Of a stretch of DNA of 64,000 nt, positions 1 to 64,000 are shown piece by piece. This DNA is from Acidisoma cellulosilyticum (GTDB taxonomy: Bacteria; Pseudomonadota; Alphaproteobacteria; Acetobacterales; Acetobacteraceae). Made by a program: the position numbers and the translations under genes. Under the pieces are notes generated by a model, which searched no databases, was not told the origin of the DNA, and saw only the letters and a list, made by a program, of their open reading frames with translations. The first letter of the stretch is position 1, and each line of letters begins with the position of its first letter. The DNA lies in contig NZ_JAESVA010000001.1 of NCBI RefSeq assembly GCF_020621385.1, positions 62,001-126,000 of the forward strand, read 5' to 3'.

Positions 1-77
1 GTGTTTGAAAATGTTTGACTGCCTCCAGGGTGCTGTTATGGTTTCGTCACATACCAGGCTTGAGGATGGCATCGGCT

Positions 78-863
78 ATGACCACAATCGTGAGTGACCT
101 CGCGGGGAAAACCGCCCTCATCACCGGCGGCGCCACCGGCATCGGCCGCGCCATCGCCACGAGCCTTGCTGCCCACGGCATGCGGATTGCGATCGCCGAT
201 ATCGACTTGGCTGCCGCAAAGGCGGCCGCTGAAACGATTGCGGCGGATGCGATTGCCCTTCAGATGGATGTGACGAAGCGGGAGAGTGTCGATGCAGCAT
301 TCGCAACCGCGGTGGAGGCGCTCGGCCAAATCGACCGGGTCGTCGCCAATGCCGGCGTCTCCAATATGAAAGCCGCGCTGGAACTGACGGACGCCGATTG
401 GAACTTCAATTTCGACGTCAATGCGCGCGGCGTGTTTCTGACCAATCAGGCCGCCTGCAAGCATTTTCTGGATGCCGGCATCAAGGGCGCGATCTGCAAT
501 ACGGCCTCCCTGGCCGCGAAAGTCGGCGCGCCGCTGCTGGCGCATTATTCCGCTAGCAAATTCGCCGTCGTCGGCTGGACGCAGTCCCTCGCGCGCGAAA
601 TGGCCAAGCATGGCATTCGCGTCAACGCGGTCTGCCCCGGCTTCGTGCGCACCGGCATGCAGTCCCGCGAAATCGTCTGGGAAGCCGAGCTGCGCGACAT
701 GACGCCGCAGGCCGTGTTTGACGAATATGTCTCGCTGACACCGCTCGGCCGTATCGAAGAGCCGGAAGACGTCGCCAAGGTCGTCACCTTTCTGCTGTCG
801 GATGGCGCCGGCTTCATGACCGGCCAGGCCGTGAACGTGACCGGCGGCGTCTATATGACCTGA
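78..863 (+). CDS. SDR family NAD(P)-dependent oxidoreductase
   Basis: Classical short-chain dehydrogenase/reductase of about 261 residues. Visible motifs are the cofactor-binding TGGATGIG near residue 17, NAG near residue 93, and the catalytic Tyr-Lys pair in YSASK near residue 157; the C-terminal GQAVNVTGG is typical of the family. It probably oxidises an alcohol or reduces a ketone; the substrate cannot be told. The ATG at 78 is preferred because a GAGG lies about 12 bases upstream. An in-frame ATG at 66 directly abuts that GAGG, and a TTG at 15 is also open. The gene stands 75 bp before an ABC importer operon on the same strand and may act on the imported solute, which is inference. Confidence 0.85.
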   Translation: MTTIVSDLAGKTALITGGATGIGRAIATSLAAHGMRIAIADIDLAAAKAAAETIAADAIALQMDVTKRESVDAAFATAVEALGQIDRVVANAGVSNMKAALELTDADWNFNFDVNARGVFLTNQAACKHFLDAGIKGAICNTASLAAKVGAPLLAHYSASKFAVVGWTQSLAREMAKHGIRVNAVCPGFVRTGMQSREIVWEAELRDMTPQAVFDEYVSLTPLGRIEEPEDVAKVVTFLLSDGAGFMTGQAVNVTGGVYMT

Positions 864-938
864 CACCCGTTAGCCCCGCGGGCTGAGTTTCCACCCGCTC
901 GGACTTTGTCTGCAACCTGTTGATCTCTGGAGAACATC

Positions 939-2591
939 ATGGCGACGCGGCATTGGCTTATGGCCCTAGCGGCCGGTATTGGGATGGGTGGCGCACTCGG
1001 CGCCTCCCCCCGCGCATTGGCGGCGGATGACGGCGGCACGCTGACCATTTCCGACGCGCAGTTCCTGTGGACCTGCGGTTTCAGCCCCTATAATTCATCC
1101 TCGAACTTCCTGGCAGTCGGGCCGGTTTACGAAACCCTGATGTTCGTGAACACGCTGCAGAGTGCCAAGACGACGCCCTGGCTTGCGACCGATTATAGCT
1201 GGAGCGCGGATAAGAAGGTTCTAACCTTCACCATGCGCCATGGCGTGAAATTCACCGACGGCACGGATCTGACTCCGTCGGACGTCGTCTTCACCTTCAA
1301 CATGCTCAAGAAATATCCGGCGCTCGACCTCAATACCATCTGGTCGCAGCTGACCAGCGTGGCGCAGAGCGGTGACGACAAGGTTGTCTTTACCTTCAAG
1401 ATCCCGGCCGTGCCCTATTTCTACTATGTCGCCGATCAGGTCGGCATTGTGCCCGAACATATCTGGAGCAAGGTCAAGGACCCGACCACCTTCGTCGACG
1501 CGACGCCGATCGGCACCGGCCCCTACACGATCAGCCGCTGCACGCCGCAGGATGTCAGCTACACGCGCAATCCGAATTACTGGCAGCCCGGCCTGCCCAA
1601 GATCGCGCATATCGAATACCCGGCCTTCACCACCAACCCGCCCGCGAACCAGGTTCTGGCGACCGGACAGGCGCAGTGGGGCGGCCAGTTCATTCCGAAT
1701 ATCAAGACCGAATACATGTCCAAGGACAAAGACAATCACTACTGGTATCCGCCGGTCGTGAATGTCGCGATGTTCATCAACCAGACCAATCCGATCCTGA
1801 AGGATGTCGCGGTCCGTAAAGCGCTGGTCTATGCTTTGGACAAGAAACGCATCGCCATGATCGGCGAATATGGTTATGAGCCCCCGGCCAATCAGGCCGG
1901 CATCGTGACGCCGACTTTCGAAAGCTGGTTGGACAAGAAGCAGCTGGCAGAGGCCGGCTATACATACGACCCCAAGAAGGCGATCGCGATCCTGGAACAG
2001 GCCGGCTACAAGCGCGGCGATGACGGGATGTTCTCGACCGCCGACGGCAAGCCGCTGGCCTTCACCATCATCAACCAGAGCGCCTATACCGATTGGGTCG
2101 CGGCCCTGCAGGTGGCAGCGCAACAATTGAAGGCGGTCGGTATCAAGCTGACCATCTCCAACCTCGCCGGCACCGACTATAATGCGAAGCTGTTCAACGG
2201 GCAGTATGACCTCGCCTATGCCTATGAGGCCGGTGGCCCGACGCCCTATTACGAATTCCGCCAATGGCTGTACAGCCCGGGCTCCGCGCCCATCGGCCAG
2301 GCCGCAACGACGAACTGGGAACGCTATTCCAACAAGGATACCGATGCCCTGATCGACAATTATGCGGAATCGACCGACCCCGCCACGCAGCAGGCGATCG
2401 TCACCAAACTGCAGAAAGTGCTGCTGGATGACGTGCCGCTGATCCCCATTACCGAACAGGTCGATTGGGACCAGTATTCCACTAAGCAATTCGTGGGCTG
2501 GCCGACGCCGCAGGACCCCTATGCCCAGCCTTTGGCCGGTTATACCTTCCCGGACTGGGGCGTGATCGTGCTGCATCTGCACGAGAAGTAA
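939..2591 (+). CDS. ABC transporter substrate-binding protein, SBP_bac_5 family
   Basis: Periplasmic solute-binding protein of 550 residues. The N-terminus has a short basic start, a hydrophobic core (LMALAAGIGMGGALGAS) and a likely signal-peptidase site after PRALAAD, near residue 29. The body follows the DppA/OppA pattern, with the TFTMRHGVKFTDGTDLTPSDVVF segment region and the conserved VRKALVYALDKKRIA region near residue 290. This family binds peptides, oligosaccharides or nickel; the ligand is not readable here. It is followed by two permeases and two ATPases in the usual order, so it is the binding protein of that importer. A strong hairpin separates it from the first permease. Confidence 0.92.
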   Translation: MATRHWLMALAAGIGMGGALGASPRALAADDGGTLTISDAQFLWTCGFSPYNSSSNFLAVGPVYETLMFVNTLQSAKTTPWLATDYSWSADKKVLTFTMRHGVKFTDGTDLTPSDVVFTFNMLKKYPALDLNTIWSQLTSVAQSGDDKVVFTFKIPAVPYFYYVADQVGIVPEHIWSKVKDPTTFVDATPIGTGPYTISRCTPQDVSYTRNPNYWQPGLPKIAHIEYPAFTTNPPANQVLATGQAQWGGQFIPNIKTEYMSKDKDNHYWYPPVVNVAMFINQTNPILKDVAVRKALVYALDKKRIAMIGEYGYEPPANQAGIVTPTFESWLDKKQLAEAGYTYDPKKAIAILEQAGYKRGDDGMFSTADGKPLAFTIINQSAYTDWVAALQVAAQQLKAVGIKLTISNLAGTDYNAKLFNGQYDLAYAYEAGGPTPYYEFRQWLYSPGSAPIGQAATTNWERYSNKDTDALIDNYAESTDPATQQAIVTKLQKVLLDDVPLIPITEQVDWDQYSTKQFVGWPTPQDPYAQPLAGYTFPDWGVIVLHLHEK

Positions 2592-2601
2592 GCGCTCGCC
2601 T

Positions 2602-2632
2602 CGCCCCGGTCGCAGAGCGTGCGGCCGGGGCG
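2602..2632 (+). terminator. Intercistronic hairpin after the binding-protein gene
   Basis: CGCCCCGG-T-CGC pairs with GCG-G-CCGGGGCG around a 7-nt loop, starting 10 bp after the binding-protein stop. There is no U-tract. Such stems often limit read-through and protect the 3' end of the binding-protein message, giving an excess of that protein over the permeases; that role here is inference. Confidence 0.5.
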
Positions 2633-2686
2633 CCATGGCCGTTGACCAAACATCACGCGGCCTTCCGCTTATGAGATGTGACCGAG

Positions 2687-3670
2687 ATGCGTTATATTCT
2701 GCGACGACTGGGCTTTTTCATCGTCACCCTATGGGCGGCGATGACGGTCAATTTCTTTCTGCCCCGGCTCATGCCCGGTAATCCGGCCATGGCGATGATG
2801 GCGCGTTTCCACGGCAGGCTTAGCGGACAAGCGCTGAACGCCATGGAAGCCGCCTTCGGCATCAATACCCATCAAAGCCTGATCGCGCAGTATTTCGCCT
2901 ATCTGGGCAATAGCGTCACTGGCCAGTTTGGCCGGTCGCTCACCTTCTTCCCGCAGAGCGTCAGTCATGTCGTGCTCGAAGCCTTGCCCTGGACGCTGGG
3001 TCTGGTCGGCGTGACGACCATCATCGCTTTCATCCTGGGCACGCTGATCGGCATGATCGGCGCCTGGACGCGCGGCGGTTGGTTCGACAGCCTTCTGCCG
3101 CCGCTATTCATCATCCTGTCCGCCTTCCCCTATTTCTGGATCGGCCTTGTCGCCATCCTAATCTTTTCAATCTCCCTCGGCTGGCTGCCGACCGGCTTCG
3201 GCTATACCAATGGTCAGCCCATCACGCTCACCTGGCACTTCATCTGGGATGTGATCCAGCACGCCATCCTGCCCGCGACGACCATCGTCATCACCTCCAT
3301 CGGCGGTTGGATTCTGACCATGCGCAACAATATGATCATGGTGCTGAACGAGGATTACGTGCGCATGGCCCGCGCCAAGGGCCTGTCGCCCAGCCGCATC
3401 ATGTTCGACTATGCCGGCCGCAACGCCATCCTGCCCAATTTCAGCGGTTTCGGCATGTCGCTCGGCTTCGTCGTCAGCGGTGCCATTCTGGTCGAATATG
3501 TCTTCTCCTATCCCGGCGTCGGCTACATGATGTTGCAGGCGGTGCTGAACGAAGATTTTCCGCTGATGCAGACTTTGTTCCTGTTCATCACCCTGGCCGT
3601 TCTGATCGCCATTCTGATCGTGGATGCGGTGACGGTGCTGCTTGATCCGCGCACGCGGAGGACAGCATGA
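2687..3670 (+). CDS. ABC transporter permease, DppB/OppB type
   Basis: Inner-membrane permease of about 327 residues with six hydrophobic segments. The first (LGFFIVTLWAAMTVNFFLPRL) is followed by the periplasmic loop typical of DppB proteins. The cytoplasmic EAA loop is seen as EDYVRMARAKGLSPSRI near residue 225, where the ATPases would dock. ATG 2687 gives the family-typical MRYILRRLGFF start; a GTG at 2678 adds three residues. It overlaps the next permease gene by 4 bases, so the two are translationally coupled. Confidence 0.9.
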   Translation: MRYILRRLGFFIVTLWAAMTVNFFLPRLMPGNPAMAMMARFHGRLSGQALNAMEAAFGINTHQSLIAQYFAYLGNSVTGQFGRSLTFFPQSVSHVVLEALPWTLGLVGVTTIIAFILGTLIGMIGAWTRGGWFDSLLPPLFIILSAFPYFWIGLVAILIFSISLGWLPTGFGYTNGQPITLTWHFIWDVIQHAILPATTIVITSIGGWILTMRNNMIMVLNEDYVRMARAKGLSPSRIMFDYAGRNAILPNFSGFGMSLGFVVSGAILVEYVFSYPGVGYMMLQAVLNEDFPLMQTLFLFITLAVLIAILIVDAVTVLLDPRTRRTA

Positions 3671-4586
3671 GCGCCGTGTTGCAGGAAGGGCCGGTCAAGC
3701 GCCGCCCGGCCGCTTTGCGGGCGCTCTCCGCCCTCGGCCGCGCCATCCTCTCCAACCGCAAGGCCATGCTCGGCGCGTTCCTGCTGCTGATTTGCATCAT
3801 CATGGCCGCGATCCCGAACGTCATCGCGCCGGGCGATCCGAATGCGGAAAACTTCATGCCGGGCCAAGGCCCCACGGGCGATAACTGGTTGGGCACGACC
3901 TCCTACGGGCAGGACATTTTCGCCCAATTCGTCTGGGGCGCGCGCAATTCGATGATCATCGCGGTGGTCGCCGGTCTGCTATCGACCGTGCTGTCCGCCA
4001 TCATCGGTGTCGCTGCCGGCTATCTGGGCGGCATGGCGGACGGGCTGCTGTCGATGATGACGGATGTTTTCCTCGTCATCCCGGCCTTCCCGCTGGTCAT
4101 CGTGCTCGCCGCCTATTCCAAATCCGGCGGCAATGGCATGATCATCGCCGTGCTGGTGCTGACCGGCTGGTCCTACGGCGCGCGACAGTTGCGGGCGCAG
4201 GTGCTGTCGCTGCGACATCGGGAATTCCTCACCGCCGCGCGCCTGCGGGGCGAGCGCAGCTGGCGCATCATCACGCATGAAATACTGCCCAATATGATTT
4301 CGCTGCTCGTCGCGAACTTCCTCGGCGCCTCGGTCTACGCCATCCTGACCGCCGCCGGCCTGCAATTCATCGGCCTCGGCGATATCAATGCCAATAGCTG
4401 GGGCACCATGCTGTACTGGGCGCAAAATAACGAAGCGCTACAAGCGGGCATTCCGCTTTGGGCGATCATGCCAGGCCTTGGCATCGCCGTTCTTGGCGGC
4501 TCTTTCGCGCTGCTCAACTACGCCTTCGATGAAATCAGCAATCCGGTCCTGCGCGCGCCACGCCGGAAGAAGCGGGGCAAGCGGTC

Positions 4587-4590
<4 letters not shown>
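3667..4590 (+). CDS. ABC transporter permease, DppC/OppC type
   Basis: Second inner-membrane permease subunit, 307 residues. A cytoplasmic N-terminal tail precedes the first membrane segment (LGAFLLLICIIMAAIPNVI). The extracytoplasmic patch GTTSYGQDIFAQFVWGARNS is characteristic of DppC/OppC. The EAA loop is EFLTAARLRGERSWRIITHE near residue 185. It forms the heterodimeric channel with the upstream permease. Start and stop overlap both neighbours by 4 bases (ATGA), indicating one operon. Confidence 0.92.
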
Positions 4591-5552
<962 letters not shown>

Positions 5553-5557
5553 GGATC

Positions 5558-6586
5558 ATGGCCATGACCGATCTGACAGCATCCGCCATCGCCGATCACG
5601 CGCCCTTGCTGCAGACAGTGGGGTTGACGCGGCATTTTCGCATCGGCGGGTTGTTCAGCAATGCCAAGCTGCATGCGGTCGATGATCTGAGCCTCACCAT
5701 CCGGCCGCGCGAGATCGTGGCTGTGGTGGGGGAAAGCGGCAGCGGGAAAAGCACCATCGCCCGTCTGCTGGCAAAGGTTTATGAACCGACCGACGGCGAT
5801 ATCCTGTTTCGTGGACGGTCGCTGCATGACGTCAAGTCGCGGCGTGACGTGCTCGCCTATCGCGGGCAGGTGCCGATGGTCCTGCAGGACCCTTTCGCCT
5901 CCCTCAACCCGGTCCATACGATCGGCTATGCGCTTGACCGTGGCCTTGCCTTGCATCAGCCGACGCTGACAGCGACCGAACGTGAGGCCGAGGCCATTCG
6001 CGCGCTGGAAGCCGTGGGCCTGTCCCCGGCGCGGCAGGTATTGGCGAAATATCCGCATGAGATGAGCGGCGGTCAGCGCCAGCGTGTCGGCTTCGCCCAG
6101 GCGCTGTCCTACAAGCCGAAGCTGGTGCTGGCGGATGAGCCCGTCTCCATGCTCGACGTCTCCATCCGCATTGGCGTGCTGAACCTGATGGCGCGGCTCT
6201 GTGAGGAGGAAGGGATTTCCTTCCTGTATATCACGCATGATATCGCAAGCGCCCGTTACGTCGCACACCGCATCGTCGTCATGTATGCCGGCCGCGTGGC
6301 TGAGACCGGACCGACGGAGGAGGTGTTGCGCCGCCCTGTCCACCCCTATACGCGGCTGCTGCTATCGGCCGTGCCGGACCCGAAGGCGCCCATTACCATT
6401 ACGGCCGCCGATACGGGGGAGCCGCCGCGCGTGGTCAATCCCGGTCCCGGCTGCCGCTTCCGTCAGCGCTGCCCGCTGGCGATTGCGATATGCGCCACCG
6501 TGACGCCGGATTTGACGGAGGCCGTGGTGCCCGGCCATATGGCGGCCTGCCACGTCACGGCGCCGGAGGCGGGCATGGTGGCCTGA
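5558..6586 (+). CDS. ABC transporter ATP-binding protein, DppF/OppF type
   Basis: Second ATPase of the importer, 342 residues. Walker A is GESGSGKST near residue 57, the signature MSGGQRQR near residue 170, and Walker B LVLADEPVSMLD, where the VSM replaces the more common TSA as in many DppF-like subunits. The C-terminal extension ends with GCRFRQRC. It is the last gene of the operon. About 200 bp follow before the next gene, with no convincing terminator. Confidence 0.92.
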   Translation: MAMTDLTASAIADHAPLLQTVGLTRHFRIGGLFSNAKLHAVDDLSLTIRPREIVAVVGESGSGKSTIARLLAKVYEPTDGDILFRGRSLHDVKSRRDVLAYRGQVPMVLQDPFASLNPVHTIGYALDRGLALHQPTLTATEREAEAIRALEAVGLSPARQVLAKYPHEMSGGQRQRVGFAQALSYKPKLVLADEPVSMLDVSIRIGVLNLMARLCEEEGISFLYITHDIASARYVAHRIVVMYAGRVAETGPTEEVLRRPVHPYTRLLLSAVPDPKAPITITAADTGEPPRVVNPGPGCRFRQRCPLAIAICATVTPDLTEAVVPGHMAACHVTAPEAGMVA

Positions 6587-6783
6587 CGTCGGCCACCCAC
6601 CCGGCCTTCGTTGCAACGTGGCACGGACCAGACGGACCCGCCCTGGCCTATCTGTTTGAATTCACGTCATGAAACTGCAATAGAACCATAAATTGTCTTC
6701 GATCCGGCCCTCGTGGCTGGCGCGGCCTTGCCTTATCCGGTGCTTGAACGCAAGCTGGATGGGGATCGGGAGGAAGTGGGCCA

Positions 6784-7734
6784 GTGGGGCTGAATTCGAA
6801 GCGTATTCTCGTGACGGGAGGAGCCGGGTTTTTGGGCTCGCATCTCTGCGAGCGTCTGGTCTCGGAAGGGCATGATGTTCTTTGCGTTGACAACTATTTT
6901 ACCGGACGCCGCGGCAACATAGCCCATCTTATCGACAATCCGCATTTCGAATTGCTGCGTCACGATGTGACCTTCCCGCTTTATGTCGAGGTTGATGAAA
7001 TCTACAATCTCGCCTGCCCTGCCTCCCCCGTTCATTACCAGTTCGATCCCGTGCAGACGACCAAGACATCGGTGATCGGCGCGGTCAATATGCTGGGGCT
7101 GGCAAAGCGCGTAAGGGCCAAGGTCCTGCAAGCCAGCACAAGCGAAGTCTACGGCGACCCGGAAGTACACCCGCAGCCGGAATCCTATCGTGGCAATGTC
7201 AATCCGCTTGGCCCCCGCGCGTGTTACGACGAAGGCAAGCGTGCGGCGGAAACGCTCTTTTTCGACTATCACCGGCAGCACAAAGTCCGCGTGAAGGTCG
7301 TACGTATCTTCAATACATACGGCCCGCGCATGCATCCCAACGATGGCCGCGTCGTGTCCAATTTCATCGTGCAGGCTTTGCGGGGCGAACCGATTACGCT
7401 CTACGGCGACGGGATGCAGACCCGGGCCTTCTGCTTCGTGACCGATATGATCGAAGGCTTCGTTCGCCTGATGGCGACGGACGAGTCCGTCACCGGTCCG
7501 ATCAATATCGGGAACCCGCATGAGATGACCGTCAAGGAATTGGCGGAGCGCGTCATCCGGCTGACCGGCGCGCGGTCGGACCTCCGCTACCTGCCGCTGC
7601 CGCAGGATGATCCGACGCAGCGCTGCCCGGACATCACCCTGGCCAGGAAGGTGCTGAACTGGGAACCGACGGTGGCGATCGACGACGGGCTGGCGCAAAC
7701 GATCGCCTATTTCCGCGGTATCATCGAGGAGTGA
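6784..7734 (+). CDS. UDP-glucuronate decarboxylase-like NAD-dependent epimerase/dehydratase
   Basis: Extended SDR of 316 residues. It has the Rossmann motif [11 protein letters not shown] near residue 11, STSEVYGDP near residue 119, the catalytic YDEGKR near residue 148 and the [10 protein letters not shown] segment. These match the UDP-xylose synthase group, which converts UDP-glucuronate to UDP-xylose with NAD+. A UDP-glucose 4-epimerase-like activity is less likely. The start is GTG, supported by GGAGGAA about ten bases upstream. It precedes a GT61 glycosyltransferase, so the pair may supply and transfer a pentose for a surface glycan (inference). Confidence 0.85.
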
Positions 7735-7841
7735 GCGGGCCCAGGAACCCGGACGGGTTTTCGACCCGGGTCAGGGGCTTGCCAGCGAACCGCCGGGTGA
7801 CTGATATCCTGGCCAAGCCAATATCGTGAGAAAGTAGGACG

Positions 7842-8951
7842 ATGCCCACCCTAGCGGAGACCTCCATCGCAACGGTCGCGGCGCGTATCGGCATCATCGA
7901 ACAATCCGTGCCGTGGAACGCTTCCGTAAGCTCGATCCTCGGGCGGGGGTTCGAACGGCCGGACTATGCGAGCCTTTTCCACCAGCGCAAGGTCACCGCG
8001 ACCGTCCGGCGTTATCGGTTGGAGGGAGTACATCTCGATACAGCCGCCATGACGCTCATCAAAGACGGAAAGAAAATCCAGGAAAGCAATTATCTGGTGC
8101 CCGCCGAATATTACGAGAATGCCTGCGTGATTGAGGACGGCATTGTCCGACTGGACACCGGCATCCACTATACGTTGGCACGGGCTTTCGATAATTACTA
8201 TCACTGGCTCATTCAGACGATCCCCGGCTTGGACTGGACGCTGCGGAATTTGCCGGGGGCTGAGGTCACCCTCCTATCGGGAGATTTGAACAGATGGCAG
8301 CTCGAAATACTCACCCTGCTCGGCTATGATCGGCTGCCGCGCATCACCCTGAATCCAAGCCAGCACTATGCGATCCCGATTTTGGAGTTCAACGAATTCC
8401 AAAACGGCAGCACGGCTTTTTCGGTATCGCGATCAGCCCAGGATACGTTCAGACGGCTGGCTTTGGCCGCCCTCGACAGCGCGCCGGCCCAAGCCGATAT
8501 CATCTATGTCGCGCGGACTGATTCCAAAAACCGGGCCGCAGAAAATGAGGCCGAAGTCATGAAGCTTCTGGAAGCGGAGGGCGTCCAGATCGTGATTCCG
8601 GGGCAGATGTCGGTCGCACAGCAAATCAATTTGTTTCATAAGGCAGATGCTGTCATCGGACCTCATGGCGCCGGCATGACGAATATCGTCTTCTGCAGAC
8701 CTGGCACGATCTTTTATGAATTCATGCCGGCCCATTATCTCAACCCTTGCTTCACCCGCCTCGCGGAAGCCGCGCAACTGCACTATCTGGTCGATCTATT
8801 CGACAGTAGCGCCGATGCAAGCGGCGATGTCCATGCGCGAGGTTTTGTGCTCGATCCTGCTCTGATTCTCGCCCGTCTGCGCGACATCAGACGCCATCTC
8901 GCCTCGCGTCCTGCCCGCGCTGTTGCCGCGGGACAGCCGTCATCGCATTGA
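7842..8951 (+). CDS. Glycosyltransferase family 61 (DUF563) protein
   Basis: Protein of 369 residues without a signal peptide. The C-terminal half carries the GT61 signature: an IYVARTDSKNR strand near residue 220, a VQIVIPGQMSVAQQINLF region, and HGAGMTN near residue 273 followed by CRPGTIFYEFMP. The aromatic patch FDNYYHWLIQTIPGL near residue 118 is also usual in this family. GT61 enzymes transfer pentoses or hexoses in polysaccharide synthesis. It lies 107 bp after the UDP-xylose-synthase-like gene, consistent with use of that donor. The acceptor is unknown. Confidence 0.82.
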   Translation: MPTLAETSIATVAARIGIIEQSVPWNASVSSILGRGFERPDYASLFHQRKVTATVRRYRLEGVHLDTAAMTLIKDGKKIQESNYLVPAEYYENACVIEDGIVRLDTGIHYTLARAFDNYYHWLIQTIPGLDWTLRNLPGAEVTLLSGDLNRWQLEILTLLGYDRLPRITLNPSQHYAIPILEFNEFQNGSTAFSVSRSAQDTFRRLALAALDSAPAQADIIYVARTDSKNRAAENEAEVMKLLEAEGVQIVIPGQMSVAQQINLFHKADAVIGPHGAGMTNIVFCRPGTIFYEFMPAHYLNPCFTRLAEAAQLHYLVDLFDSSADASGDVHARGFVLDPALILARLRDIRRHLASRPARAVAAGQPSSH

Positions 8952-9093
8952 CCCCGGAACCGGTCGCGCCCCCTGTCGAGGCCGGTTGGTGGCGGGCTGG
9001 CACTGAAACATTTTGATTCTTTACCGATTTGCCTCTTCCGTCTGACGGCAGCAGGCGTAAGACCTAACTTCGTCATCAGAAACGAGGACCGAC

Positions 9094-9687
9094 ATGTCGC
9101 TTCGCCAGTCCCTTCTTGCCGCATCCGGCGCGCTTATGCTCGGGTTCGGTGGCATGATCCTGCCTTCCGCGCATGCCGCGACCCCACAGCCGATCGTGGT
9201 CGGCAAAAGCATCACGGTCGTCGGCGTAGTGGAATCGGTCGATCCCATCACGCGGCAGATCCTTCTCAGCGGTCCGGATGGCCAGTTGAAGACCGTGACC
9301 GCCACGCAGGATATGCGCAACTTCGCCCAGATCCGTGCGGGTGATCGGCTTTATCTCACCTTTCGCAAAATCATCGCCGTGGCGCTGGTGCCCTCCGGCC
9401 AGCCGCTATCCCAGCCCGCCGGTCTGGTCGGCGGACACCGGGCGGCCCTCGGGCATATGCCTGGCAGTTCCGGCTTCGCGGCCATTCGCGAAGAGGTGCG
9501 GGTCGATGAGATCGACCGCCGCCAGCATCTCGTCACCGTCACCGATGCCGCAGGCATGACGCAGACTGTGGACATCCATAACACAGCGATGATCCATTTC
9601 GCCGATAAGCTGAAGAAGGGCGACACCGTGCAGATCGACGTCATACAAAGCGTCAGCATCAAGCTGCGGCCCGATCCGGCCGCTTAA
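9094..9687 (+). CDS. Exported protein with two related beta-type repeats, function unknown
   Basis: A 197-residue protein with a clear signal peptide (LLAASGALMLGFGGMILPSAHA, cleavage near residue 28). The mature part has two similar modules: VVESVDPITRQILL with IRAGDRLYLTF, and RVDEIDRRQHLVTV with LKKGDTVQIDV. Each looks like a small beta barrel with a closing G-D turn. I do not recognise a named family, though the pattern recalls periplasmic DUF5666-like repeats. A GAGGA ribosome site precedes the ATG. It converges on eutC with only 1 bp between stop codons. Confidence 0.7.
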   Translation: MSLRQSLLAASGALMLGFGGMILPSAHAATPQPIVVGKSITVVGVVESVDPITRQILLSGPDGQLKTVTATQDMRNFAQIRAGDRLYLTFRKIIAVALVPSGQPLSQPAGLVGGHRAALGHMPGSSGFAAIREEVRVDEIDRRQHLVTVTDAAGMTQTVDIHNTAMIHFADKLKKGDTVQIDVIQSVSIKLRPDPAA

Positions 9688-9688
9688 C

Positions 9689-10462
9689 TCATTCTAAAGC
9701 GGGTGAGGCTGCGGCAGCCTCGCTCGTCAGCAGCACGCGGTCGCTGTCATCCTTCAAGCCGACGCCGCTGATGCCCCGCGTCATGGCCTGATCGGTCAAC
9801 CATAGGATGCGTCTTGCCGCTTCCGTCAGCAGCATGCCTTCAGGCCGGATGTTGGAAATGCAGTTGCGATCGGCATCCGTCTGTCCCAGTCGGGGTGCCA
9901 AGGTGATATAGGCGCCGAGACTGTCCGGCGAGGACAGACCCGGCCGCTCCCCGATCAACACCAGCATCAACCGCGCACCCAGCAGCGCGCCGACCTCGTC
10001 ACCCAGCGCCACGCGTCCGCGCGGCGCGATGCAGATGGGACCAAGCGTCCGCCCCGCCCGCTGCAAGGCAGGGGCGAGTAAGGCCAGCAACTCGGCCGCA
10101 TGGCTTGCGGTGGCAAAGGCAGACAGGCCACCCGCGACCAGCACGGCGATCTCCAGTCCTGGCGCCTTGTCTCGCAGCAGGGTCGCGGAAGCGTCGCTCA
10201 GCCGCCGTCCGAAATCCGGCCGCGTCAGATAGGTCTGCTGGTCGGGCGCACGACTTTCGACACGCAGAACGGGCAGACCGAGCAGCACGAGAGACCTCTC
10301 CAAAGCGGCCAGATCAAGCTCGGTATGCACCGCGTCGCGCGCCAGCGCATGCGCCGCGCGGAAAGCCAGATGATCGGGCGTCGCGATACCCGGCCCGCTG
10401 CGCCCCAGACCGATGCGCGCGGCGGTAAATTGGCGGAGAGCCTCGAAGCGATCGATGGACAT
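9689..10462 (-). CDS. eutC: Ethanolamine ammonia-lyase small subunit
   Basis: A 257-residue protein matching EutC. It has the N-terminal ARIGLGRSGPGIATPDHLAF region, DYQTYL-type DQQTYLTRPDFGRRL, and the very conserved GERPGLSSPDSLGAYIT near residue 160 followed by RNCISNIRPEG. With EutB it forms the adenosylcobalamin-dependent lyase that splits ethanolamine into acetaldehyde and ammonia. It starts 2 bp after eutB on the same strand. No microcompartment genes, transporter or reactivase are adjacent, so this is the minimal lyase pair. Confidence 0.95.
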   Translation of the reverse strand: MSIDRFEALRQFTAARIGLGRSGPGIATPDHLAFRAAHALARDAVHTELDLAALERSLVLLGLPVLRVESRAPDQQTYLTRPDFGRRLSDASATLLRDKAPGLEIAVLVAGGLSAFATASHAAELLALLAPALQRAGRTLGPICIAPRGRVALGDEVGALLGARLMLVLIGERPGLSSPDSLGAYITLAPRLGQTDADRNCISNIRPEGMLLTEAARRILWLTDQAMTRGISGVGLKDDSDRVLLTSEAAAASPALE

Positions 10463-10464
10463 GA

Positions 10465-11844
10465 TCAGGCCGCCGTCAGCAGGCGCTGAAACCGCTCGGG
10501 CATATCCAGCGGCCGCACGCGCCCGACATCATCCGTCAGCCCCACGCGCGCCAGCCAGGTCTCGAATTCCGGCGCCGGCTTCAGGCCCAGCATCTGCCGC
10601 AGGGCCAGCACGTCATGGAAGGATGTGCTCTGATAGCCCAGCATCACGTCATCCGCGCCGGGAATGCCCATGATGAAGGTCAGGCCAGCGGCGGAGAGCG
10701 AGGTCATCAGCAGGTCCATATCGTCCTGATCGGCCTCGGCATGGTTGGTGTAGCAGACATCGCAGCCCATCGGCACGCCGAGCAGCTTGGCGCAGAAATG
10801 ATCCTCCAGCCCCGCACGGATGATTTCCTTGCCGTTGTAGAGATATTCCGGCCCGATGAAGCCGACGACGGTATTGACCAGCAGCGGCGAAAAGCGGCGG
10901 GCGACGGCATAGGCCCGCGCCTCGATCGTCTGCTGATCGCAACCGTGATGCGCATCGGCCGAGAGCGCACTGCCCTGCCCGGTCTCGAAATACATGACAT
11001 TGTCGCCGACCGTGCCGCGTTTCAGCGAGAGCGCTGCCTCATGCGCTTCCTGCAGCGTCGCAAGGCTGAAGCCGAAGCTGGTATTCGTCGCCTCCGTCCC
11101 GGCGATGGACTGGAAAACGAGATCGACCGGCGTGCCGCCGGCCATCAGGTCGATCGCCGTCGTCACATGCGTTAGCACGCAGCTTTGCGTCGGCACATCC
11201 AGGCGCTGGCGCAGATCGTCCAGCATGGACAGAAGCTCATGCACCCGCTGCGGACTGTCGGAGGCCGGGTTGATACCGATCACGGCATCACCGCAACCGA
11301 GCAGAAGCCCATCGACGATACTGGCCAGAATGCCTTTGGGATCATCGGTCGGGTGATTGGGCTGCAGGCGGGACGCGAGGCGCCCGGGCAGGCCGATGGT
11401 GTCGCGGAAGGCTGTCGTCACCCGGCATTTGGCGGCAATGAGAATGAGGTCCTGCGCCCGGCAGATTTTGGAAACCGCTGCCGCCATTTCGGGCGTGAGA
11501 CCGGGCGCGAGCGCCGCAAGTGCGGCCGCATCAGCCTCGTCCGACAGCAGCCAATCGCGCAGGCCGCCGACGGTCAAATGCGCGATAGGGTTGAACGCCA
11601 GGGAATCATGGCTGTCGATGATCAGCCGCGTCACCTCGTCGCTTTCATAGGGAACGATGACGTCCGACAGAAAGGTTTTGAGGGGCAGATCGGCCAGCGC
11701 CAACTGGGCCGCGACACGCTCGGCCATGGTCGCCGCCGCGACGCCGGCCAGGACATCGCCCGAGCGATGCGGGGTCGCCCGCGCCAGCAAGGTTTTCAGG
11801 TCGGGGAAGCTATAGCGGGTACCGCCTATGGAATGGGCATACAT
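10465..11844 (-). CDS. eutB: Ethanolamine ammonia-lyase large subunit
   Basis: A 459-residue catalytic subunit. Conserved blocks include GDAVIGINPASDS near residue 205, FQSIAGTEATNTSFG near residue 268, YFETGQGSALSADAHHG near residue 312, GFIGPEYLYNGKEI and GCDVCYTNHAEADQDD. The barrel binds ethanolamine and the corrin cofactor. Length is normal for the family. It is translated just ahead of eutC. Upstream of its start the region is shared with the divergent tonB-like gene; no eut regulator is seen in the window. Confidence 0.96.
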   Translation of the reverse strand: MYAHSIGGTRYSFPDLKTLLARATPHRSGDVLAGVAAATMAERVAAQLALADLPLKTFLSDVIVPYESDEVTRLIIDSHDSLAFNPIAHLTVGGLRDWLLSDEADAAALAALAPGLTPEMAAAVSKICRAQDLILIAAKCRVTTAFRDTIGLPGRLASRLQPNHPTDDPKGILASIVDGLLLGCGDAVIGINPASDSPQRVHELLSMLDDLRQRLDVPTQSCVLTHVTTAIDLMAGGTPVDLVFQSIAGTEATNTSFGFSLATLQEAHEAALSLKRGTVGDNVMYFETGQGSALSADAHHGCDQQTIEARAYAVARRFSPLLVNTVVGFIGPEYLYNGKEIIRAGLEDHFCAKLLGVPMGCDVCYTNHAEADQDDMDLLMTSLSAAGLTFIMGIPGADDVMLGYQSTSFHDVLALRQMLGLKPAPEFETWLARVGLTDDVGRVRPLDMPERFQRLLTAA

Positions 11845-12042
11845 GCGAACGCTTCCTCACCTTGGGCCGGCCCCGCAGGGCCGTTCTCGCTACAGTCTAA
11901 TCGTCTCACGCGACAGCTGAAGCATAAATCGCGCCGCCTTGGCCGCCCAGCGCGGCAAAACTCCGTCCCGGCAGGCGTTACCGCGCGCCACGGACCGTGC
12001 TATGCGACTTTCATAGTCCCTTGAAGGCCTGCGTCGGACAGA

Positions 12043-13290
12043 ATGGTCAGCCTGCGGCGTACGCCGAAACTCTCTTCCGCCGGGGAACCGCCGGGCTCAG
12101 GCCGGCCGCGTCCGGGCCGGACACCGATGGTACCGCGCCGCAGGCGCGAAAGGCCGCGCAACCTGCTGGCATGGTCCGCCGGCATCTCATTCGCCGTGCA
12201 TGCGACGGCGATCGCGCTGATGATCATCACCTTCCCGAACAAGACGCCGCCGGAACCGCCGCCGACCAACGCGGTCGACGTCGTCTTCCAGCCGGGGAAC
12301 AAGACGCCCGTGGCGCCGGCCCATCAGGCCCCCCCGAAACCCGCGCAGCAGTCCGCCCCCAAGGGACGGCCGAGCCCGCGGCCCGAACGCGCGGCCCAGG
12401 CATCCCCGCCCCCGGCGCCTTTGCCGCAACCGGCCATCAAGCCGCCCACACCTGTGCCACCGGTGCCGCAGCCACCCGCACCACAGCCGCCGCCGAAGCC
12501 GATGCCGACCCCCAAACCGGCGCCGCCGACACCGGTGCCGAAACCGGCCACGCCCAAACCACCGACGCCACAGCCTGCGGCCCCCAAGCCGCCGCCGGCT
12601 ATGCCCAAGATCAACCTGCCGCCACCGCCGCCCCCCGCGCCGGCTGAGCCGAAGACGCCCACGCCGATACCGGCGCCCGTGCCGCTGCCATCGGTGCTGA
12701 CCGACAATCAGCCGGCCGAGGTCAATCTCAGCCTGCCGCCGATGCCCGAACTGGCGCCGATGAACCTGCCGCCGCCACCGCCCATGCCACCGCCGCCGCC
12801 CGCACAACCGGCACCGCAACGGGCGACCGTCGCCCGCCGGTCAGGCCAAGGCCGCAGTTCGACCTTCAGTCAGGGCGTGATGATGAACGGCTTGTCCTTC
12901 AGCGGCGGCGGCGGCAATGGCGGCCAGACGCGCGGCATGAATCTGAACCTGCCGTCATCCATGCAGGCGAAGTCCGGCAGCGATCTCGCCATCAAGGGCG
13001 ATCCCGGCACCAATTGGCTGGCAGAGCTTGAGCAATGGGTGAACGCGCGATCGAGTTACCCTGAAATGGCCGGCGAGATGGGCCAACAGGGTGCTGTCAC
13101 CATCCGCTTCACGGTCGACCGCGCCGGCCATGTCTCGAAGTTGGAAATGGTGACGCCCACCGGCTATGCCTTGCTCGATCAAGACTGGCTCGGGATGTTC
13201 CGCAATGCGGATCTGCCGCCGCTGACCCCTGACGCCAAATCGAATACTGTGACCGTGACAGCGACCATGCATTATCAGATCGACCACTGA
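12043..13290 (+). CDS. TonB family energy-transducing protein with a long proline-rich linker
   Basis: A 415-residue protein. A basic cytoplasmic tail leads to one membrane anchor (LLAWSAGISFAVHATAIALM near residue 42). A periplasmic stretch of about 190 residues dominated by Pro, Ala and Lys-Pro repeats follows, and then a C-terminal TonB fold (AVTIRFTVDRAGHVSKLEMV with the final TVTATMHYQIDH). TonB couples the proton gradient through ExbBD to outer-membrane receptors. No exbB, exbD or receptor gene is adjacent. The start may instead be the in-frame ATG at 12127, which shortens the cytoplasmic tail by 28 residues. Confidence 0.85.
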   Translation: MVSLRRTPKLSSAGEPPGSGRPRPGRTPMVPRRRRERPRNLLAWSAGISFAVHATAIALMIITFPNKTPPEPPPTNAVDVVFQPGNKTPVAPAHQAPPKPAQQSAPKGRPSPRPERAAQASPPPAPLPQPAIKPPTPVPPVPQPPAPQPPPKPMPTPKPAPPTPVPKPATPKPPTPQPAAPKPPPAMPKINLPPPPPPAPAEPKTPTPIPAPVPLPSVLTDNQPAEVNLSLPPMPELAPMNLPPPPPMPPPPPAQPAPQRATVARRSGQGRSSTFSQGVMMNGLSFSGGGGNGGQTRGMNLNLPSSMQAKSGSDLAIKGDPGTNWLAELEQWVNARSSYPEMAGEMGQQGAVTIRFTVDRAGHVSKLEMVTPTGYALLDQDWLGMFRNADLPPLTPDAKSNTVTVTATMHYQIDH

Positions 13291-13367
13291 TCGCGGTTGA
13301 CGTGATCCTTGCCTGGCGGCCGGAATAGTCGGCAGATTAGCCCATCTTTCAACCAGGGATGTCTTTA

Positions 13368-14414
13368 ATGCAGGTTCGCACTTGGCTTGCCGGGGCCGCC
13401 ATCGGCTGTATGGCCCTGTCCGCCGGGCCGGTACAGGCGGCATCCCCCTTGCCCACCGCCCCTCCGGCGACCCCAGTCAAGGTCATGATCGTTTCCATGT
13501 TCGGGCCGGAAGGCGGCATATGGCAGAAATATCTGCCGCTGACGGAGGCTATTCTGGTGCCAGGTCTGTCGCCGGATTATCCTGCGATCCATTGCGCGAC
13601 AGACGGCGTCTGCCTGCTGACGACGGGCATGGGTGAGGCCAACGCGGCGGCCTCGATCTCCGCGCTCGTCTATTCACACCAGTTCGATTTGCGGAAGACC
13701 TATTGGCTTGTCGCCGGTATCGCCGGCATCAACCCCCATGACGGCACCATCGGCTCGGCCGCCTGGGCGCGTTATCTCGTCTCCTGGGGATTGCAGTGGG
13801 AATTGGATGAGCGCGAGGCGCCGAAAACTTGGCCCAGCGGCTATACCGGCATCAATACGACAGGCCCGGACCAGAAGCCGCCGCTGGACTACAAGACAGA
13901 AGTTTTCCAGCTCAACGAAGCGCTGCTCGACCGTGCCTATGCGCTATCAAAGGGCGTTGCGCTGGCTGATGCCCCTGCGGCGCAGAAGGCCCGCGCGGCC
14001 TATCCGGCGCCGGGCGGCCAGCCGCCCACCGTCATTCAATGCGATACGCTGGCGGGCGATACATGGTGGAGCGGCACGCTGCTGGGCGAACGTGCAGAGG
14101 CCTGGACCAAGCTGCTGACGGATGGAAAAGGCAATTACTGCACGACCCAGCAGGAGGATAACGCAACCTATGAGGCGCTGACGCGCGCGACCGCCGCCGG
14201 TCTTACCGATGACAGCCGGGTCGCAGTGCTGCGCTCAGGTTCCGATTTCGATCGCCCCGCCCCCGGCGGGAATGACGCCGCCAACCTGCTCAAATACCAG
14301 GACCAGGGCGGCTTCATGATCGCCTTGGAAAACCTCTACCGCGCCGGCAATCCGCTGGTGCAGGAGATCGCCGGTCATTGGTCGGCCTGGGAAAACAGCG
14401 TGCCGAATGATTGA
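13368..14414 (+). CDS. Purine nucleoside permease (NUP) family periplasmic protein
   Basis: About 348 residues, with a signal peptide (TWLAGAAIGCMALSAGPVQA) and a probable mature start at about residue 24. The body matches NUP family proteins: VKVMIVSMFGPEGGIW, LLTTGMGEANAAASISAL, the VAGIAGINPHDGTIGSAAWARYLVSWGLQWELD region, and a FMIALENLYRAGNPLV end. Fungal members take up purine nucleosides, while the fold resembles nucleoside phosphorylases, so a periplasmic nucleoside-binding or hydrolytic role is possible. ATG 13368 is preferred because an AGGG lies ten bases upstream; an ATG at 13359 abuts it. Confidence 0.8.
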   Translation: MQVRTWLAGAAIGCMALSAGPVQAASPLPTAPPATPVKVMIVSMFGPEGGIWQKYLPLTEAILVPGLSPDYPAIHCATDGVCLLTTGMGEANAAASISALVYSHQFDLRKTYWLVAGIAGINPHDGTIGSAAWARYLVSWGLQWELDEREAPKTWPSGYTGINTTGPDQKPPLDYKTEVFQLNEALLDRAYALSKGVALADAPAAQKARAAYPAPGGQPPTVIQCDTLAGDTWWSGTLLGERAEAWTKLLTDGKGNYCTTQQEDNATYEALTRATAAGLTDDSRVAVLRSGSDFDRPAPGGNDAANLLKYQDQGGFMIALENLYRAGNPLVQEIAGHWSAWENSVPND

Positions 14415-14440
14415 CGCACTCCCAATAGCACCTCCAAAGC

Positions 14441-14489
14441 CTAAAAATTGATCGTCTTGTTTAATTTTTAGACAATTCTGATTTTGTCT
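14441..14489. promoter_or_regulatory. AT-rich overlapping inverted repeats, possible terminator or operator
   Basis: CTAAAAATT (14441-14449) pairs with AATTTTTAG (14463-14471), and the overlapping AGACAA (14470-14475) pairs with TTGTCT (14484-14489). The tract is far more AT-rich than its surroundings. It lies in the 182-bp gap between the NUP gene and the flavin monooxygenase gene and could end the former or bind a regulator of the latter. Which one is not decidable from sequence. Confidence 0.35.
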
Positions 14490-14596
14490 ATAGCATTTAA
14501 CAGGGCCAAAGAGGCTTTTGCACAAATATTACGCGACGCGGTTGCCTTTGACCTAAGCTTTGTATAGACATAGCTCGCGCTTTAAAGGAAGCTGCG

Positions 14597-15946
14597 ATGG
14601 CTCGCTCGGACAAGCTTGCGCTCGGCACATTCATCTTTTCATACGGCTCTCATCCGGCAGGCTGGTTGCATCCCGGCTCTCAGGTCGATGCCAATAACAG
14701 TTTCGCGCATATGCTGAACGTCGCGAAATTGTCCGAGCAAGGCCGCTTCGATTTCATGTTTCTGGCAGATTCCCCCGCGGCTTCGGTTGGGAACCCGGCA
14801 GCGCTCAAGCGCATGCCACACAAGATGAACCGCTTCGAGCCATTGACGCTGCTATCGGCACTTGCCGTCGCAACGGATCGGATCGGCCTGGCCGCGACGC
14901 TTTCGACCAGTTATTATGAGCCTTATAACGTCGCACGGCTATTCGGGTCGCTCGATCATCTCAGCGGTGGCCGCGCATGCTGGAACGTCGTCACCTCGGA
15001 TCACGACGAGACGGGCTATAACTATAATCGCGAAGGCCTGCCCCCGCACGCCGAACGCTACGAGCGTGCTCGCGAATTCCTCGATGTCTGCTGCGGACTA
15101 TGGGACGGCTGGGAAAAAGACGCTCTTCTCATGGACCGGGAAGCCGGCGTCTATTACGACGAGGACCTTGTCCACACGCTCAACCATAAGGGCAAGCATT
15201 TTCAGGTTCGCGGTCCATTGAACATCGCCCGCTCGCCGCAGGGGCGCCCCGTCATCGCCCAGGCCGGGGGATCACCCGCCGGTATCGAACTCGCAGCCCA
15301 ATCGGCCGAAATCATTTTCGCCCGGGCGGCCGGTTTTGATGGCACGAAGCAGTTCTACGACAAGGTAAAGGGGCGGATGGCGGCCTATGGCCGGCCCCGA
15401 GACCAGCTCAAGATCATGCCCGGCTTCACCGCGACCGTGGGCGAAACCGAAGCCGAGGCCCAGGCGAAAGTCCAGTTCCTGGCTGAGAAAATGCATCCGA
15501 TTGTGGGCCTGCATCTGCTCGGCGAATTCATGGAGGCGGATCTGACAGATCTCGCCTTGGACAAGCCATTTCCGCTGGAAAGACTGCCGGATGCGCCGAA
15601 AGGATCGAAGGCGCTTTTCGACGACGTTCGGGAATTCGTGTCCAGCAACCGTCCTGTCGGCGAGCTTATCAAGATTTATGCGGCACGCGTGGCATCCAGC
15701 GGCATCGTCGGAACCCCCACGCAGATCGCCGATGTGATGGAAGAATGGTTCGTCGGTGAAGCCTGCGACGGCTTCATTCTGCAAATGCCGGCCCTGCCTG
15801 CGGATCTTGAAGATTTCGTGAAGCTCGTGGTGCCCGAATTGCAGCGGCGCGGCCTGCTGCGCCGGGATTACGAAGGCAAGACCTTGCGCGATCATCTTGG
15901 CCTGGCCGACCCGGTCAACCGGTACGAAAGCCTGAGACGGGCCTAG
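14597..15946 (+). CDS. LLM-class flavin-dependent monooxygenase (NtaA/SnaA/DszA group)
   Basis: A 449-residue TIM-barrel flavoprotein. Markers are FDFMFLADSPAAS near residue 50, RFEPLTLLSALAVATDRIGLAAT, the GGRACWNVVTSDHDETGYNY block near residue 128 and RPVIAQAGGSPAG near residue 216. The group uses FMNH2 from a separate reductase to oxidise sulfur or nitrogen compounds; no reductase is adjacent. It is followed after 37 bp by a polar amino-acid ABC importer, so the two may serve scavenging of a modified amino acid or organosulfur compound (inference). Confidence 0.85.
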   Translation: MARSDKLALGTFIFSYGSHPAGWLHPGSQVDANNSFAHMLNVAKLSEQGRFDFMFLADSPAASVGNPAALKRMPHKMNRFEPLTLLSALAVATDRIGLAATLSTSYYEPYNVARLFGSLDHLSGGRACWNVVTSDHDETGYNYNREGLPPHAERYERAREFLDVCCGLWDGWEKDALLMDREAGVYYDEDLVHTLNHKGKHFQVRGPLNIARSPQGRPVIAQAGGSPAGIELAAQSAEIIFARAAGFDGTKQFYDKVKGRMAAYGRPRDQLKIMPGFTATVGETEAEAQAKVQFLAEKMHPIVGLHLLGEFMEADLTDLALDKPFPLERLPDAPKGSKALFDDVREFVSSNRPVGELIKIYAARVASSGIVGTPTQIADVMEEWFVGEACDGFILQMPALPADLEDFVKLVVPELQRRGLLRRDYEGKTLRDHLGLADPVNRYESLRRA

Positions 15947-15983
15947 CCACCACCACCATCATCATTCTGGAGTGCGGAGACCC

Positions 15984-16808
15984 ATGAAGCGTCGTGCCCT
16001 GCTGCTGACAACCTCTGCCGCCTGTCTTGCGGCTTTCGGCTCCATCCAGGCGCGGGCCGATGTGCTCGCGGATGTCAAGAAAGCCTCCGTGCTGAAAGTC
16101 GGGACGGAGGCTGAATTTCCGCCGTTCGACTATATGGATGAAGGCGACCATGTCGGCTTCAACGTCGATTTCTTCAACGAGGTCGGCAAGGCGCTTGGCG
16201 TTCGCGTCGAATGGGTCGACCTGCCCTGGGATGGCGTCCTGCCGGGCCTGGCGGCTGACAAGTTCGATATCGTCGCCGGCCCCGCGACCATCACCAAGGC
16301 GCGCCTGCCGCATTATGACTTCACCTCGCCCATCGCCGAAGGCACGGTGACGCTCGTCAAACGCGCGAACGAGCACTCGATTGCGAAAGCGTCGGATATC
16401 GCGGGCAAGCAGGTCGGTTGCGGCAAGGGTTCCGCCCAGCTCGACCAGCTTAAAGTCTATGCCGATAGCCTGACCCCGAAGGCCATCGTCCGCGAATATG
16501 GCGACGATAACGCGCTGGTGGCGGACCTGGTCGCAGGTCGCATCGTTGCCTACGCAACGTCTCTGCCGAACGCACTGACCGCCGAAAAATCTCACCCCAA
16601 TCTTTTTGCCGCGCTGTTTCCGACAATCGGCCCGAAGACATACCTTGCCTTTCTCGCGCGCAAGGACGATGCCTCGGCCAGCCTGGTAACCGCGGTCGAT
16701 GGCGTGATCAGCACCATGAAATCCGACGGCCGCTTCGCCGCCCTGCAGACAAAATGGTTCGGCGCGGCGACCACGCTGCCGGTTTCCGTGACAGATCCGG
16801 CGACCTAG
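15984..16808 (+). CDS. Amino-acid ABC transporter substrate-binding protein
   Basis: About 274 residues of the SBP_bac_3 family. The signal peptide is MKRRALLLTTSAACLAAFGS with cleavage near IQARAD. The mature start KVGTEAEFPPFDYMDEGDHVGF is the family's hallmark, followed by VEWVDLPWDGVLPGLAADKFD and DFTSPIA. It binds a polar amino acid or related solute in the periplasm. ATG 15984 is preferred since GCGGAGA precedes it; an upstream in-frame start at 15972 is less likely. Two permeases and an ATPase follow. Confidence 0.9.
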   Translation: MKRRALLLTTSAACLAAFGSIQARADVLADVKKASVLKVGTEAEFPPFDYMDEGDHVGFNVDFFNEVGKALGVRVEWVDLPWDGVLPGLAADKFDIVAGPATITKARLPHYDFTSPIAEGTVTLVKRANEHSIAKASDIAGKQVGCGKGSAQLDQLKVYADSLTPKAIVREYGDDNALVADLVAGRIVAYATSLPNALTAEKSHPNLFAALFPTIGPKTYLAFLARKDDASASLVTAVDGVISTMKSDGRFAALQTKWFGAATTLPVSVTDPAT

Positions 16809-16824
16809 GCGGGTTCGATCCCGC

Positions 16825-17466
16825 GTGGACGGCAAGCTGTTTCTGCTGATGGTGAAAGCTGCCGGGGTCACGGCAGTTTGCAGCGTGCTGGCAATCGCCA
16901 TCGGCATTGCGATCGGCATCGTCGTCTGCGGCGCCACGCTCGCGCGGCCGAAACCACTGCAGATCGCGGCCAGACTCTATGTCAGCTTTTTTCGCGGTGT
17001 CCCGCTGCTTGTTCAGCTTCTGCTGTTCTACAATCTTCTGCCCGCGGTCGGTCTCAATATTTCGAGCTTCTTTGCCGCCGAACTCGCTCTGTCGCTCTGC
17101 ACCTCCGCCTATCAGGCGGAGACTCTGCGCGGCGGCTTTCTGTCGGTGTCAACCGGCCTCAAGGAAGCCGCCGATATGGTCGGTATGACCCTGTGGCAGC
17201 GGTTCCGCCGCGTGGAGGCGCCCATCGCCCTCCGCTTGACCATTCCGGCCATCGTCAACGAAGCGATTTCGATCCTCCACGCTTCGGCACTCGTCTCGGT
17301 CATCGGCGTGGTCGAACTGACGAAGACGGCAGGGGAGATCGCGGCCAGCAATTACGATCCGCTGCCCGTCTATGCCTGTGCCGGTCTCCTGTATCTGATC
17401 ATGACATATGTCATCCAGCTTCTCGGCCTGGCCGCCGAGCGGCGGTTTCCGGTGCGTAGCGCATGA
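16825..17466 (+). CDS. Amino-acid ABC transporter permease (HisM/GlnP type), first subunit
   Basis: A 213-residue membrane protein with about five hydrophobic segments. SFFRGVPLLVQLLLFYNLLP near residue 52 is the conserved HisMQ region, and the EAA loop is GLKEAADMVGMTLWQRFRRV near residue 111. The start is GTG, 16 bp after the binding-protein stop. The end overlaps the next permease by 4 bases. Confidence 0.88.
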   Translation: MDGKLFLLMVKAAGVTAVCSVLAIAIGIAIGIVVCGATLARPKPLQIAARLYVSFFRGVPLLVQLLLFYNLLPAVGLNISSFFAAELALSLCTSAYQAETLRGGFLSVSTGLKEAADMVGMTLWQRFRRVEAPIALRLTIPAIVNEAISILHASALVSVIGVVELTKTAGEIAASNYDPLPVYACAGLLYLIMTYVIQLLGLAAERRFPVRSA

Positions 17467-18128
17467 CCGGAGACCTGGCGATCCTTGGCCACTATCTTCC
17501 GCAGCTCATCGGCGGTGTCGTCACTACGATCGGCCTCTGGGTGGCGGCCGCGATCCTGTCCATCGTCATCGGCATGGCCATCGCGCTGGCGCGATCATTC
17601 GGTGGTCCTGTCGTCAATCTGCCGCTGGCCTTATGCGTGCAGTTGATCCGCGGCACGCCGTTCCTGGTGCAGGTCTTCCTTCTCTATTTCGGCGGCCCAG
17701 CCCTCGGCCTGAGCCTGGATCCGATCCCCGCAGGGTTGATCGCCCTCGCCCTATTTGGCGGCTGCTATCTGAGCGAGGTTTTTCGCGCCGGAATAAGGGC
17801 CGTGCCGCCCGGACATGTCGAAGCAGCCGCATGCGTCGGCATGACCCGTTTGCAGACGTTTCGGCGCATCGTGCTGCCGGAGATGTTCGTCATGGTCCTT
17901 CCCCCCTCCGTCAACATCATCATCGGCCTGCTCAAGGATACCGCGATCCTGTCCGTGATCAGCGTTCCGGAGCTGACGGGGGCAGTGCAGCAGATCGGGT
18001 CGGAAACCTTCGCCTTTGTCTTGTCGCTCGGCTTGCTCTCGCTCTCCTACTGGGCGCTGGTCGAGCTCTGCGCGCATGCCGGCAGGGCAGCCGAGCGACG
18101 GCTTTCCACTTTCAGGTTCGTGTCATGA
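17463..18128 (+). CDS. Amino-acid ABC transporter permease, second subunit
   Basis: A 221-residue permease of the HisMQ group. The characteristic patch is LIRGTPFLVQVFLLYFGGPA near residue 60, and the EAA loop is HVEAAACVGMTRLQTFRRIV near residue 119. NIIIGLLKDTAILSVISVPEL is the usual late membrane segment. It pairs with the upstream permease, and its ATGA start and end overlaps show tight coupling with both neighbours. Confidence 0.9.
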   Translation: MTGDLAILGHYLPQLIGGVVTTIGLWVAAAILSIVIGMAIALARSFGGPVVNLPLALCVQLIRGTPFLVQVFLLYFGGPALGLSLDPIPAGLIALALFGGCYLSEVFRAGIRAVPPGHVEAAACVGMTRLQTFRRIVLPEMFVMVLPPSVNIIIGLLKDTAILSVISVPELTGAVQQIGSETFAFVLSLGLLSLSYWALVELCAHAGRAAERRLSTFRFVS

Positions 18129-18889
18129 CGCCCGCAATCGAAGTCTCAGGCCTGGTCAAAATCTTTGGCGATGTGCCGGTGCTCGACGGTGTCAATCTCA
18201 GCGCCCCCGCGCATCAGGTCACTTGTCTGATCGGTCCGTCAGGCTCAGGCAAAAGCACGCTGCTGCGCTGCATGGCGATGCTGGAGAGGCAGGATGCGGG
18301 CTCAATCCAGATCGACGGTCAGCCTTTGAGCATTGCGGGACAGCATGCGCGCAAGGGCGATTTACGCAGCCGCATCGGCATGGTCTTCCAGCAGTTCAAC
18401 CTTTGGCCCCACATGACCGCCCTGGGCAATGTCGCCGAAGCCCTGCGCACGGTCCGGCGCCAGCCCCGCCGCAAGGCGGAAGATCGCGCAATGGCGGAGC
18501 TTGAGAAGGTAGGGCTGGCCGAGCGGGCGCATCTCTATCCACGGCAGCTGTCAGGTGGCCAGCAACAGCGCGTCGCGATTGCCCGTGCCTTGGCGCTGGA
18601 CCCTCAACTCATGCTTTTCGACGAACCGACATCCGCGCTGGACCCCGAACTGACCGGAGAGGTCCTGAACGTCATGCGACGCCTGGCCACAAGCGGCATG
18701 TCGATGGTTGTGGTGTCCCATGAGATCGGCTTCGTGGCATCGGTCGCCGGCCATGTCGCTTTTCTTGATCGCGGAAAAATCGTGGTCAGCGGCTCTCCCG
18801 AAGAGGTTTTTGCGAAGCCGCGCCACCCAAGGCTGACGCAATTTCTTGAGACCTATATCGACCGCGAAGCGAGCCAGCTGATCGCCTAG
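18125..18889 (+). CDS. Amino-acid ABC transporter ATP-binding protein
   Basis: A 254-residue ATPase of the GlnQ/HisP group. Walker A is GPSGSGKST, then VFQQFNLWPHMTALGNVAEA (Q-loop), LSGGQQQRVAIARAL and Walker B LMLFDEPTSALDPEL, followed by VSHEIGF. The ATG at 18125 overlaps the permease stop by 4 bases. The open frame continues upstream to 17408, but that part is only the shadow of the permease. The stop TAG is formed at the junction with a MITE-like repeat: T-A of the flanking dinucleotide and the element's first G. Confidence 0.92.
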   Translation: MTPAIEVSGLVKIFGDVPVLDGVNLSAPAHQVTCLIGPSGSGKSTLLRCMAMLERQDAGSIQIDGQPLSIAGQHARKGDLRSRIGMVFQQFNLWPHMTALGNVAEALRTVRRQPRRKAEDRAMAELEKVGLAERAHLYPRQLSGGQQQRVAIARALALDPQLMLFDEPTSALDPELTGEVLNVMRRLATSGMSMVVVSHEIGFVASVAGHVAFLDRGKIVVSGSPEEVFAKPRHPRLTQFLETYIDREASQLIA

Positions 18890-19053
18890 AGACTGCCAGA
18901 TTTTAATAGATAATTCGTCATCCGCGCACTTGTCGCGCGGACCTACCCGCCGCGGCGCCCAGACCGCCGCTTGCCTGCAAGCGAGGGTAGACCCGCGGAA
19001 CAAGTCCGCGGGCGACGGATTTTGGGGCGTTTCCAACTAAACTTCCCGGACTC
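18889..19053 (+). repeat. MITE-like element, copy A (about 165 bp)
   Basis: Matches copy B (39752-39917, opposite orientation) over its whole length, including the end segment TTTTAATAGATAATT and the other end CGTTTCCAACTAAAC. It has degenerate terminal inverted repeats (GAGACTGCCAG at the left, CCCGGACTC at the right) and two internal palindromes of the type CCGCGCACTTGTCGCGCGG. TA precedes the left end; the right flank is GA, so this copy has decayed. It has no coding capacity. Confidence 0.8.
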
Positions 19054-19156
19054 GAAAACGGTGTCTATGAAGGCAGGCGAACGGGAAGCGTTCCAGATAT
19101 CGTCATGCGCGGAGAACTTGATCGTTACCGGCGCCGCGCGGGCTTTGTTGGCCTGC

Positions 19157-19305
19157 CTACCCCACGCTCGAAATCCGTAAGCCCGCGACACCGGCGATGA
19201 TCAGCCCCATGCAGCCGATGCGCGCGATGCTGACCGGCTCGCCAAACAGCAGAATGCCGAGCAAGGCCATGCCCACCGACGCTTCGCCTGCACCCCACCC
19301 CCCGA
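19157..19305 (-). pseudogene. 3' remnant of an SMR (EmrE/SugE-like) transporter gene
   Basis: On the minus strand the last roughly 45 codons read as the C-terminal membrane segment of a small multidrug resistance protein: GWGAGEASVGMALLG, ILLFGEPVSIARIGC and MGLIIAGVAGLRISS. These correspond to the last third of a protein normally about 105 residues long. Upstream of TLGG the frame turns into the antisense of the HxlR gene and no further SMR sequence follows, so the first two thirds are missing. Probably inactivated by replacement with the HxlR gene. I infer this from pattern memory, not alignment. Confidence 0.55.
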
Positions 19306-19664
19306 GTGTCTTCGACGCCACCTGCCCAGCCCGTAATGCGTTGGAGCTGATTGCCTCCAAATGGGCGATCCTGGTGCTGACGGCGCTTGAAGACGGCCCC
19401 GTGCGCAACGGTGCGCTGCTGCGCAAGATCGGTGGGCTATCGCAAAAGATGCTGACGCAGACGCTGAAGGATCTTGAATGCAATGGCCTCGTCACCCGCT
19501 GCGACCATGCGGCCAATCTGCCCCATGTCGATTATGCGCTCAGCGATCTGGGCCTCTCCCTCGCCCGCATGCTGATGCAGCTCGATCACTGGGCGGAGGA
19601 GAACTTTCCGGCGCTTGACGCCGCACGGGCCCGTTACGCGGCACAGCGGGCGGGAAAAGACTGA
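19269..19664 (+). CDS. HxlR family transcriptional regulator
   Basis: About 131 residues with the HxlR winged-helix pattern: TCPARNALELIASKWAILVL at the start, LEDGPVRNGALLRKIGGLSQKMLTQTLKDLE as the recognition part, and CNGLVTR followed by VDYALSDLG. The Cys in the N-terminal TCPA is where HxlR members sense oxidants or aldehydes. ATG 19269 is chosen; an ATG at 19197 would add 24 residues with no domain character that are only the antisense of the SMR remnant. The target is unknown; members usually control an adjacent divergent gene, here lost. Confidence 0.82.
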   Translation: MPTDASPAPHPPSVFDATCPARNALELIASKWAILVLTALEDGPVRNGALLRKIGGLSQKMLTQTLKDLECNGLVTRCDHAANLPHVDYALSDLGLSLARMLMQLDHWAEENFPALDAARARYAAQRAGKD

Positions 19665-19685
19665 CGGACGCGACGCCCCCGCCGA

Positions 19686-20159
19686 TCAGCCCTTGGCGAC
19701 GGCCGGCTGCACGCTGATGGTGGCCGACGGCGCGCCATAGACGTCGCGCGCGCGCTTCAGGAAGGCATAGACCATGCGACGCACGGCTTCCGCGAAGACC
19801 GTGCCGATCGCCATCTGCAACACTTTGCTGCGGAATTCGAAATCCACGAAAAAGTCGATCACGCAGCCCTGCGGATCGGGTTTGAAGATCCAGCGGTTGT
19901 TGAGATACTTGAACGGACCGTTTTCGTAATGGACCATGATCGTATGGGAGGGGTCCAGCTTCACGCGGCTGGTGAAGCTCTCCCGGAAGGGACCGAACCC
20001 GATGGTGAGGTCGGCCAAAATCTCCTGTTCCGTATGCGCACGAATGCGCGCGCCGACGCACCAGGGCAGGAATTGCGGATATTTGCCCACATCCGCCACC
20101 AGATCGAACATCTGCTGCGGCGAATAGGGAACGCGCTTTTGCTCGGCGTAGCGCGGCAT
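19686..20159 (-). CDS. Coq10/RatA-type START domain protein
   Basis: A 157-residue SRPBCC protein. It opens with YSPQQMFDLVADVGKYPQFLPWC, the conserved start of the Coq10/RatA (polyketide cyclase) family, and continues with LTIGFGPFRESFTSRV and NGPFKYLNNRWIF. Relatives bind ubiquinone or another hydrophobic ligand and support respiratory electron transfer; in E. coli RatA was described as a ribosome-associated toxin. It overlaps the lipA stop by one base, a conserved alphaproteobacterial pairing. Confidence 0.88.
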   Translation of the reverse strand: MPRYAEQKRVPYSPQQMFDLVADVGKYPQFLPWCVGARIRAHTEQEILADLTIGFGPFRESFTSRVKLDPSHTIMVHYENGPFKYLNNRWIFKPDPQGCVIDFFVDFEFRSKVLQMAIGTVFAEAVRRMVYAFLKRARDVYGAPSATISVQPAVAKG

Positions 20160-21121
20160 CAGTCTGCGGCGACCTTCTTGGCAAGCTGTGCTTCCCGCGC
20201 GGCCTTCAACTGCGCGAAATCCGCATCGGCGTGGTAGGAACTGCGGGTCAGCGGCGTGGCCGAGACCATAAGGAAGCCCTTGGCCCGCGCCAGCGTCGCA
20301 TAGTCGGCGAATTCATCCGGCGTCACGAAACTGGCGACGGAAGCGTGTTTCGGCGTCGGCTGCAGATACTGACCGAGGGTGATGAAATCGACATCGGCGA
20401 TGCGCAGATCGTCCATCACCTGGCCGACTTCGGGCCGCGCTTCCCCTAGCCCCACCATCATCCCGGATTTGGTGAAGATGGTCGGATTGAGCATCTTCAC
20501 ATGGTCCAGCAAACGCAGCGACTGGTAGTAGCGCGCGCCCGGCCGGATGGTCGGGTAAAGGCGCGGCACGGTTTCCAGATTGTGATTGAAGACGTCGGGT
20601 GCGGCTTCCGCGACAGTCTCGACCGCGCCGGGCTTGCGCAGAAAGTCCGGCGTCAGCACCTCGATCGTGGTGTCCGGGGCAGCCCGGCGGATGGCGCCGA
20701 TCACGGCAGCGAAATGCCGCGCCCCGCCATCAGCCAGGTCATCCCGATCGACAGAAGTGATGACGACATGGCGCAGGCCGAGCTTGGCGACGGCGTCCGC
20801 GACGCGATTAGGCTCATCCGTGTCCAAGGCGTCCGGCATGCCGGTGCGGACATTGCAGAAGGCGCAGGCGCGCGTGCAGGTATCGCCCATGATCATCATG
20901 GTCGCGTGGCGCTGGGACCAGCATTCCCCGATATTCGGGCAGGCCGCTTCCTCGCAGACCGTGACCAGCTTGTGATCGCGCATCAGCGCCCGCGTCTCAT
21001 GATAGATCGGGTGTTGCGGCGCACGCACACGGATCCAGTCGGGCTTGCTGCGCGCGACCGGATTATCGGGCCGGTGGGCCTTCTCAGGGTGACGGTGGTC
21101 GATAACCAGACGGGTGGCCAT
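20159..21121 (-). CDS. lipA: Lipoyl synthase
   Basis: A 320-residue radical-SAM enzyme that inserts two sulfurs into protein-bound octanoyl groups. The auxiliary cluster ligands are in [13 protein letters not shown] near residue 56, and the radical-SAM cluster is [10 protein letters not shown] near residue 82. [10 protein letters not shown] at the C-terminus supplies the conserved RSSY serine. It lies downstream of lpdA in the PDH cluster, so the lipoylated E2 and E1-beta domains encoded here are its substrates. The gap to lpdA is 62 bp. Confidence 0.97.
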
Positions 21122-21183
21122 GGTCCCTATCCTCGCCGGGAGCGGCCTGCGGGCGCAACGCCCACAGGAACAGCTCAGACAGC

Positions 21184-22581
21184 CTAGAAGTGTATGGCCC
21201 GACCGAAGGCGTCAAGCACTGCCTCATGCATGGTCTCGCTGACGGTCGGATGCGGGAAGACGGTTTCCATCAGCTCGGCCTCGGTCGTCTCCATCGTGCG
21301 GCCGATGACATAGCCCTGGATCATCTCCGTCACTTCGGCGCCGACCATATGCGCGCCCAGCAATTCGCCGGTCTTGGCGTCGAACACGGTCTTCACCAGG
21401 CCTTCCGGCTCGCCCATGGCGATGGCCTTGCCGTTGCCGATGAAGGGGAAGCGGCCGACCTTCACCTCATGCCCCGCCGCCTTCGCCTTCGCTTCGGTCA
21501 GCCCGACCGAAGCGACCTGCGGACGGCAATAGGTGCAGCCCGGGATATTGCCGGGATTGAGCGGATGCGGATGCTTGCCGGCAATCAGCTCGACGCAGAT
21601 GACGCCCTCATGGCTCGCCTTATGGGCCAGCCAGGGCGGCCCGGCGACATCGCCGATGGCATAGATCCCGTCGACGCCCGTGCGACCGAAACCATCGACC
21701 ACGACATGCGTGCGCTCGACCTTCACGCCCGCTTCTTCCAGGCCCAGATTTTCGACATTGCCGACGATGCCGACCGCCGTGATCAGGCGATCGACCGTGA
21801 TTTCCTGCGCCTTGCCGGCGATCTCGATGGTGACGGTAACGCTATCCGCGCCCTTCTTCACGCCCTTCACGGCGATGCCGGTATGGATGACCATACCCTG
21901 CTTTTCCAAAGACTTGCGGGCGAAGGCGCTGATTTCCTCATCCTCCACCGGCAGGATGCGGTCCATGACTTCGACGACCGTCACTTTCGCACCCATGTTG
22001 AGGTAGAAGCTGGCGAATTCGATGCCGATGGCGCCCGAGCCGATGACGAGCAAGGACTTCGGCATCATGGTCGGCACCATGGCGTGCTTGTAGTTCCAGA
22101 TCAGCTTGCCATCGGCCTCGATACCCGGCAGTTCGCGGGCGCGGGCGCCGGTCGCGAAGATGATATGCGGCGCCTTCAGCGTGGCGACGGTCTTGCCGTC
22201 CTTCTCGACCGTCAGCGTGTTCTTCGCCGTCAGCTTTCCCTGGCCGTCGACGACGGAAACCTTGTTCTTCTTGAGCAGGAAGCCGACGCCGGTCGCGAGT
22301 TGCTTGGCCACACCGCGCGAGCGCTTCACCACCTTGTCGAGGTCGAATTTGATGTTATCGGCCGAGAAGCCGAATTCATCGAGATGGGCAAGCATATGGG
22401 AAACCTCAGCGCTGCGCAGCAGGGCCTTGGTCGGGATGCAGCCCCAGTTGAGGCAGATGCCGCCCAGATGCTCACGCTCCACCACGGCCGTCTTCAGGCC
22501 AAGCTGGGCCGCGCGAATGGCAGCGACATAGCCGCCGGGACCACCGCCGACGACCACGACATCAAAGCTTTGCTCGGCCAT
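21184..22581 (-). CDS. lpdA: Dihydrolipoyl dehydrogenase (E3)
   Basis: A 465-residue flavoprotein that reoxidises dihydrolipoyl groups with NAD+. The FAD motif [17 protein letters not shown] starts at residue 12. The redox-active disulfide is [13 protein letters not shown] near residue 40, the NAD-binding motif [12 protein letters not shown] near residue 181, and the catalytic His-Glu is in [11 protein letters not shown] near the end. It is part of the PDH operon and most likely serves that complex. Confidence 0.97.
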
Positions 22582-22617
22582 GAAGTTATTCCTTCGTTTG
22601 CAGGCGTCGGAGCGCCG

Positions 22618-23100
22618 TCAGGATTGCGCCAGTGCGTGAAGCGCCGGTCCGGTCAGGCGCTGGCGGGTCCAGCCATCAAGCGGAAAAGCACCGAGCGAGC
22701 GGTAGAAGCCGATCGCCGAGGCGTTCCAGTTCAGGACATCCCAATCCATGCGGGCGCAGCCTTGCGAGATGGCGCGCTGGGCTAGAAAGTGAAAGATCTT
22801 GCGACCGATGCCAGCCCCGCGATGCGCGGGATCGACATAGATATCCTCCACGAACAGGCCGTGGCGGCCGCGAAAGGTGCTGAAATTGTAGAACCAGACG
22901 GAGAAGCCGGCCGGCTTGCCGCCCAACTCCGCGATCAGCGCTTCGGCCCGCGTGGGCGCGCCGAACAGGGAGGCGTGGAAATCCGCCTCCGTCGCATGAA
23001 CTTCGTCTTCCAGATGCTCGAAGGCAGCCAGCGCCTTCACGAAGCCGAGGATGGTTGGCACATCCTCGGGCGTCGCGAGGCGAAGAGTAACGCCCGCCAT
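22618..23100 (-). CDS. GNAT family N-acetyltransferase
   Basis: A 160-residue acetyltransferase. Motif A is seen as VEDIYVDPAHRGAGIGRKIFHFLA near residue 87, with the acetyl-CoA pyrophosphate loop RGAGIG. The rest (FEHLEDEVHATEADF, AIGFYRSLGAFPLDGW) resembles diamine/spermidine-type acetyltransferases. The substrate is unknown. It sits between pdhC and lpdA with gaps of 22 and 36 bp, so it is co-transcribed with the PDH genes. Confidence 0.88.
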   Translation of the reverse strand: MAGVTLRLATPEDVPTILGFVKALAAFEHLEDEVHATEADFHASLFGAPTRAEALIAELGGKPAGFSVWFYNFSTFRGRHGLFVEDIYVDPAHRGAGIGRKIFHFLAQRAISQGCARMDWDVLNWNASAIGFYRSLGAFPLDGWTRQRLTGPALHALAQS

Positions 23101-23122
23101 ATCCTGTCCCCTATGCTCTCAG

Positions 23123-24409
23123 TCAGAGCATCAGGTTCAGGGGTTCCTGGATGATGGCCTTGAAGGCCTGCAGCCATTCCGCCCCCAGCGCGCCGTCGAC
23201 CACGCGGTGATCGACGCTGAGCGTCGCTGACATGACGGTCGCGATGGCCAGCGCGCCGTCCTTCACCACCGGCCGCGGCTCACCCGCGCCGACCGCCAGA
23301 ATGGCTGCCTGCGGCGGGTTGATGATGGCCTGGAAGTCCTTCACGCCGAACATGCCGAGGTTGGAGATGGAGAAGCCGCCGCCCTGGAATTCCTCGGGCT
23401 TCAGCTTGCCGGCCCGCGCCCGCAGGCCGAGGTCCTTCATCTCGTTGGAGATGGTGGCCAGACCCTTCTGGTCCGCTTTGCGGATAATCGGCGTGATCAG
23501 CCCATCGGGGATCGCGACGGCGATCGAGATATCGACGTCGTCATAGAAAACCACGCCCTCGTCGGTGAAGCTCGCATTGACCTTGGGCACGCGGCGCAGC
23601 GCAAGCGCCGACGCCTTGATGATCATGTCATTGACCGAAAGCTTGAAGGACGAACCGCCGTCCTTGGACGAGCGCGCATTCAGCTCGGCCCGCAGCTTCA
23701 GCAGCGCATCCAGTTCGACATCCATCGTCAGATAGAAATGCGGAACGCTCTGCTTGCTTTCCGTCAGGCGCTTGGCGATGACGCGGCGCATGGTCGTATG
23801 CGGCACCAGCGTATGCGGCGCGCTGATCGGCGCGGATTTGGACGCAGCCGGAGCGGGCGCTGCGGCTGGCGCGGGTGCGGCAGCGGCCGGGGCGGGAGCT
23901 GCGGCAGCCGGAGCAGCCTTGGCGCCTTCGACATCGGCGCGCACGATACGGCCGTTCGGCCCGCTGCCCTTGATGCCGGCGAGATCGACGCCCTTGTCCT
24001 TGGCGATGCGCTTGGCGAGAGGGGACACGAAAATCCGCGAACCTGCGTCATGGCCATTGGCGACCGGGGCCGCAGACGGGGTCGCGGCCGCTTTCGGCGC
24101 TTCCGGAGCCGGCGCGGCAGCAGCGGCCGGGGCTGCCGCAGGCGCCGCGCCATCCGGCACCGCCTCGCCAGCCTGGACCAGAATGGCGATCGGCGCGTTG
24201 ACCTTCACCGCTTCCGTGCCGTCGGCCACCAGGATCTTGCCGAGGATGCCTTCATCCACGGCTTCCACTTCCATGGTCGCCTTATCGGTCTCGATCTCGG
24301 CGATGACGTCACCGGCCTTCACGGCCTCGCCTTCCTTCTTCAGCCAGCGGGCCAGCGTGCCCTCCGTCATGGTGGGGGAGAGCGCCGGCATGAGGATATT
24401 GATGGCCAT
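23123..24409 (-). CDS. pdhC: Pyruvate dehydrogenase complex dihydrolipoamide acetyltransferase (E2)
   Basis: A 428-residue E2 core. The N-terminal lipoyl domain has [10 protein letters not shown] with the lipoylated Lys near residue 43. Two Ala/Pro-rich linkers flank the subunit-binding domain ([20 protein letters not shown] near residue 128). The acyltransferase domain ends with the catalytic [16 protein letters not shown]. It transfers acetyl groups from lipoyl to CoA. It lies 12 bp after pdhB. Confidence 0.97.
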
Positions 24410-24421
24410 GGACTTGCTCCC

Positions 24422-25765
24422 TCAGACGATCTTGCGAACGGCGTCCACAACCCAGGCGGGCTGCGGCAGTGCCAGCTTCTCCAGATTGGCCGCGTAAGGC
24501 AGCGGCACATCCAGGCCATGCACGCGCACCGGCGGGGCATCCAGGTAGTCGAAGCAGTTTTCCATGATCTGCATCGCGACTTCGGCGCCGATACCGGAGA
24601 AGGGCCAGCCCTCCTCCACCGTCACCAAACGGCTGGTCTTCTTGACGCTTTCCACGATGGTCGCGGTATCCAGCGGGCGCAGCGAGCGCAGATTGATGAC
24701 CTCGGCGCTGATACCCTGCTCGGCCAGCGCTTCCGCTGCCTGCATGGCGACGCCGACCATGATGCTGAAGGCAACGATGGTGACGTGCTCGCCGCGCCGT
24801 TCGACCTTGGCCTTGCCGATGGGAAGAACAAAATCCTCATCCGTCGGGCAATCGAAGGTCTGGCCGTAGAGGATTTCGTTTTCCAGCACGATGACCGGGT
24901 TCGGGTCACGGATGGCCGCGCGCAGCAGGCCTTTGGCATCCGCCGCCGACCAAGGGGAGACGACCTTCAGGCCAGGGCAATGCGCATACCAGGACGCGTA
25001 GCACTGGCTGTGCTGGGCGCCGACGCGCGACGCCGCGCCATTCGGGCCACGGAAGGTGATCGGCGCGCCCATCTGGCCGCCGGACATATAGAGGGTCTTG
25101 GCGGCTGAGTTGATGATCTGGTCGATCGCCTGCATGGCGAAATTGAAGGTCATGAATTCGACAATCGGACGCAGCCCGCTCATCGCGGCACCCACGGCCA
25201 TGCCGGTGAAGCCATGTTCGGTGATCGGGGTATCGATGACGCGGCGCGGGCCGAATTCATCCAGCAGGCCCTGGCTGATCTTATAGGCGCCCTGATACTG
25301 GGCGACTTCCTCGCCCATCAGGAAAACATCGCCGTCGGCGCGCATTTCAGCCGCCATGGCGTCGCGCAAGGCTTCGCGGACGGTGATGGGCTTGGTCGGG
25401 CCCCAGTCCTTTTCCGGTGCCGAGGTGGCAACCGTGGGGGCGACGGTCGGAGCGGACGAGGCCACCGCAGCCGGGGCTTCCGCCACCGGAGCAGGCGTCG
25501 GCGCGGGGGCGGCCGCTTCGCCAGCACCGCCACCGATTTCGGCGATCGGCGTGTTCACCGCCACGCCCTCGGTGCCTTCAGCGACCAGGATGGAGGAGAG
25601 CTTGCCCTCATCCACGGCTTCCACTTCCATGGTCGCCTTATCGGTCTCGATCTCGGCGATCACATCGCCGGCCTTGATCTCATCGCCGACATTCTTGAGC
25701 CAGCGCGCGAGCTTGCCCTCTGTCATGGTGGGCGACAAAGCAGGCATCAAAATCTGGGTCGCCAT
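24422..25765 (-). CDS. pdhB: Pyruvate dehydrogenase E1 component beta subunit with N-terminal lipoyl domain
   Basis: A 447-residue E1 beta. The first 80 residues are a lipoyl domain ([10 protein letters not shown], Lys near 43), then an Ala/Pro/Val linker to about residue 120, then the transketolase-like catalytic part ([50 protein letters not shown]). The lipoyl fusion is a known alphaproteobacterial arrangement. It forms the E1 heterotetramer with pdhA, 5 bp upstream. Confidence 0.97.
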
Positions 25766-25770
25766 AAGGA

Positions 25771-26781
25771 TCAGGCCTCCACCAGGATATCAGTCCAGAG
25801 TTCTTTGGCATCAGGCTCGGGGCTGGTCTGGGCGAAATCCGCCGCATCCTGCACCACGGCCTTCACGGCATCGTCGATCTTCTTGATCTCGGCCTCGTCC
25901 ACGCCCTGCGCGGTCAGCAGGTGATGCACGGATTCGATGCAGTCGCGCTCGCTGCGCATCTTCTGCACTTCCTCACGCGTGCGGTATTTCGCCGGATCGG
26001 ACATGGAATGGCCGCGATAGCGGTAGGTCTTCATTTCCAGCAGGAAGGGTCCCTTGCCGGCGCGGCAATGAGCGATGGCCTGCTCGGCCGCTTCCTTCAC
26101 GGCGACGACATCCATGCCGTCGACCTGCAGGCCCGGAATGCCCCAGGGGGAACCGTTCTTGGAGAGGTCTTTGGAGGCCGAGGCGCGCTCGACGCTGGTG
26201 CCCATGCCGTAGCGGTTATTCTCGATCACAAAGACGACTGGCAGCTTCATCAGGGCGGCGAGGTTGAAGCTCTCGAAAACCTGACCCTGGTTGGACGCGC
26301 CCTCACCGAAATAGGTGACGGAGACGCTGTCATTGCCGCGATACCAGTTCGCGAAGCCAAGGCCCGCGCCGATGGAGACCTGGGCGCCGACGATACCATG
26401 GCCGCCGTAGAAGCCCTTCGCCTTGCTGAACATATGCATCGACCCGCCCTTGCCGCGGGAATAGCCTGTGGCCCGGCCGGTCAATTCCGCCATCACGCCG
26501 CGGGCCTCCATGCCGGTCGCCAGCATATGGCCGTGATCGCGATAGCTGGTGATGACCTGATCACCTTCCTTCAGCGCGGCCTGCAGGCCGACGACCACCG
26601 CTTCCTGGCCGATATAGAGATGGCAGAAACCGCCGATCAGCCCCATGCCGTAAAGCTGACCCGCCTTCTCCTCGAACCGCCGGATCAGCAGCATGTCGTG
26701 GTAGAAGCGGAGAAGGTCGTCCTTGCCCATTGATACCTCGGGGGTTTTGGTCCGTTTGCGGGGTGCCGCTGCCTGGGCCAT
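25771..26781 (-). CDS. pdhA: Pyruvate dehydrogenase E1 component alpha subunit
   Basis: A 336-residue thiamine-diphosphate-dependent subunit. [28 protein letters not shown] near residue 36 and [19 protein letters not shown] near residue 130 are typical. The ThDP motif runs from [21 protein letters not shown] to [10 protein letters not shown], and the phosphorylation-loop equivalent is [15 protein letters not shown]. It is the first gene of a minus-strand operon that runs through pdhB, pdhC, a GNAT gene, lpdA, lipA and a START gene. Confidence 0.97.
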
Positions 26782-27152
26782 GCCATTACTCCCTGTCGCC
26801 AGCTTGAGGCCGCGTCATCGAAAACTCTGCAGCGACACCTAGCCATTCCTGCCCGCCGCCACAAGCCGACGGCGAAAAAGCCTTATGTTGCAATGCAATA
26901 TAGGTCGTTAACCGATTTATGGTTAAGTCGCTGATCGGCCTGTCCGACAAGGCATTTGCCCAGACACGGCGTTACCAATCCAGCCCTTATTTCGACCGGT
27001 TATTGCCGGGTGTGGCGGCTTGCCTTCTCAACTCTTGCGGAAAACGGCTTTTGCCACCGTCAAACAGCGACGATCAAGGCGTGTGGCGGATTTTCATTGC
27101 AATATTGCATTGAATTATGTTAGAAAATCTGACATTTTGTGGCCGAGATGTC
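26782..27152. promoter_or_regulatory. Divergent regulatory region between pdhA and the toxin gene, with TGCAAT palindromes
   Basis: A 371-bp gap without a credible gene. It has an AT-rich centre and two related sites: TTGCAATGCAATAT at 26888-26901, about 105 bp before pdhA, and the perfect palindrome TGCAATATTGCA at 27098-27109, about 45 bp before the toxin start. Both could bind one regulator. They loosely resemble TGC-spaced-GCA sites reported for PhaR-type regulators, which is a guess. Confidence 0.4.
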
Positions 27153-28310
27153 ATGACGGAAACCGGCTTGCCACCCTTCGCCTCGTCCTTCACGCATCTA
27201 AGGGTCCCGTTCTGTTTCGTGCCGCAAGGCGCGCCTTTCCCTGCGGACTGGACCGCTGGCCATCCCGGCTGGGTCAAATTCCCCGCGACCCTGCGGATGC
27301 GGCCGGGAGTTTCGATCCCACCGGAACTTCTGCCGCCCGCAGAGGATTGGCCGTCCTTGGCCGAGGTGATCGCGGAGGATCACCCGCGCCCGGGGCGACC
27401 CGATGAGGTCGAACCGCACCCGAGCGATGCGCGTCTGGTCGCGCCACGGATTACCGCACGGTCGAAGTCACCGACGCGCCTATCGGCACGTCATGCGCCG
27501 ACACCCACGCCCTATGCCGGCCCACAGGCATCGACCGCAGGCTTCGCCGGCACGGCTGCGGCCGGCGCCACCGGCCGGGCGGCGCTGATCCGCTCGGCGC
27601 AGGCGACGCTCGACGTTTTCGCGCGACAGGCCGCCGCGCGGGCAGCGGCCCTCGCTGCGGAAGGTCTGACGGAACTCGCGCCCCCGGTCGTCGCCGGTGC
27701 TATCCTGTTGAGGCCGGACTCTGCCGGTGCGGGAGAGGAGCAGGCGCTGCGCCGCGCGCTCGCCGATCGTCACGCACAAAGCGGCCGGTCTTTTGACATG
27801 CCGCCGCCCAGTCCGCCGTTGCCCGGGTTTGTGCCGCCGAGCCTGCCCAAACGCAAAGCCGGCGAAGGCGGCTTCACGCCGTCACTGCCCGCAAAGCCGA
27901 ACCCCGGCTTCACCCCTGCCCCGCCACCGGTCCTGGTCCGCCCCGGCCGCTCGGCGGTCGCGAACAAGCCGGTCATTCTCGACAGCCGGACGGACGAACC
28001 GAGCTATAGTGGCGAGACGGAGCTTTCTAGGATTTTAGTCCCAGGCGGAAAAAGGGTCGGATGGGTGGAAGGATCGAATAAAAATGTGAGAACCGTCACG
28101 CCTCAGCAATTCGAAGAATTGAAGGCAACATTGATCCAAAATGCAAAACCATCTTCATATAAAGGCTATAATGGTAGAGTTTATGTGCTTCCCAACGGCG
28201 ACCTCTTTGGGCTGCGCAAAAGCAATCGCTATGGCGAAACAATCGACGTCCTCCGCAGTGTGACAACTTTGGTGAAAAACGCCTTGAAGGTGCATAAAAA
28301 TGAGCCATGA
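27153..28310 (+). CDS. Putative polymorphic toxin with proline-rich linker and variable C-terminal tip
   Basis: About 385 residues, in three parts. The N-terminus (SFTHLRVPFCFVPQGAPFP, then WTAGHPGWVKFPATLRM) has no signal peptide or known delivery motif. An Ala-rich helical stretch lies near residues 135-185. A Pro-rich linker (FVPPSLPKRKAGEGGFTPSL, ending RPGRSAVANKP near residue 273) leads to a tip of about 110 residues containing RVYVLPNGDLFGLRKSN and YGETIDV. The tip's DNA is clearly AT-richer than the 5' part. The next gene overlaps by 11 bases and the linker is repeated beyond it. I read the tip as a toxin, perhaps a nuclease, by pattern and context; no catalytic residues are assigned. 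The start may also be ATG 27117. Confidence 0.6.
   Translation: MTETGLPPFASSFTHLRVPFCFVPQGAPFPADWTAGHPGWVKFPATLRMRPGVSIPPELLPPAEDWPSLAEVIAEDHPRPGRPDEVEPHPSDARLVAPRITARSKSPTRLSARHAPTPTPYAGPQASTAGFAGTAAAGATGRAALIRSAQATLDVFARQAAARAAALAAEGLTELAPPVVAGAILLRPDSAGAGEEQALRRALADRHAQSGRSFDMPPPSPPLPGFVPPSLPKRKAGEGGFTPSLPAKPNPGFTPAPPPVLVRPGRSAVANKPVILDSRTDEPSYSGETELSRILVPGGKRVGWVEGSNKNVRTVTPQQFEELKATLIQNAKPSSYKGYNGRVYVLPNGDLFGLRKSNRYGETIDVLRSVTTLVKNALKVHKNEP
27864..27972 (+). repeat. Linker direct repeat, copy inside the toxin gene
   Basis: A 109-bp segment encoding the end of the proline-rich linker (from GFTP to RPGRSAVANKP). It matches 28687-28795 without gaps with 13 differences, about 88 percent identity; the last 43 or so bases are nearly identical. 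It marks the boundary where the high-GC backbone gives way to the low-GC tip. Confidence 0.9.
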
Positions 28311-28668
28311 ACGACTGCACAAAAGCGATGGCACAACATTGATCGACTGGATCATCCAAACAACTGCGGAGCTTCCCGTAGACGCTGTTGGATTGTGGCA
28401 AATCATCCCCGAAGCGCGCACCGAATTTGGTCTTGAAGGCGACGAGCTTATCGACTGTGTTGAGCGAACGATATCTGCCCTCCTCGATTGCGGAGCGAAG
28501 CCTGTTCGAGGCGGCGTCGGCACGGATCATGACTGGATTGAGCAGTTTCAATACGGCACACACAAAGATGAGATTGTTGAAAAAATAATCAACGAATGGT
28601 TTGGTTGGGGTCTCGGTAATCCCACGGCGGGGGGCCTTTGGTTCGCGCTGCCGGAACTGTTTGGCTAA
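28300..28668 (+). CDS. Putative immunity protein for the adjacent toxin tip
   Basis: A small acidic protein of 122 residues (LIDWIIQTTAELPVDAVGLW, then VERTISALLDCGAKPVRGG, and IINEWFGWGLGNPTAGGLWF). No signal peptide or membrane segment, so it is cytoplasmic. It overlaps the toxin gene by 11 bases, shares its low GC, and is followed by a displaced copy of the toxin linker, the layout expected of an immunity gene. It belongs to no family I can name. The assignment is from context. Confidence 0.6.
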   Translation: MSHERLHKSDGTTLIDWIIQTTAELPVDAVGLWQIIPEARTEFGLEGDELIDCVERTISALLDCGAKPVRGGVGTDHDWIEQFQYGTHKDEIVEKIINEWFGWGLGNPTAGGLWFALPELFG

Positions 28669-28686
28669 GCGTCAATCGACGCTGAT

Positions 28687-28795
28687 GAAAGCGGCTTCAC
28701 GCCGTCGCCGCCCGTAAAACCGAATCCAGGTTTCTCACCTGCCCCGCCGCCGGTCTTGATCCGCCCCGGCCGCTCGGCGGTCGCGAACAAGCCGG
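28687..28795 (+). repeat. Linker direct repeat, orphan copy after the immunity gene
   Basis: Second copy of the linker repeat, translating as GFTPSPPVKPNPGFSPAPPP then VLIRPGRSAVANKP. It has no start codon or ribosome site of its own and is followed by the hairpin GTGGCGTATCGCCAC. It appears to be the stub of a former toxin-gene 3' end that was pushed downstream when the present tip and immunity gene came in. Confidence 0.85.
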
Positions 28796-28841
28796 CCCGT
28801 GGCGTATCGCCACAAGCCGGCACAGCATCGTTAGAAAAACC

Positions 28842-29615
28842 TCAGAACCCGCGCACGACCTCAAACGTCGCCACGTCAATCATGAAGCTGCCATCGGCTT
28901 CGATGGCGAAATGCTGGCGCACCGGGTCAGCCACCGCAGCTTGCAGAGACCGGATGGCATTCGCCATCACCTCCGGCGTGCGCATACGCGCAATCCACGT
29001 GCCGAATTCCATGCGCAGGCGATGCCGGCGCGTCGCCTGCACCATGAACCCGCTTTCGGCCAAAGCCGCTTCCCATTCGCCGGCGCTATAGTCCCGCACA
29101 TGGGAGGTATCGCGCAGCACTTCCACCGTCTGCAGATAAGTGTCGAGCGCCGGTGCGCCCGGTGACACGACATCGATGAACACGCCGCGCCCGCCAGGGC
29201 GCATCACGCGATGCGCTTCCCGCAGACCCGCACGCCAACCGGTCCAGTGATGGGCGCTGAACCGCGAGACCACCCAGTCGAAACTCGCATCCTCGAAAGG
29301 CAGCGCTTCCGCTTCCCCCTGTTCGGTCAGCAGATTGCCGAAGCCCCGGTCGCCGGCCGCGTGTGCCACCACCGACAGCATTTCCGGCGACAGATCATAG
29401 GCCACCACTTCCTGCACGAAGGGCGCGGCCGCGAAGGACATATGACCGCCGCCGCAACCCATATCGAGCACGCGAGACCCCGCCCCGTCCTCCGCCAGCA
29501 TGGCGGCGAAATGCGCCAGATCCTCGCCCTGCGCGTGGACCGCGCTTTGCAGATAAAGTTCCGCGCGCGGCCCGAACTGGCTTTCGACCGTTTCCGCCTG
29601 GCTCAGTCCGTTCAT
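28842..29615 (-). CDS. SAM-dependent methyltransferase, UbiE/Methyltransf_11 type
   Basis: A 257-residue class I methyltransferase. The SAM motif is [18 protein letters not shown] near residue 46, then [14 protein letters not shown] and [23 protein letters not shown] (motifs II-III), and [14 protein letters not shown]. The substrate is unknown. It starts inside the leuA stop (ATGA overlap of 4 bases), so it is translated from the leuA message. Confidence 0.88.
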
Positions 29616-31306
29616 TTCGCCACTCCCATATCGCCGGCGGCATTGTTCGCGGCACTCAGCACCGCATGCATGGACGCCTCACCGCTATCGACGTCGATGC
29701 CGACGCCGAAAACCGACTTTCCGTCCGGCAGCACGCATTCGACATAGGCCGCCGCCTGCGTACCGGACCCGGTGCCGATGGCGTGCTCGTCGTAATTGAC
29801 GATGTCGAGATGGAGACCGAAATTCTTGTTCAGCGCATCCACGAAGCTCGACAGCGGACCATTGCCCTGGCCGGTGATGCTGCGCGTCTGCCCGTCCACC
29901 TCGACGCGACCAGTAAAGGTGCGCGGCGCGCCGGTTTTGTCGACACCCGAGACGCTATAATCGACGAGCGAGAACCGCCCCGAGCCATCGAGACCATAGG
30001 TCTGACGGAAGGCTTCCACGATAACGGCGGTCGTCGTCTCCCGCTTCGTGCGGTCGGCAATTTCCTGCACAATCCGGCTGAAGGCGATCTGGAACCGGCG
30101 CGGCAGACGCAGGCCCTGATCCTGCTCGAGTACCCAGGCGACGCCCCCCTTGCCGGACTGGCTGTTGACGCGAATGACGGCTTCGTAGGAACAGCCGATA
30201 TCCGCCGGATCGATGGGCAGATAAGGCACTTCCCAGATAGCGTCATTCTGCTTCTGGCGCGCCGCGAAACCCTTCTTGATCGCATCCTGATGCGAGCCCG
30301 AGAAAGCCGTGAAGACCAACTCCCCCGCATAGGGGTGACGCGGATGCACCGCGATCTGGTTGCAATGCTCGACCGTGCCAACCACGCGGCGCATATCCGA
30401 AAAGTCGAGCCCAGGATCGACACCTTGCGTGTACATGTTCAGCGCCATGGTGACGATATCGACATTGCCGGTGCGCTCGCCATTGCCGAACAGGCAGCCT
30501 TCCACGCGATCGGCGCCCGCCAGCAGACCCAGTTCGGCGGCCGCGATGCCGGTGCCGCGATCATTATGCGGATGCAGCGAGATGATGGCGCAATTGCGCC
30601 GCGTCAGGTGGCGGCAGAACCATTCGATCTGATCGGCGTGAACATTCGGCGTCGACACTTCCACCGTCGCCGGCAGGTTCAGAATGATCGGCCGTTCCGG
30701 CGTCGGCTGCCAGACATCCATCACGGCTTCGCAGATTTCCACCGCGAATTCCGGCTCGGTGAAGGAGAAGGTCTCAGGCGAATACTGATAGGTCCAGATC
30801 GTCTCGGGGTGCTGATCGGTCAGCTCCTTGATCAGCTTCGTGCCCGAAACCGCGAGCGCGATGGTGCCGGCCTTGTCTTGATTGAAAACCAGACGGCGGA
30901 AGACTTCCGAGGTCGCATTATACAGATGGACGATGGCGCGATGCGCGCCGGCCAGGCTCTCGATAGTGCGGCGGATCAGCTCTTCGCGGCTCTGCGTCAG
31001 AACCTGGATCGCGACGTCTTCCGGGATCAGATTGCCCTCGATCAGGCTGCGCACGAAGTCGAAATCGGTCTGGGAGGCCGAGGGGAAAGCAACCTCGATT
31101 TCCTTGAAGCCGCTTTTGATCAGCAGATCGAAGAAACGGCGCTTGCGCTCGCCGTCCATGGGGTCGATCAGCGACTGGTTGCCGTCGCGCAGATCGACCG
31201 AACACCAGCGTGGCGGCTGGGTGATGGTGCGGCTGGGCCATTGCCGGTCGGGCAGATCGACATTGGCGAAGGGGCGGTATTTGGAAGCCGGTTTGCTCAG
31301 CATCAT
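29612..31306 (-). CDS. leuA: 2-isopropylmalate synthase
   Basis: A 564-residue enzyme condensing acetyl-CoA with 2-oxoisovalerate, the first step of leucine synthesis. The HMGL-like barrel shows [18 protein letters not shown] near residue 35, [18 protein letters not shown] and [20 protein letters not shown] with metal-binding HPHNDRG near residue 245. The C-terminal LeuA allosteric domain ends in [18 protein letters not shown]. The length fits the longer LeuA subgroup. A candidate leader peptide lies about 240 bases upstream. Confidence 0.95.
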
Positions 31307-31546
31307 GGCGGTCTCTAGTCCTTATAGTCCAGCAGGCAGAGTGAGGCGGATCAGGACGGCGTCATACGGTCGCGGGCTGGCCGATCAGCGCAAGCGACCG
31401 CACCGAAGTCGCGGCAACAGGCGCCTGGCAACCCTGGCGGATGGCATTTGCGGATAGAGACGGGGCATGGGTCGGATACTTCCGGCAACGACGATCAGGG
31501 GGGAGCAGCGCGGGCAGTCCGCGCGCAGCAGGACAGACGGCCTCTC
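31307..31546 (-). promoter_or_regulatory. leuA leader region downstream of the candidate peptide
   Basis: The 240 bp between the candidate leader peptide and leuA hold no other reading frame I would support. The hairpins near 31505-31560 (minus strand: GGCCCTCTGAGAGAGGCC, then the GCGCGG/CCGCGC stem) overlap the end of the leader frame, as expected for alternative antiterminator and terminator folds. The rest is unstructured to the eye. Confidence 0.35.
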
Positions 31547-31615
31547 TCAGAGGGCCGCGGTGGTAAGTCGCCGAAGGAGCGCGTAGGCGCCCGAGGGGAT
31601 GTCCTGCATCGTCAT
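31547..31615 (-). CDS. Candidate leucine-rich leader peptide upstream of leuA
   Basis: A 22-codon frame on the minus strand: MTMQDIPSGAYA followed by LLRRLTTAAL and TGA. Four of the last ten codons are Leu. Just after it come a GGCC-stem hairpin and a second GC-rich hairpin (GCGCGG-loop-CCGCGC near 31511-31527), the layout of a transcription attenuator. The ribosome site is weak and no U-run follows the second hairpin, so this is tentative. Leucine-attenuated leuA leaders are known in alphaproteobacteria. Confidence 0.45.
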   Translation of the reverse strand: MTMQDIPSGAYALLRRLTTAAL

Positions 31616-31685
31616 AACGGGGGGACCCTGCCCTTGCGGCGCGGCGCGAGCAACCAAGAGGTGCGCAAGGGTCCTATGCGCGCGC

Positions 31686-33359
31686 CTAGTCCGCAGCCTC
31701 GCGCCGGGGCGGCAGGCTGTCCGCGACCCGCGACAGCGCCTCCTCCTCCAGATCCAGCTCCTCGATCAGAATCTGCACCGCCTCGTCATTGATGGCATGG
31801 TGCTGACGCAGGTTTCGCATTTCGGCCCTTTCCGCGCGCACGGCCCAAAGGCGCAGGGCGGCTTCAGCACGCTGATCCTCCCGCGCTTGTTCCTGGTTGT
31901 CGCTGCCGTCGTCGCGGCCGTCCAGCCGCAGCCGGTAATCGGCCAGAACGCGGCTGGCTGCTTCCTCATAGGCATGACGTTGCGCACCCTCCCGGCGTTT
32001 GGTGCCCTCCTCCACCCGCTCCTCCAGATCGCGCATGGCCCTTTCCGCCATCGTGCGGCGGGCGGAAGACAATTCGTCCTCGAAGCGATCTTCCTCGGGC
32101 GTCCCCAGACGGCGGAGCAGCAACGGCACCGCCACGACCGCGATCAGCAGCGACAGCACGATGACGCCGGCGGCGACGCTGATCAGCAAGGGGCGGGCCG
32201 GAAAATCCGTCCCATCGGGCAGAAACAGCGGCAGGGAGAGAATACCGGCCAGCGTCACGGCGCCGCGCACACCGGCGACGGCGGCAAGGCACAGCGTCCA
32301 AAAATTCGCGACGCGCCGCGTGCTGCGGCCGCGGACCCGACCGACGCCCGACCGCAGCAGCATGGTCGCCAGCACCCAGACGAAGCGCAGCACCAGGAGT
32401 ACCAGCGTGACCAGGATGATCAGCAACGCCAGCGCCCAGGGCGAATAGCCGGCATGGACGGTGCGCTGCAGCCCCTCGCCCAGGATGCTCGGCAATTGCA
32501 GGCCGAGCAGCAGGAAAATGAGGCCGTTGAACGCGAATTCGAGAACGGACCAGAGTGCGAAGGCGCGCCGGCGGATCGCGCCGTGGCTGCCGCCGAAAGG
32601 GTCGAGCATATTCAGCGTCAGGCCGGCAGCGACAGCCGCCAGAATGCCCGAAAGCCCGAGCTCGTCCGCCGCCAGATAGGCCGCGAAGGGCAGCAGTGAG
32701 ACGAGCACGACATAGATCGACGCCTCCTCCGCCCGACGGGAGAGCACGCGACGATCCAGTTGGAAGAAGCACCAGCCGAGAGCGGCACCGACCGCGAGGC
32801 CGCCGATAGCGACCGCCGCGAATTCCAGGCTCGCCTCGCCCAGCGAGAAATGCACGCCGGCGACGGTCGCGACCGCGAAGTTGAAGGACACGAGGCCCGA
32901 CGCGTCATTCAGCAAAGCTTCACCCTGCAATACATGCATGAAGCGGCGCGGCAGGGCGCGTCCGTTCAGAATGCCGGCAAGTGCGACCGCATCCGTCGGC
33001 GACAGTACCGCTGCCAGCGCCAAAGCGGCGGCCAGCGGCACGAAGGGCAGCAGCCAATGCACGAAGCCGCCGACGCCGAAGACGGTGAAGATCACCAGCC
33101 CGACGGAGAGCATGAAGACCGGCACCCCGGCCTCCGTCAGCTCCCGTTTGGGGATGCGATAGGCATCCGAAAACAGCAGCGGCGGAATGAACAGCAGCAG
33201 GAACAAAGCCGGATCGAAGGCAACATGGAAACCCAGCGCCTCGCAGAGCGCGCCGACCGCGATCTGCAGCAAAGGCAGCGGCACACGCACGACCGTCACG
33301 ACCAGATTGGTCAGTGCCGTGATGAACAGCAAAAGAAGAATGACGGTCGTCAGATGCAT
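31686..33359 (-). CDS. Na+/H+ antiporter, CPA1 family
   Basis: A 557-residue protein with about twelve membrane segments in the first 410 residues. The ion-binding region is ALAAVLSPTDAVALAGIL near residue 115 (SPTDAV), followed by LLNDASGLVSFNFAVATV near residue 149 (NDASG), both diagnostic of bacterial NhaP/CPA1 exchangers. The last 140 residues are a charged, helical cytoplasmic tail rich in Glu and Arg, probably coiled coil and regulatory. It exchanges Na+ or K+ for protons. Confidence 0.92.
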   Translation of the reverse strand: MHLTTVILLLLFITALTNLVVTVVRVPLPLLQIAVGALCEALGFHVAFDPALFLLLFIPPLLFSDAYRIPKRELTEAGVPVFMLSVGLVIFTVFGVGGFVHWLLPFVPLAAALALAAVLSPTDAVALAGILNGRALPRRFMHVLQGEALLNDASGLVSFNFAVATVAGVHFSLGEASLEFAAVAIGGLAVGAALGWCFFQLDRRVLSRRAEEASIYVVLVSLLPFAAYLAADELGLSGILAAVAAGLTLNMLDPFGGSHGAIRRRAFALWSVLEFAFNGLIFLLLGLQLPSILGEGLQRTVHAGYSPWALALLIILVTLVLLVLRFVWVLATMLLRSGVGRVRGRSTRRVANFWTLCLAAVAGVRGAVTLAGILSLPLFLPDGTDFPARPLLISVAAGVIVLSLLIAVVAVPLLLRRLGTPEEDRFEDELSSARRTMAERAMRDLEERVEEGTKRREGAQRHAYEEAASRVLADYRLRLDGRDDGSDNQEQAREDQRAEAALRLWAVRAERAEMRNLRQHHAINDEAVQILIEELDLEEEALSRVADSLPPRREAAD

Positions 33360-33388
33360 GCGGGCGCCTTGGCTCGTGGCGAAGCTTC

Positions 33389-33480
33389 ATTAACGTCGTC
33401 CGCGCACGTGTTGCGCGGATCTACGCGGTGCAGCGCCCCAACGGGTGGATGCGCGGCATGAAGCCGCGCATGACGCTCCT
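33389..33480 (+). repeat. Palindromic repeat related to the core of the MITE-like element
   Basis: Contains GTCCGCGCACGTGTTGCGCGG and ATGCGCGGCATGAAGCCGCGCAT, two stem-loops in the order and spacing of the internal palindromes of the elements at 18889 and 39752. The terminal inverted repeats are absent. It lies between the antiporter start and mtnP stop, and may serve as a transcriptional barrier or be a decayed element. Confidence 0.6.
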
Positions 33481-33497
33481 AAATGACCGGGATAAGA

Positions 33498-34394
33498 TCA
33501 GGCGTTCAGAACGCGTCCGGCGACGACGCCGAGCTTCGCCACCACCTCCGGGTCACGGGCGGCGGGCGCCGTGATCAGGCTATATTCCAACGCGTGGTCG
33601 CAGCCGGAGGTGCAAAGGTCGCGGCCTTGGCCGACGACCGGCAGCACGGCCTTGACCAGAGCGCGAGCATTGTCGGCATTGCCGAACAGCACCTTGACCA
33701 CCTGATCGACCGTCACGGCGTCATGGCCTTCGTGCCAGCAGTCGTAATCCGTCACCATGGCGACGGTCGCGTAGCAAAGCTCGGCCTCACGAGCGAGCTT
33801 GGCCTCCGGCATATTGGTCATGCCGATCACACTGCAGCCCCAGCTGCGATAGAGCACGCTTTCGGCATAGGTCGAGAATTGCGGGCCTTCCATGGTGAGG
33901 TATGTGCCGCCGCGGGTGACGGGCAGGCCGAGACCGCGCGCGGCCCCTTCCAAGGCGTCGCCCAGGCGTGAGCAGACCGGATGGGCCATCGAGACATGGG
34001 CGACGCAGCCGGTGCCGAAGAAGCTTTTCTCACGCGCGAAGGTGCGGTCGATGAACTGATCGATCACCACGAAATGGCCCGGCGGCAGTTCTTCCTTCAG
34101 GCTGCCGACGGCCGAGAGCGACAGCACGTCGGTGCAGCCGACGCGCTTCAGCGCATCGATATTCGCCCGGTAGTTCAGGCCGCTCGGCGAGATTTTATGA
34201 CCACGGCCGTGGCGCGGCAGGAAGACGCAGCGTAACCCGTGCAGACGGCCGAACAGCAGATCGTCGGAGGGCGGACCCCAGGGGGTCTCGACCGTCCGCC
34301 ATTCCTTCTCCTCCAACCCGTCGATGTCATAGAGGCCTGAGCCGCCGATAATACCGACGAGAGGCTCCACAGGTCCGGTCGCGTTGTCAGCCAT
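33498..34394 (-). CDS. mtnP: S-methyl-5'-thioadenosine phosphorylase
   Basis: A 298-residue phosphorylase that splits methylthioadenosine into adenine and methylthioribose-1-phosphate. It has VGIIGGSGLYDIDGL near residue 13, the phosphate-binding FLPRHGRGHKISPSGLNYRA near residue 57, and the substrate patch TMEGPQFSTYAES near residue 166 with SVIGMTNMPEAKLARE. The length fits the family. It stands alone without other methionine-salvage genes. Confidence 0.94.
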   Translation of the reverse strand: MADNATGPVEPLVGIIGGSGLYDIDGLEEKEWRTVETPWGPPSDDLLFGRLHGLRCVFLPRHGRGHKISPSGLNYRANIDALKRVGCTDVLSLSAVGSLKEELPPGHFVVIDQFIDRTFAREKSFFGTGCVAHVSMAHPVCSRLGDALEGAARGLGLPVTRGGTYLTMEGPQFSTYAESVLYRSWGCSVIGMTNMPEAKLAREAELCYATVAMVTDYDCWHEGHDAVTVDQVVKVLFGNADNARALVKAVLPVVGQGRDLCTSGCDHALEYSLITAPAARDPEVVAKLGVVAGRVLNA

Positions 34395-34488
34395 GAGGCT
34401 CTCCTTCGATTGAGCGGGCGATTAAGCAGATCAGATCAAGATATGAGGGGGCTTCAACAACAGCCGGGCGGATCAGGCAAGGTGCCGC

Positions 34489-34502
34489 TTGATATAGAGC
34501 AA
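34489..34502 (+). promoter_or_regulatory. FNR/Anr-like box upstream of hemF
   Basis: TTGATATAGAGCAA matches the TTGAT-N4-ATCAA consensus of FNR-type regulators at nine of ten positions. It lies about 100 bp before the chosen hemF start. Oxygen control of coproporphyrinogen oxidase would make sense, but a single site with one mismatch can arise by chance. Confidence 0.3.
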
Positions 34503-34600
34503 TGCCCGAGGGGGAGATTCGCTGGCAAGACGTGTGTATGAACCTGCGGCAGCGGCTAGGTTCGCCTCATCCTGCCGTATCGCTGAAGGACCGGCCTCCC

Positions 34601-35509
34601 ATGTCTGACACCGTCACACCCGCCGCAGACCCGGCAATCGCCCATGTCAATCTGCGCGCCGAGGCCACAGCCTGGTTCGAGAGCCTGCGCGACCGCATCT
34701 GCGCGGAGTTCGAGGCGATCGAGGATGAGCAGACCGGCCCGCTGGCAGCCCGGCCCGCCGGCCGCTTCGCGCGCGAGACCTGGAAGCGCGACGCAGCCGA
34801 AGGCGCGGAAGGTGGCGGCGGCGTCATGAGCGTGATGCACGGCCGGGTCTTCGAGAAGGTGGGCGTCAATGTCTCGACCGTCTCCGGCGAATTCAGCCCG
34901 GAATTCCGCAAGTCGATCCCCGGTGCGGCGGACGACCCCCGCTTCTGGGCATCCGGCATCAGCCTCGTCGCTCATATGCACAGCCCGCTGGTTCCGGCCG
35001 TGCATATGAATACGCGCATGATCATCACCAGCCACGGCTGGTTCGCGGGCGGGGCGGATCTGACACCGATGCGGCTGGACGCGCCAGAGGCAGAGGAGGA
35101 TGCGGCGGATTTTCATGCCGCCTTCAAGGCAGCGTGTGACGCGCATGGCGACGGTTTCTATCCGCGCTTCAAGCAGTGGTGCGACGAGTATTTCTATCTG
35201 CCCCATCGGCAGGAGCCGCGCGGCGCCGGCGGTATTTTCTATGACCAGCATCGGACGGGCGACGTGGCGGAGGATTTCGCCTTCACCCGCGATGTCGGCC
35301 TCGCCTTCCTGGATGTCTATCCGCGCATCGTACGCCGCCGGATGTTTACGCCCTGGACCGCGGGGGAACGCGAGCACCAGCTCATCCGCCGCGGCCGCTA
35401 TGTCGAGTTCAACCTGCTTTATGATCGCGGTACGCTCTTCGGCCTCAAGACGGGCGGCAAGACCGAAGCGATTCTAATGAGCATGCCGCCCGAGGTTCGC
35501 TGGCCTTAG
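34601..35509 (+). CDS. hemF: Oxygen-dependent coproporphyrinogen III oxidase
   Basis: A 302-residue enzyme that decarboxylates coproporphyrinogen III to protoporphyrinogen IX with O2. Conserved blocks are [35 protein letters not shown] near residue 125, [27 protein letters not shown] near residue 204 and the C-terminal [20 protein letters not shown] followed by MSMPP. ATG 34601 gives the normal length; the upstream frame to 34502 has no family similarity. Confidence 0.95.
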
Positions 35510-35528
35510 CCTCCGGCGGTGCCGTCGT

Positions 35529-36290
35529 TCAAATGGCGACGCCACCCGCCACTTCGATCCGCTGCGCATTGACCCAGCCGAAATCGTCGGACAGCAGCCC
35601 AGCGATCACAGGGCCGACATCATCGGGCAGACCCGCGCGGCCGAGCGCCGTGTTGTCGGCAATCATCTTGTTCACCTGCGGATTGTCGCGCACGATGCCG
35701 CCGCTGAAATCGGTCGCGATCGGCCCAGGCGCCACGATATTCGCCGTGATCCGGCGCGGCCCCAGTTCCATCGCCATATAGCGGGTCAAGGATTCCACGG
35801 CCGCCTTCATCGGCCCATAGCCTATGCGGTTGCGCCCGGACATGCGGGCCAGGGCAGAGGAAATATTGATGATCCGGCCGCCATCCTTCATCAGCGGCAG
35901 CAGTTTCTGCGTCAGGAAGAAGACGCCCTTGAAATGAACGTTGTAGAGCCCGTCCAGCTCTGCCTCCGTCATGCCCATCAAATCCATGTTGGATGAGGTG
36001 CCGGCATTATTGACGAGATAGTCGAACCGCTCGGCGCCTAAATCTGTCAGCGCTCCGCGCAGGCTTTCGACGAAACCGACGAACGTTCTGGTATCGCCGG
36101 CATCGAGCTGCAGGGCGATCGTCCTTGCGCCGGCCTCGGTCGCGAGCGCCGTGACGGCCTCGGCCTCTGCCCGATTGGTGTTGTAGGTGAAGATCGAGCT
36201 TACCCCGCGCTTGGCGAGGCTGAGCACCGTATTGCGGCCGATGCCACGGCTGCCGCCGGTCACGATCGCGATCTTACTGTATGACATCAC
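35529..36290 (-). CDS. SDR family oxidoreductase
   Basis: A 253-residue short-chain dehydrogenase with TGGSRGIG near residue 12, NNAGTSSN near residue 94 and the catalytic Ser and YGPMKAA (Tyr-x3-Lys) near residue 159, followed by NIVAPGPIATDFSGG. Probably NADP-dependent. The substrate is unknown. It is divergent from an AraC regulator gene with 144 bp between starts, so that regulator likely controls it. Confidence 0.88.
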   Translation of the reverse strand: MMSYSKIAIVTGGSRGIGRNTVLSLAKRGVSSIFTYNTNRAEAEAVTALATEAGARTIALQLDAGDTRTFVGFVESLRGALTDLGAERFDYLVNNAGTSSNMDLMGMTEAELDGLYNVHFKGVFFLTQKLLPLMKDGGRIINISSALARMSGRNRIGYGPMKAAVESLTRYMAMELGPRRITANIVAPGPIATDFSGGIVRDNPQVNKMIADNTALGRAGLPDDVGPVIAGLLSDDFGWVNAQRIEVAGGVAI

Positions 36291-36434
36291 GAAGCTTTCC
36301 CTGAAGTTTGCCTAGGTCTGGTTCGATCATTTGCGCCCATGGAAGCGGTAGGATGAATGCCGAAACCCTCCTATTTCTTGCCTATTCCTGCTCCGGCGCC
36401 CATGATCGGGCGACGGACCAAAAGCGGAGGACAA

Positions 36435-37340
36435 ATGATGTCGGATCAATTGACGGATGCGATCCTGCGCTACACCGAGCGGCAGAGCGGCGAGAGCCTT
36501 TTCATGACCCCGATCGACACGCTGGCCATCCTGCGCTCGGACCATCCGAAGCCGCCGATCCACAGACTGTCCGTGCCGGCCATCTGCATTGTGGCGCAGG
36601 GCGCGAAATGGGCGAAATTCGGCGACAAGCGCTTCGAATACCGGGCGGGCGAAGCGCTTGTTGTCGGGATCGAGGCGCCGTCCTTCGGCCGGGTTGTCGA
36701 GGCAAGTCCGGGTGAGCCTTGCCTGGTCCTGGCGATCGGACTTGACCTGGCCATCATGCGCAGCGTGGCGGAAGGTCTGGAGGCACCGCCCAAGCCAAGC
36801 AGCGATATCTGCCGCGGTGTCTTCGTGACGGATTTCCAAGGCCCGCTTGCCGACTGCGCCCTGCGTCTGGTTCAGCTGCTCGACAGGCCCAAAGCGATTG
36901 CGGCGCTTTATCCCATCATCATGCGCGAGATGTGCTACTGGCTCCTGACCGGGCCGCATGGCGACGACATCGCCCGGATGTCGCTGGCAAACAGCCCTTC
37001 CGACCGTGTGATGAGCGCCATGAGCCATCTGCGGCAGCGCTTCTCGGAACCGGTGCGGATCGAGGCACTTGCCGCCATCGCACAGATGAGCGCCTCGGCC
37101 TTTCATCGTCAGTTCAAGGCACTGACGTCGCTGACACCGTTACAATATCAAAAACAGCTTCGTCTTCTGGAAGCGCGGCGGCTGATGATGTCGGAGGCTG
37201 TCAATGTCGAGACAGCGGCTTTCGACGTCGGCTACGAAAGCCCTTCGCAATTCAGCCGCGAGTATTCCCGTATGTTCGGCATGGCGCCGAAACGTGACGC
37301 AAGGCACAGAAAGGCAGCGTTCGTTTTTGCCGAAAATTGA
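36435..37340 (+). CDS. AraC family transcriptional regulator with AraC_N domain
   Basis: About 301 residues. The N-terminal half (SLFMTPIDTLAILRSDHPKP, PAICIVAQGAKWAKFGDKRF) is the AraC_N cupin-like domain common in YqhC-type regulators. The C-terminal part has two helix-turn-helix motifs: RIEALAAIAQMSASAFHRQF near residue 213 and NVETAAFDVGYESPSQFSREY near residue 257. ATG 36435 follows GCGGAGGA at good spacing. YqhC-type members often regulate adjacent aldehyde reductases, which fits the divergent SDR gene. Confidence 0.88.
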   Translation: MMSDQLTDAILRYTERQSGESLFMTPIDTLAILRSDHPKPPIHRLSVPAICIVAQGAKWAKFGDKRFEYRAGEALVVGIEAPSFGRVVEASPGEPCLVLAIGLDLAIMRSVAEGLEAPPKPSSDICRGVFVTDFQGPLADCALRLVQLLDRPKAIAALYPIIMREMCYWLLTGPHGDDIARMSLANSPSDRVMSAMSHLRQRFSEPVRIEALAAIAQMSASAFHRQFKALTSLTPLQYQKQLRLLEARRLMMSEAVNVETAAFDVGYESPSQFSREYSRMFGMAPKRDARHRKAAFVFAEN

Positions 37341-37365
37341 CTGACCAATATAGGCGCCTGCACCT

Positions 37366-38292
37366 TCATCGCTTTGGATAGGCGGCGCGGCAGACCGTCA
37401 CCACCGTCTCGCGCAGCCAGCGATGGGCAGGGTCGGCATCCATGCGCGGATGCCACATCGCGGATATCATGAAGTCGGGCGTTGAGACGGGAATAACGAA
37501 ACTCTCAAGCCCTGACAGGGACGCATCGCCACCCGGCAGATGATTGCCGAGGCAGGATTGCGGCACCAGCGCGACAAGATCCGATTGGCGCGCAATCCGC
37601 ATCGCATCCGGATAGCCCGGCACCACAACCATGATCCGCCGCGCAAGCCCCAAAGCCCGCAAGGCCGCATCGACGCTGTCACCCGCGCGGGACGCCATGA
37701 TGTGGTGGCAAGCGGCATAGCGTCCAGGTGTCACCCCTATCCCATCCAGAAGCGGATGCCCGACCCGCACCGCACCGATGAACTGATCGCGGAACAGAAA
37801 CTGCGTGCGTATCTCAGGCGCGGATGTTCCCAGAACGCCGATTTCCAGGTCGATCAACCCTTCCCGAAGCGGGCCCGCGTCTTTGTCAGGCTTGGCCAAG
37901 AAGCGGAGACGGATACCGGGCGCGGCCTGGGTGACGGCCGCTATCACGGGCGCGGATAAATGCTCCATAAACCCCTCGCTGACGCGCAGGGTGAAGGTCA
38001 TGTCCAGCGCGGCAATATCGACATGCAAGCGGTTTGGCCGAAGCACCGCCTGCACGTCCTGCGTCAGCCTATGGACATGATCACGCAATGCGACGGCGCG
38101 CGGTGTCGGCACCAGCCCGCGCCCGGCGCGGACAAGCAGCGGATCGCCCGTCGTCGCCCGAAGCCGCGCCAGTGTCCGGCTCATCGCGGATGCGCTTAAG
38201 CCGAGGCGCCGGGCAGCACCCGTCACGCTGCCTTCCGCCAGCAGGACATCCAGCGTGACAAGAAGATTCAAGTCGAGATCGGCATCGGTCAT
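37366..38292 (-). CDS. LysR family transcriptional regulator
   Basis: A 308-residue regulator. The winged helix is LDLNLLVTLDVLLAEGSVTG then AARRLGLSASAMSRTLARLR near residues 5-45. The effector domain follows and resembles the NodD/LeuO-like subgroup (DVQAVLRPNRLHVDIAALDM). Effector unknown. It is divergent from the SDR gene at 38425, with a perfect inverted repeat between them. Confidence 0.9.
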   Translation of the reverse strand: MTDADLDLNLLVTLDVLLAEGSVTGAARRLGLSASAMSRTLARLRATTGDPLLVRAGRGLVPTPRAVALRDHVHRLTQDVQAVLRPNRLHVDIAALDMTFTLRVSEGFMEHLSAPVIAAVTQAAPGIRLRFLAKPDKDAGPLREGLIDLEIGVLGTSAPEIRTQFLFRDQFIGAVRVGHPLLDGIGVTPGRYAACHHIMASRAGDSVDAALRALGLARRIMVVVPGYPDAMRIARQSDLVALVPQSCLGNHLPGGDASLSGLESFVIPVSTPDFMISAMWHPRMDADPAHRWLRETVVTVCRAAYPKR

Positions 38293-38334
38293 GGACCAAG
38301 CCTATGTCATGGCGCCCAGCGGATATAGCGCCTG

Positions 38335-38353
38335 ATGCAATTATACTTTGCAT
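38335..38353. promoter_or_regulatory. Perfect inverted repeat ATGCAA-N7-TTGCAT, candidate LysR operator
   Basis: ATGCAA at 38335-38340 and TTGCAT at 38348-38353 flank an AT-rich heptamer. It sits 42 bp upstream of the LysR start and about 70 bp upstream of the divergent SDR start. The spacing and dyad fit a T-N11-A LysR-type site. Confidence 0.45.
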
Positions 38354-38424
38354 ATGATGCGTCTGGCGCCTGATGAACCATGGCGCCTATCTGCCGCCGA
38401 GCATTCCAGCGAGGGACAAGACCC

Positions 38425-39132
38425 ATGCCCAAAACCGATCCTGCCGGCACAATCCTTCTCATCGGCGCATCACGAGGACTTGGCCTTGCCATAGCCGCGG
38501 AATTTCTGACCAAGGGCTGGGCCGTCATCGGCACAGTCCGCGACAGCGGTACCCGAACCAAATTGCATGACCTGGCGGAGGCATTCGCGGGCCGCGTCTT
38601 GATCGAAACCCTGGATATCTGCGCGCCCGATCAGGTCGCGGCATTGCACCAGCGCCTATCGGGCAAAGTCTTCGACATGCTCTTTGTCAATGCCGGCGTG
38701 ACGAATGACGTGACAGAAACGATCGGCGATGTGACGACGGAGGAATTCGTCCGCGTCATGGTCACGAATGCGCTGAGCCCCATGCGCGTTATCGAGACTT
38801 TGCAAGACCTTGTGACCAAGACAGGCCTGATCGGGATCATGTCATCCGGTCAGGGCAGCGTCGGCAATAACGAGACCGGCATGCGCGAAGTCTATCGTGG
38901 CAGCAAGGCCGCGCTGAACATGTTCATGCGGAGTTACGCTGCCCGCAACGCCGCGTCATCGCGCGCCATGGTGCTGATGGCGCCCGGCTGGGTCCGCACC
39001 GACATGGGCGGTCCGGATGCCCGTCTCAGCATCGAAGACAGCATACCGAATCTCGTGAACGTGCTGCTTTCGAAAAAGGGCCGGCCAGGACTGGAATATC
39101 TCGATTATCTCGGCCGAACGGTTCCTTGGTGA
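38425..39132 (+). CDS. SDR family oxidoreductase
   Basis: About 235 residues. The cofactor motif is LIGASRGLGLAIAAEF near residue 10, then VNAGVTNDV near residue 87 and, after a SSGQGSVGNNETGM stretch, the catalytic YRGSKAALNMFMRS (Tyr-x3-Lys) near residue 157. The C-terminal part carries APGWVRTDMGG. ATG 38425 follows GAGGGACAAGACCC; the frame is open to 38380 without support. It is probably the target of the divergent LysR regulator. Confidence 0.88.
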   Translation: MPKTDPAGTILLIGASRGLGLAIAAEFLTKGWAVIGTVRDSGTRTKLHDLAEAFAGRVLIETLDICAPDQVAALHQRLSGKVFDMLFVNAGVTNDVTETIGDVTTEEFVRVMVTNALSPMRVIETLQDLVTKTGLIGIMSSGQGSVGNNETGMREVYRGSKAALNMFMRSYAARNAASSRAMVLMAPGWVRTDMGGPDARLSIEDSIPNLVNVLLSKKGRPGLEYLDYLGRTVPW

Positions 39133-39257
39133 GCGCTTGGGAAGCTCGGGCCATTCACCGGCTGATTGACAAACCCCAAGAAAAAGAGCCCAAGCTAGAG
39201 CGCTGAAATGTCTGGATCAGGCTGCCTTTATCACTCCCGGAAGAAGGAGTTTTGGCG

Positions 39258-39752
39258 ATGCTCGACTTAGGGATTGGCCGCACGAAGGATGGCGCTCTGC
39301 TCGCCGCCCGCATTCTCATGATGCTGCTTTTTGTGCTGTTCGGCTGGGACAAATTGACCAGCTTCGGCGATACGATCGGGTTCATGTCCCAGACCGGCGT
39401 GCCGGATGCGCCGCTCGCGGCGGTCTTCGCCGTGGTCATGGAGTTTTTCATCGGCCTCGCCCTTGTCGCGGGCGTCATGACCCGCCTGACCGCGCTGCTG
39501 ATGGCCGCCTATACCTTGGCGACGGCCATCGTCGGCCATCCGTTCTGGACCATGAGCGGTCCTGCGGCGGCAGACGCCGAGCTGAACTTCTTCAAGAACA
39601 TCTCGATCATCGGTGGGCTGCTCGCGATCTATGTGGGTGGCGGCGGTCGCTATTCGGTGGATGCCACGATCAAGCTGGAGCATCATCCTGCGCAGCGACA
39701 CGCGGGGGCTGTGGAGACAGGCCAAGGCCATCTACCGCCAACACGGAGTTAG
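39258..39752 (+). CDS. DoxX family membrane protein
   Basis: A 164-residue protein with four hydrophobic segments: LLAARILMMLLFVLFGWDKL, AAVFAVVMEFFIGLALVAGV, TALLMAAYTLATAIVGH and the SIIGGLLAIYVGGGGRYS end, the DoxX/quinone-oxidoreductase-like fold. The GWDKL and FGDTIGFMSQTGVP patches are typical of the YphA subgroup. Role unknown, often tied to redox stress. ATG 39258 lies eight bases after GGAG. The TAG stop is created by the junction with a MITE-like element, and the last residues may be insertion-derived. Confidence 0.85.
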   Translation: MLDLGIGRTKDGALLAARILMMLLFVLFGWDKLTSFGDTIGFMSQTGVPDAPLAAVFAVVMEFFIGLALVAGVMTRLTALLMAAYTLATAIVGHPFWTMSGPAAADAELNFFKNISIIGGLLAIYVGGGGRYSVDATIKLEHHPAQRHAGAVETGQGHLPPTRS

Positions 39753-39917
39753 AGTCCGTCAGGTTTAGTTGGAAACGCCAAAAAATCTGTCGTGCGCGGG
39801 CCCCGACCCGCGCATCTACCCGACGCAGCAAGCAATCGGCCGGCTGGGCGCCGCGGCGGGTAGGTCCGCGCAACAAGTGCGCGGATGACAAATTATCTAT
39901 TAAAACCTGACAGACTC
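39752..39917 (-). repeat. MITE-like element, copy B (166 bp)
   Basis: Terminal inverted repeats of 15 bp, GAGTCCGTCAGGTTT at one end and the complement of GAGTCTGTCAGGTTT at the other, differ at one position. Both ends are flanked by TA (39750-39751 and 39918-39919), the duplication expected of IS630/Tc1-type transposition. Internally there are two GC-rich palindromes. Collinear with copy A in reverse orientation. No coding capacity. Confidence 0.88.
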
Positions 39918-39926
39918 TAGCCTGCC

Positions 39927-40262
39927 CTACAGGATTTTTCCGTCGAAGGGCGGCAGGAAGTCGGGCGCCTCAAATTCGATGACCCAAAGGTCGGGGTCGA
40001 ATTTCACCTGCCGGTCGACATAGGCATCAGCCTTCGTCTGGTCGACCGGCTCGACCCCCGTGGCGCGCAGCCAGGCGAGTTCGCCGCCTTCCGTGCGTGT
40101 CTGCGACAGCACGACCAGCCTGTTGTCCCGGTCGCGCAGCACCACCAGGATGCCACCGGCATCAGCATCCCCCCGACGCAGCACCATGCCGGGACGGCCG
40201 TCCTTGTCGCCCAGACGCAGCGCGACCTGCACCCAGATCTGGGCTTTTACACGTGCTTCCAT
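39927..40262 (-). CDS. DUF1491 family protein
   Basis: A 111-residue protein of the alphaproteobacterial DUF1491 family. It shows the typical VKAQIWVQVALRLGDKDGRP start, AGGILVVLRDRDNRLVVLSQ, and the WVIEFEAPDFLPPFDGKIL end. No signal peptide or catalytic motif. Function is unknown across the family. Confidence 0.85.
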   Translation of the reverse strand: MEARVKAQIWVQVALRLGDKDGRPGMVLRRGDADAGGILVVLRDRDNRLVVLSQTRTEGGELAWLRATGVEPVDQTKADAYVDRQVKFDPDLWVIEFEAPDFLPPFDGKIL

Positions 40263-40334
40263 GAAACCGTCCCTTGCCCACTCGACTCATACCGCTCTGC
40301 CTGCCAGATGGAGCCAGAGATGAGGAGGGCTTCA

Positions 40335-40544
40335 ATGGACCGAAAGATGACCGAATCCCAGCGCGCTTATGAAGCGAAGCGCGCTGCCAAGAATGGCGTG
40401 AGCCTGGACAAGTGGCTGCAGAGCAAGGAGCAGGAGAAAAAGGCCGCGACGGAGGCCAAGTTGCCGCCCGCGCCGGCGAAGCCGCCCGGCTTCTTCTCCC
40501 GCCTGATGGACCGCGCGCACAAGCCGATCAAGTCCAAGATCTGA
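40335..40544 (+). CDS. Small basic conserved hypothetical protein
   Basis: A 69-residue, lysine- and alanine-rich protein (KMTESQRAYEAKRAAKNGVS, then LDKWLQSKEQEKKAATEAK) with a Pro-rich hinge and a basic end (FFSRLMDRAHKPIKSK). Predicted helical. A strong GAGGAGGG site lies just before ATG 40335, which supports a real gene. Not recognised. Two large hairpins follow its stop. Confidence 0.7.
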   Translation: MDRKMTESQRAYEAKRAAKNGVSLDKWLQSKEQEKKAATEAKLPPAPAKPPGFFSRLMDRAHKPIKSKI

Positions 40545-40549
40545 CGATC

Positions 40550-40607
40550 AAGGTGCCGGCCGCTGAAGGCCGGCACCTTGTCGCGGCTGTCCGGACGGAC
40601 AGCCGCC
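40550..40607 (+). terminator. Tandem strong hairpins
   Basis: First stem: CAAGGTGCCGGCC (40550-40562) with GGCCGGCACCTTG (40569-40581), 13 perfect pairs with a 6-nt loop. Second stem: GCGGCTGTCC (40584-40593) with GGACAGCCGC (40598-40607), 10 perfect pairs. Neither has a clear U-run. Position right after a small gene suggests termination or message protection. Confidence 0.55.
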
Positions 40608-40743
40608 ATGTCGCCCTGCATCAGGCCAGGGGACCGTTTTTGACAATACGGTTAAAGTCCTGAAGGACCATCTTAGTCGGTCACCCACAAAGCATTGAGG
40701 CTCTCACGCCGCTGCCTGCGCTTGTACGACTAAGGAGATCGCA

Positions 40744-42405
40744 TTGGACCTATCGCTGACCCTGCTTCAGCTCGCCGGATATGTTGCCCTGCTGCTTTGG
40801 GGCGTTCATATGGTCCAGACGGGCGTTCAGAGAGCTTTCGGCGCCAAACTGCGCAGCTTCCTCGGCCAAGCGCTTCGCAATCGCTTCAAAGCCTTTCTTG
40901 CCGGTATCGGCGTTACCGCCATCCTGCAAAGCAGTACGGCGACCGGGCTGATGGTCACAGGCTTTGCGGCTGGCGGCCTCGTCGATCTGGTCCCTGCCCT
41001 CGCCGTCATGCTGGGCGCCAATGTCGGCACCACGCTGATCGTGCAGTTGCTCTCCTTCAACGTCACCGATGTCGCGCCGGCGCTGATCCTGATCGGCGTG
41101 CTGATGTTCCGTCGCGCAACCGCGGCGACACGCGATTTCGGCCGCGTCTTCATCGGCCTCGGCCTCGTGCTGATGGCGCTCGGCCAGTTCGTTGGCCTCG
41201 TCACGCCTTACGAGGACGTGCCGAATATCAAGCTGTTCCTGGGTGCCGTCGCCAACCAGCCCTTGGTCGATGTCATCCTGGCGGCGGGTCTGACCTGGGC
41301 CGCGCATTCCTCGGTCGCCGTCGTGCTGCTGATCATGTCTTTCGCCGGCAATAACGTGGTGCCACCGGATGCCGCCTTCGCGCTGGTGCTCGGTGCCAAT
41401 CTCGGCACCGCCATCAACCCGGTGCTGGAAGGCTCGACCGGCTCGGACCCTGCCGCGCGACGCCTGCCGATCGGGAACTTGATCAACCGCGCCATCGGCA
41501 CGCTGATCGCGCTATCCATCCTGCCCTGGCTCGGCACGCTGCTGGTGCAGATCGAGCCCGACGCATCCCGCTCGGTCGCCGATTTCCATACTGCCTTCAA
41601 TTTTATTCTCGCGGCCGCTTTCTTCCCCTTCCTCAAGACCTATGCGGCTCTGCTCCGGAAACTGCTGCCGGCGCGCGTCGATCCGGCCGATCCGGGCCGC
41701 CCGCAATATCTGACATCCATCGCGACGGAGGCCCCCGTCATCGCGATCGGCGCGGCTGCGCGCGAGGCGCTGCGTCTGGCGGATGTGCTGGAGACGATGC
41801 TGCTGGGCCTGCGCGACGCCTTCAGCCGCGCCGACCGTCGACAGATCACGGAGACCAAGCAGCTGGACGATGTGCTGGACAGTCTCAACACGGCCATCAA
41901 ATCCTATCTCACCGGCCTGGACACCGACGCGCTGACGGTCGCCGACCATCAGCGCGTGACGGAAATCCTCGCCTTCGCGACGCATATGGAGCAGGCCGGC
42001 GATATCGTGGAGCGTGACCTGCTGGGCATCGTTCATAAGAAGCTGCGGCGTGGCCTGGCTTTCTCGAAAGACGGCGAAGCCGAGCTGATCGGCATCGTCG
42101 ACCGGCTGATCGCCAATCTGCGTGCCGCCGGTTCCCTGTTCATGACAGGCGATGAGCGCGCCGCCCGATTGCTGGCTGAGGAGAAAGAAAACTTCCGCCA
42201 GCGCGAAGCCCAGGCGACGGCAGCACATTTCGCCCGGCTGCGGGCCGGACGCGTCGATACCGCCGAGACGAGTTCGCTGCATCTTGACGCGCTGCGCGAC
42301 CTGAAGCGCGTCAATGCTCATCTGGTTGCGGCCGCCGCCTATCCGGTGCTGGAAACGGGGGGCAATCTGCTCGCCAGCCGGTTGCGTCCGATCGAGAGCG
42401 AGTAG
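40744..42405 (+). CDS. Na/Pi cotransporter family protein with PhoU-like domain
   Basis: A 553-residue protein. The first 320 residues hold eight or so membrane segments with the duplicated family signature: QSSTATGLMVTGFAAGG and GANVGTTLIVQLLSFN near residue 95, then GANLGTAINPVLEGSTGSDP near residue 217. Residues about 345-540 are helical and PhoU-like. It moves phosphate with sodium across the inner membrane; some members export phosphate. The start is TTG, ten bases after TAAGGAG. Confidence 0.9.
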   Translation: MDLSLTLLQLAGYVALLLWGVHMVQTGVQRAFGAKLRSFLGQALRNRFKAFLAGIGVTAILQSSTATGLMVTGFAAGGLVDLVPALAVMLGANVGTTLIVQLLSFNVTDVAPALILIGVLMFRRATAATRDFGRVFIGLGLVLMALGQFVGLVTPYEDVPNIKLFLGAVANQPLVDVILAAGLTWAAHSSVAVVLLIMSFAGNNVVPPDAAFALVLGANLGTAINPVLEGSTGSDPAARRLPIGNLINRAIGTLIALSILPWLGTLLVQIEPDASRSVADFHTAFNFILAAAFFPFLKTYAALLRKLLPARVDPADPGRPQYLTSIATEAPVIAIGAAAREALRLADVLETMLLGLRDAFSRADRRQITETKQLDDVLDSLNTAIKSYLTGLDTDALTVADHQRVTEILAFATHMEQAGDIVERDLLGIVHKKLRRGLAFSKDGEAELIGIVDRLIANLRAAGSLFMTGDERAARLLAEEKENFRQREAQATAAHFARLRAGRVDTAETSSLHLDALRDLKRVNAHLVAAAAYPVLETGGNLLASRLRPIESE

Positions 42406-42406
42406 G

Positions 42407-43084
42407 CTACTCGCTTTCGCTCATCGAAAGATCGAAGATCGCGACATTGAGCAGGCATTCCAGCACCTCGGGCTCCTGCGCGCCGGCAATGGCGTGGCGG
42501 CGACCGAGGATAAAGCAGGGCGCGCCGTTAATGCCCAGGCGATGGGCCCGCAGATTATCGGCATGAACGAGATCGGTCGCCATGTCGCTGGCCAAAAAGG
42601 CTTTTGTCTCGGCCAAGGGCAGGCCAGCGGCCCTACCGATGCCCAGCAGCACGTCATAGGCACCGATGTCCTGACCTTCGCAGAAATAGGCGACGAAGAT
42701 GGCATTGGCGACCACTTCACCACGATCGAAGCCGGCCGCGAAATGGACCAGACGATGCGCGTCGACACTGCTTGGCGTGGTACGAATCAGATCAAAACGG
42801 AAAGCGATGCCTTCTCCGCGGCCAAATTCGGTGATGGTCGCGAACAGGCGTCGCGCACGATCCTCCGCCCCGAATTTGCGCTGAATATAGGCGCTACGGC
42901 TCATGCCGGATCGCGGCATGTCCGGGTTCAGCAGAAAGGGCCGCCATTCGACGGCCATATCGATATCGGGCCGGCGGCGCATCATGCGCAGCAGCCGGCG
43001 GGTACCGATAAAGCACCAGGGGCAGACGAGATCGTAGATGATCTCAACCACGACCGGCGCACGGGGAAAGGCGAGCATATTCAT
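42407..43084 (-). CDS. DsbA family (FrnE-like) oxidoreductase
   Basis: About 225 residues, thioredoxin-like with an inserted helical domain. The active site is CPWC in VEIIYDLVCPWCFIGTRR near residue 20. RWNVDVEWRPFLLNPDMP-type WRPFLLNPDMPRSGM and the C-terminal GINGAPCFILGRRHAIAGAQ are typical of FrnE/2-hydroxychromene-2-carboxylate isomerase relatives. No signal peptide, so cytoplasmic. ATG 43084 is chosen over 43123. Its stop is one base from that of the convergent Na/Pi gene. Confidence 0.87.
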   Translation of the reverse strand: MNMLAFPRAPVVVEIIYDLVCPWCFIGTRRLLRMMRRRPDIDMAVEWRPFLLNPDMPRSGMSRSAYIQRKFGAEDRARRLFATITEFGRGEGIAFRFDLIRTTPSSVDAHRLVHFAAGFDRGEVVANAIFVAYFCEGQDIGAYDVLLGIGRAAGLPLAETKAFLASDMATDLVHADNLRAHRLGINGAPCFILGRRHAIAGAQEPEVLECLLNVAIFDLSMSESE

Positions 43085-43315
43085 GAGCGGTCTGCCTGCG
43101 GGCGCCCTTCTCAGCCCTACCATACCGGGCGCGAAGAACCGTTATTAGCACGATCCTTCCAGCGCTGCAGCCCTTCTGGAGGTCTTGGCCCGGAGGACTT
43201 TTTCCGAGCGGGATGACTGTGAGCTGCGTAAACCGGGAGCCAGAATCCTGGCGTCAATCAATCGTCTAGCGACCGATAAGGGCTTTGGATCGGATCAACC
43301 AAAAGTCCTCGGGCT

Positions 43316-44242
43316 TTAGAGAGCGGTATAGTCGGACACCATCGGGTCGAGCCGGAATTCATTGACGAAGAAGTCGATGACTGCGCGGACACGCGGCGCC
43401 AGATGCCGGCGGGACGGATAAACCGCATGGATCGGCACACGCGGCGGCTGCCAATCCTTCAAAATAGCGACGACACGACCCTGAAGGATATCCTCGTCGA
43501 ACATCCAGGTCGGCAGACGACTGATACCGAGACCGGCGCGGATGGCGTCACAGATGCCTTCGACGCTGTCGCAGCGGAAGCGGCCACTGACCTCGACGAC
43601 TGTCGACCCATCGGGCCCGTCAAATTCCCATTGGTGAGCAGACGCACGCGCTAACCCGCCCGTATAGACGAGGCAGGAATGCTGGGCGAGTTCCTGCGGG
43701 GTCTGCGGCTCGCCGTGTTTTTCCAGATAGGCCGTGGACACGATCATGCCGCGGGCGGTGGAGCCGAGATGCCGCGCAACAAGCGACGAATCGGCGATCT
43801 GCCCGGCGCGGATGGCCACATCGATATTCTCGGCGACCAGATCCTGCACTTGTTCAGACATGCTGATTTCGACTTCGAGATCAGGGTAACGCTGCATCAG
43901 GCGCGGAAGACGCGGTATGATGTGCAGACGGGACATGGCCGTGGATGAGGCGATCCTGACCGTGCCGGAGGGCGAAGCCCGGCGCTTGCCAAGAATTTCC
44001 TCGGTCTCGTCGACGGTATCGAGTACCCGCCGGGCATGGGCGAGCAAATCCTGCCCATCCTGCGTGAAGGTCAGGCTACGCGTGGTACGCTGGATCAGAC
44101 GCACATCGAAATGTGCCTCAAGGGCGGCGATCTGGCGAGAAATGGCAGGCTGGGTAGAGCCGACTTCACGGGCCACAGCAGAGAAAGATCCGGTCTCCGC
44201 TACACGCACGAAACATCTGAAAGCCGCTAATAAATCCATCAC
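43316..44242 (-). CDS. LysR family transcriptional regulator (CrgA-like)
   Basis: A 308-residue regulator with the winged helix FVRVAETGSFSAVAREVGST then QPAISRQIAALEAHFDVRLI. The effector domain begins SGTVRIASSTAMSRLHIIP, and the ending VIDFFVNEFRL is typical of the CrgA/AaeR-like group. It is divergent from the peroxiredoxin gene, suggesting oxidative or aldehyde-responsive control of that gene. Confidence 0.9.
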   Translation of the reverse strand: MMDLLAAFRCFVRVAETGSFSAVAREVGSTQPAISRQIAALEAHFDVRLIQRTTRSLTFTQDGQDLLAHARRVLDTVDETEEILGKRRASPSGTVRIASSTAMSRLHIIPRLPRLMQRYPDLEVEISMSEQVQDLVAENIDVAIRAGQIADSSLVARHLGSTARGMIVSTAYLEKHGEPQTPQELAQHSCLVYTGGLARASAHQWEFDGPDGSTVVEVSGRFRCDSVEGICDAIRAGLGISRLPTWMFDEDILQGRVVAILKDWQPPRVPIHAVYPSRRHLAPRVRAVIDFFVNEFRLDPMVSDYTAL

Positions 44243-44404
44243 TCATACTCGATAGCATGAATGATATCAGAAGGTAAGGCATTTAACTCGAAATCGGCAT
44301 AAACCATCTAGCGTCTAGGATCACAAATCTGTAGTCTTAGACGTAGACAATTCGACGCCAGCCTTGCGATAAACGCATTGGATAACGAGCTTTCGGGTGC
44401 CACC

Positions 44405-45076
44405 ATGAAATCGTTGAACGCTCAGCTTGCCGCCTTCAAAATGTCCGTGTTCGAACGAGCGGATAAGGACACCGCGCGCGTTCTGCGGGAGTTGGAGGCT
44501 GAGTACCGGGCGGATGCCGCGAAAGCGAAGTCTTTGACCGTCGGCGATCGCGCCCCTGACTTCACCTTGGACGGTGCGGACGGGGAACGTCACCAACTTG
44601 CTAACTATGCCGCCCAGGGCCCTGTTTTTGTTCTGTTCTTTAAGGGGGGCTGGTGCCCGTACAGCACCTTGACATTGCGGGCGTGGGAAGACATCGCGCC
44701 GGCGATCAGGCGCGCCGGGGGTTCCATTCTTGCGGTTTCGCCGCAAAAAATCAGCCGCGCCGCTCTCGTTCAGGAGAATAATGGCGTCAGCTTTCCGATT
44801 TTGGGCGATTCCTGCAACAAGGTCGGGGATGCTTTCGGCATCGTCAGCAACGTCAAGCCGATGAGCCGCGATCTGCTCACCAAGCTCGGTTGCGATCTGA
44901 CGGACGAGAATTGTTCCGGCGATCTGCGGCTGCCCCACGCCGCCGAATTTCTGGTCGACGGCGAGGGCATCATTCGCTTCGCTCATGTCGCACCGGTGCA
45001 TTTTGAGCGGACCGAGCCCCGCGACGCGCTGGCCGCGCTGCTGAGCCTGAGGGCCAAGGCAATGGCGCACGCCTAA
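44405..45076 (+). CDS. AhpC/TSA-like peroxiredoxin
   Basis: About 223 residues. A helical N-terminus precedes the AhpC/TSA domain: GDRAPDFTLDGADGERHQL near residue 47 and VFVLFFKGGWCPYSTLTLRA near residue 75. In most of this subgroup the motif is CPYC; here the second Cys is Ser, so only the first Cys remains at this site. A Cys at CDLTDENCSG further on might resolve it. It reduces peroxides using thiols. ATG 44405 is chosen; a TTG at 44378 is also open. Confidence 0.82.
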   Translation: MKSLNAQLAAFKMSVFERADKDTARVLRELEAEYRADAAKAKSLTVGDRAPDFTLDGADGERHQLANYAAQGPVFVLFFKGGWCPYSTLTLRAWEDIAPAIRRAGGSILAVSPQKISRAALVQENNGVSFPILGDSCNKVGDAFGIVSNVKPMSRDLLTKLGCDLTDENCSGDLRLPHAAEFLVDGEGIIRFAHVAPVHFERTEPRDALAALLSLRAKAMAHA

Positions 45077-45090
45077 CTATGAGCCGGCCT

Positions 45091-45175
45091 AGAGCGTTTC
45101 CTGCTCTAGACTATTGTTTTTGCGAGCATCTTCACACAGTCAGATGATTCCATCTGACTGTGATCTGCTTTAAGC
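45091..45175. repeat. CTAG-ended dispersed repeat, copy 1
   Basis: Shares TATTGTTTTTGCGAGCATC, the following TTCACACAG and the palindrome CAGTCAGATGATTCCATCTG with the copy at 56484-56589. It begins with (CT)AGAGCGTTTCCTGC and ends in GATCTGCTTTAA. Lies between the peroxiredoxin and formamidase genes, which converge on it. The palindrome could fold as a bidirectional terminator. Confidence 0.8.
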
Positions 45176-45199
45176 GATCTGCCCAGGCCGGCCCGCCCT

Positions 45200-46144
45200 T
45201 CAGGCGAAGACGATACGTGGGAAGTAGAAGCTGACGATCCAGTTCGGCATATCGACAATGGCACTGATGCGCAGGTCGCCTGCTACCGAGCAGAGCATAT
45301 AGGCGTCCATCGCCGACAGGCCGTGCTGGCGGCCCAGCAAATCGATCATGCGGGAGAGCGCGTCCTTGGCGCCCTGCATCAAATCCGGCCCGATTCCCGT
45401 CGTCACCTCATAACCAGCCGCGTCCAGATGCCGCGTCACCGGCCCGGGCGTTGTGAAGCGTGGCGTTTCCAATGGCGTCTGCTTGATCAAATCCAGCGTC
45501 AGGGTCAGGTTCATCGGGCTTTCGATCGCGGTGCCGCAGACCTCGCCGTCACCTTGGGCCGCGTGACCGTCACCGATCGAGAACAATGCGCCGGCAACCT
45601 CCACCGGCAGATAAAGCTCCGTCCCGGCGGTCAAATCACGGATATCCATATTGCCGCCGACCCGACGCGGCGGGACGATGGAATGCAGCCCAGGCTCCGC
45701 CAAAGCCACACCGATCGTGCCGGCGAAGGGTTTCAGCGGCACACTTGCCTGATCCGAGAACAGTGCCGGCACCATGCTGTCCGGGTCATAGGACCAGATC
45801 TTCAGCGCCGGATCCGGAAATTGGTCGGCGAGCAATCCGAATCCCGGAATATTGGCGGTCCAGCCGAAGCCTGACGGCGTGAAATCGTGGATGCTGACCT
45901 TCAGGATGTCGCCGGGCTCCGCCCCTTCGACAAAGACCGGTCCGGTCACCGGGTTGATGAGGCCGAAATCGAGCGTCGCGACATCACCCACCGTGCTCTG
46001 AGCCGTCAGCTGACCGGCGGAGGCATCCTTGCATTCGAAAGCGATGGTGCGGCCGGGCTCCGTCCGCAGCACGGGTGCGAAGCTGTTATCCCAGCCGAAA
46101 TGGTGCTGGGCCGCATGGATGGTAAAGTCACAGTTCCTGCACAT
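45200..46144 (-). CDS. Acetamidase/formamidase family protein
   Basis: A 314-residue amidase of the FmdA/AmdA family. Markers are HHFGWDNSFAPVLRTEPGRT near residue 13, VFVEGAEPGDILKVSIHDF near residue 70, VPPRRVGGNMDIRDLTAGTE near residue 155 and LPVEVAGALFSIGDGHAAQGDGEVCGTAIE. It hydrolyses short amides such as formamide to ammonia and acid, giving nitrogen. It is cytoplasmic. No amide transporter is adjacent. Confidence 0.92.
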   Translation of the reverse strand: MCRNCDFTIHAAQHHFGWDNSFAPVLRTEPGRTIAFECKDASAGQLTAQSTVGDVATLDFGLINPVTGPVFVEGAEPGDILKVSIHDFTPSGFGWTANIPGFGLLADQFPDPALKIWSYDPDSMVPALFSDQASVPLKPFAGTIGVALAEPGLHSIVPPRRVGGNMDIRDLTAGTELYLPVEVAGALFSIGDGHAAQGDGEVCGTAIESPMNLTLTLDLIKQTPLETPRFTTPGPVTRHLDAAGYEVTTGIGPDLMQGAKDALSRMIDLLGRQHGLSAMDAYMLCSVAGDLRISAIVDMPNWIVSFYFPRIVFA

Positions 46145-46254
46145 GCGGCGAGGCTCCTAGGGCGTTGATCATGGAACCCGCAGCCTAGCGGAAGATAGGA
46201 GCGTGTGGGCAGTGCTTGCCGCTCGCTTGGGCCTTCAGTATGAAGGGTTTGTGT

Positions 46255-46563
46255 GTTCGCGTAGCTCAGCAGGATAGAGCACAGGATTCCTTGTTGTAAC
46301 TGGGCGTCGTGAGGGGAAACCACACGACGGATCCGCTCAAAGTCGGGGAAAGCTTGGGGTCGCCGATGACCTTGTGCCAATCCCGAGCCAAGCCCGGCCC
46401 GAAAGGTCCGGGAAGGTGTAGAGACTGGATGGGTGGCGCCTAAGGGCTTCGGTCTAAGGCGAAGGGACAGTCCAGACCACGAACGTCTCCCGGTCGGGCG
46501 GCGGCGGCGAAAGTCGAAGTGGTAAGAATCCTGGGGCCGTGGGTTCGAATCCCGCCGCGAACA
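46255..46563 (+). tRNA. tRNA-Arg(CCU) interrupted by a group I intron
   Basis: Exons 46255-46291 and 46527-46563 join to a 74-nt tRNA. Acceptor stem GTTCGCG/CGCGAAC, D-stem GCTC/GAGC, anticodon stem CAGGA/TCCTG with loop TTCCTAA and anticodon CCT at 46289-46291, T-stem GTGGG/CCCGC with loop TTCGAAT, discriminator A. CCA is not encoded. The split falls right after the anticodon. It reads AGG codons. Confidence 0.95.
46292..46526 (+). ncRNA. Group I (IC3-like) self-splicing intron, 235 nt
   Basis: Follows an exon-terminal U and ends in G. IGS GGG (46302-46304) pairs with exon CCU, including the U-G wobble. P2 is CGTCGTG/CACGACG with a GGGGAAACC loop. GCTTGG (46352-46357) pairs with CCAAGC (46388-46393) in P4-P6. 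GGTGTAGAGACTGG (46415 on) and GACAGTCCAG (46466 on) are the R and S core elements forming P7. GGCGAAAGTC caps P9. The core strings are close to those of the Azoarcus tRNA-Ile intron. No homing endonuclease frame. Confidence 0.93.
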
Positions 46564-46799
46564 TTTCCTGCCCTATGGCTGTCGCATGAGATTGGATTTG
46601 GAATAACGCGATCGCCGCAATGGCTTGATCGTTTCAAAGCACAAGGGTGAGACAGAAGCCGCCTAAGGGTGAAACCCTAGCCAAGACGGCAATCACACTT
46701 TCTCTGCACAAACAAAACCTATCAGTACAACTGTAGCGTCCGAGCGCAGGGGCGTGTAGAAAGAACAGGTCTGTCTCTGGTTCACAGACGACGTTGCGG

Positions 46800-46825
46800 C
46801 TGGAGGAGATTTGCGGCTCTCCCAG
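46800..46825 (+). repeat. Stem-loop with TTTGCGGC loop, copy 1
   Basis: Stem GGAGA (46805-46809) with TCTCC (46818-46822), extended by CTG/CAG across a 2-nt bulge. Loop TTTGCGGC at 46810-46817. Same loop as copies 2 and 3, with a different stem sequence. Confidence 0.75.
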
Positions 46826-46834
46826 CGAAGGATT

Positions 46835-46866
46835 GGTGCGGGGAGGTTTGCGGCACTCCCCGCACC
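46835..46866 (+). repeat. Stem-loop with TTTGCGGC loop, copy 2
   Basis: Stem GGTGCGGGGAG (46835-46845) with CTCCCCGCACC (46856-46866), 11 perfect pairs, one G-A mismatch at the loop edge, loop TTTGCGGC at 46847-46854. Nine bases separate it from copy 1. Confidence 0.8.
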
Positions 46867-47105
46867 TGGTTCAACGACGTAGCAGCCTATTGACCCGTCG
46901 GTGCAAAGCACCTTGCGTAGTTTAGCAGAACAAATCCTAAGAAAACTAGACCCATTTAAGGTTAGTAATTCAGGTTTGTCGGCTAAACTGAGATTGAGAC
47001 CTCATTATTTTTGTTTATCTGAACGCAAGGTCTCATCTGCTGGGGAGCGATAAGCCCCCTGCCCGGAGCCTTCCGACAAGGAAGGCCCGTCACACCGTCC
47101 CGGTG

Positions 47106-47351
47106 CTAAGCCAACTTCCGGCGGCTGCTCTGACGGCGGATACCGGCGCGGCTATGCCCCCATAGCTGATAATATTCGACGGCAATGCCACCAGCAGGTG
47201 CGAGGTCAATCTCGGGCCGCTCGGAAAGCTCGCTCTCCCAGCCAGGGATTGTCATGACGGCGGGATCACAGCTCTCATCATCCTGACCCTGTAAGAAGGG
47301 CGCACAGATGCGAAGCTCGAAGATCCCATCCTTGTAGGTTGTAACTTTCAT
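47106..47351 (-). CDS. Small hypothetical protein
   Basis: An 81-residue frame preceded by a strong GAGGAGGGGCTC ribosome site before its ATG. The protein (VTTYKDGIFELRICAPFLQG, later PEIDLAPAGGIAVEYYQLWG) ends in a basic tail. No signal peptide, membrane segment or recognised domain. It stands alone in the hairpin-rich tract after tRNA-Arg. A GGAAGG hairpin follows its stop and may terminate it. Confidence 0.55.
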   Translation of the reverse strand: MKVTTYKDGIFELRICAPFLQGQDDESCDPAVMTIPGWESELSERPEIDLAPAGGIAVEYYQLWGHSRAGIRRQSSRRKLA

Positions 47352-47424
47352 GAGCCCCTCCTCGCGGATTGTGCGGACTAACGGGATAGCGACGGATCGT
47401 CAGTTCAGTCTTGTCGTAGAGCGC

Positions 47425-47456
47425 GAGGCGGAAAGATTTGCGGCTCTTCCCGCCTC
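47425..47456 (+). repeat. Stem-loop with TTTGCGGC loop, copy 3
   Basis: Stem GAGGCGG (47425-47431) with CCGCCTC (47450-47456), one A-C mismatch, then AAGA/TCTT closing the loop TTTGCGGC at 47437-47444. It lies upstream of the small minus-strand gene at 47106-47351, in a 218-bp stretch without a gene. Confidence 0.75.
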
Positions 47457-47569
47457 GGTTTGGGCCGGTGACTTACCTAACCAGTGGCACCGCTGGGATT
47501 AACCATACTCATTCAGTAGGAATAAGAGCAAGCAGAAAATTCATGCTCTCGTAAAGGTCATCAGCAGGA

Positions 47570-47743
47570 TCAGGTCAGCTTGATGCCGAGGCAGAATCCG
47601 CGGAGCAGAATATGCACCCCGCCGCCTTTGGGAGCTTTGCGGATTGCAAAAAAAGGCAGTTTCCCGCCGTCCCGCCACTGATCAGCGTACGAAGGAAGAC
47701 CTTTGACGATTGTCAGCCGGCGGGAAGAAAACAGCAGACGCAT
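47570..47743 (-). CDS. Possible small hypothetical protein
   Basis: A 57-residue frame (RLLFSSRRLTIVKGLPSYAD, then GGKLPFFAIRKAPKGGGVHI). The composition looks protein-like and basic, but no ribosome site precedes either the ATG at 47743 or the alternative at 47767. Not recognised; it may be a relic or chance frame. Confidence 0.3.
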   Translation of the reverse strand: MRLLFSSRRLTIVKGLPSYADQWRDGGKLPFFAIRKAPKGGGVHILLRGFCLGIKLT

Positions 47744-47922
47744 GGCAGGGGACTCGCGGTGCCGCATAAAACGGCCCTAACCATAGGCCCCGCAAAAATG
47801 CCGTCTGAGCCCTAAATAGGGCGCCTATCGCTAGGACAGCTCGTTTACTGCCGCGTAACGACTCGCAGCTTCCTTTTCCTCTGCTGCGAGTGCGGCCCGG
47901 TCGGCATTGGCTCCGCCGGCAG

Positions 47923-48219
47923 TCAGAAAGGATAGGCCTGACCGTCCGGGAAAACGATGAAGCGCCGTGCGCCGCTTTGGCCTATCCAGTCGCCATAGCT
48001 GTCTTCGTACATCTGCCGCGCCTGGGCATAGCCCTGCCTGCCCGCATCATAGGCCGCCTCGGGCTCGCTCATGCCGGGTTTCGCGAACCAGGTGCCGATC
48101 TGCTGTGGCGTCATCGGCGTGCCCAGCGGGGCCGGGGCCATGGGGTTAGCCTGCGCCAAGGCCTGCGCGCTGCCACCTAATACCAGACAGCCGAGAATGA
48201 TCAGGGTGGTACGAACCAT
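47923..48219 (-). CDS. Small exported hypothetical protein
   Basis: A 98-residue protein with a signal peptide (TTLIILGCLVLGGSAQALAQ, cleavage near residue 24). The mature part is Pro-rich at first, then helical (PGMSEPEAAYDAGRQGYAQA and RQMYEDSYGDWIG). GAGGGGAGG lies before the ATG. Periplasmic; no family recognised. Confidence 0.7.
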   Translation of the reverse strand: MVRTTLIILGCLVLGGSAQALAQANPMAPAPLGTPMTPQQIGTWFAKPGMSEPEAAYDAGRQGYAQARQMYEDSYGDWIGQSGARRFIVFPDGQAYPF

Positions 48220-48342
48220 GACCTGCCTCCCCTCTTTTAAGGCCCGGTTTGTCCAGGGTCTTGGGGCAGCACTATACGCCGTTCGATTCGAGCCGCTTCT
48301 GAAGTTATTGCGATTATGCCGGCATTTTTTTGCGGATAGCTC

Positions 48343-49296
48343 TCACCCCACCCAGGCGAGGTAGCCGGAGACCGTGATGAGCGAAAGAATCGTCGAGATC
48401 AGAATGGCATTCGCCGTCACCCGCGCCTCTCGCCGATAGAATTCGGCCAGCATGAAGGGACCGGTGCCGGTCGGCAGAGCGGACAGCACAACGGTCAGGT
48501 GGGTCACGGCCGGCGTCAGGTGAAAGACCTGCGTCGCCAGCACCCAGGCCAGAACCGGCTGCACGATGAGCTTGAGGCCGACCAGCATCAGCCCGCCTGA
48601 CAGATCGCCCGGCGCGGCCGGTGCGACGGTCTCCGTCCGGCGCGTCTCGCCCAGAAACAGACCAAGAGCGACCAGCGCACAGGGCGATGCCGCGTCACCT
48701 AATAGCTTGAAGAAGGTCTCCGCGCTTCCTGGCAGCGGCAAGCCGCTGGCAGCCCAAAGCGCGCCCAGAACGGGGGAGACCAGCAGCGGATTCTTGACCA
48801 GCGACAGGCCAACTTTTCGCGCCAGACGGGCCGGATGGGCCTCTGTCTGCAGCCCTACTTCGATCAGCACGATCGCGACCGCAAAAAGCACGCAGACGGT
48901 GATGATGGCCGCGATCGTCGTCAGCGTCAGGCTGCCGCGCCCGAAGACGATGATGCTGAGCGGAAAGCCGATGAAGCCGGTATTGGCATAGGCCGCGTTC
49001 AGCCCGTCGATACTGACATCGGCCAGGTGCCGCCCGCCGCGCAGGCGCAGCGCGATTGTCAGCGCAAAAATGATGAAACAGGCCAGCGTGAAGGCCGCGA
49101 TGAAGCGCGGCTGATAGAGTGCGACCCAGGTGGTATGGGCCATGATGTCGAACAGCAGCGCCGGCAGGGCGAGATAGACCACGAAGCGGTTCAACTCACG
49201 GGTCGAATTCGGCCCCAATATATTCGCCCGGCGGCTGATGAAGCCGACGAGGATAAGCGCGAAGATGGGCAGGACGATAAAGAACGTCGTGAGCAT
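48343..49296 (-). CDS. AEC family transporter
   Basis: A 317-residue membrane protein with about ten hydrophobic segments in two five-helix halves. FIVLPIFALILVGFISRRAN at the start and NTGFIGFPLSIIVFGRG near residue 110 are AEC hallmarks, and the C-terminal half has LSALPTGTGPFMLAEFY. AEC proteins export auxin-like compounds or carry dicarboxylates such as malonate or malate. It is followed upstream by a citrate synthase homologue on the same strand. Confidence 0.88.
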   Translation of the reverse strand: MLTTFFIVLPIFALILVGFISRRANILGPNSTRELNRFVVYLALPALLFDIMAHTTWVALYQPRFIAAFTLACFIIFALTIALRLRGGRHLADVSIDGLNAAYANTGFIGFPLSIIVFGRGSLTLTTIAAIITVCVLFAVAIVLIEVGLQTEAHPARLARKVGLSLVKNPLLVSPVLGALWAASGLPLPGSAETFFKLLGDAASPCALVALGLFLGETRRTETVAPAAPGDLSGGLMLVGLKLIVQPVLAWVLATQVFHLTPAVTHLTVVLSALPTGTGPFMLAEFYRREARVTANAILISTILSLITVSGYLAWVG

Positions 49297-49386
49297 GAGG
49301 GTCTTTGCCAGGTCCCATCCTGCTTACCGTCAGCACCGGCCCTCACCAACCCACACTTTTGCAGTGCAGCAAGAATTTTGCTCAGC

Positions 49387-50463
49387 CTAACGCGCTTGTG
49401 CATAGACCGGCCCGACATAGCGCGATTGCGGGCGGATCAACCGGCCGGTCGCCTGCTGTTCCAAGGCATGGGCGACCCAGCCGCTGACACGTCCCATGGC
49501 GAAGACGCATGTAAAGGCGTCGGGCGGAAACCCGACCGCTTCCAGCAACAAAGCCGTGTAGAATTCGACATTCGTCTCCAGCACGCGGCCGGGTTTCTCC
49601 GCCCGTAGAACGGCCAGCGCGGTCTGCTCGACCTGTTCCGCGAAAGCGAGACGCTCGGCCGATTTGGCCGAGCAACCCAACTGACGCACGGCCGCCTTCA
49701 AGGCATCCGCACGCGGATCGCGCGTGCGATAGATGCGATGGCCGAAGCCCATCAGCCGCCCGCCTTGCGCCACTTCGCGTTTCAACCAGGCGCGCGCATC
49801 GCCGTCAGCCGCAATCGCATCCAGCATGGCGATCACCGGGCCGGGCGCGCCGCCGTGCAGCGGCCCCTTCAACGCGCCGAGACCGGCCAGAATGGATGAC
49901 GTCAAGCCGGCGCGGGTTGAAGCAACAACACGCGCGGCAAAGGTCGAGGCGTTGAGGCCGTGATCGCAAACGGCAACGAGATAGGTGTCGAGCGCGCGGG
50001 CCAGCGCGCCGCCCTCATCCTCCCGTCCCAGCATTGCCAGGCAATCGGCCGCATGACCAAGCGCCACGTCAGGTGCCACCGGTGCCTGTCCCGCCTGCAG
50101 GCGGATCATCAGCGGCGTCAGCACGGCGGGTGCGGCGATCAGTCTGAGCAGATCATCGACCTTGACACCGTCAGGCATGAAGGCGATGCCGGCACGCATG
50201 CCGTCATAAAGGTCGAGCCGCGCCAATTGATCCATCACCGGCGCGATGCGCGTAAAGACGTCCATGCGGGCTGCGCCCAGCGCCGCGCCCTGTGACAGAT
50301 CCGGCACGAGGTCCGAAAGCAGCAGAGAGACCACATCCTCATAGGAAAGCCGTCCGGCGATCTGGCCCAGCGGCTGGCCACGAATGACCAGCCGGCCCGC
50401 GATCCCGTCGACATCCGACAGCGCGGTTTCCGCCGCGATGACATCATCCAAGCCACTGATCAT
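49387..50463 (-). CDS. Citrate synthase family protein
   Basis: A 358-residue citrate/2-methylcitrate synthase homologue. Catalytic regions are DHGLNASTFAARV near residue 189, GPLHGGAPGPV near residue 217 and GFGHRIYRTRDPRA near residue 252. The usual PN-V-D-F motif is TNVEFYT here, with Glu in place of the catalytic Asp. GWVAHALEQ near the end is normal. Divergent from a second homologue with only 76 bp between starts. Substrate uncertain. Confidence 0.85.
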   Translation of the reverse strand: MISGLDDVIAAETALSDVDGIAGRLVIRGQPLGQIAGRLSYEDVVSLLLSDLVPDLSQGAALGAARMDVFTRIAPVMDQLARLDLYDGMRAGIAFMPDGVKVDDLLRLIAAPAVLTPLMIRLQAGQAPVAPDVALGHAADCLAMLGREDEGGALARALDTYLVAVCDHGLNASTFAARVVASTRAGLTSSILAGLGALKGPLHGGAPGPVIAMLDAIAADGDARAWLKREVAQGGRLMGFGHRIYRTRDPRADALKAAVRQLGCSAKSAERLAFAEQVEQTALAVLRAEKPGRVLETNVEFYTALLLEAVGFPPDAFTCVFAMGRVSGWVAHALEQQATGRLIRPQSRYVGPVYAQAR

Positions 50464-50539
50464 GTCGCTTCTCCTTGATTCACGCCGCTAAAAATGCTGC
50501 CCTCATCGCTTTCCATCAATCTTGATCAATATAATCAAT
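50464..50539. promoter_or_regulatory. Divergent promoter region with ATCAAT repeats
   Basis: The 76-bp gap carries three ATCAAT copies at 50515-50520, 50525-50530 and 50534-50539, spaced 4 and 3 bp, right against the start of the HTH-bearing citrate synthase gene. TTGAT-N7-ATCAA also forms a dyad there. Because that protein carries a helix-turn-helix, it may bind here and regulate both genes (inference). Confidence 0.4.
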
Positions 50540-51667
50540 ATGAACGCATGGATTGATCGGCAAACGGTTCTGGATTTGCTCGGGATCAGAGCCCAGACGC
50601 TTTATGCCTATGTCAGTCGTGGCCAGATCGGCATGCAGCCGGACCCGGCCGACCCGCGCCGCAGCCTGTATCGGGCCGAGGATATCGAAGGTCTGAAAAC
50701 CCGCCGCAGCCGCGGGCGCCGGGTTTCCATCGTCGCGGCCAGTACCATGCAATGGGGCGAACCTTCGATCGAGACTGCGATCTCCACCGTACGCCATGCG
50801 CGGCTTCTCTATCGCGGGCAGGATGCCGTTACCCTCGCGCAGACAGCGACCTGCGAGGACGCGGCACGACTATTATGGGACAGCGCCCGTCCGATCAGCT
50901 TCGCGGGCATGACGCCGCGTGCCTGTGATCCATTTTCCGCGCTCGCGGCGCTGATCCCGGTCAGTTATCCGGCACTCGGGCGCGGCGTCGAAAAACTGCA
51001 TGAGGATGCAGAGCAAGCCATCGCCTGCCTGGCGACCGCGCTTGGTGCCGCAACCAGCCAAGCGCCTTTGCATGAAAGACTGGCCAAGGGTTGGGGCTTG
51101 GATGAGCCGCATAGCGCGCCGATCCGCATGGCGCTGGTCCTGATCGCAGATCACGAACTCAACGCTTCCACCTTCGGGGTGCGCGTCGCGGCCTCGACCG
51201 GCGCTTCAATGGCCGCCTGCCTGCTGGCGGGCCTGTCCACCCTGTCCGGTCCCCGCCACGGCGGGGCCGCCAATGCGGCCATGGCTCTGCTCCACGAAGC
51301 GCATGCGATGGGAGCAAGAGCTACCCTCACCCGACATCTGGCCACAGGCCAGGCGTTGCCAGGTTTCGGGCATCCGCTTTATCCGATGGGCGATCCGCGC
51401 GCCGCGGCGCTGCTCAAAGCGCTGCCGCCCAATATGCTGACCGACCGGCTGTCGCAGGACGCCACAGACCTGACCGGCACGCCACCAAACATCGATTTCG
51501 CGCTGGCAGCGCTCGCGGCCTCGGGCAACTTCCCGCAGGATGCACCCTTTCGCCTTTTTGCCCTCGGCCGCAGCCTGGGCTGGGTCGCCCATGCCGTCGA
51601 ACAACTGGCAACCGGCAGCCTGATCCGCCCGCGCGGCATCTACACGGGCAAGCTACCGCCTAACTAA
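50540..51667 (+). CDS. Citrate synthase family protein with N-terminal helix-turn-helix
   Basis: About 375 residues. Residues 1-60 form a MerR-like helix-turn-helix (AWIDRQTVLDLLGIRAQTLY, then AYVSRGQIGMQPDPADPRRS). The rest is a citrate synthase domain with DHELNASTFGVRV near residue 205, GPRHGGAANAA near residue 234, GFGHPLYPMGDPRA near residue 275 and PPNIDFAL, which keeps the catalytic Asp missing in the divergent homologue. GWVAHAVEQLATGSLIRPRG ends it. Enzyme, regulator or both. Confidence 0.85.
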   Translation: MNAWIDRQTVLDLLGIRAQTLYAYVSRGQIGMQPDPADPRRSLYRAEDIEGLKTRRSRGRRVSIVAASTMQWGEPSIETAISTVRHARLLYRGQDAVTLAQTATCEDAARLLWDSARPISFAGMTPRACDPFSALAALIPVSYPALGRGVEKLHEDAEQAIACLATALGAATSQAPLHERLAKGWGLDEPHSAPIRMALVLIADHELNASTFGVRVAASTGASMAACLLAGLSTLSGPRHGGAANAAMALLHEAHAMGARATLTRHLATGQALPGFGHPLYPMGDPRAAALLKALPPNMLTDRLSQDATDLTGTPPNIDFALAALAASGNFPQDAPFRLFALGRSLGWVAHAVEQLATGSLIRPRGIYTGKLPPN

Positions 51668-51671
51668 AGAT

Positions 51672-52811
51672 TCAGCGGTCGATGACGAGATCGCTGAGCG
51701 GTTTGGAGCAGCAGATCAGCACCATGCCCTGGTCGATTTCGCGCTGCCGGATGCCACCCTGATGCTGCATCGAGACCTCGCCCGAGACGAGCTTGCTTTT
51801 GCAGGTGCCGCAAAGCCCGCGCGTGCAGGATGACGGCAGACGCATGCCGGCGGCGCGCGCGGCGGCCAGAACATTGGTATCGGCCGGAACCTCCACCACG
51901 CGGCGGCTTTTGGTGAATTCCACGCGGAAGGTCTTCACCGCATCGTCGGTATTCGCGGGTGGGGCGACAGCGGCATCCGCCGGCGCCAGATCCTCGAACT
52001 TGAAGCTTTCCTCATGGTAGCGGGCCATGTCGAAACCGGCCTGCTCCAGAATGCCGCGCACGCCGGCCATATAGGGCGCCGGACCGCAGGCAAACACCTC
52101 ACGTTCCAGAAAATCGGGTGCGGCGAGTTGCAGCATCGGGAGGCTCAGACGGCCGCGAAGCCCGCCCCAGCCCTCACCCGGACTGTCATGCTCACAGACC
52201 GAAACCGCGCGGAAATTGGGCTCGCGCGACATCAGCGCCAGCTCGTCCCGAAAAATGATATCGGCCGGGCTGCGCGTACTGTGCAGGAAGACGGTATCGG
52301 TCTCCAGCGCCAGATCGTGGAAGCTGCGCGCCATCGACATCGACGGTGTGATGCCGCTACCGGCCGAAAGCAGCAGGTATTTGCCGTTGGCCGAGGCATG
52401 GTCGGCGCAGTTGAATTCGCCCATCGGCCCCATGGCGCGGATTTCCATGCCCACCTTCAGGTGATCATGCATCCAGGGGCTGACGACACCGCCGGCGAAG
52501 CGCTTGGTGGTGATCGCGATCAGATGCGGCCGCGTCGGCGAGGAGGAGATGGTATAGCAGCGATTGACCTGCTGACCGTCGATGGTGAGGTCAAGCGTCA
52601 CGAATTGGCCGGGCTTGTAATCGTGCAGACGCGGCGACCGGCCGGAGAAGACGAAGGTCTTCACGTCATGCGTTTCCTGCCGGATGGCCCGGCAGACGAG
52701 AACGTCATCCTCCTCCGAATCCCATTTCGGAAGCGCCCCGGTTTCGGGGGCGATCGTCAGGCGCCTGGCCGCCAGCAGTTCCGGCTTGGCCGGTTCCGTC
52801 ACAGCCGACAT
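51672..52811 (-). CDS. gbcB: Hybrid flavin/ferredoxin oxidoreductase, GbcB-like
   Basis: A 379-residue reductase. FAD-binding RCYTISSSPTRPHLIAI near residue 84 and NAD-binding LLLSAGSGITPSMSM near residue 150 precede the CGPAPYM motif near residue 240. The C-terminal 2Fe-2S domain has CTRGLCGTCKSKL and a last Cys in ICCSKPL. It passes electrons to the Rieske oxygenase encoded just upstream, overlapping it by one base (TGATG). GbcB serves glycine-betaine demethylation in Pseudomonas; stachydrine or carnitine systems are similar. Confidence 0.82.
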   Translation of the reverse strand: MSAVTEPAKPELLAARRLTIAPETGALPKWDSEEDDVLVCRAIRQETHDVKTFVFSGRSPRLHDYKPGQFVTLDLTIDGQQVNRCYTISSSPTRPHLIAITTKRFAGGVVSPWMHDHLKVGMEIRAMGPMGEFNCADHASANGKYLLLSAGSGITPSMSMARSFHDLALETDTVFLHSTRSPADIIFRDELALMSREPNFRAVSVCEHDSPGEGWGGLRGRLSLPMLQLAAPDFLEREVFACGPAPYMAGVRGILEQAGFDMARYHEESFKFEDLAPADAAVAPPANTDDAVKTFRVEFTKSRRVVEVPADTNVLAAARAAGMRLPSSCTRGLCGTCKSKLVSGEVSMQHQGGIRQREIDQGMVLICCSKPLSDLVIDR

Positions 52812-54088
52812 CAGGCAAGTCCCGCCTTCAGCCGGTCGAGGTACCATTTGCAGAACTTCTCCACCAAGGTCTCGGTGAAGGGCGAATAGGGGCCGGGCTC
52901 ATAGGCCGGCGTGCGGGCACCCGCCTGGGCATATTCCACCAGCGTCGCGTCCTGCTGGTTGGTCGCGTTCCACACGCTGGTCAGATTCTCGACGTCATAG
53001 TCGATCCCTTCCCGCGCATCCTTGTGGACCAGCCACTTGGTACGAACCAGGGTCGTCTCCGCGTCGATCGGAATTGTCGTGAAGGTCACGATGTGATCGC
53101 TCATGAAATGGTGCCAGGAATTCGGCTGGGTCCAGAAGGACAGCCCGCCCAGCGCCGTATCGGTCAGCTTGCCGAGCAGCTTCCTGGATGCGACCTTCGT
53201 GTCCAAGGTCTGGCTTTCGCCGCTCTGGTCGATCGGCAGGCGCTGCGTGCGGAAACCGGTGATGCAATCGTCGAGATGATCGACCTCGGCCGAGGGGATG
53301 CCGCAGCTTTCCCAGCGTGCATGCGACGTCGCAACCAACTCGTCATAGCGTGCGGCCTGGGCCAGTTCCGTCTCGTCCATCTGACCGGGGGCGAAACCGA
53401 AACCATAGGCAAACAGCGGAATCGTCAGCTCAGGGTGATTGCCCGAGCAATGGTAGCATTCGCGGTTATTCTCCAGCGTCAGCTTCCAATTGCCCTTCTC
53501 GATCAGATCAGCCGAGGCCGCGATCTTGGTATTGGCTATGTCATGCGGCGCCAGATAAGGCGTCATCACCCGGTCCAGCTCATCGATATCGGCCGGCGCC
53601 TCGGCTGCCAGGCAGATGAAAATGAGCCCGGCGATGGAGCGGACATGAACCTTCTTTAGGCCGAAGCAAGATTTGTCGAAATCCTCGCCCATATGCTCGG
53701 CATAGATGAGCTTGCCTTCGAGGTCGTAGGTCCACTGATGATAGGGGCACACGAGATTGCCGACCGCCCCGCTCTCACCCTGCACCAGCTTGGCGCCACG
53801 ATGGCGGCAGACATTGTGGAAGGCGCGCAGCCCCATATCGTCGTCGCGCAGGATAACGATGGAATTGCGGCCCAGATTGACGGTGACATAGTCGCCCGGC
53901 TCCGGCACTTCCGGCTCCACCGCGACATAGATCCAGGTGCGGCTGAAGATCAGCTCCATATCCGCGTCGAAAATCTCTGGGCTGGTATAGAAGGGCGCTT
54001 CCAGGCTGTAGCCGGGCTGCCGCCGCGCAATCAGTGACCGCAAGGCGGCCAAGCTTTCGCCGCTCAAGCCTGTCTGCTTCAGGGTCAT
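52811..54088 (-). CDS. gbcA: Rieske aromatic-ring-hydroxylating-type oxygenase alpha subunit, GbcA-like
   Basis: A 425-residue oxygenase. The Rieske cluster is CRHRGAKL and CPYHQW, near residues 91 and 112. The mononuclear iron site is ENNRECYHCSGNHPEL near residue 205, which contains the two histidines and the bridging acidic region. The ECYHC form is typical of quaternary-amine demethylases such as GbcA and stachydrine demethylase rather than ring hydroxylases. With the GbcB-like partner and a GlxA-family regulator it likely demethylates glycine betaine or a relative. Confidence 0.82.
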   Translation of the reverse strand: MTLKQTGLSGESLAALRSLIARRQPGYSLEAPFYTSPEIFDADMELIFSRTWIYVAVEPEVPEPGDYVTVNLGRNSIVILRDDDMGLRAFHNVCRHRGAKLVQGESGAVGNLVCPYHQWTYDLEGKLIYAEHMGEDFDKSCFGLKKVHVRSIAGLIFICLAAEAPADIDELDRVMTPYLAPHDIANTKIAASADLIEKGNWKLTLENNRECYHCSGNHPELTIPLFAYGFGFAPGQMDETELAQAARYDELVATSHARWESCGIPSAEVDHLDDCITGFRTQRLPIDQSGESQTLDTKVASRKLLGKLTDTALGGLSFWTQPNSWHHFMSDHIVTFTTIPIDAETTLVRTKWLVHKDAREGIDYDVENLTSVWNATNQQDATLVEYAQAGARTPAYEPGPYSPFTETLVEKFCKWYLDRLKAGLA

Positions 54089-54240
54089 AACCCCGATCCC
54101 TCCAAATTGAAGAATGCCCGCATATCAACGCTGGCCTTATCCTGTCTGGCCGGGCGCCACTCTGTTTGCGCCGATGCGACAAGCGCCTTGCCCAAATCCG
54201 CGCGGGCCAATCTCGTATTGAGTTTGGTCGCGGTGCCGCG

Positions 54241-55347
54241 CTACTCGAAAATCCGCATGGCAGCCAAATGAGCGTTGGGCGGCGGCATGGTCGGCATGGC
54301 GGGTTCGTTATCGACCGGCCGGGGCTTCTCACGCGTGCGCGCATCCGTCGGCGTGAAGCCGTGCAGAGCCTTGAACTTGCGGGAAAAATGAGCGCAGTCG
54401 GCAAAGCCCGAGTCGAGTGCGATTTCGGTAATCGACAGATCCGTATGGTCCAGCAGCCAGCGCGCATAGCGCAGCCGCAGCAGCCGGTAATGCTGCGCCG
54501 GCCGCACACCCATGGCGCTTTGAAACAAACGCTCCAACTGACGAGGAGAGATCGACAGGCGAGAGGCGAGTTCCGCGATCGGCAGCGGGTCCGCGACATG
54601 CTGCTCCATCAGCAGCAAGGCGCGGCGCACACGCTCATCGCCGACAATTTCGTCATTGGCCGGCGGATGCGGCTGCGCCTCGCTGCCCGCGCGCACACGG
54701 TCCAGCAGCAGAATGTGGCGCGCCTTCTGGGCGATGGCGCGACCCAGATGCCGCTCGATCAGAAAACTGGCGAGATCGGCCGTGCCGGCGCCGCCGGAAC
54801 AGGTGATGCGGTTGCCGTCGACGAAGAACATGCGGTCGGCGATCACGCGATGGTCCGGGAATTCCGACAGGAAATCCTGATAGCAATACCAGCTGACGCA
54901 GACGCGCCGCCCCTTCATCAGCCCGGCACGGCAGAGGATGAAGCCGCCGGTACAAAGCCCGATCAGAGTCACGCCGTCACGCGCGGCGGCGGCCAGATAG
55001 GCATTCGTCTCGTCATCGATCTGCGGGCCGGTATGGAGCAAGCCGCCCACCACGACGATATAGTCGAAATTCCTGGGGTCCAGAAAACCGCTGTCCCGGT
55101 TGATCTGGACGCCGCAGCTGGCCTTCACCGCCGTCTGGCGGCTGGACATGATGGTCCAGCGGCATTGAATGGGCCGGCTGCGGTCGCCCTCATCCGAGGC
55201 GAGGCGCAGGAAATCCACAAAAAGGGAAAAGGCCGAGAGGGTGAAATTCTCGGCCAGAATGAACCCGACGGATAGCGGCGGGCGGGCACGCAGCCCCGCC
55301 ATCTTGCCGTCATCCGTCAACCTGCCTCGATAAAGATTTGCGACCAT
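54241..55347 (-). CDS. GlxA family (GbdR/CdhR-like) transcriptional regulator
   Basis: A 368-residue regulator. The N-terminal DJ-1/PfpI-like domain (VGFILAENFTLSAFSLFVDF, FDYIVVVGGLLHTGP, GLCTGGFILCRAGLM) binds ligand without catalysis. The C-terminal AraC domain has IAELASRLSISPRQLERLFQ and SITEIALDSGFADCAHFSRK. GbdR and CdhR of this family respond to glycine betaine/dimethylglycine or carnitine. It lies 152 bp upstream of the gbcA-like gene, same strand. Confidence 0.88.
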   Translation of the reverse strand: MVANLYRGRLTDDGKMAGLRARPPLSVGFILAENFTLSAFSLFVDFLRLASDEGDRSRPIQCRWTIMSSRQTAVKASCGVQINRDSGFLDPRNFDYIVVVGGLLHTGPQIDDETNAYLAAAARDGVTLIGLCTGGFILCRAGLMKGRRVCVSWYCYQDFLSEFPDHRVIADRMFFVDGNRITCSGGAGTADLASFLIERHLGRAIAQKARHILLLDRVRAGSEAQPHPPANDEIVGDERVRRALLLMEQHVADPLPIAELASRLSISPRQLERLFQSAMGVRPAQHYRLLRLRYARWLLDHTDLSITEIALDSGFADCAHFSRKFKALHGFTPTDARTREKPRPVDNEPAMPTMPPPNAHLAAMRIFE

Positions 55348-55428
55348 AGGCCGATATTACAATCCTGCGGCAAAAAGGCGAAGCCATTCGGAATGGGCGC
55401 GTGACACCAAGCGCCTCGCCGCGTTCGA

Positions 55429-56250
55429 TCAGGTGAAGACGGGTGCCCCCACCTCTTCGGTGATGACACGGAAGGTCTTCAGCAGGTTGGGGCCGAAGAT
55501 CGTCGATATCGCTACATCGGCGGCGTCACGCCCGATGCCGATCAGAACGCGTCCGATACGCGGGCGACCGTGCCGGGCATCGAAGGTGTACCAACGGTCG
55601 CCGAGATAGACCTGGAACCAGCCGCTGAAATCCATCGGCGCCCTGTCCGGCGGCACGCCGATATCGCCCAGATAGCCGGTGCAGTAGCGCGCCGGGATGT
55701 TCATGCAGCGGCACAGCGTCAGGGCCAGATGGGCAAAGTCGCGGCAGACGCCCATGCGCTCCTGCCAGGCCTCAAAGGCGGTGCGGGTCGCGCGCGCATT
55801 CTGATAGCCGAAGGTGATGTGATTGTGGGTGTATTGCACGATCGCCTCGACCTTGGACCAGCCGTCGGGCAAATGGCCGAACTGAGCCCAGGCGAATTCG
55901 AGCAACTTCTCGGTCTCGCAGTAGCGGCTGCCGAGAAGATAGATCAGCGTTTCCGCGGGCAGTCTGTCGATCGGCAGCTGCGGCGCATCCGGCGCATAGG
56001 GGTCGAGCACGCCGGGGTCATTGATGACGGTATCGGCCTGGAAGGTCACGGTCCCCGCCGGCGCCATAACGCGGCTGCAGAGGTTTCCATAAAGATCGTA
56101 ATAGCGGGAAATCGCGAGAGACGGGCTGGTCCGGATGAAATCCGGGGTCACCAGATCGGCCGCACGTTCGGGGCGCACGTTCAGCATCAGAACCATAGGC
56201 GTCGGCTGCGGCACCTCGAAGGCGATCTCGTAGCCAATTCTGATCTGCAT
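55429..56250 (-). CDS. Transglutaminase-like domain protein
   Basis: About 273 residues. The catalytic triad region shows RMGVCRDFAHLALTLCRCMN (Cys) near residue 176, IPARYCTGYLG, and DRWYTFDARHGRPRIGRVLI (His and Asp) near residue 233. The N-terminal strand-rich part begins MQIRIGYEIAFEVPQPTPMV. Likely a cytoplasmic cysteine protease or ligase. ATG 56250 follows GGAAAG; the frame is open to 56364. Confidence 0.87.
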   Translation of the reverse strand: MQIRIGYEIAFEVPQPTPMVLMLNVRPERAADLVTPDFIRTSPSLAISRYYDLYGNLCSRVMAPAGTVTFQADTVINDPGVLDPYAPDAPQLPIDRLPAETLIYLLGSRYCETEKLLEFAWAQFGHLPDGWSKVEAIVQYTHNHITFGYQNARATRTAFEAWQERMGVCRDFAHLALTLCRCMNIPARYCTGYLGDIGVPPDRAPMDFSGWFQVYLGDRWYTFDARHGRPRIGRVLIGIGRDAADVAISTIFGPNLLKTFRVITEEVGAPVFT

Positions 56251-56483
56251 GCGTCGCGTGCTTTCCGTGCCGGGCGGGCCGAGGCCCGCCACCAGAGATT
56301 CCCAAAGCGTCAGGGCAGGCCGGATATGGCGTCGATCGGAGCGCTTTACACTAGGCCCGCCCAAATCGACGCCAAATTCCGTATCAGAAATCCCCCCGAA
56401 CGCCGCGTCCGGGGCATTCCACGACGATGATCATGCAAGTTTCAGGCAAACTGTCCCGTTGCGTTAACCGGGTGACAGTCTCT

Positions 56484-56589
56484 AGAGCGTTTCCTGCCCG
56501 CTTACGCTCGCAGATACCGCTCTAGATTATTGTTTTTGCGAGCATCTTCACACAGCCAGATGATTCCATCTGACTGTGATCTGCTCTAG
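56484..56589. repeat. CTAG-ended dispersed repeat, copy 2
   Basis: Matches the element at 45091, with an insertion of about 20 bp after AGAGCGTTTCCTGC. Ends read CTAGAGC and GCTCTAG. It contains the palindrome of CAGATGATTCCATCTG. Its right end supplies the TAG stop of trpE on the minus strand. Confidence 0.8.
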
Positions 56590-58100
56590 CGGCCGGATTT
56601 CGGTGCGGTGGCGAAGCGCACCGCTTCCTCCGCCGCACGGAACAGCGCGCGCGCCTTGTGGCGGCTCTCCTCATATTCCAGCTCAGGCACGCTGTCGGCG
56701 ACGACACCGCCGCCCGCCTGGACATACATGACGCCATCTTTCACGACCGCAGTCCGCAGCCCGATACAGGTATCCATAGTGCCGTCCGGCGCGAAATAGC
56801 CGATGCAGCCGCCATAGATGCCACGCCGCACGGGCTCCAGCTCCTCGATGATCTCCATCGCACGGACCTTCGGTGCCCCGCTCAGCGTGCCGGCCGGGAA
56901 TCCAGCCATCAGCGCATCCAGCGCCGTCAGTCCTTTCTTCAGCTTGCCCTGCACCATCGAGGAAATATGCATGACATGGCTGAAGCGCTCGATGACGAAG
57001 CTTTCGATGACCTTTACCGAGCCGAGTTCGGCGACACGGCCGACATCGTTGCGGCCGAGGTCGAGCAGCATCAGATGCTCGGCCCGCTCCTTCGGGTCGG
57101 CCAGCAGTTCCTCCTCCAGGCGCTTATCCTCGACCGGATCCGCATTGCGCGGGCGGGTGCCGGCCAGCGGACGGATCGTCACCATGCCGTCGCGCAGACG
57201 GACGAGAATTTCCGGGCTGCTGCCGACAACCGCGAAATTGCCGAAATCGAGGAAAAACAGGAAAGGCGCCGGGTTGATGCGGCGCAGCGCCCGGTAAAGC
57301 GCGAAAGGCGCCAGCGGAAAATCGACCGAAAAACGCTGGCTGGGCACGACCTGGAAGGCATCACCGGCGGTGATGTATTCCTTCATCGTCACGACCATCT
57401 CCTCGAAATAGGCTTTGGTCATGTTGGAGCGCGGCTCGCCCAGGCTGAAGGGCGCGACGGGCGCCGTCGCGACCGGCAGCGGCCGCAATAGCCCGGCCTC
57501 TATCGCCTCCAGCCGCGCATCCGCCGCAGCATGCGCGGCCTGGACCGATACGCCCGCGCTTGGATAGGCGGGGGCCGCCAGGGTCAGCACGTCACGGACA
57601 TTGTCGAAGATCACGAAGACGGTCGGGCGTATCAGGATCGCCTCCGGCACGCCGAGCACGTCCGCGTTCTTCTCCGGCAGCCGCTCCATCAACCGGACCA
57701 TGTCATAGCCCAGATAGCCGAAGAGGCCGCCGGCCATGGGCGGCAGGTTCGCCGGCTGGTCGAGCCGCGAGGCCGAAAGCAGCGCGCGCAAGCTGTCGAG
57801 CGCGGGCAATTCTTCCGGCACGAAATCGTCCGGGGATGTCAGCGCGCTGCGGTTGCAGGCGGCTTCCCCTTTCTCACAGCGCCAGATCAGATCGGGTGCC
57901 AGCCCGATGACCGAGTAGCGGCCGCGGGATGCCCCGCCCTCCACGCTTTCCAATAGAAAGGAATAGGGCTGGCCATGCGCGATTTTCAGGAAGGCGCCGA
58001 CCGGCGTCTCCAGATCCGCCGGACTCTCCCGCCAGACCAGCGCGCCCTTCCCTGCCTCATAGGCGGCGCGGAAAGCGGTGCTGGGTCCGTCGGTCGTCAT
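56586..58100 (-). CDS. trpE: Anthranilate synthase component I
   Basis: A 504-residue enzyme making anthranilate from chorismate with glutamine-derived ammonia. PYSFLLESVEGGASRGRYSV near residue 45 holds the feedback-site LLES. The chorismate domain has FQVVPSQRFSVDF near residue 250, AGTRPRNADPVEDKRLEEEL near residue 317, HLMLLDLGRNDVGRV and VQAGGGVVADSVPELEYEES. ATG 58100 is chosen. No trpG follows; the stop lies in a repeat element. It starts 32 bp after ppiD and is probably co-transcribed with it. Confidence 0.95.
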   Translation of the reverse strand: MTTDGPSTAFRAAYEAGKGALVWRESPADLETPVGAFLKIAHGQPYSFLLESVEGGASRGRYSVIGLAPDLIWRCEKGEAACNRSALTSPDDFVPEELPALDSLRALLSASRLDQPANLPPMAGGLFGYLGYDMVRLMERLPEKNADVLGVPEAILIRPTVFVIFDNVRDVLTLAAPAYPSAGVSVQAAHAAADARLEAIEAGLLRPLPVATAPVAPFSLGEPRSNMTKAYFEEMVVTMKEYITAGDAFQVVPSQRFSVDFPLAPFALYRALRRINPAPFLFFLDFGNFAVVGSSPEILVRLRDGMVTIRPLAGTRPRNADPVEDKRLEEELLADPKERAEHLMLLDLGRNDVGRVAELGSVKVIESFVIERFSHVMHISSMVQGKLKKGLTALDALMAGFPAGTLSGAPKVRAMEIIEELEPVRRGIYGGCIGYFAPDGTMDTCIGLRTAVVKDGVMYVQAGGGVVADSVPELEYEESRHKARALFRAAEEAVRFATAPKSGR

Positions 58101-58132
58101 CGTCGGTTGTCTTTCTTGGTCTGTGAGCAAAA

Positions 58133-60040
58133 TCAGGGCTGGGCGATCTGCTGGATCACGGTCTGGTTGATGCGGGGATTGCCCTTGGCCGTCACCACGC
58201 CCGCGAAGATCGCCTGCATATCGTCCGCAAGCGCGCTGGAAAGAGAAGCCTTCAGCTGATCATAGCCGACCGGATCGGCTTTCGGGTCTGGCGTATTGAT
58301 GGCCGTCAGCTGCGCCACAACGAAACCATCCGGCGTCGGCACCATCGTGCTGTCACCTTGCTTGAGCGAGAATAGCGGGCCGATCAGATTTTGCGGCACG
58401 CCATTCGGCGCCTGGCCGTTGCGCGTCAGCGCCGGCGTGGTGGTGATCGTCAGGCCACGAGCGGAGGCGACACCCTCCAGCGTGCGACCGCCCTTCATTG
58501 CCTGCAGCATGTCGGTGGCGGCCTGGTTCTGCTCGCGCTGCATCTGGTCCTGCGTCCAGGCGGTCTGCACCTGCGCCTTCACATCGGCATAGGCCTTCAT
58601 GGTGGCGGGCGTGATGCCGTCCAAGGTCAGCGCGAAATAGCTGTTATCCGGCCCGGTGATGAGGGAGGCAGGCTGACCGACCTTCTGCTTGAAGGCCTGG
58701 GCCACCACCGCCTGGCGCAGCGCATCGCTGCCGGGAATCGGTGCCGGCGTGCCTTCTTCCGTCAGGCCGTTGGTATCGACCGAGCCTTGCAATCCGGCCA
58801 AACCCAAATCGCCGGGCAGCTTTTCCAGCGGCGTGCGGCCCGCCAGCGCATCCTGCAACTGGTCCACCCGCTGATTGACCAGACCCAGCGCCTGCTGGCG
58901 GGCGATCTGCATTTTCAGGGCAGGTGCCGCCTGTTCATAGGTCTGGGACGGGCCGCCGGCCGTGATGGCCGTCACATCGAAAACCGCATAGCTGGTCCCA
59001 CCGGTCGAGATCGGCCCGGTGACGCTATTCGCCGCCGCCTTGAAGGCTGCCGCCGACAGGGTCGCGTTCGGAACCTGATCGGGGGTGATATTGGGCAGCG
59101 CGAGCGCCGTCGCCCCGACAGCCGAGGCCGCCTTCTGCACGGCATCCCAATCGGCGCCACCCTGCCACTGCGCGGCGATCTTGGCGGCGGCCGCCTGGCT
59201 TTGGGCCAGCACGACATTGACGGTGCGGGTCTCGGGCTTCGGCGGCTGCGCTTCTATCATGCGGTCATAGGCCGCGTGGATCTGGGCGTCCGGCACGGGG
59301 ATATCGCGGGCCAGCACATCCGGGCTCAGCACAACCAGCGTGATGCGGCGATATTCGGGAGCCGAGAAAGCCGTGGGGTGATTCTTATAGTAGCGCTGCA
59401 GATCGGCATCCGTCGGCGCCGCCGGAGCCGGCGCAGCCGCGAAGGGCAACTGCACCAGCTGCGCGACGCGGGTCTGGTTCTGGAAGGCATAGGCCGTCTT
59501 CACCATCACGCCCGGTGCCGTCACGGCGGCGCGGATGGAGTTGAGCAGCTGATTGCGGATGATCTGCGCCTGCATCAGATGCAGGAACTCAGTCTCGCTC
59601 AACCCGTTGGCCTGCAGCACCTGATCGAACTGGGCATGGCTGAACTGATGGGTCGGCCCCTGGAAGGCATCCATGGCGAAGACCTGGCGCTGCACATCCA
59701 CGGTCGGGGCCGCGATGCCCATCCGCCCCGCCATCTTATCGACTGCGGTCTGCGCGACCAGCCTTGCCGCCGCCTGCTCGGCGATCATCATCCGCATCTG
59801 GGAGGTCACCTGATCAGGGCTGCCCAGCTGCTGCGCCGTCTGCTGCAATTGTTGACGATAGGCGCTGTTCACGTCTTGCGGGCTGATGGAAACGCCGTCG
59901 ACATGCGCCGCCGCCCCGTCATCACTGCCCAAATTTCGGATCACGTCGCCTATGCCCCAGACGCCGAAGGCCGCAATCAGCAGGATAAACAGAATCCTGA
60001 CCGGCCATGTATTGAGTGAGCTTCTGAAAATAGCGAGCAT
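58133..60040 (-). CDS. ppiD: Periplasmic folding chaperone, PpiD/SurA-N family peptidylprolyl isomerase
   Basis: About 635 residues. One N-terminal membrane anchor (ILFILLIAAFGVWGIGDVIR) follows a short cytoplasmic tail. SurA-like helical domain with VDGVSISPQDVNSAYRQQLQ near residue 45, then a parvulin-type region and a helical C-terminus. It is anchored in the inner membrane and assists outer-membrane protein folding. ATG 60040 is chosen. The gene is divergent from tpiA. Confidence 0.9.
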   Translation of the reverse strand: MLAIFRSSLNTWPVRILFILLIAAFGVWGIGDVIRNLGSDDGAAAHVDGVSISPQDVNSAYRQQLQQTAQQLGSPDQVTSQMRMMIAEQAAARLVAQTAVDKMAGRMGIAAPTVDVQRQVFAMDAFQGPTHQFSHAQFDQVLQANGLSETEFLHLMQAQIIRNQLLNSIRAAVTAPGVMVKTAYAFQNQTRVAQLVQLPFAAAPAPAAPTDADLQRYYKNHPTAFSAPEYRRITLVVLSPDVLARDIPVPDAQIHAAYDRMIEAQPPKPETRTVNVVLAQSQAAAAKIAAQWQGGADWDAVQKAASAVGATALALPNITPDQVPNATLSAAAFKAAANSVTGPISTGGTSYAVFDVTAITAGGPSQTYEQAAPALKMQIARQQALGLVNQRVDQLQDALAGRTPLEKLPGDLGLAGLQGSVDTNGLTEEGTPAPIPGSDALRQAVVAQAFKQKVGQPASLITGPDNSYFALTLDGITPATMKAYADVKAQVQTAWTQDQMQREQNQAATDMLQAMKGGRTLEGVASARGLTITTTPALTRNGQAPNGVPQNLIGPLFSLKQGDSTMVPTPDGFVVAQLTAINTPDPKADPVGYDQLKASLSSALADDMQAIFAGVVTAKGNPRINQTVIQQIAQP

Positions 60041-60160
60041 CGCGACCTTGGAGCCTGACAGGGAGAGGGGGCGCACCATAGGCAGAGCGCCCACACTTTG
60101 CCAGTTCCCGGGCGAGCCTTTATCAGCGTTGCAGCCTTAAGGCCCAGGGGGAGAACAAAA

Positions 60161-60886
60161 GTGCGCCCATTAATTGCCGGTAATTGGAAGATGAATGGGC
60201 TGACGGAGCCCTCGGTCGCTTTGGCCCGCGCAATTCGGCACGGGCTGGGGGATGCCAGCGTCGAGGTTTTGCTCTGCCCGCCCGCGACGCAGCTCGCGTC
60301 CGTCACCGGCATCGTCGAAGGCAGCGGTATCGGCACCGGCGGGCAGGATTGTCACGCCAAGGAACAGGGCGCCCATACCGGCGATATCTCGGCTGTCATG
60401 CTGCGCGATGCCGGGGCGAGCTATGTCATTCTCGGCCATTCCGAGCGGCGGCAGGATCACGGCGAGACCAGTGAGATGGTCGCGGCCAAGGTCCGGGCGG
60501 CCGTCAAAGCCGGCCTTATTCCCATCGTTTGCGTGGGCGAGACCGAGTCCGAGCGTGCCAGCGGCGCGCAGGAAGCGATCGTCGGGCAGCAGATCGCCGC
60601 CAGCCTTCCGGAAGATTTCGACGGCGTCGTCGCTTATGAGCCGATCTGGGCCATCGGCACCGGCAAGGTCCCGACATCGGCCGATATCACCAGGATGCAT
60701 GACTTCATCCGTAAGGAGTTGATCCGCGACCTGCCCGAAGGTGCTAACCTCCGAATCCTCTATGGCGGCTCGGTGAAGCCGAGCAACGCCGCCGAAATTT
60801 TAAGCCTGCCCGAGGTCGGCGGCGCATTGGTCGGCGGTGCCAGCCTGATTGCCGAGGATTTCCTGGCCATTATCCGGGCGGTTTGA
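60161..60886 (+). CDS. tpiA: Triosephosphate isomerase
   Basis: A 241-residue glycolytic enzyme interconverting dihydroxyacetone phosphate and glyceraldehyde-3-phosphate. IAGNWKMNG with the active-site Lys near residue 10, YVILGHSERR with the catalytic His near residue 90, and the catalytic Glu in VVAYEPIWAIGTGKV near residue 157. Loop-closing YGGSVKPSNA is present. The GTG start follows AGGGGGA. The longer frame from 60098 has no TIM similarity. Confidence 0.96.
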   Translation: MRPLIAGNWKMNGLTEPSVALARAIRHGLGDASVEVLLCPPATQLASVTGIVEGSGIGTGGQDCHAKEQGAHTGDISAVMLRDAGASYVILGHSERRQDHGETSEMVAAKVRAAVKAGLIPIVCVGETESERASGAQEAIVGQQIAASLPEDFDGVVAYEPIWAIGTGKVPTSADITRMHDFIRKELIRDLPEGANLRILYGGSVKPSNAAEILSLPEVGGALVGGASLIAEDFLAIIRAV

Positions 60887-60906
60887 CCGAAATACTGGCC
60901 CAGACC

Positions 60907-60954
60907 GTCACAAACAGGGCAGAAGCCCCGCGCATCTGCCCTACCTACGGAAGT
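60907..60954. terminator. Hairpin between tpiA and purC
   Basis: ACAAAC and GGGCAG pair with CTGCCC and GTTTGT in nested fashion (about 60909-60954). No U-run. Likely separates the tpiA message from the purine operon. Confidence 0.4.
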
Positions 60955-61047
60955 TTGTGGCTGCTATAGCGCAGCGCAACGTCGTTCCCAGTCCCCGGGC
61001 GGCGCCGCCGGTCGGTGCCGCCTCATCATTGTTTCCGAGGATTCGTC

Positions 61048-61812
61048 ATGGCCCGCCGCAGACAACTTTATGAGGGAAAAGCGAAAATCCTTTTCGAGGG
61101 CCCGGAACCCGGAACCCTCGTGCAATATTTCAAGGATGACGCGACCGCCTTCAACGCCCAGAAAAAGGGCGTCATCACCGGCAAGGGCGTGCTGAACAAC
61201 CGCATCAGCGAATTCCTGATGCTGCGCCTGGGCGAGATCGGTGTGCCGACGCATTTCGTCCGCCGCCTGAACATGCGCGAGCAGCTGATCCGCGAAGTGG
61301 AGATCATTCCGCTTGAGGTGGTGGTGCGCAATGTCGCGGCCGGCAGCTTGTCGACCCGCCTCGGCATCCCGGAAGGCACCCGCCTGCCCCGCTCGATCGT
61401 CGAATATTATTATAAGAACGACGGGCTGAATGACCCGATGGTCGCCGAGGAGCATATTACGGCTTTCGGCTGGGCGACCCCGCCCGATATGGACGACATC
61501 GTCTCCCTGACGCTGCGCGTGAACGATTTCCTCACCGGCCTGTTCCTCGGCGTCGGCATCACCCTGGTCGATTTCAAGCTCGAATTCGGCCGGCTTTGGG
61601 AAAACGACGAAATGCGTATCGTCCTGGCCGATGAGATCAGCCCGGACAATTGCCGTCTCTGGGACAGCAAGACCAACGAGAAGATGGATAAGGATCGCTT
61701 CCGCCGCGACCTCGGCAAAGTCGAGGAAGCCTATCAGGAAGTGGCCAAGCGTCTGGGAATCCTGCCGGAGGCGGGAACGCGCGACATGAAGGGTCCGGAG
61801 ACCATGCAGTGA
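61048..61812 (+). CDS. purC: Phosphoribosylaminoimidazole-succinocarboxamide synthase
   Basis: A 254-residue SAICAR synthetase joining CAIR and aspartate with [16 protein letters not shown] near residue 6, [28 protein letters not shown] near residue 88, and DFKLEFGR near residue 183 with [17 protein letters not shown] 61048 gives the standard start. It is the first gene of the purC-purS-purQ-purL cluster. Confidence 0.97.
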
Positions 61813-62048
61813 AAGCGATCGTCACCGTCATGCTGAAGCCCGGCGTGCTCGACCCCCAGGGTCGCGCCATCGGGCATGCGCTGGAGACTCTGGGCTTCGA
61901 CGGCATCGGCGATGTCCGCGCCGGCAAGATCATCGAGCTCGAACTGGCCGAGACCGATGCCGGCAAGGCTAAGGCCGCCGCCGAAGCCATGGCGGACAAG
62001 CTGCTCGCCAATACGGTGATCGAAAGCTATCGGGTCGAGGTTGTCTGA
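61809..62048 (+). CDS. purS: Phosphoribosylformylglycinamidine synthase subunit PurS
   Basis: A 79-residue small subunit ([20 protein letters not shown], then [20 protein letters not shown]). It bridges PurQ and PurL in the three-part FGAM synthase. The GTG start overlaps the purC stop by 4 bases (GTGA), and purQ begins 1 bp later. Confidence 0.96.
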
Positions 62049-62049
62049 G

Positions 62050-62751
62050 ATGAGTTTGCGGGCTGGCATCGTTCTCTTTCCAGGCACCAATCGCGAACGC
62101 GACATGGCGATCGCGCTGGCGAAAGTTTCTGGCGGGCGGGAGCCCGTCATGATCTGGCATAAGGAGACCAGCCTCCCGCCGCTCGATCTCATCGTGCTGC
62201 CGGGCGGTTTCAGCCACGGCGATTATCTGCGCTGCGGCGCCATGGCCGCACAGTCGCCCGTGATGCGGGCCGTGCGCGATTTCGCGGAAGCCGGCGGCCA
62301 TGTGCTGGGCGTCTGCAATGGTTTTCAGATCCTGACCGAAGCCGGCATGCTGCCGGGCGCGCTGCTGCGGAATGCCGGCCTGCGTTTCCTCGGCCAGGAC
62401 CATTCCATGCGCGTCGAGCAAACCGACAGCATCTACACAAGCGGCTATGCGCAGGGGCAGATCATCCGCGTCGTCCTCGCCCATGGCGACGGCAACTACT
62501 TCGCCGATACGGCGACGCTCGACCGGCTTGAGGGCGAAGGCCAGGTTGCCTTCCGCTATGCCAGCCCGTCTGGCGAGGTCTCGGACGCCACCAACCCGAA
62601 CGGCAGCCAGCGCGGTATCGCCGGCATCATCTCGGCCAATCGCCGTGTCCTGGGGCTGATGCCCCATCCCGAAGACTATGTTGATCCGCTGATGGGCGGA
62701 GAGGATGGCCTGCCGATGTTCGCAGGAATTGTGCAGGGGCTCGCAGCATGA
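62050..62751 (+). CDS. purQ: Phosphoribosylformylglycinamidine synthase glutaminase subunit PurQ
   Basis: A 233-residue class I glutamine amidotransferase. [14 protein letters not shown] at the start, [18 protein letters not shown] near residue 51, the nucleophile Cys in [11 protein letters not shown] near residue 88, and the catalytic His-Glu in LMPHPEDYV near the end. It delivers ammonia to PurL. ATG 62050 is preferred over TTG 62041. It overlaps purL by 4 bases. Confidence 0.96.
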
Positions 62752-64000
62752 GCGCTCGTCCCGTCAGCGAGAAACTCGCCCGCGAATTCGGCCTCAATGC
62801 CGAGGAATGGGGCCGCGTCCAGACCATCATGGGCCGTATGCCGAGCTTCACGGAGCTTGGCATCTTCAGCGTCATGTGGTCGGAGCACTGCTCCTACAAA
62901 TCCTCGCGGATTTGGTTGAAGGAACTTCCCACGAAAGCGGAATGGGTCGTGCATGGGCCCGGCGAGAATGCCGGCGTGGTCGATATCGGCGACGGTCTGA
63001 CCGCCATCTTCAAGATGGAAAGCCATAACCACCCGAGCTTCATCGAACCCTATCAGGGTGCGGCGACCGGTGTCGGCGGCATCCTGCGCGACGTCTTCAC
63101 CATGGGCGCCCGCCCCATCGCCAATCTGAATGCGCTGCGCTTCGGCCGCCCTGAGAATCCGCGCACCAAGCGCGTGGTCGACGGCGTCGTGCGCGGCATC
63201 GGCGGTTACGGGAATTGCGTCGGCGTGCCGACGGTCGGCGGCGAGGTCAATTTCCACGCGGCTTATGACGGCAATCCGCTGGTCAATGCCATGACGGTCG
63301 GCATCGCGCCGAAGGATAGAATATTCCTTTCGGCCGCGGCCGGTATCGGCAACCAGGTCGTCTATGTCGGCTCCAAAACGGGCCGCGACGGCATCCATGG
63401 CGCCACCATGGCCTCGGCCGAATTCGACGCGAATTCCGAAGAGAAGCGCCCGACCGTGCAGGTCGGCGATCCCTTCACTGAAAAGCTGCTCATCGAAGCC
63501 TGCCTGGAACTGATGGGCACCGACGCCATCGTCGCCATTCAGGACATGGGCGCGGCTGGTCTCACCTCCTCCTCCGTCGAAATGGCGGGCAAGGGCGGCG
63601 TCGGCATTCAGCTGGACCTCGACAGCGTGCCCCAGCGCGAAACCGGCATGTCGGCCTATGAGATGATGCTCTCGGAAAGCCAGGAGCGCATGCTGATCGT
63701 GCTGCGTCCGGGTGCCGAGGAGATCGCCCGCGCCATCTTCGAGAAATGGGACCTGGATTTCGCGGTCATCGGCCATATCACGGATACCGGCCGCATCGTC
63801 GTCCGCCACAAGGGCGTGACGGAGGCCGATATTCCGCTGGGTCCGCTGGCAGACGAAGCGCCGCTCTATCGCCGCCCGATCCAATGGCCGGTGCCGCTGC
63901 CCGTGCTGGATAATGCGACCATCACCTGCACTATGCCGACCGATCAGGCGCTGCTGCAGCTGGTCGCCAGCCCCGATCTCTGCTCCCGCGCCTGGATCGC
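62748..64000 (+). CDS. purL: Phosphoribosylformylglycinamidine synthase subunit PurL, 3' end beyond window
   Basis: Starts ATGA over the purQ stop and stays open to the window edge (about 417 codons of the usual 730 or so). Typical blocks: [14 protein letters not shown] near residue 42, [20 protein letters not shown] near residue 88, [28 protein letters not shown] and [16 protein letters not shown]. It makes FGAM from FGAR with PurS and PurQ. Small PurL type. Confidence 0.96.

Follow-up and report, generated by a model that had tools for sequence, protein, structure and literature searches.

The closest described relatives of the locus reported here are group I introns in alphaproteobacterial tRNA-Arg(CCU) genes, of which a 1992 study reportedly found one in Agrobacterium; Paquin et al. 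are said to have described others from alphaproteobacteria in 1999. Azoarcus has a group IC3 intron in tRNA-Ile(CAU), with the typical core strings and with GAAA loops capping both P2 and P9. Publications on the family date back to the 1990s (PMC7717549, with references to Reinhold-Hurek and Shub 1992 and to Paquin et al. 1999). According to that paper, the Bartonella bacilliformis intron BbgpI, also in tRNA-Arg(CCU), is able to self-splice in vitro and is spliced in vivo as well, and its host tRNA was found by tRNAscan-SE only once the intron had been removed. The authors of tRNAscan-SE 2.0 state that the tool was not built to find such introns (PMC8450103). Cyanobacterial group I introns likewise lie in a tRNA anticodon loop, though of another tRNA; introns of only 22 to 49 nt in cyanobacterial tRNA-Arg, -Gly and -Lys have been reported as group I (PMC5733544), an assignment that we doubt given their length.

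The window analyzed is a 64-kb stretch of DNA from Acidisoma cellulosilyticum, a bacterium related to the acetic acid bacteria, and in it we describe a new intron of this known family that standard annotation tools overlook. A tRNA-Arg(CCU) gene at 46255-46563 is cut between U36 and A37 by a group I intron (Table 1). The initial annotation had read this stretch, from its letters alone, as a complete tRNA with a 235-nt insert immediately after the CCU anticodon, and both halves of that reading held: the boundaries are exact, and when the two 37-nt exons were joined in a script, ARAGORN called tRNA-Arg(cct) with the acceptor, D, anticodon, and T stems all paired. It had also warned that automated tRNA callers might miss or mis-bound the gene, and the gene is indeed missed or misnamed. 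ARAGORN found zero tRNAs over the whole window and made no call on the unspliced gene; with introns allowed, it misnamed the gene tRNA-Leu(AAG) with a 235-nt insert. Because the Rfam tRNA model misses the split gene too, the tRNA would be listed as absent, and its recognition thus returns to the host genome a tRNA that annotation would have denied it. The false protein frame of which the initial annotation warned exists on the minus strand, with zero Pfam matches, as expected for a false frame, and there is no plus-strand frame of 60 codons within the intron.

Table 1. Features of the split tRNA-Arg(CCU) gene, in window coordinates
Feature	Position	Strand	Basis
5' exon of tRNA-Arg(CCU), tRNA positions 1-36, ending with anticodon CCU	46255..46291	+	ARAGORN on joined exons
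Group I intron, 235 nt	46292..46526	+	RF00028 match; exons abut exactly at this point in 23 of 60 genomes
Internal guide GGG, pairing with exon CCU (46289-46291) as P1, U.G at the 5' splice site	46302..46304	+	36 of 36 aligned introns, a count partly built in, as 20 rows came from a search pattern with both CCT and GGGCG
P2 hairpin, GAAA tetraloop at 46316-46319	46305..46329	+	9 of 9 pairs changed on both sides (helix 5)
P3 5' strand, partner 46431-46436	46333..46338	+	Paired in 100% of cells, with two-sided changes in 3 of 6 pairs (helix 6)
P4 (46343-46347 with 46382-46386) around P5	46343..46386	+	P4 invariant in 36 of 36
P6/P6a	46387..46417	+	Helix 9 invariant; helix 10, 7 of 7 pairs changed on both sides
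P7 5' strand, partner 46468-46472	46423..46427	+	Paired in 100% of cells, with no variation in 4 of 5 pairs (helix 11)
P8 hairpin	46437..46461	+	86.4% of cells paired (helix 12)
P9 hairpin with GAAA tetraloop	46505..46516	+	4 of 4 pairs changed on both sides (helix 15)
Intron terminal guanosine	46526..46526	+	Direct reading; 132 of 132 relatives, though the script's pattern required G
3' exon of tRNA-Arg(CCU), tRNA positions 37-73	46527..46563	+	ARAGORN on joined exons; empty sites
False reading frame over intron end and 3' exon	46440..46637	-	Frame list; Pfam search empty

The window intron shares its tRNA and its core with the introns of Agrobacterium and Bartonella and, like BbgpI as described in PMC7717549, is flanked by CCT. 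Other Bartonella loci carry an intron at the same site; aligned over 225 columns, one of these introns and that of the window have 69% identity. Ours differs from the known alphaproteobacterial tRNA-Arg(CCU) introns in its host family, its length of 235 nt, and a TGTT...AACT variant of the P1 extension. It is also alike in sequence to alphaproteobacterial tRNA-Leu(UAA) introns. To the Azoarcus intron it is similar in the core strings and the GAAA loops on both P2 and P9, and it differs in tRNA and guide; a split tRNA-Ile(CAU), the host type of the Azoarcus intron, does occur in a genome from another class of the phylum (G360).

Every group I element named in the initial annotation (a guide facing the exon CCU, a P2 with a GAAA loop, the conserved R and S core strings, the P7 pairing, and a terminal G) was located. 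The layout is that of a group I intron, with a P3/P7 pseudoknot and with P4-P6 and P8 around a conserved core, and the core strings equal those of the relatives. The Rfam check proposed for the intron had a divided outcome. RF00028 matched 46279-46488 end to end (model positions 1-253; E, 5.1e-8 in a 451-nt search), and the match scored 37.1 bits, below the gathering score of 50, so that a default search of the window is empty. We ran the same model on 20 related loci, the window included (16 Arg, 2 Thr, 1 Lys, and 1 Leu hosts; L001, L032-L039, and L041-L051); none reached 50 bits, and 9 gave an E value of 0.001 or less. For this reason we regard the gathering score as a curated cut-off that misses this branch and do not take it as defining membership, and for the same reason the annotation gap for such introns is likely to be general. 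Folding energy was set aside as a discriminator: the intron was indistinct from its shuffles (z, -1.23), 12 of 100 of which were equally low.

We collected 132 split tRNA-Arg(CCU) loci, 112 from a pattern scan of named genomes (which returned at least 118 stretches), 17, including the window, from whole-genome searches, and 3 from IMG/VR; some genomes are present twice, with 126 different genomes among 129 loci. Among the matches listed, the 112 named loci fell into Acetobacterales (68), Hyphomicrobiales (13), Rhodospirillales (12), and Rhodobacterales (12), with 7 assigned to no order. From the 105 less similar introns we chose 36 by hand for spread, including that of the window, with 20 of the 36 coming from the pattern scan, and aligned them. 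Standard pairs formed in 92.7% of 3,182 cells, and 52 of 91 pairs had changed on both sides, versus 28.3 in shuffles; none of 500 shuffles reached the observed pairing measures. Sliding the partners by 1 to 3 columns lowered pairing to 36 to 44%, a control that leans toward the structure because the structure was drawn from one row, that of the window. P1, P4, P6, and four of the five P7 pairs are invariant, so that covariation is uninformative on them, and P5 aligns poorly (helix 8 pairs in 56.1% of cells).

In 121 of the 132 introns, the second intron base is paired with the base that stands two positions ahead of the GGG, as A-U in 51, G-U in 47, and G-C in 23, and the window intron is of the G-C type. 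At the P10 place opposite A38, there is U in 107 of the 132, C in 24, and A in 1; the window has an A38 x C mismatch. With this C in the P1 extension the A38 pair is lost, and the window copy thus seems to swap the P10 pairing for a firmer P1 extension.

We searched 60 genomes, that of the window included, with the window DNA. Empty sites, at which the tRNA halves abut exactly (split at query positions 37 and 273), were found in 23 of them, 18 in the same family and 5 outside it, and ARAGORN called every one tRNA-Arg(cct). The intron was present in 16 of the 36 same-family genomes, and 18 had an uninterrupted tRNA-Arg(CCU); the matches in the remaining two, G016 and G023, are other tRNAs, a tRNA-Lys in the case of G023. 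Two more of the introns match those of Swaminathania salitolerans and Ameyamaea chiangmaiensis without a difference. This patchiness, together with the related introns on plasmids and in a phage (see below) and an intron tree, weakly supported, in which the genus is not kept together, would fit a recent lateral arrival into the genus by phage, plasmid, or homing. We consider such an arrival unlikely. All five genomes searched from the window's genus carry the intron. When mapped on an RpoB tree covering 30 of the 36 genomes in the family (G008, G011, G015, G016, G021, and G030 gave no RpoB row; frames were chosen by similarity, the longest frame not being RpoB in several genomes), the intron needs 4 changes versus 10.4 with shuffled labels, a value as low as 4 occurring in none of 500 shuffles; G023 was scored as intron-free in this count, and leaving it out still gave 4. 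Intron and RpoB distances correlated across 15 genomes (r, 0.57; none of 5,000 permutations as high). The upstream flank, with an acetamidase/formamidase gene at 45200-46144, also matches upstream of the tRNA in three of the four congeners; in the fourth, it matches weakly and elsewhere. From the RpoB-tree changes, the distance correlation, and the common flank, inheritance within the family appears to be largely vertical, with some gains or losses, which bears on the question of vertical or lateral origin posed by the initial annotation; its suggested kinship with other alphaproteobacterial tRNA-Arg(CCU) introns was also borne out by the intron tree described below. Downstream of the tRNA, window positions 46564-47900 contain few convincing genes and at most one 67-nt match among the congeners' loci; the region could be a site of insertions.

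We also asked whether the host depends on this gene. The host genome (98.5% complete) has 52 tRNA matches, 51 of them above the cut-off. The split gene is not among them, and when all 52 were read with ARAGORN, none was a second tRNA-Arg(CCU), in keeping with the initial annotation; the Arg anticodons present are tct, acg, and ccg. (One cluster, at G000:C2:713987-714516 [L024], groups a tRNA-Pro, a low-scoring tRNA-Met, and an odd tRNA-Asp(atc)-like match.) Since tRNA-Arg(UCU) could read AGG by wobble, we do not claim that the tRNA-Arg(CCU) gene is essential. The presence of tRNA-Arg(tct) and the low RF00028 scores would also suit a dead intron, with the interrupted tRNA no longer made and AGG left to tRNA-Arg(UCU). 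That reading is very improbable, given that all arms of the tRNA are intact, that the core strings equal those of relatives, and that intron and tRNA have been kept together in five of five genus genomes searched. A spacer removed by proteins, or never removed, is scarcely credible against the group I core, the covariation, and the guide pairing, and we found no point in its favor.

The intron is real and very probably working, and we are highly confident in reading it as a group I intron of the self-splicing type in tRNA-Arg(CCU), with a GGG guide on the anticodon, exact splicing to an AGG-reading tRNA, and mostly vertical descent in Acetobacteraceae. The anatomy, exact boundaries, conservation, covariation, empty sites, and distribution behind this reading were observed in the present analysis, and splicing is what we infer from established group I chemistry and from the self-splicing Bartonella relative. 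P7 is the guanosine-binding site of group I introns. On the precursor RNA, the intron would fold so that the GGG guide pairs with the anticodon CCU as P1; a P7-bound guanosine would cut after U36, which is paired with the first G of the guide; and U36 would then attack behind the last G of the intron, joining U36 to A37. The released tRNA would read AGG. Within Acetobacteraceae the intron would now and then have been gained or lost.

The intron matches without Arg exons in the 60-genome search sit in other tRNAs. We ran a covariance model of the Arg gene, with strict filters, on two sets of genomes, 190 from the class and 299 from the phylum. At least 28 of the 190 class genomes carry a related tRNA intron by hand reading, with the following minimum numbers of genomes per host: Arg(CCU), 5; Leu(UAA), 12; Lys(UUU), 6; Lys(CUU), 2; Thr(GGU), 3; Thr(CGU), 1; and Leu(CAA), 3. 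At least four class genomes hold two related introns each. In the phylum set, 26 of 299 genomes matched at an E value of 1e-28. Some of these matches, from other classes, have Ile(CAU) or Arg(UCU) as host, and one is an Arg(CCU) intron outside the class (G415), which stands apart from the alphaproteobacterial ones in the intron tree. In Pseudomonadota, the hosts thus read by hand comprise nine isoacceptors (Arg CCU/UCU, Leu UAA/CAA, Lys UUU/CUU, Thr GGU/CGU, and Ile CAU) and four adjacent cut sites, after position 33, 34, 35, or 36. These identities are one author's unblinded hand reading, adopted because an automatic splice-site finder gave unstable anticodons; the Thr(CGU) and Arg(UCU) hosts were each read at a single locus, a contig end truncates the second site of G110, Thr(GGU), and the Leu(CAA) of G208 has a poor 5' exon.

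By eye, the guide is GGG, GAGU, GGAG, GAGUC, or GCC, depending on the host, and the distance from the GGG of the window to loop L2 is that seen for most guides in other hosts. When pairing was tested within the guide region only (a broader region was found to be too wide), at least 3 bases paired with the intron's own exon in 53 of 53 located introns of 8 site types; a further 8 of the 61 loci were not located and were left out (L399, L367, L376, L401, L406, L411, L415, and L413). The mean own-exon pairing of 3.75 exceeded all 5,000 permutations (mean, 3.19; highest, 3.57). The own exon scored above the average for exons of other types in just 39 of 53 introns, because GGG can pair with many exons. 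The best guide stretch lay at the usual offset of 12 to 14 in 47 of 53, the program having picked a neighboring stretch for four of the five Thr(GGU) rows and two others. One tRNA-Leu(CAA) intron (L401, in G227) appears to follow a C as the last base of its 5' exon, in which case the splice site would have C-G rather than U.G.

Leaving out 17 of 78 loci that were not located, we removed the guide region from the other 61 introns and built a tree of them. The host tRNA needs 9 changes on this tree, versus 27.1 when shuffled and a least possible 6, from which the introns appear mostly to stay with their tRNA and to switch rarely. Of the 29 Arg(CCU) rows, 28 form one group (support, 94/74). Very long branches in some rows, and a bootstrap that had yet to converge, leave single host switches unsure.

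Related introns also occur outside chromosomes. An intron match was found in 1,267 of 72,556 plasmid records, none covering more than 80% of the query. One plasmid, pCTX-M3 (NC_004464.2, positions 2433-2729; L201), has an unannotated tRNA-Leu(UAA) with a related intron, read by eye, that adjoins aac(3)-IId and an AAA ATPase gene, presumably TmrB-like; the same neighborhood surrounds the intron match in all four plasmid regions opened (L201, L421, L422, and L423). Over 299 nt, the pCTX-M3 locus has 85.6% identity with a locus from alphaproteobacteria (L361), a likeness that hints at the origin of the plasmid segment. In Gordonia phage Daredevil (NC_048021.1, positions 913-1150; L202), a related 238-nt intron splits a tRNA-Lys(UUU), with no annotated RNA feature; according to a 2014 review, all phage introns then known sat in protein genes (PMC3984707). 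At least 120 viral-contig stretches in IMG/VR (L081-L200) hold the same intron core. Among the matches listed there, no tRNA could be read at 73 of 124 core matches, and a recurring flank that resembles a protein gene is common to 34 of the 73; because these matches are mixed, we claim phage carriage in a tRNA for the Gordonia isolate only.

We offer tentatively, at somewhat below even chances, a wider reading in which all of these would be one under-annotated Pseudomonadota superfamily of anticodon-loop ribozymes, moved among nine isoacceptors by rewriting of the guide at a near-fixed distance from L2, and found also in a phage tRNA and on plasmids. Since tRNA callers and the Rfam threshold overlook such introns, some tRNAs reported as absent would then be annotation artefacts. 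Among the open-access titles and abstracts listed as matches, none concerned group I introns in proteobacterial tRNA-Thr or tRNA-Lys or beside tmrB. A set of introns that share a chassis and differ in their guides would be a natural experiment in ribozyme retargeting, and the value of the window locus lies in correct annotation and in the entry it gives to this broader, apparently under-described set of retargeted introns. Two loci of the survey are unusual in form. In G028 (L049), a partial repeat of its own 5' half precedes the split tRNA-Thr(GGU). G044, which has a well-formed split tRNA-Leu(UAA), also contains an apparently decayed intron copy (L420; G044:C1:2943000-2943500) with a 3' tRNA-Leu exon and no clear 5' exon.
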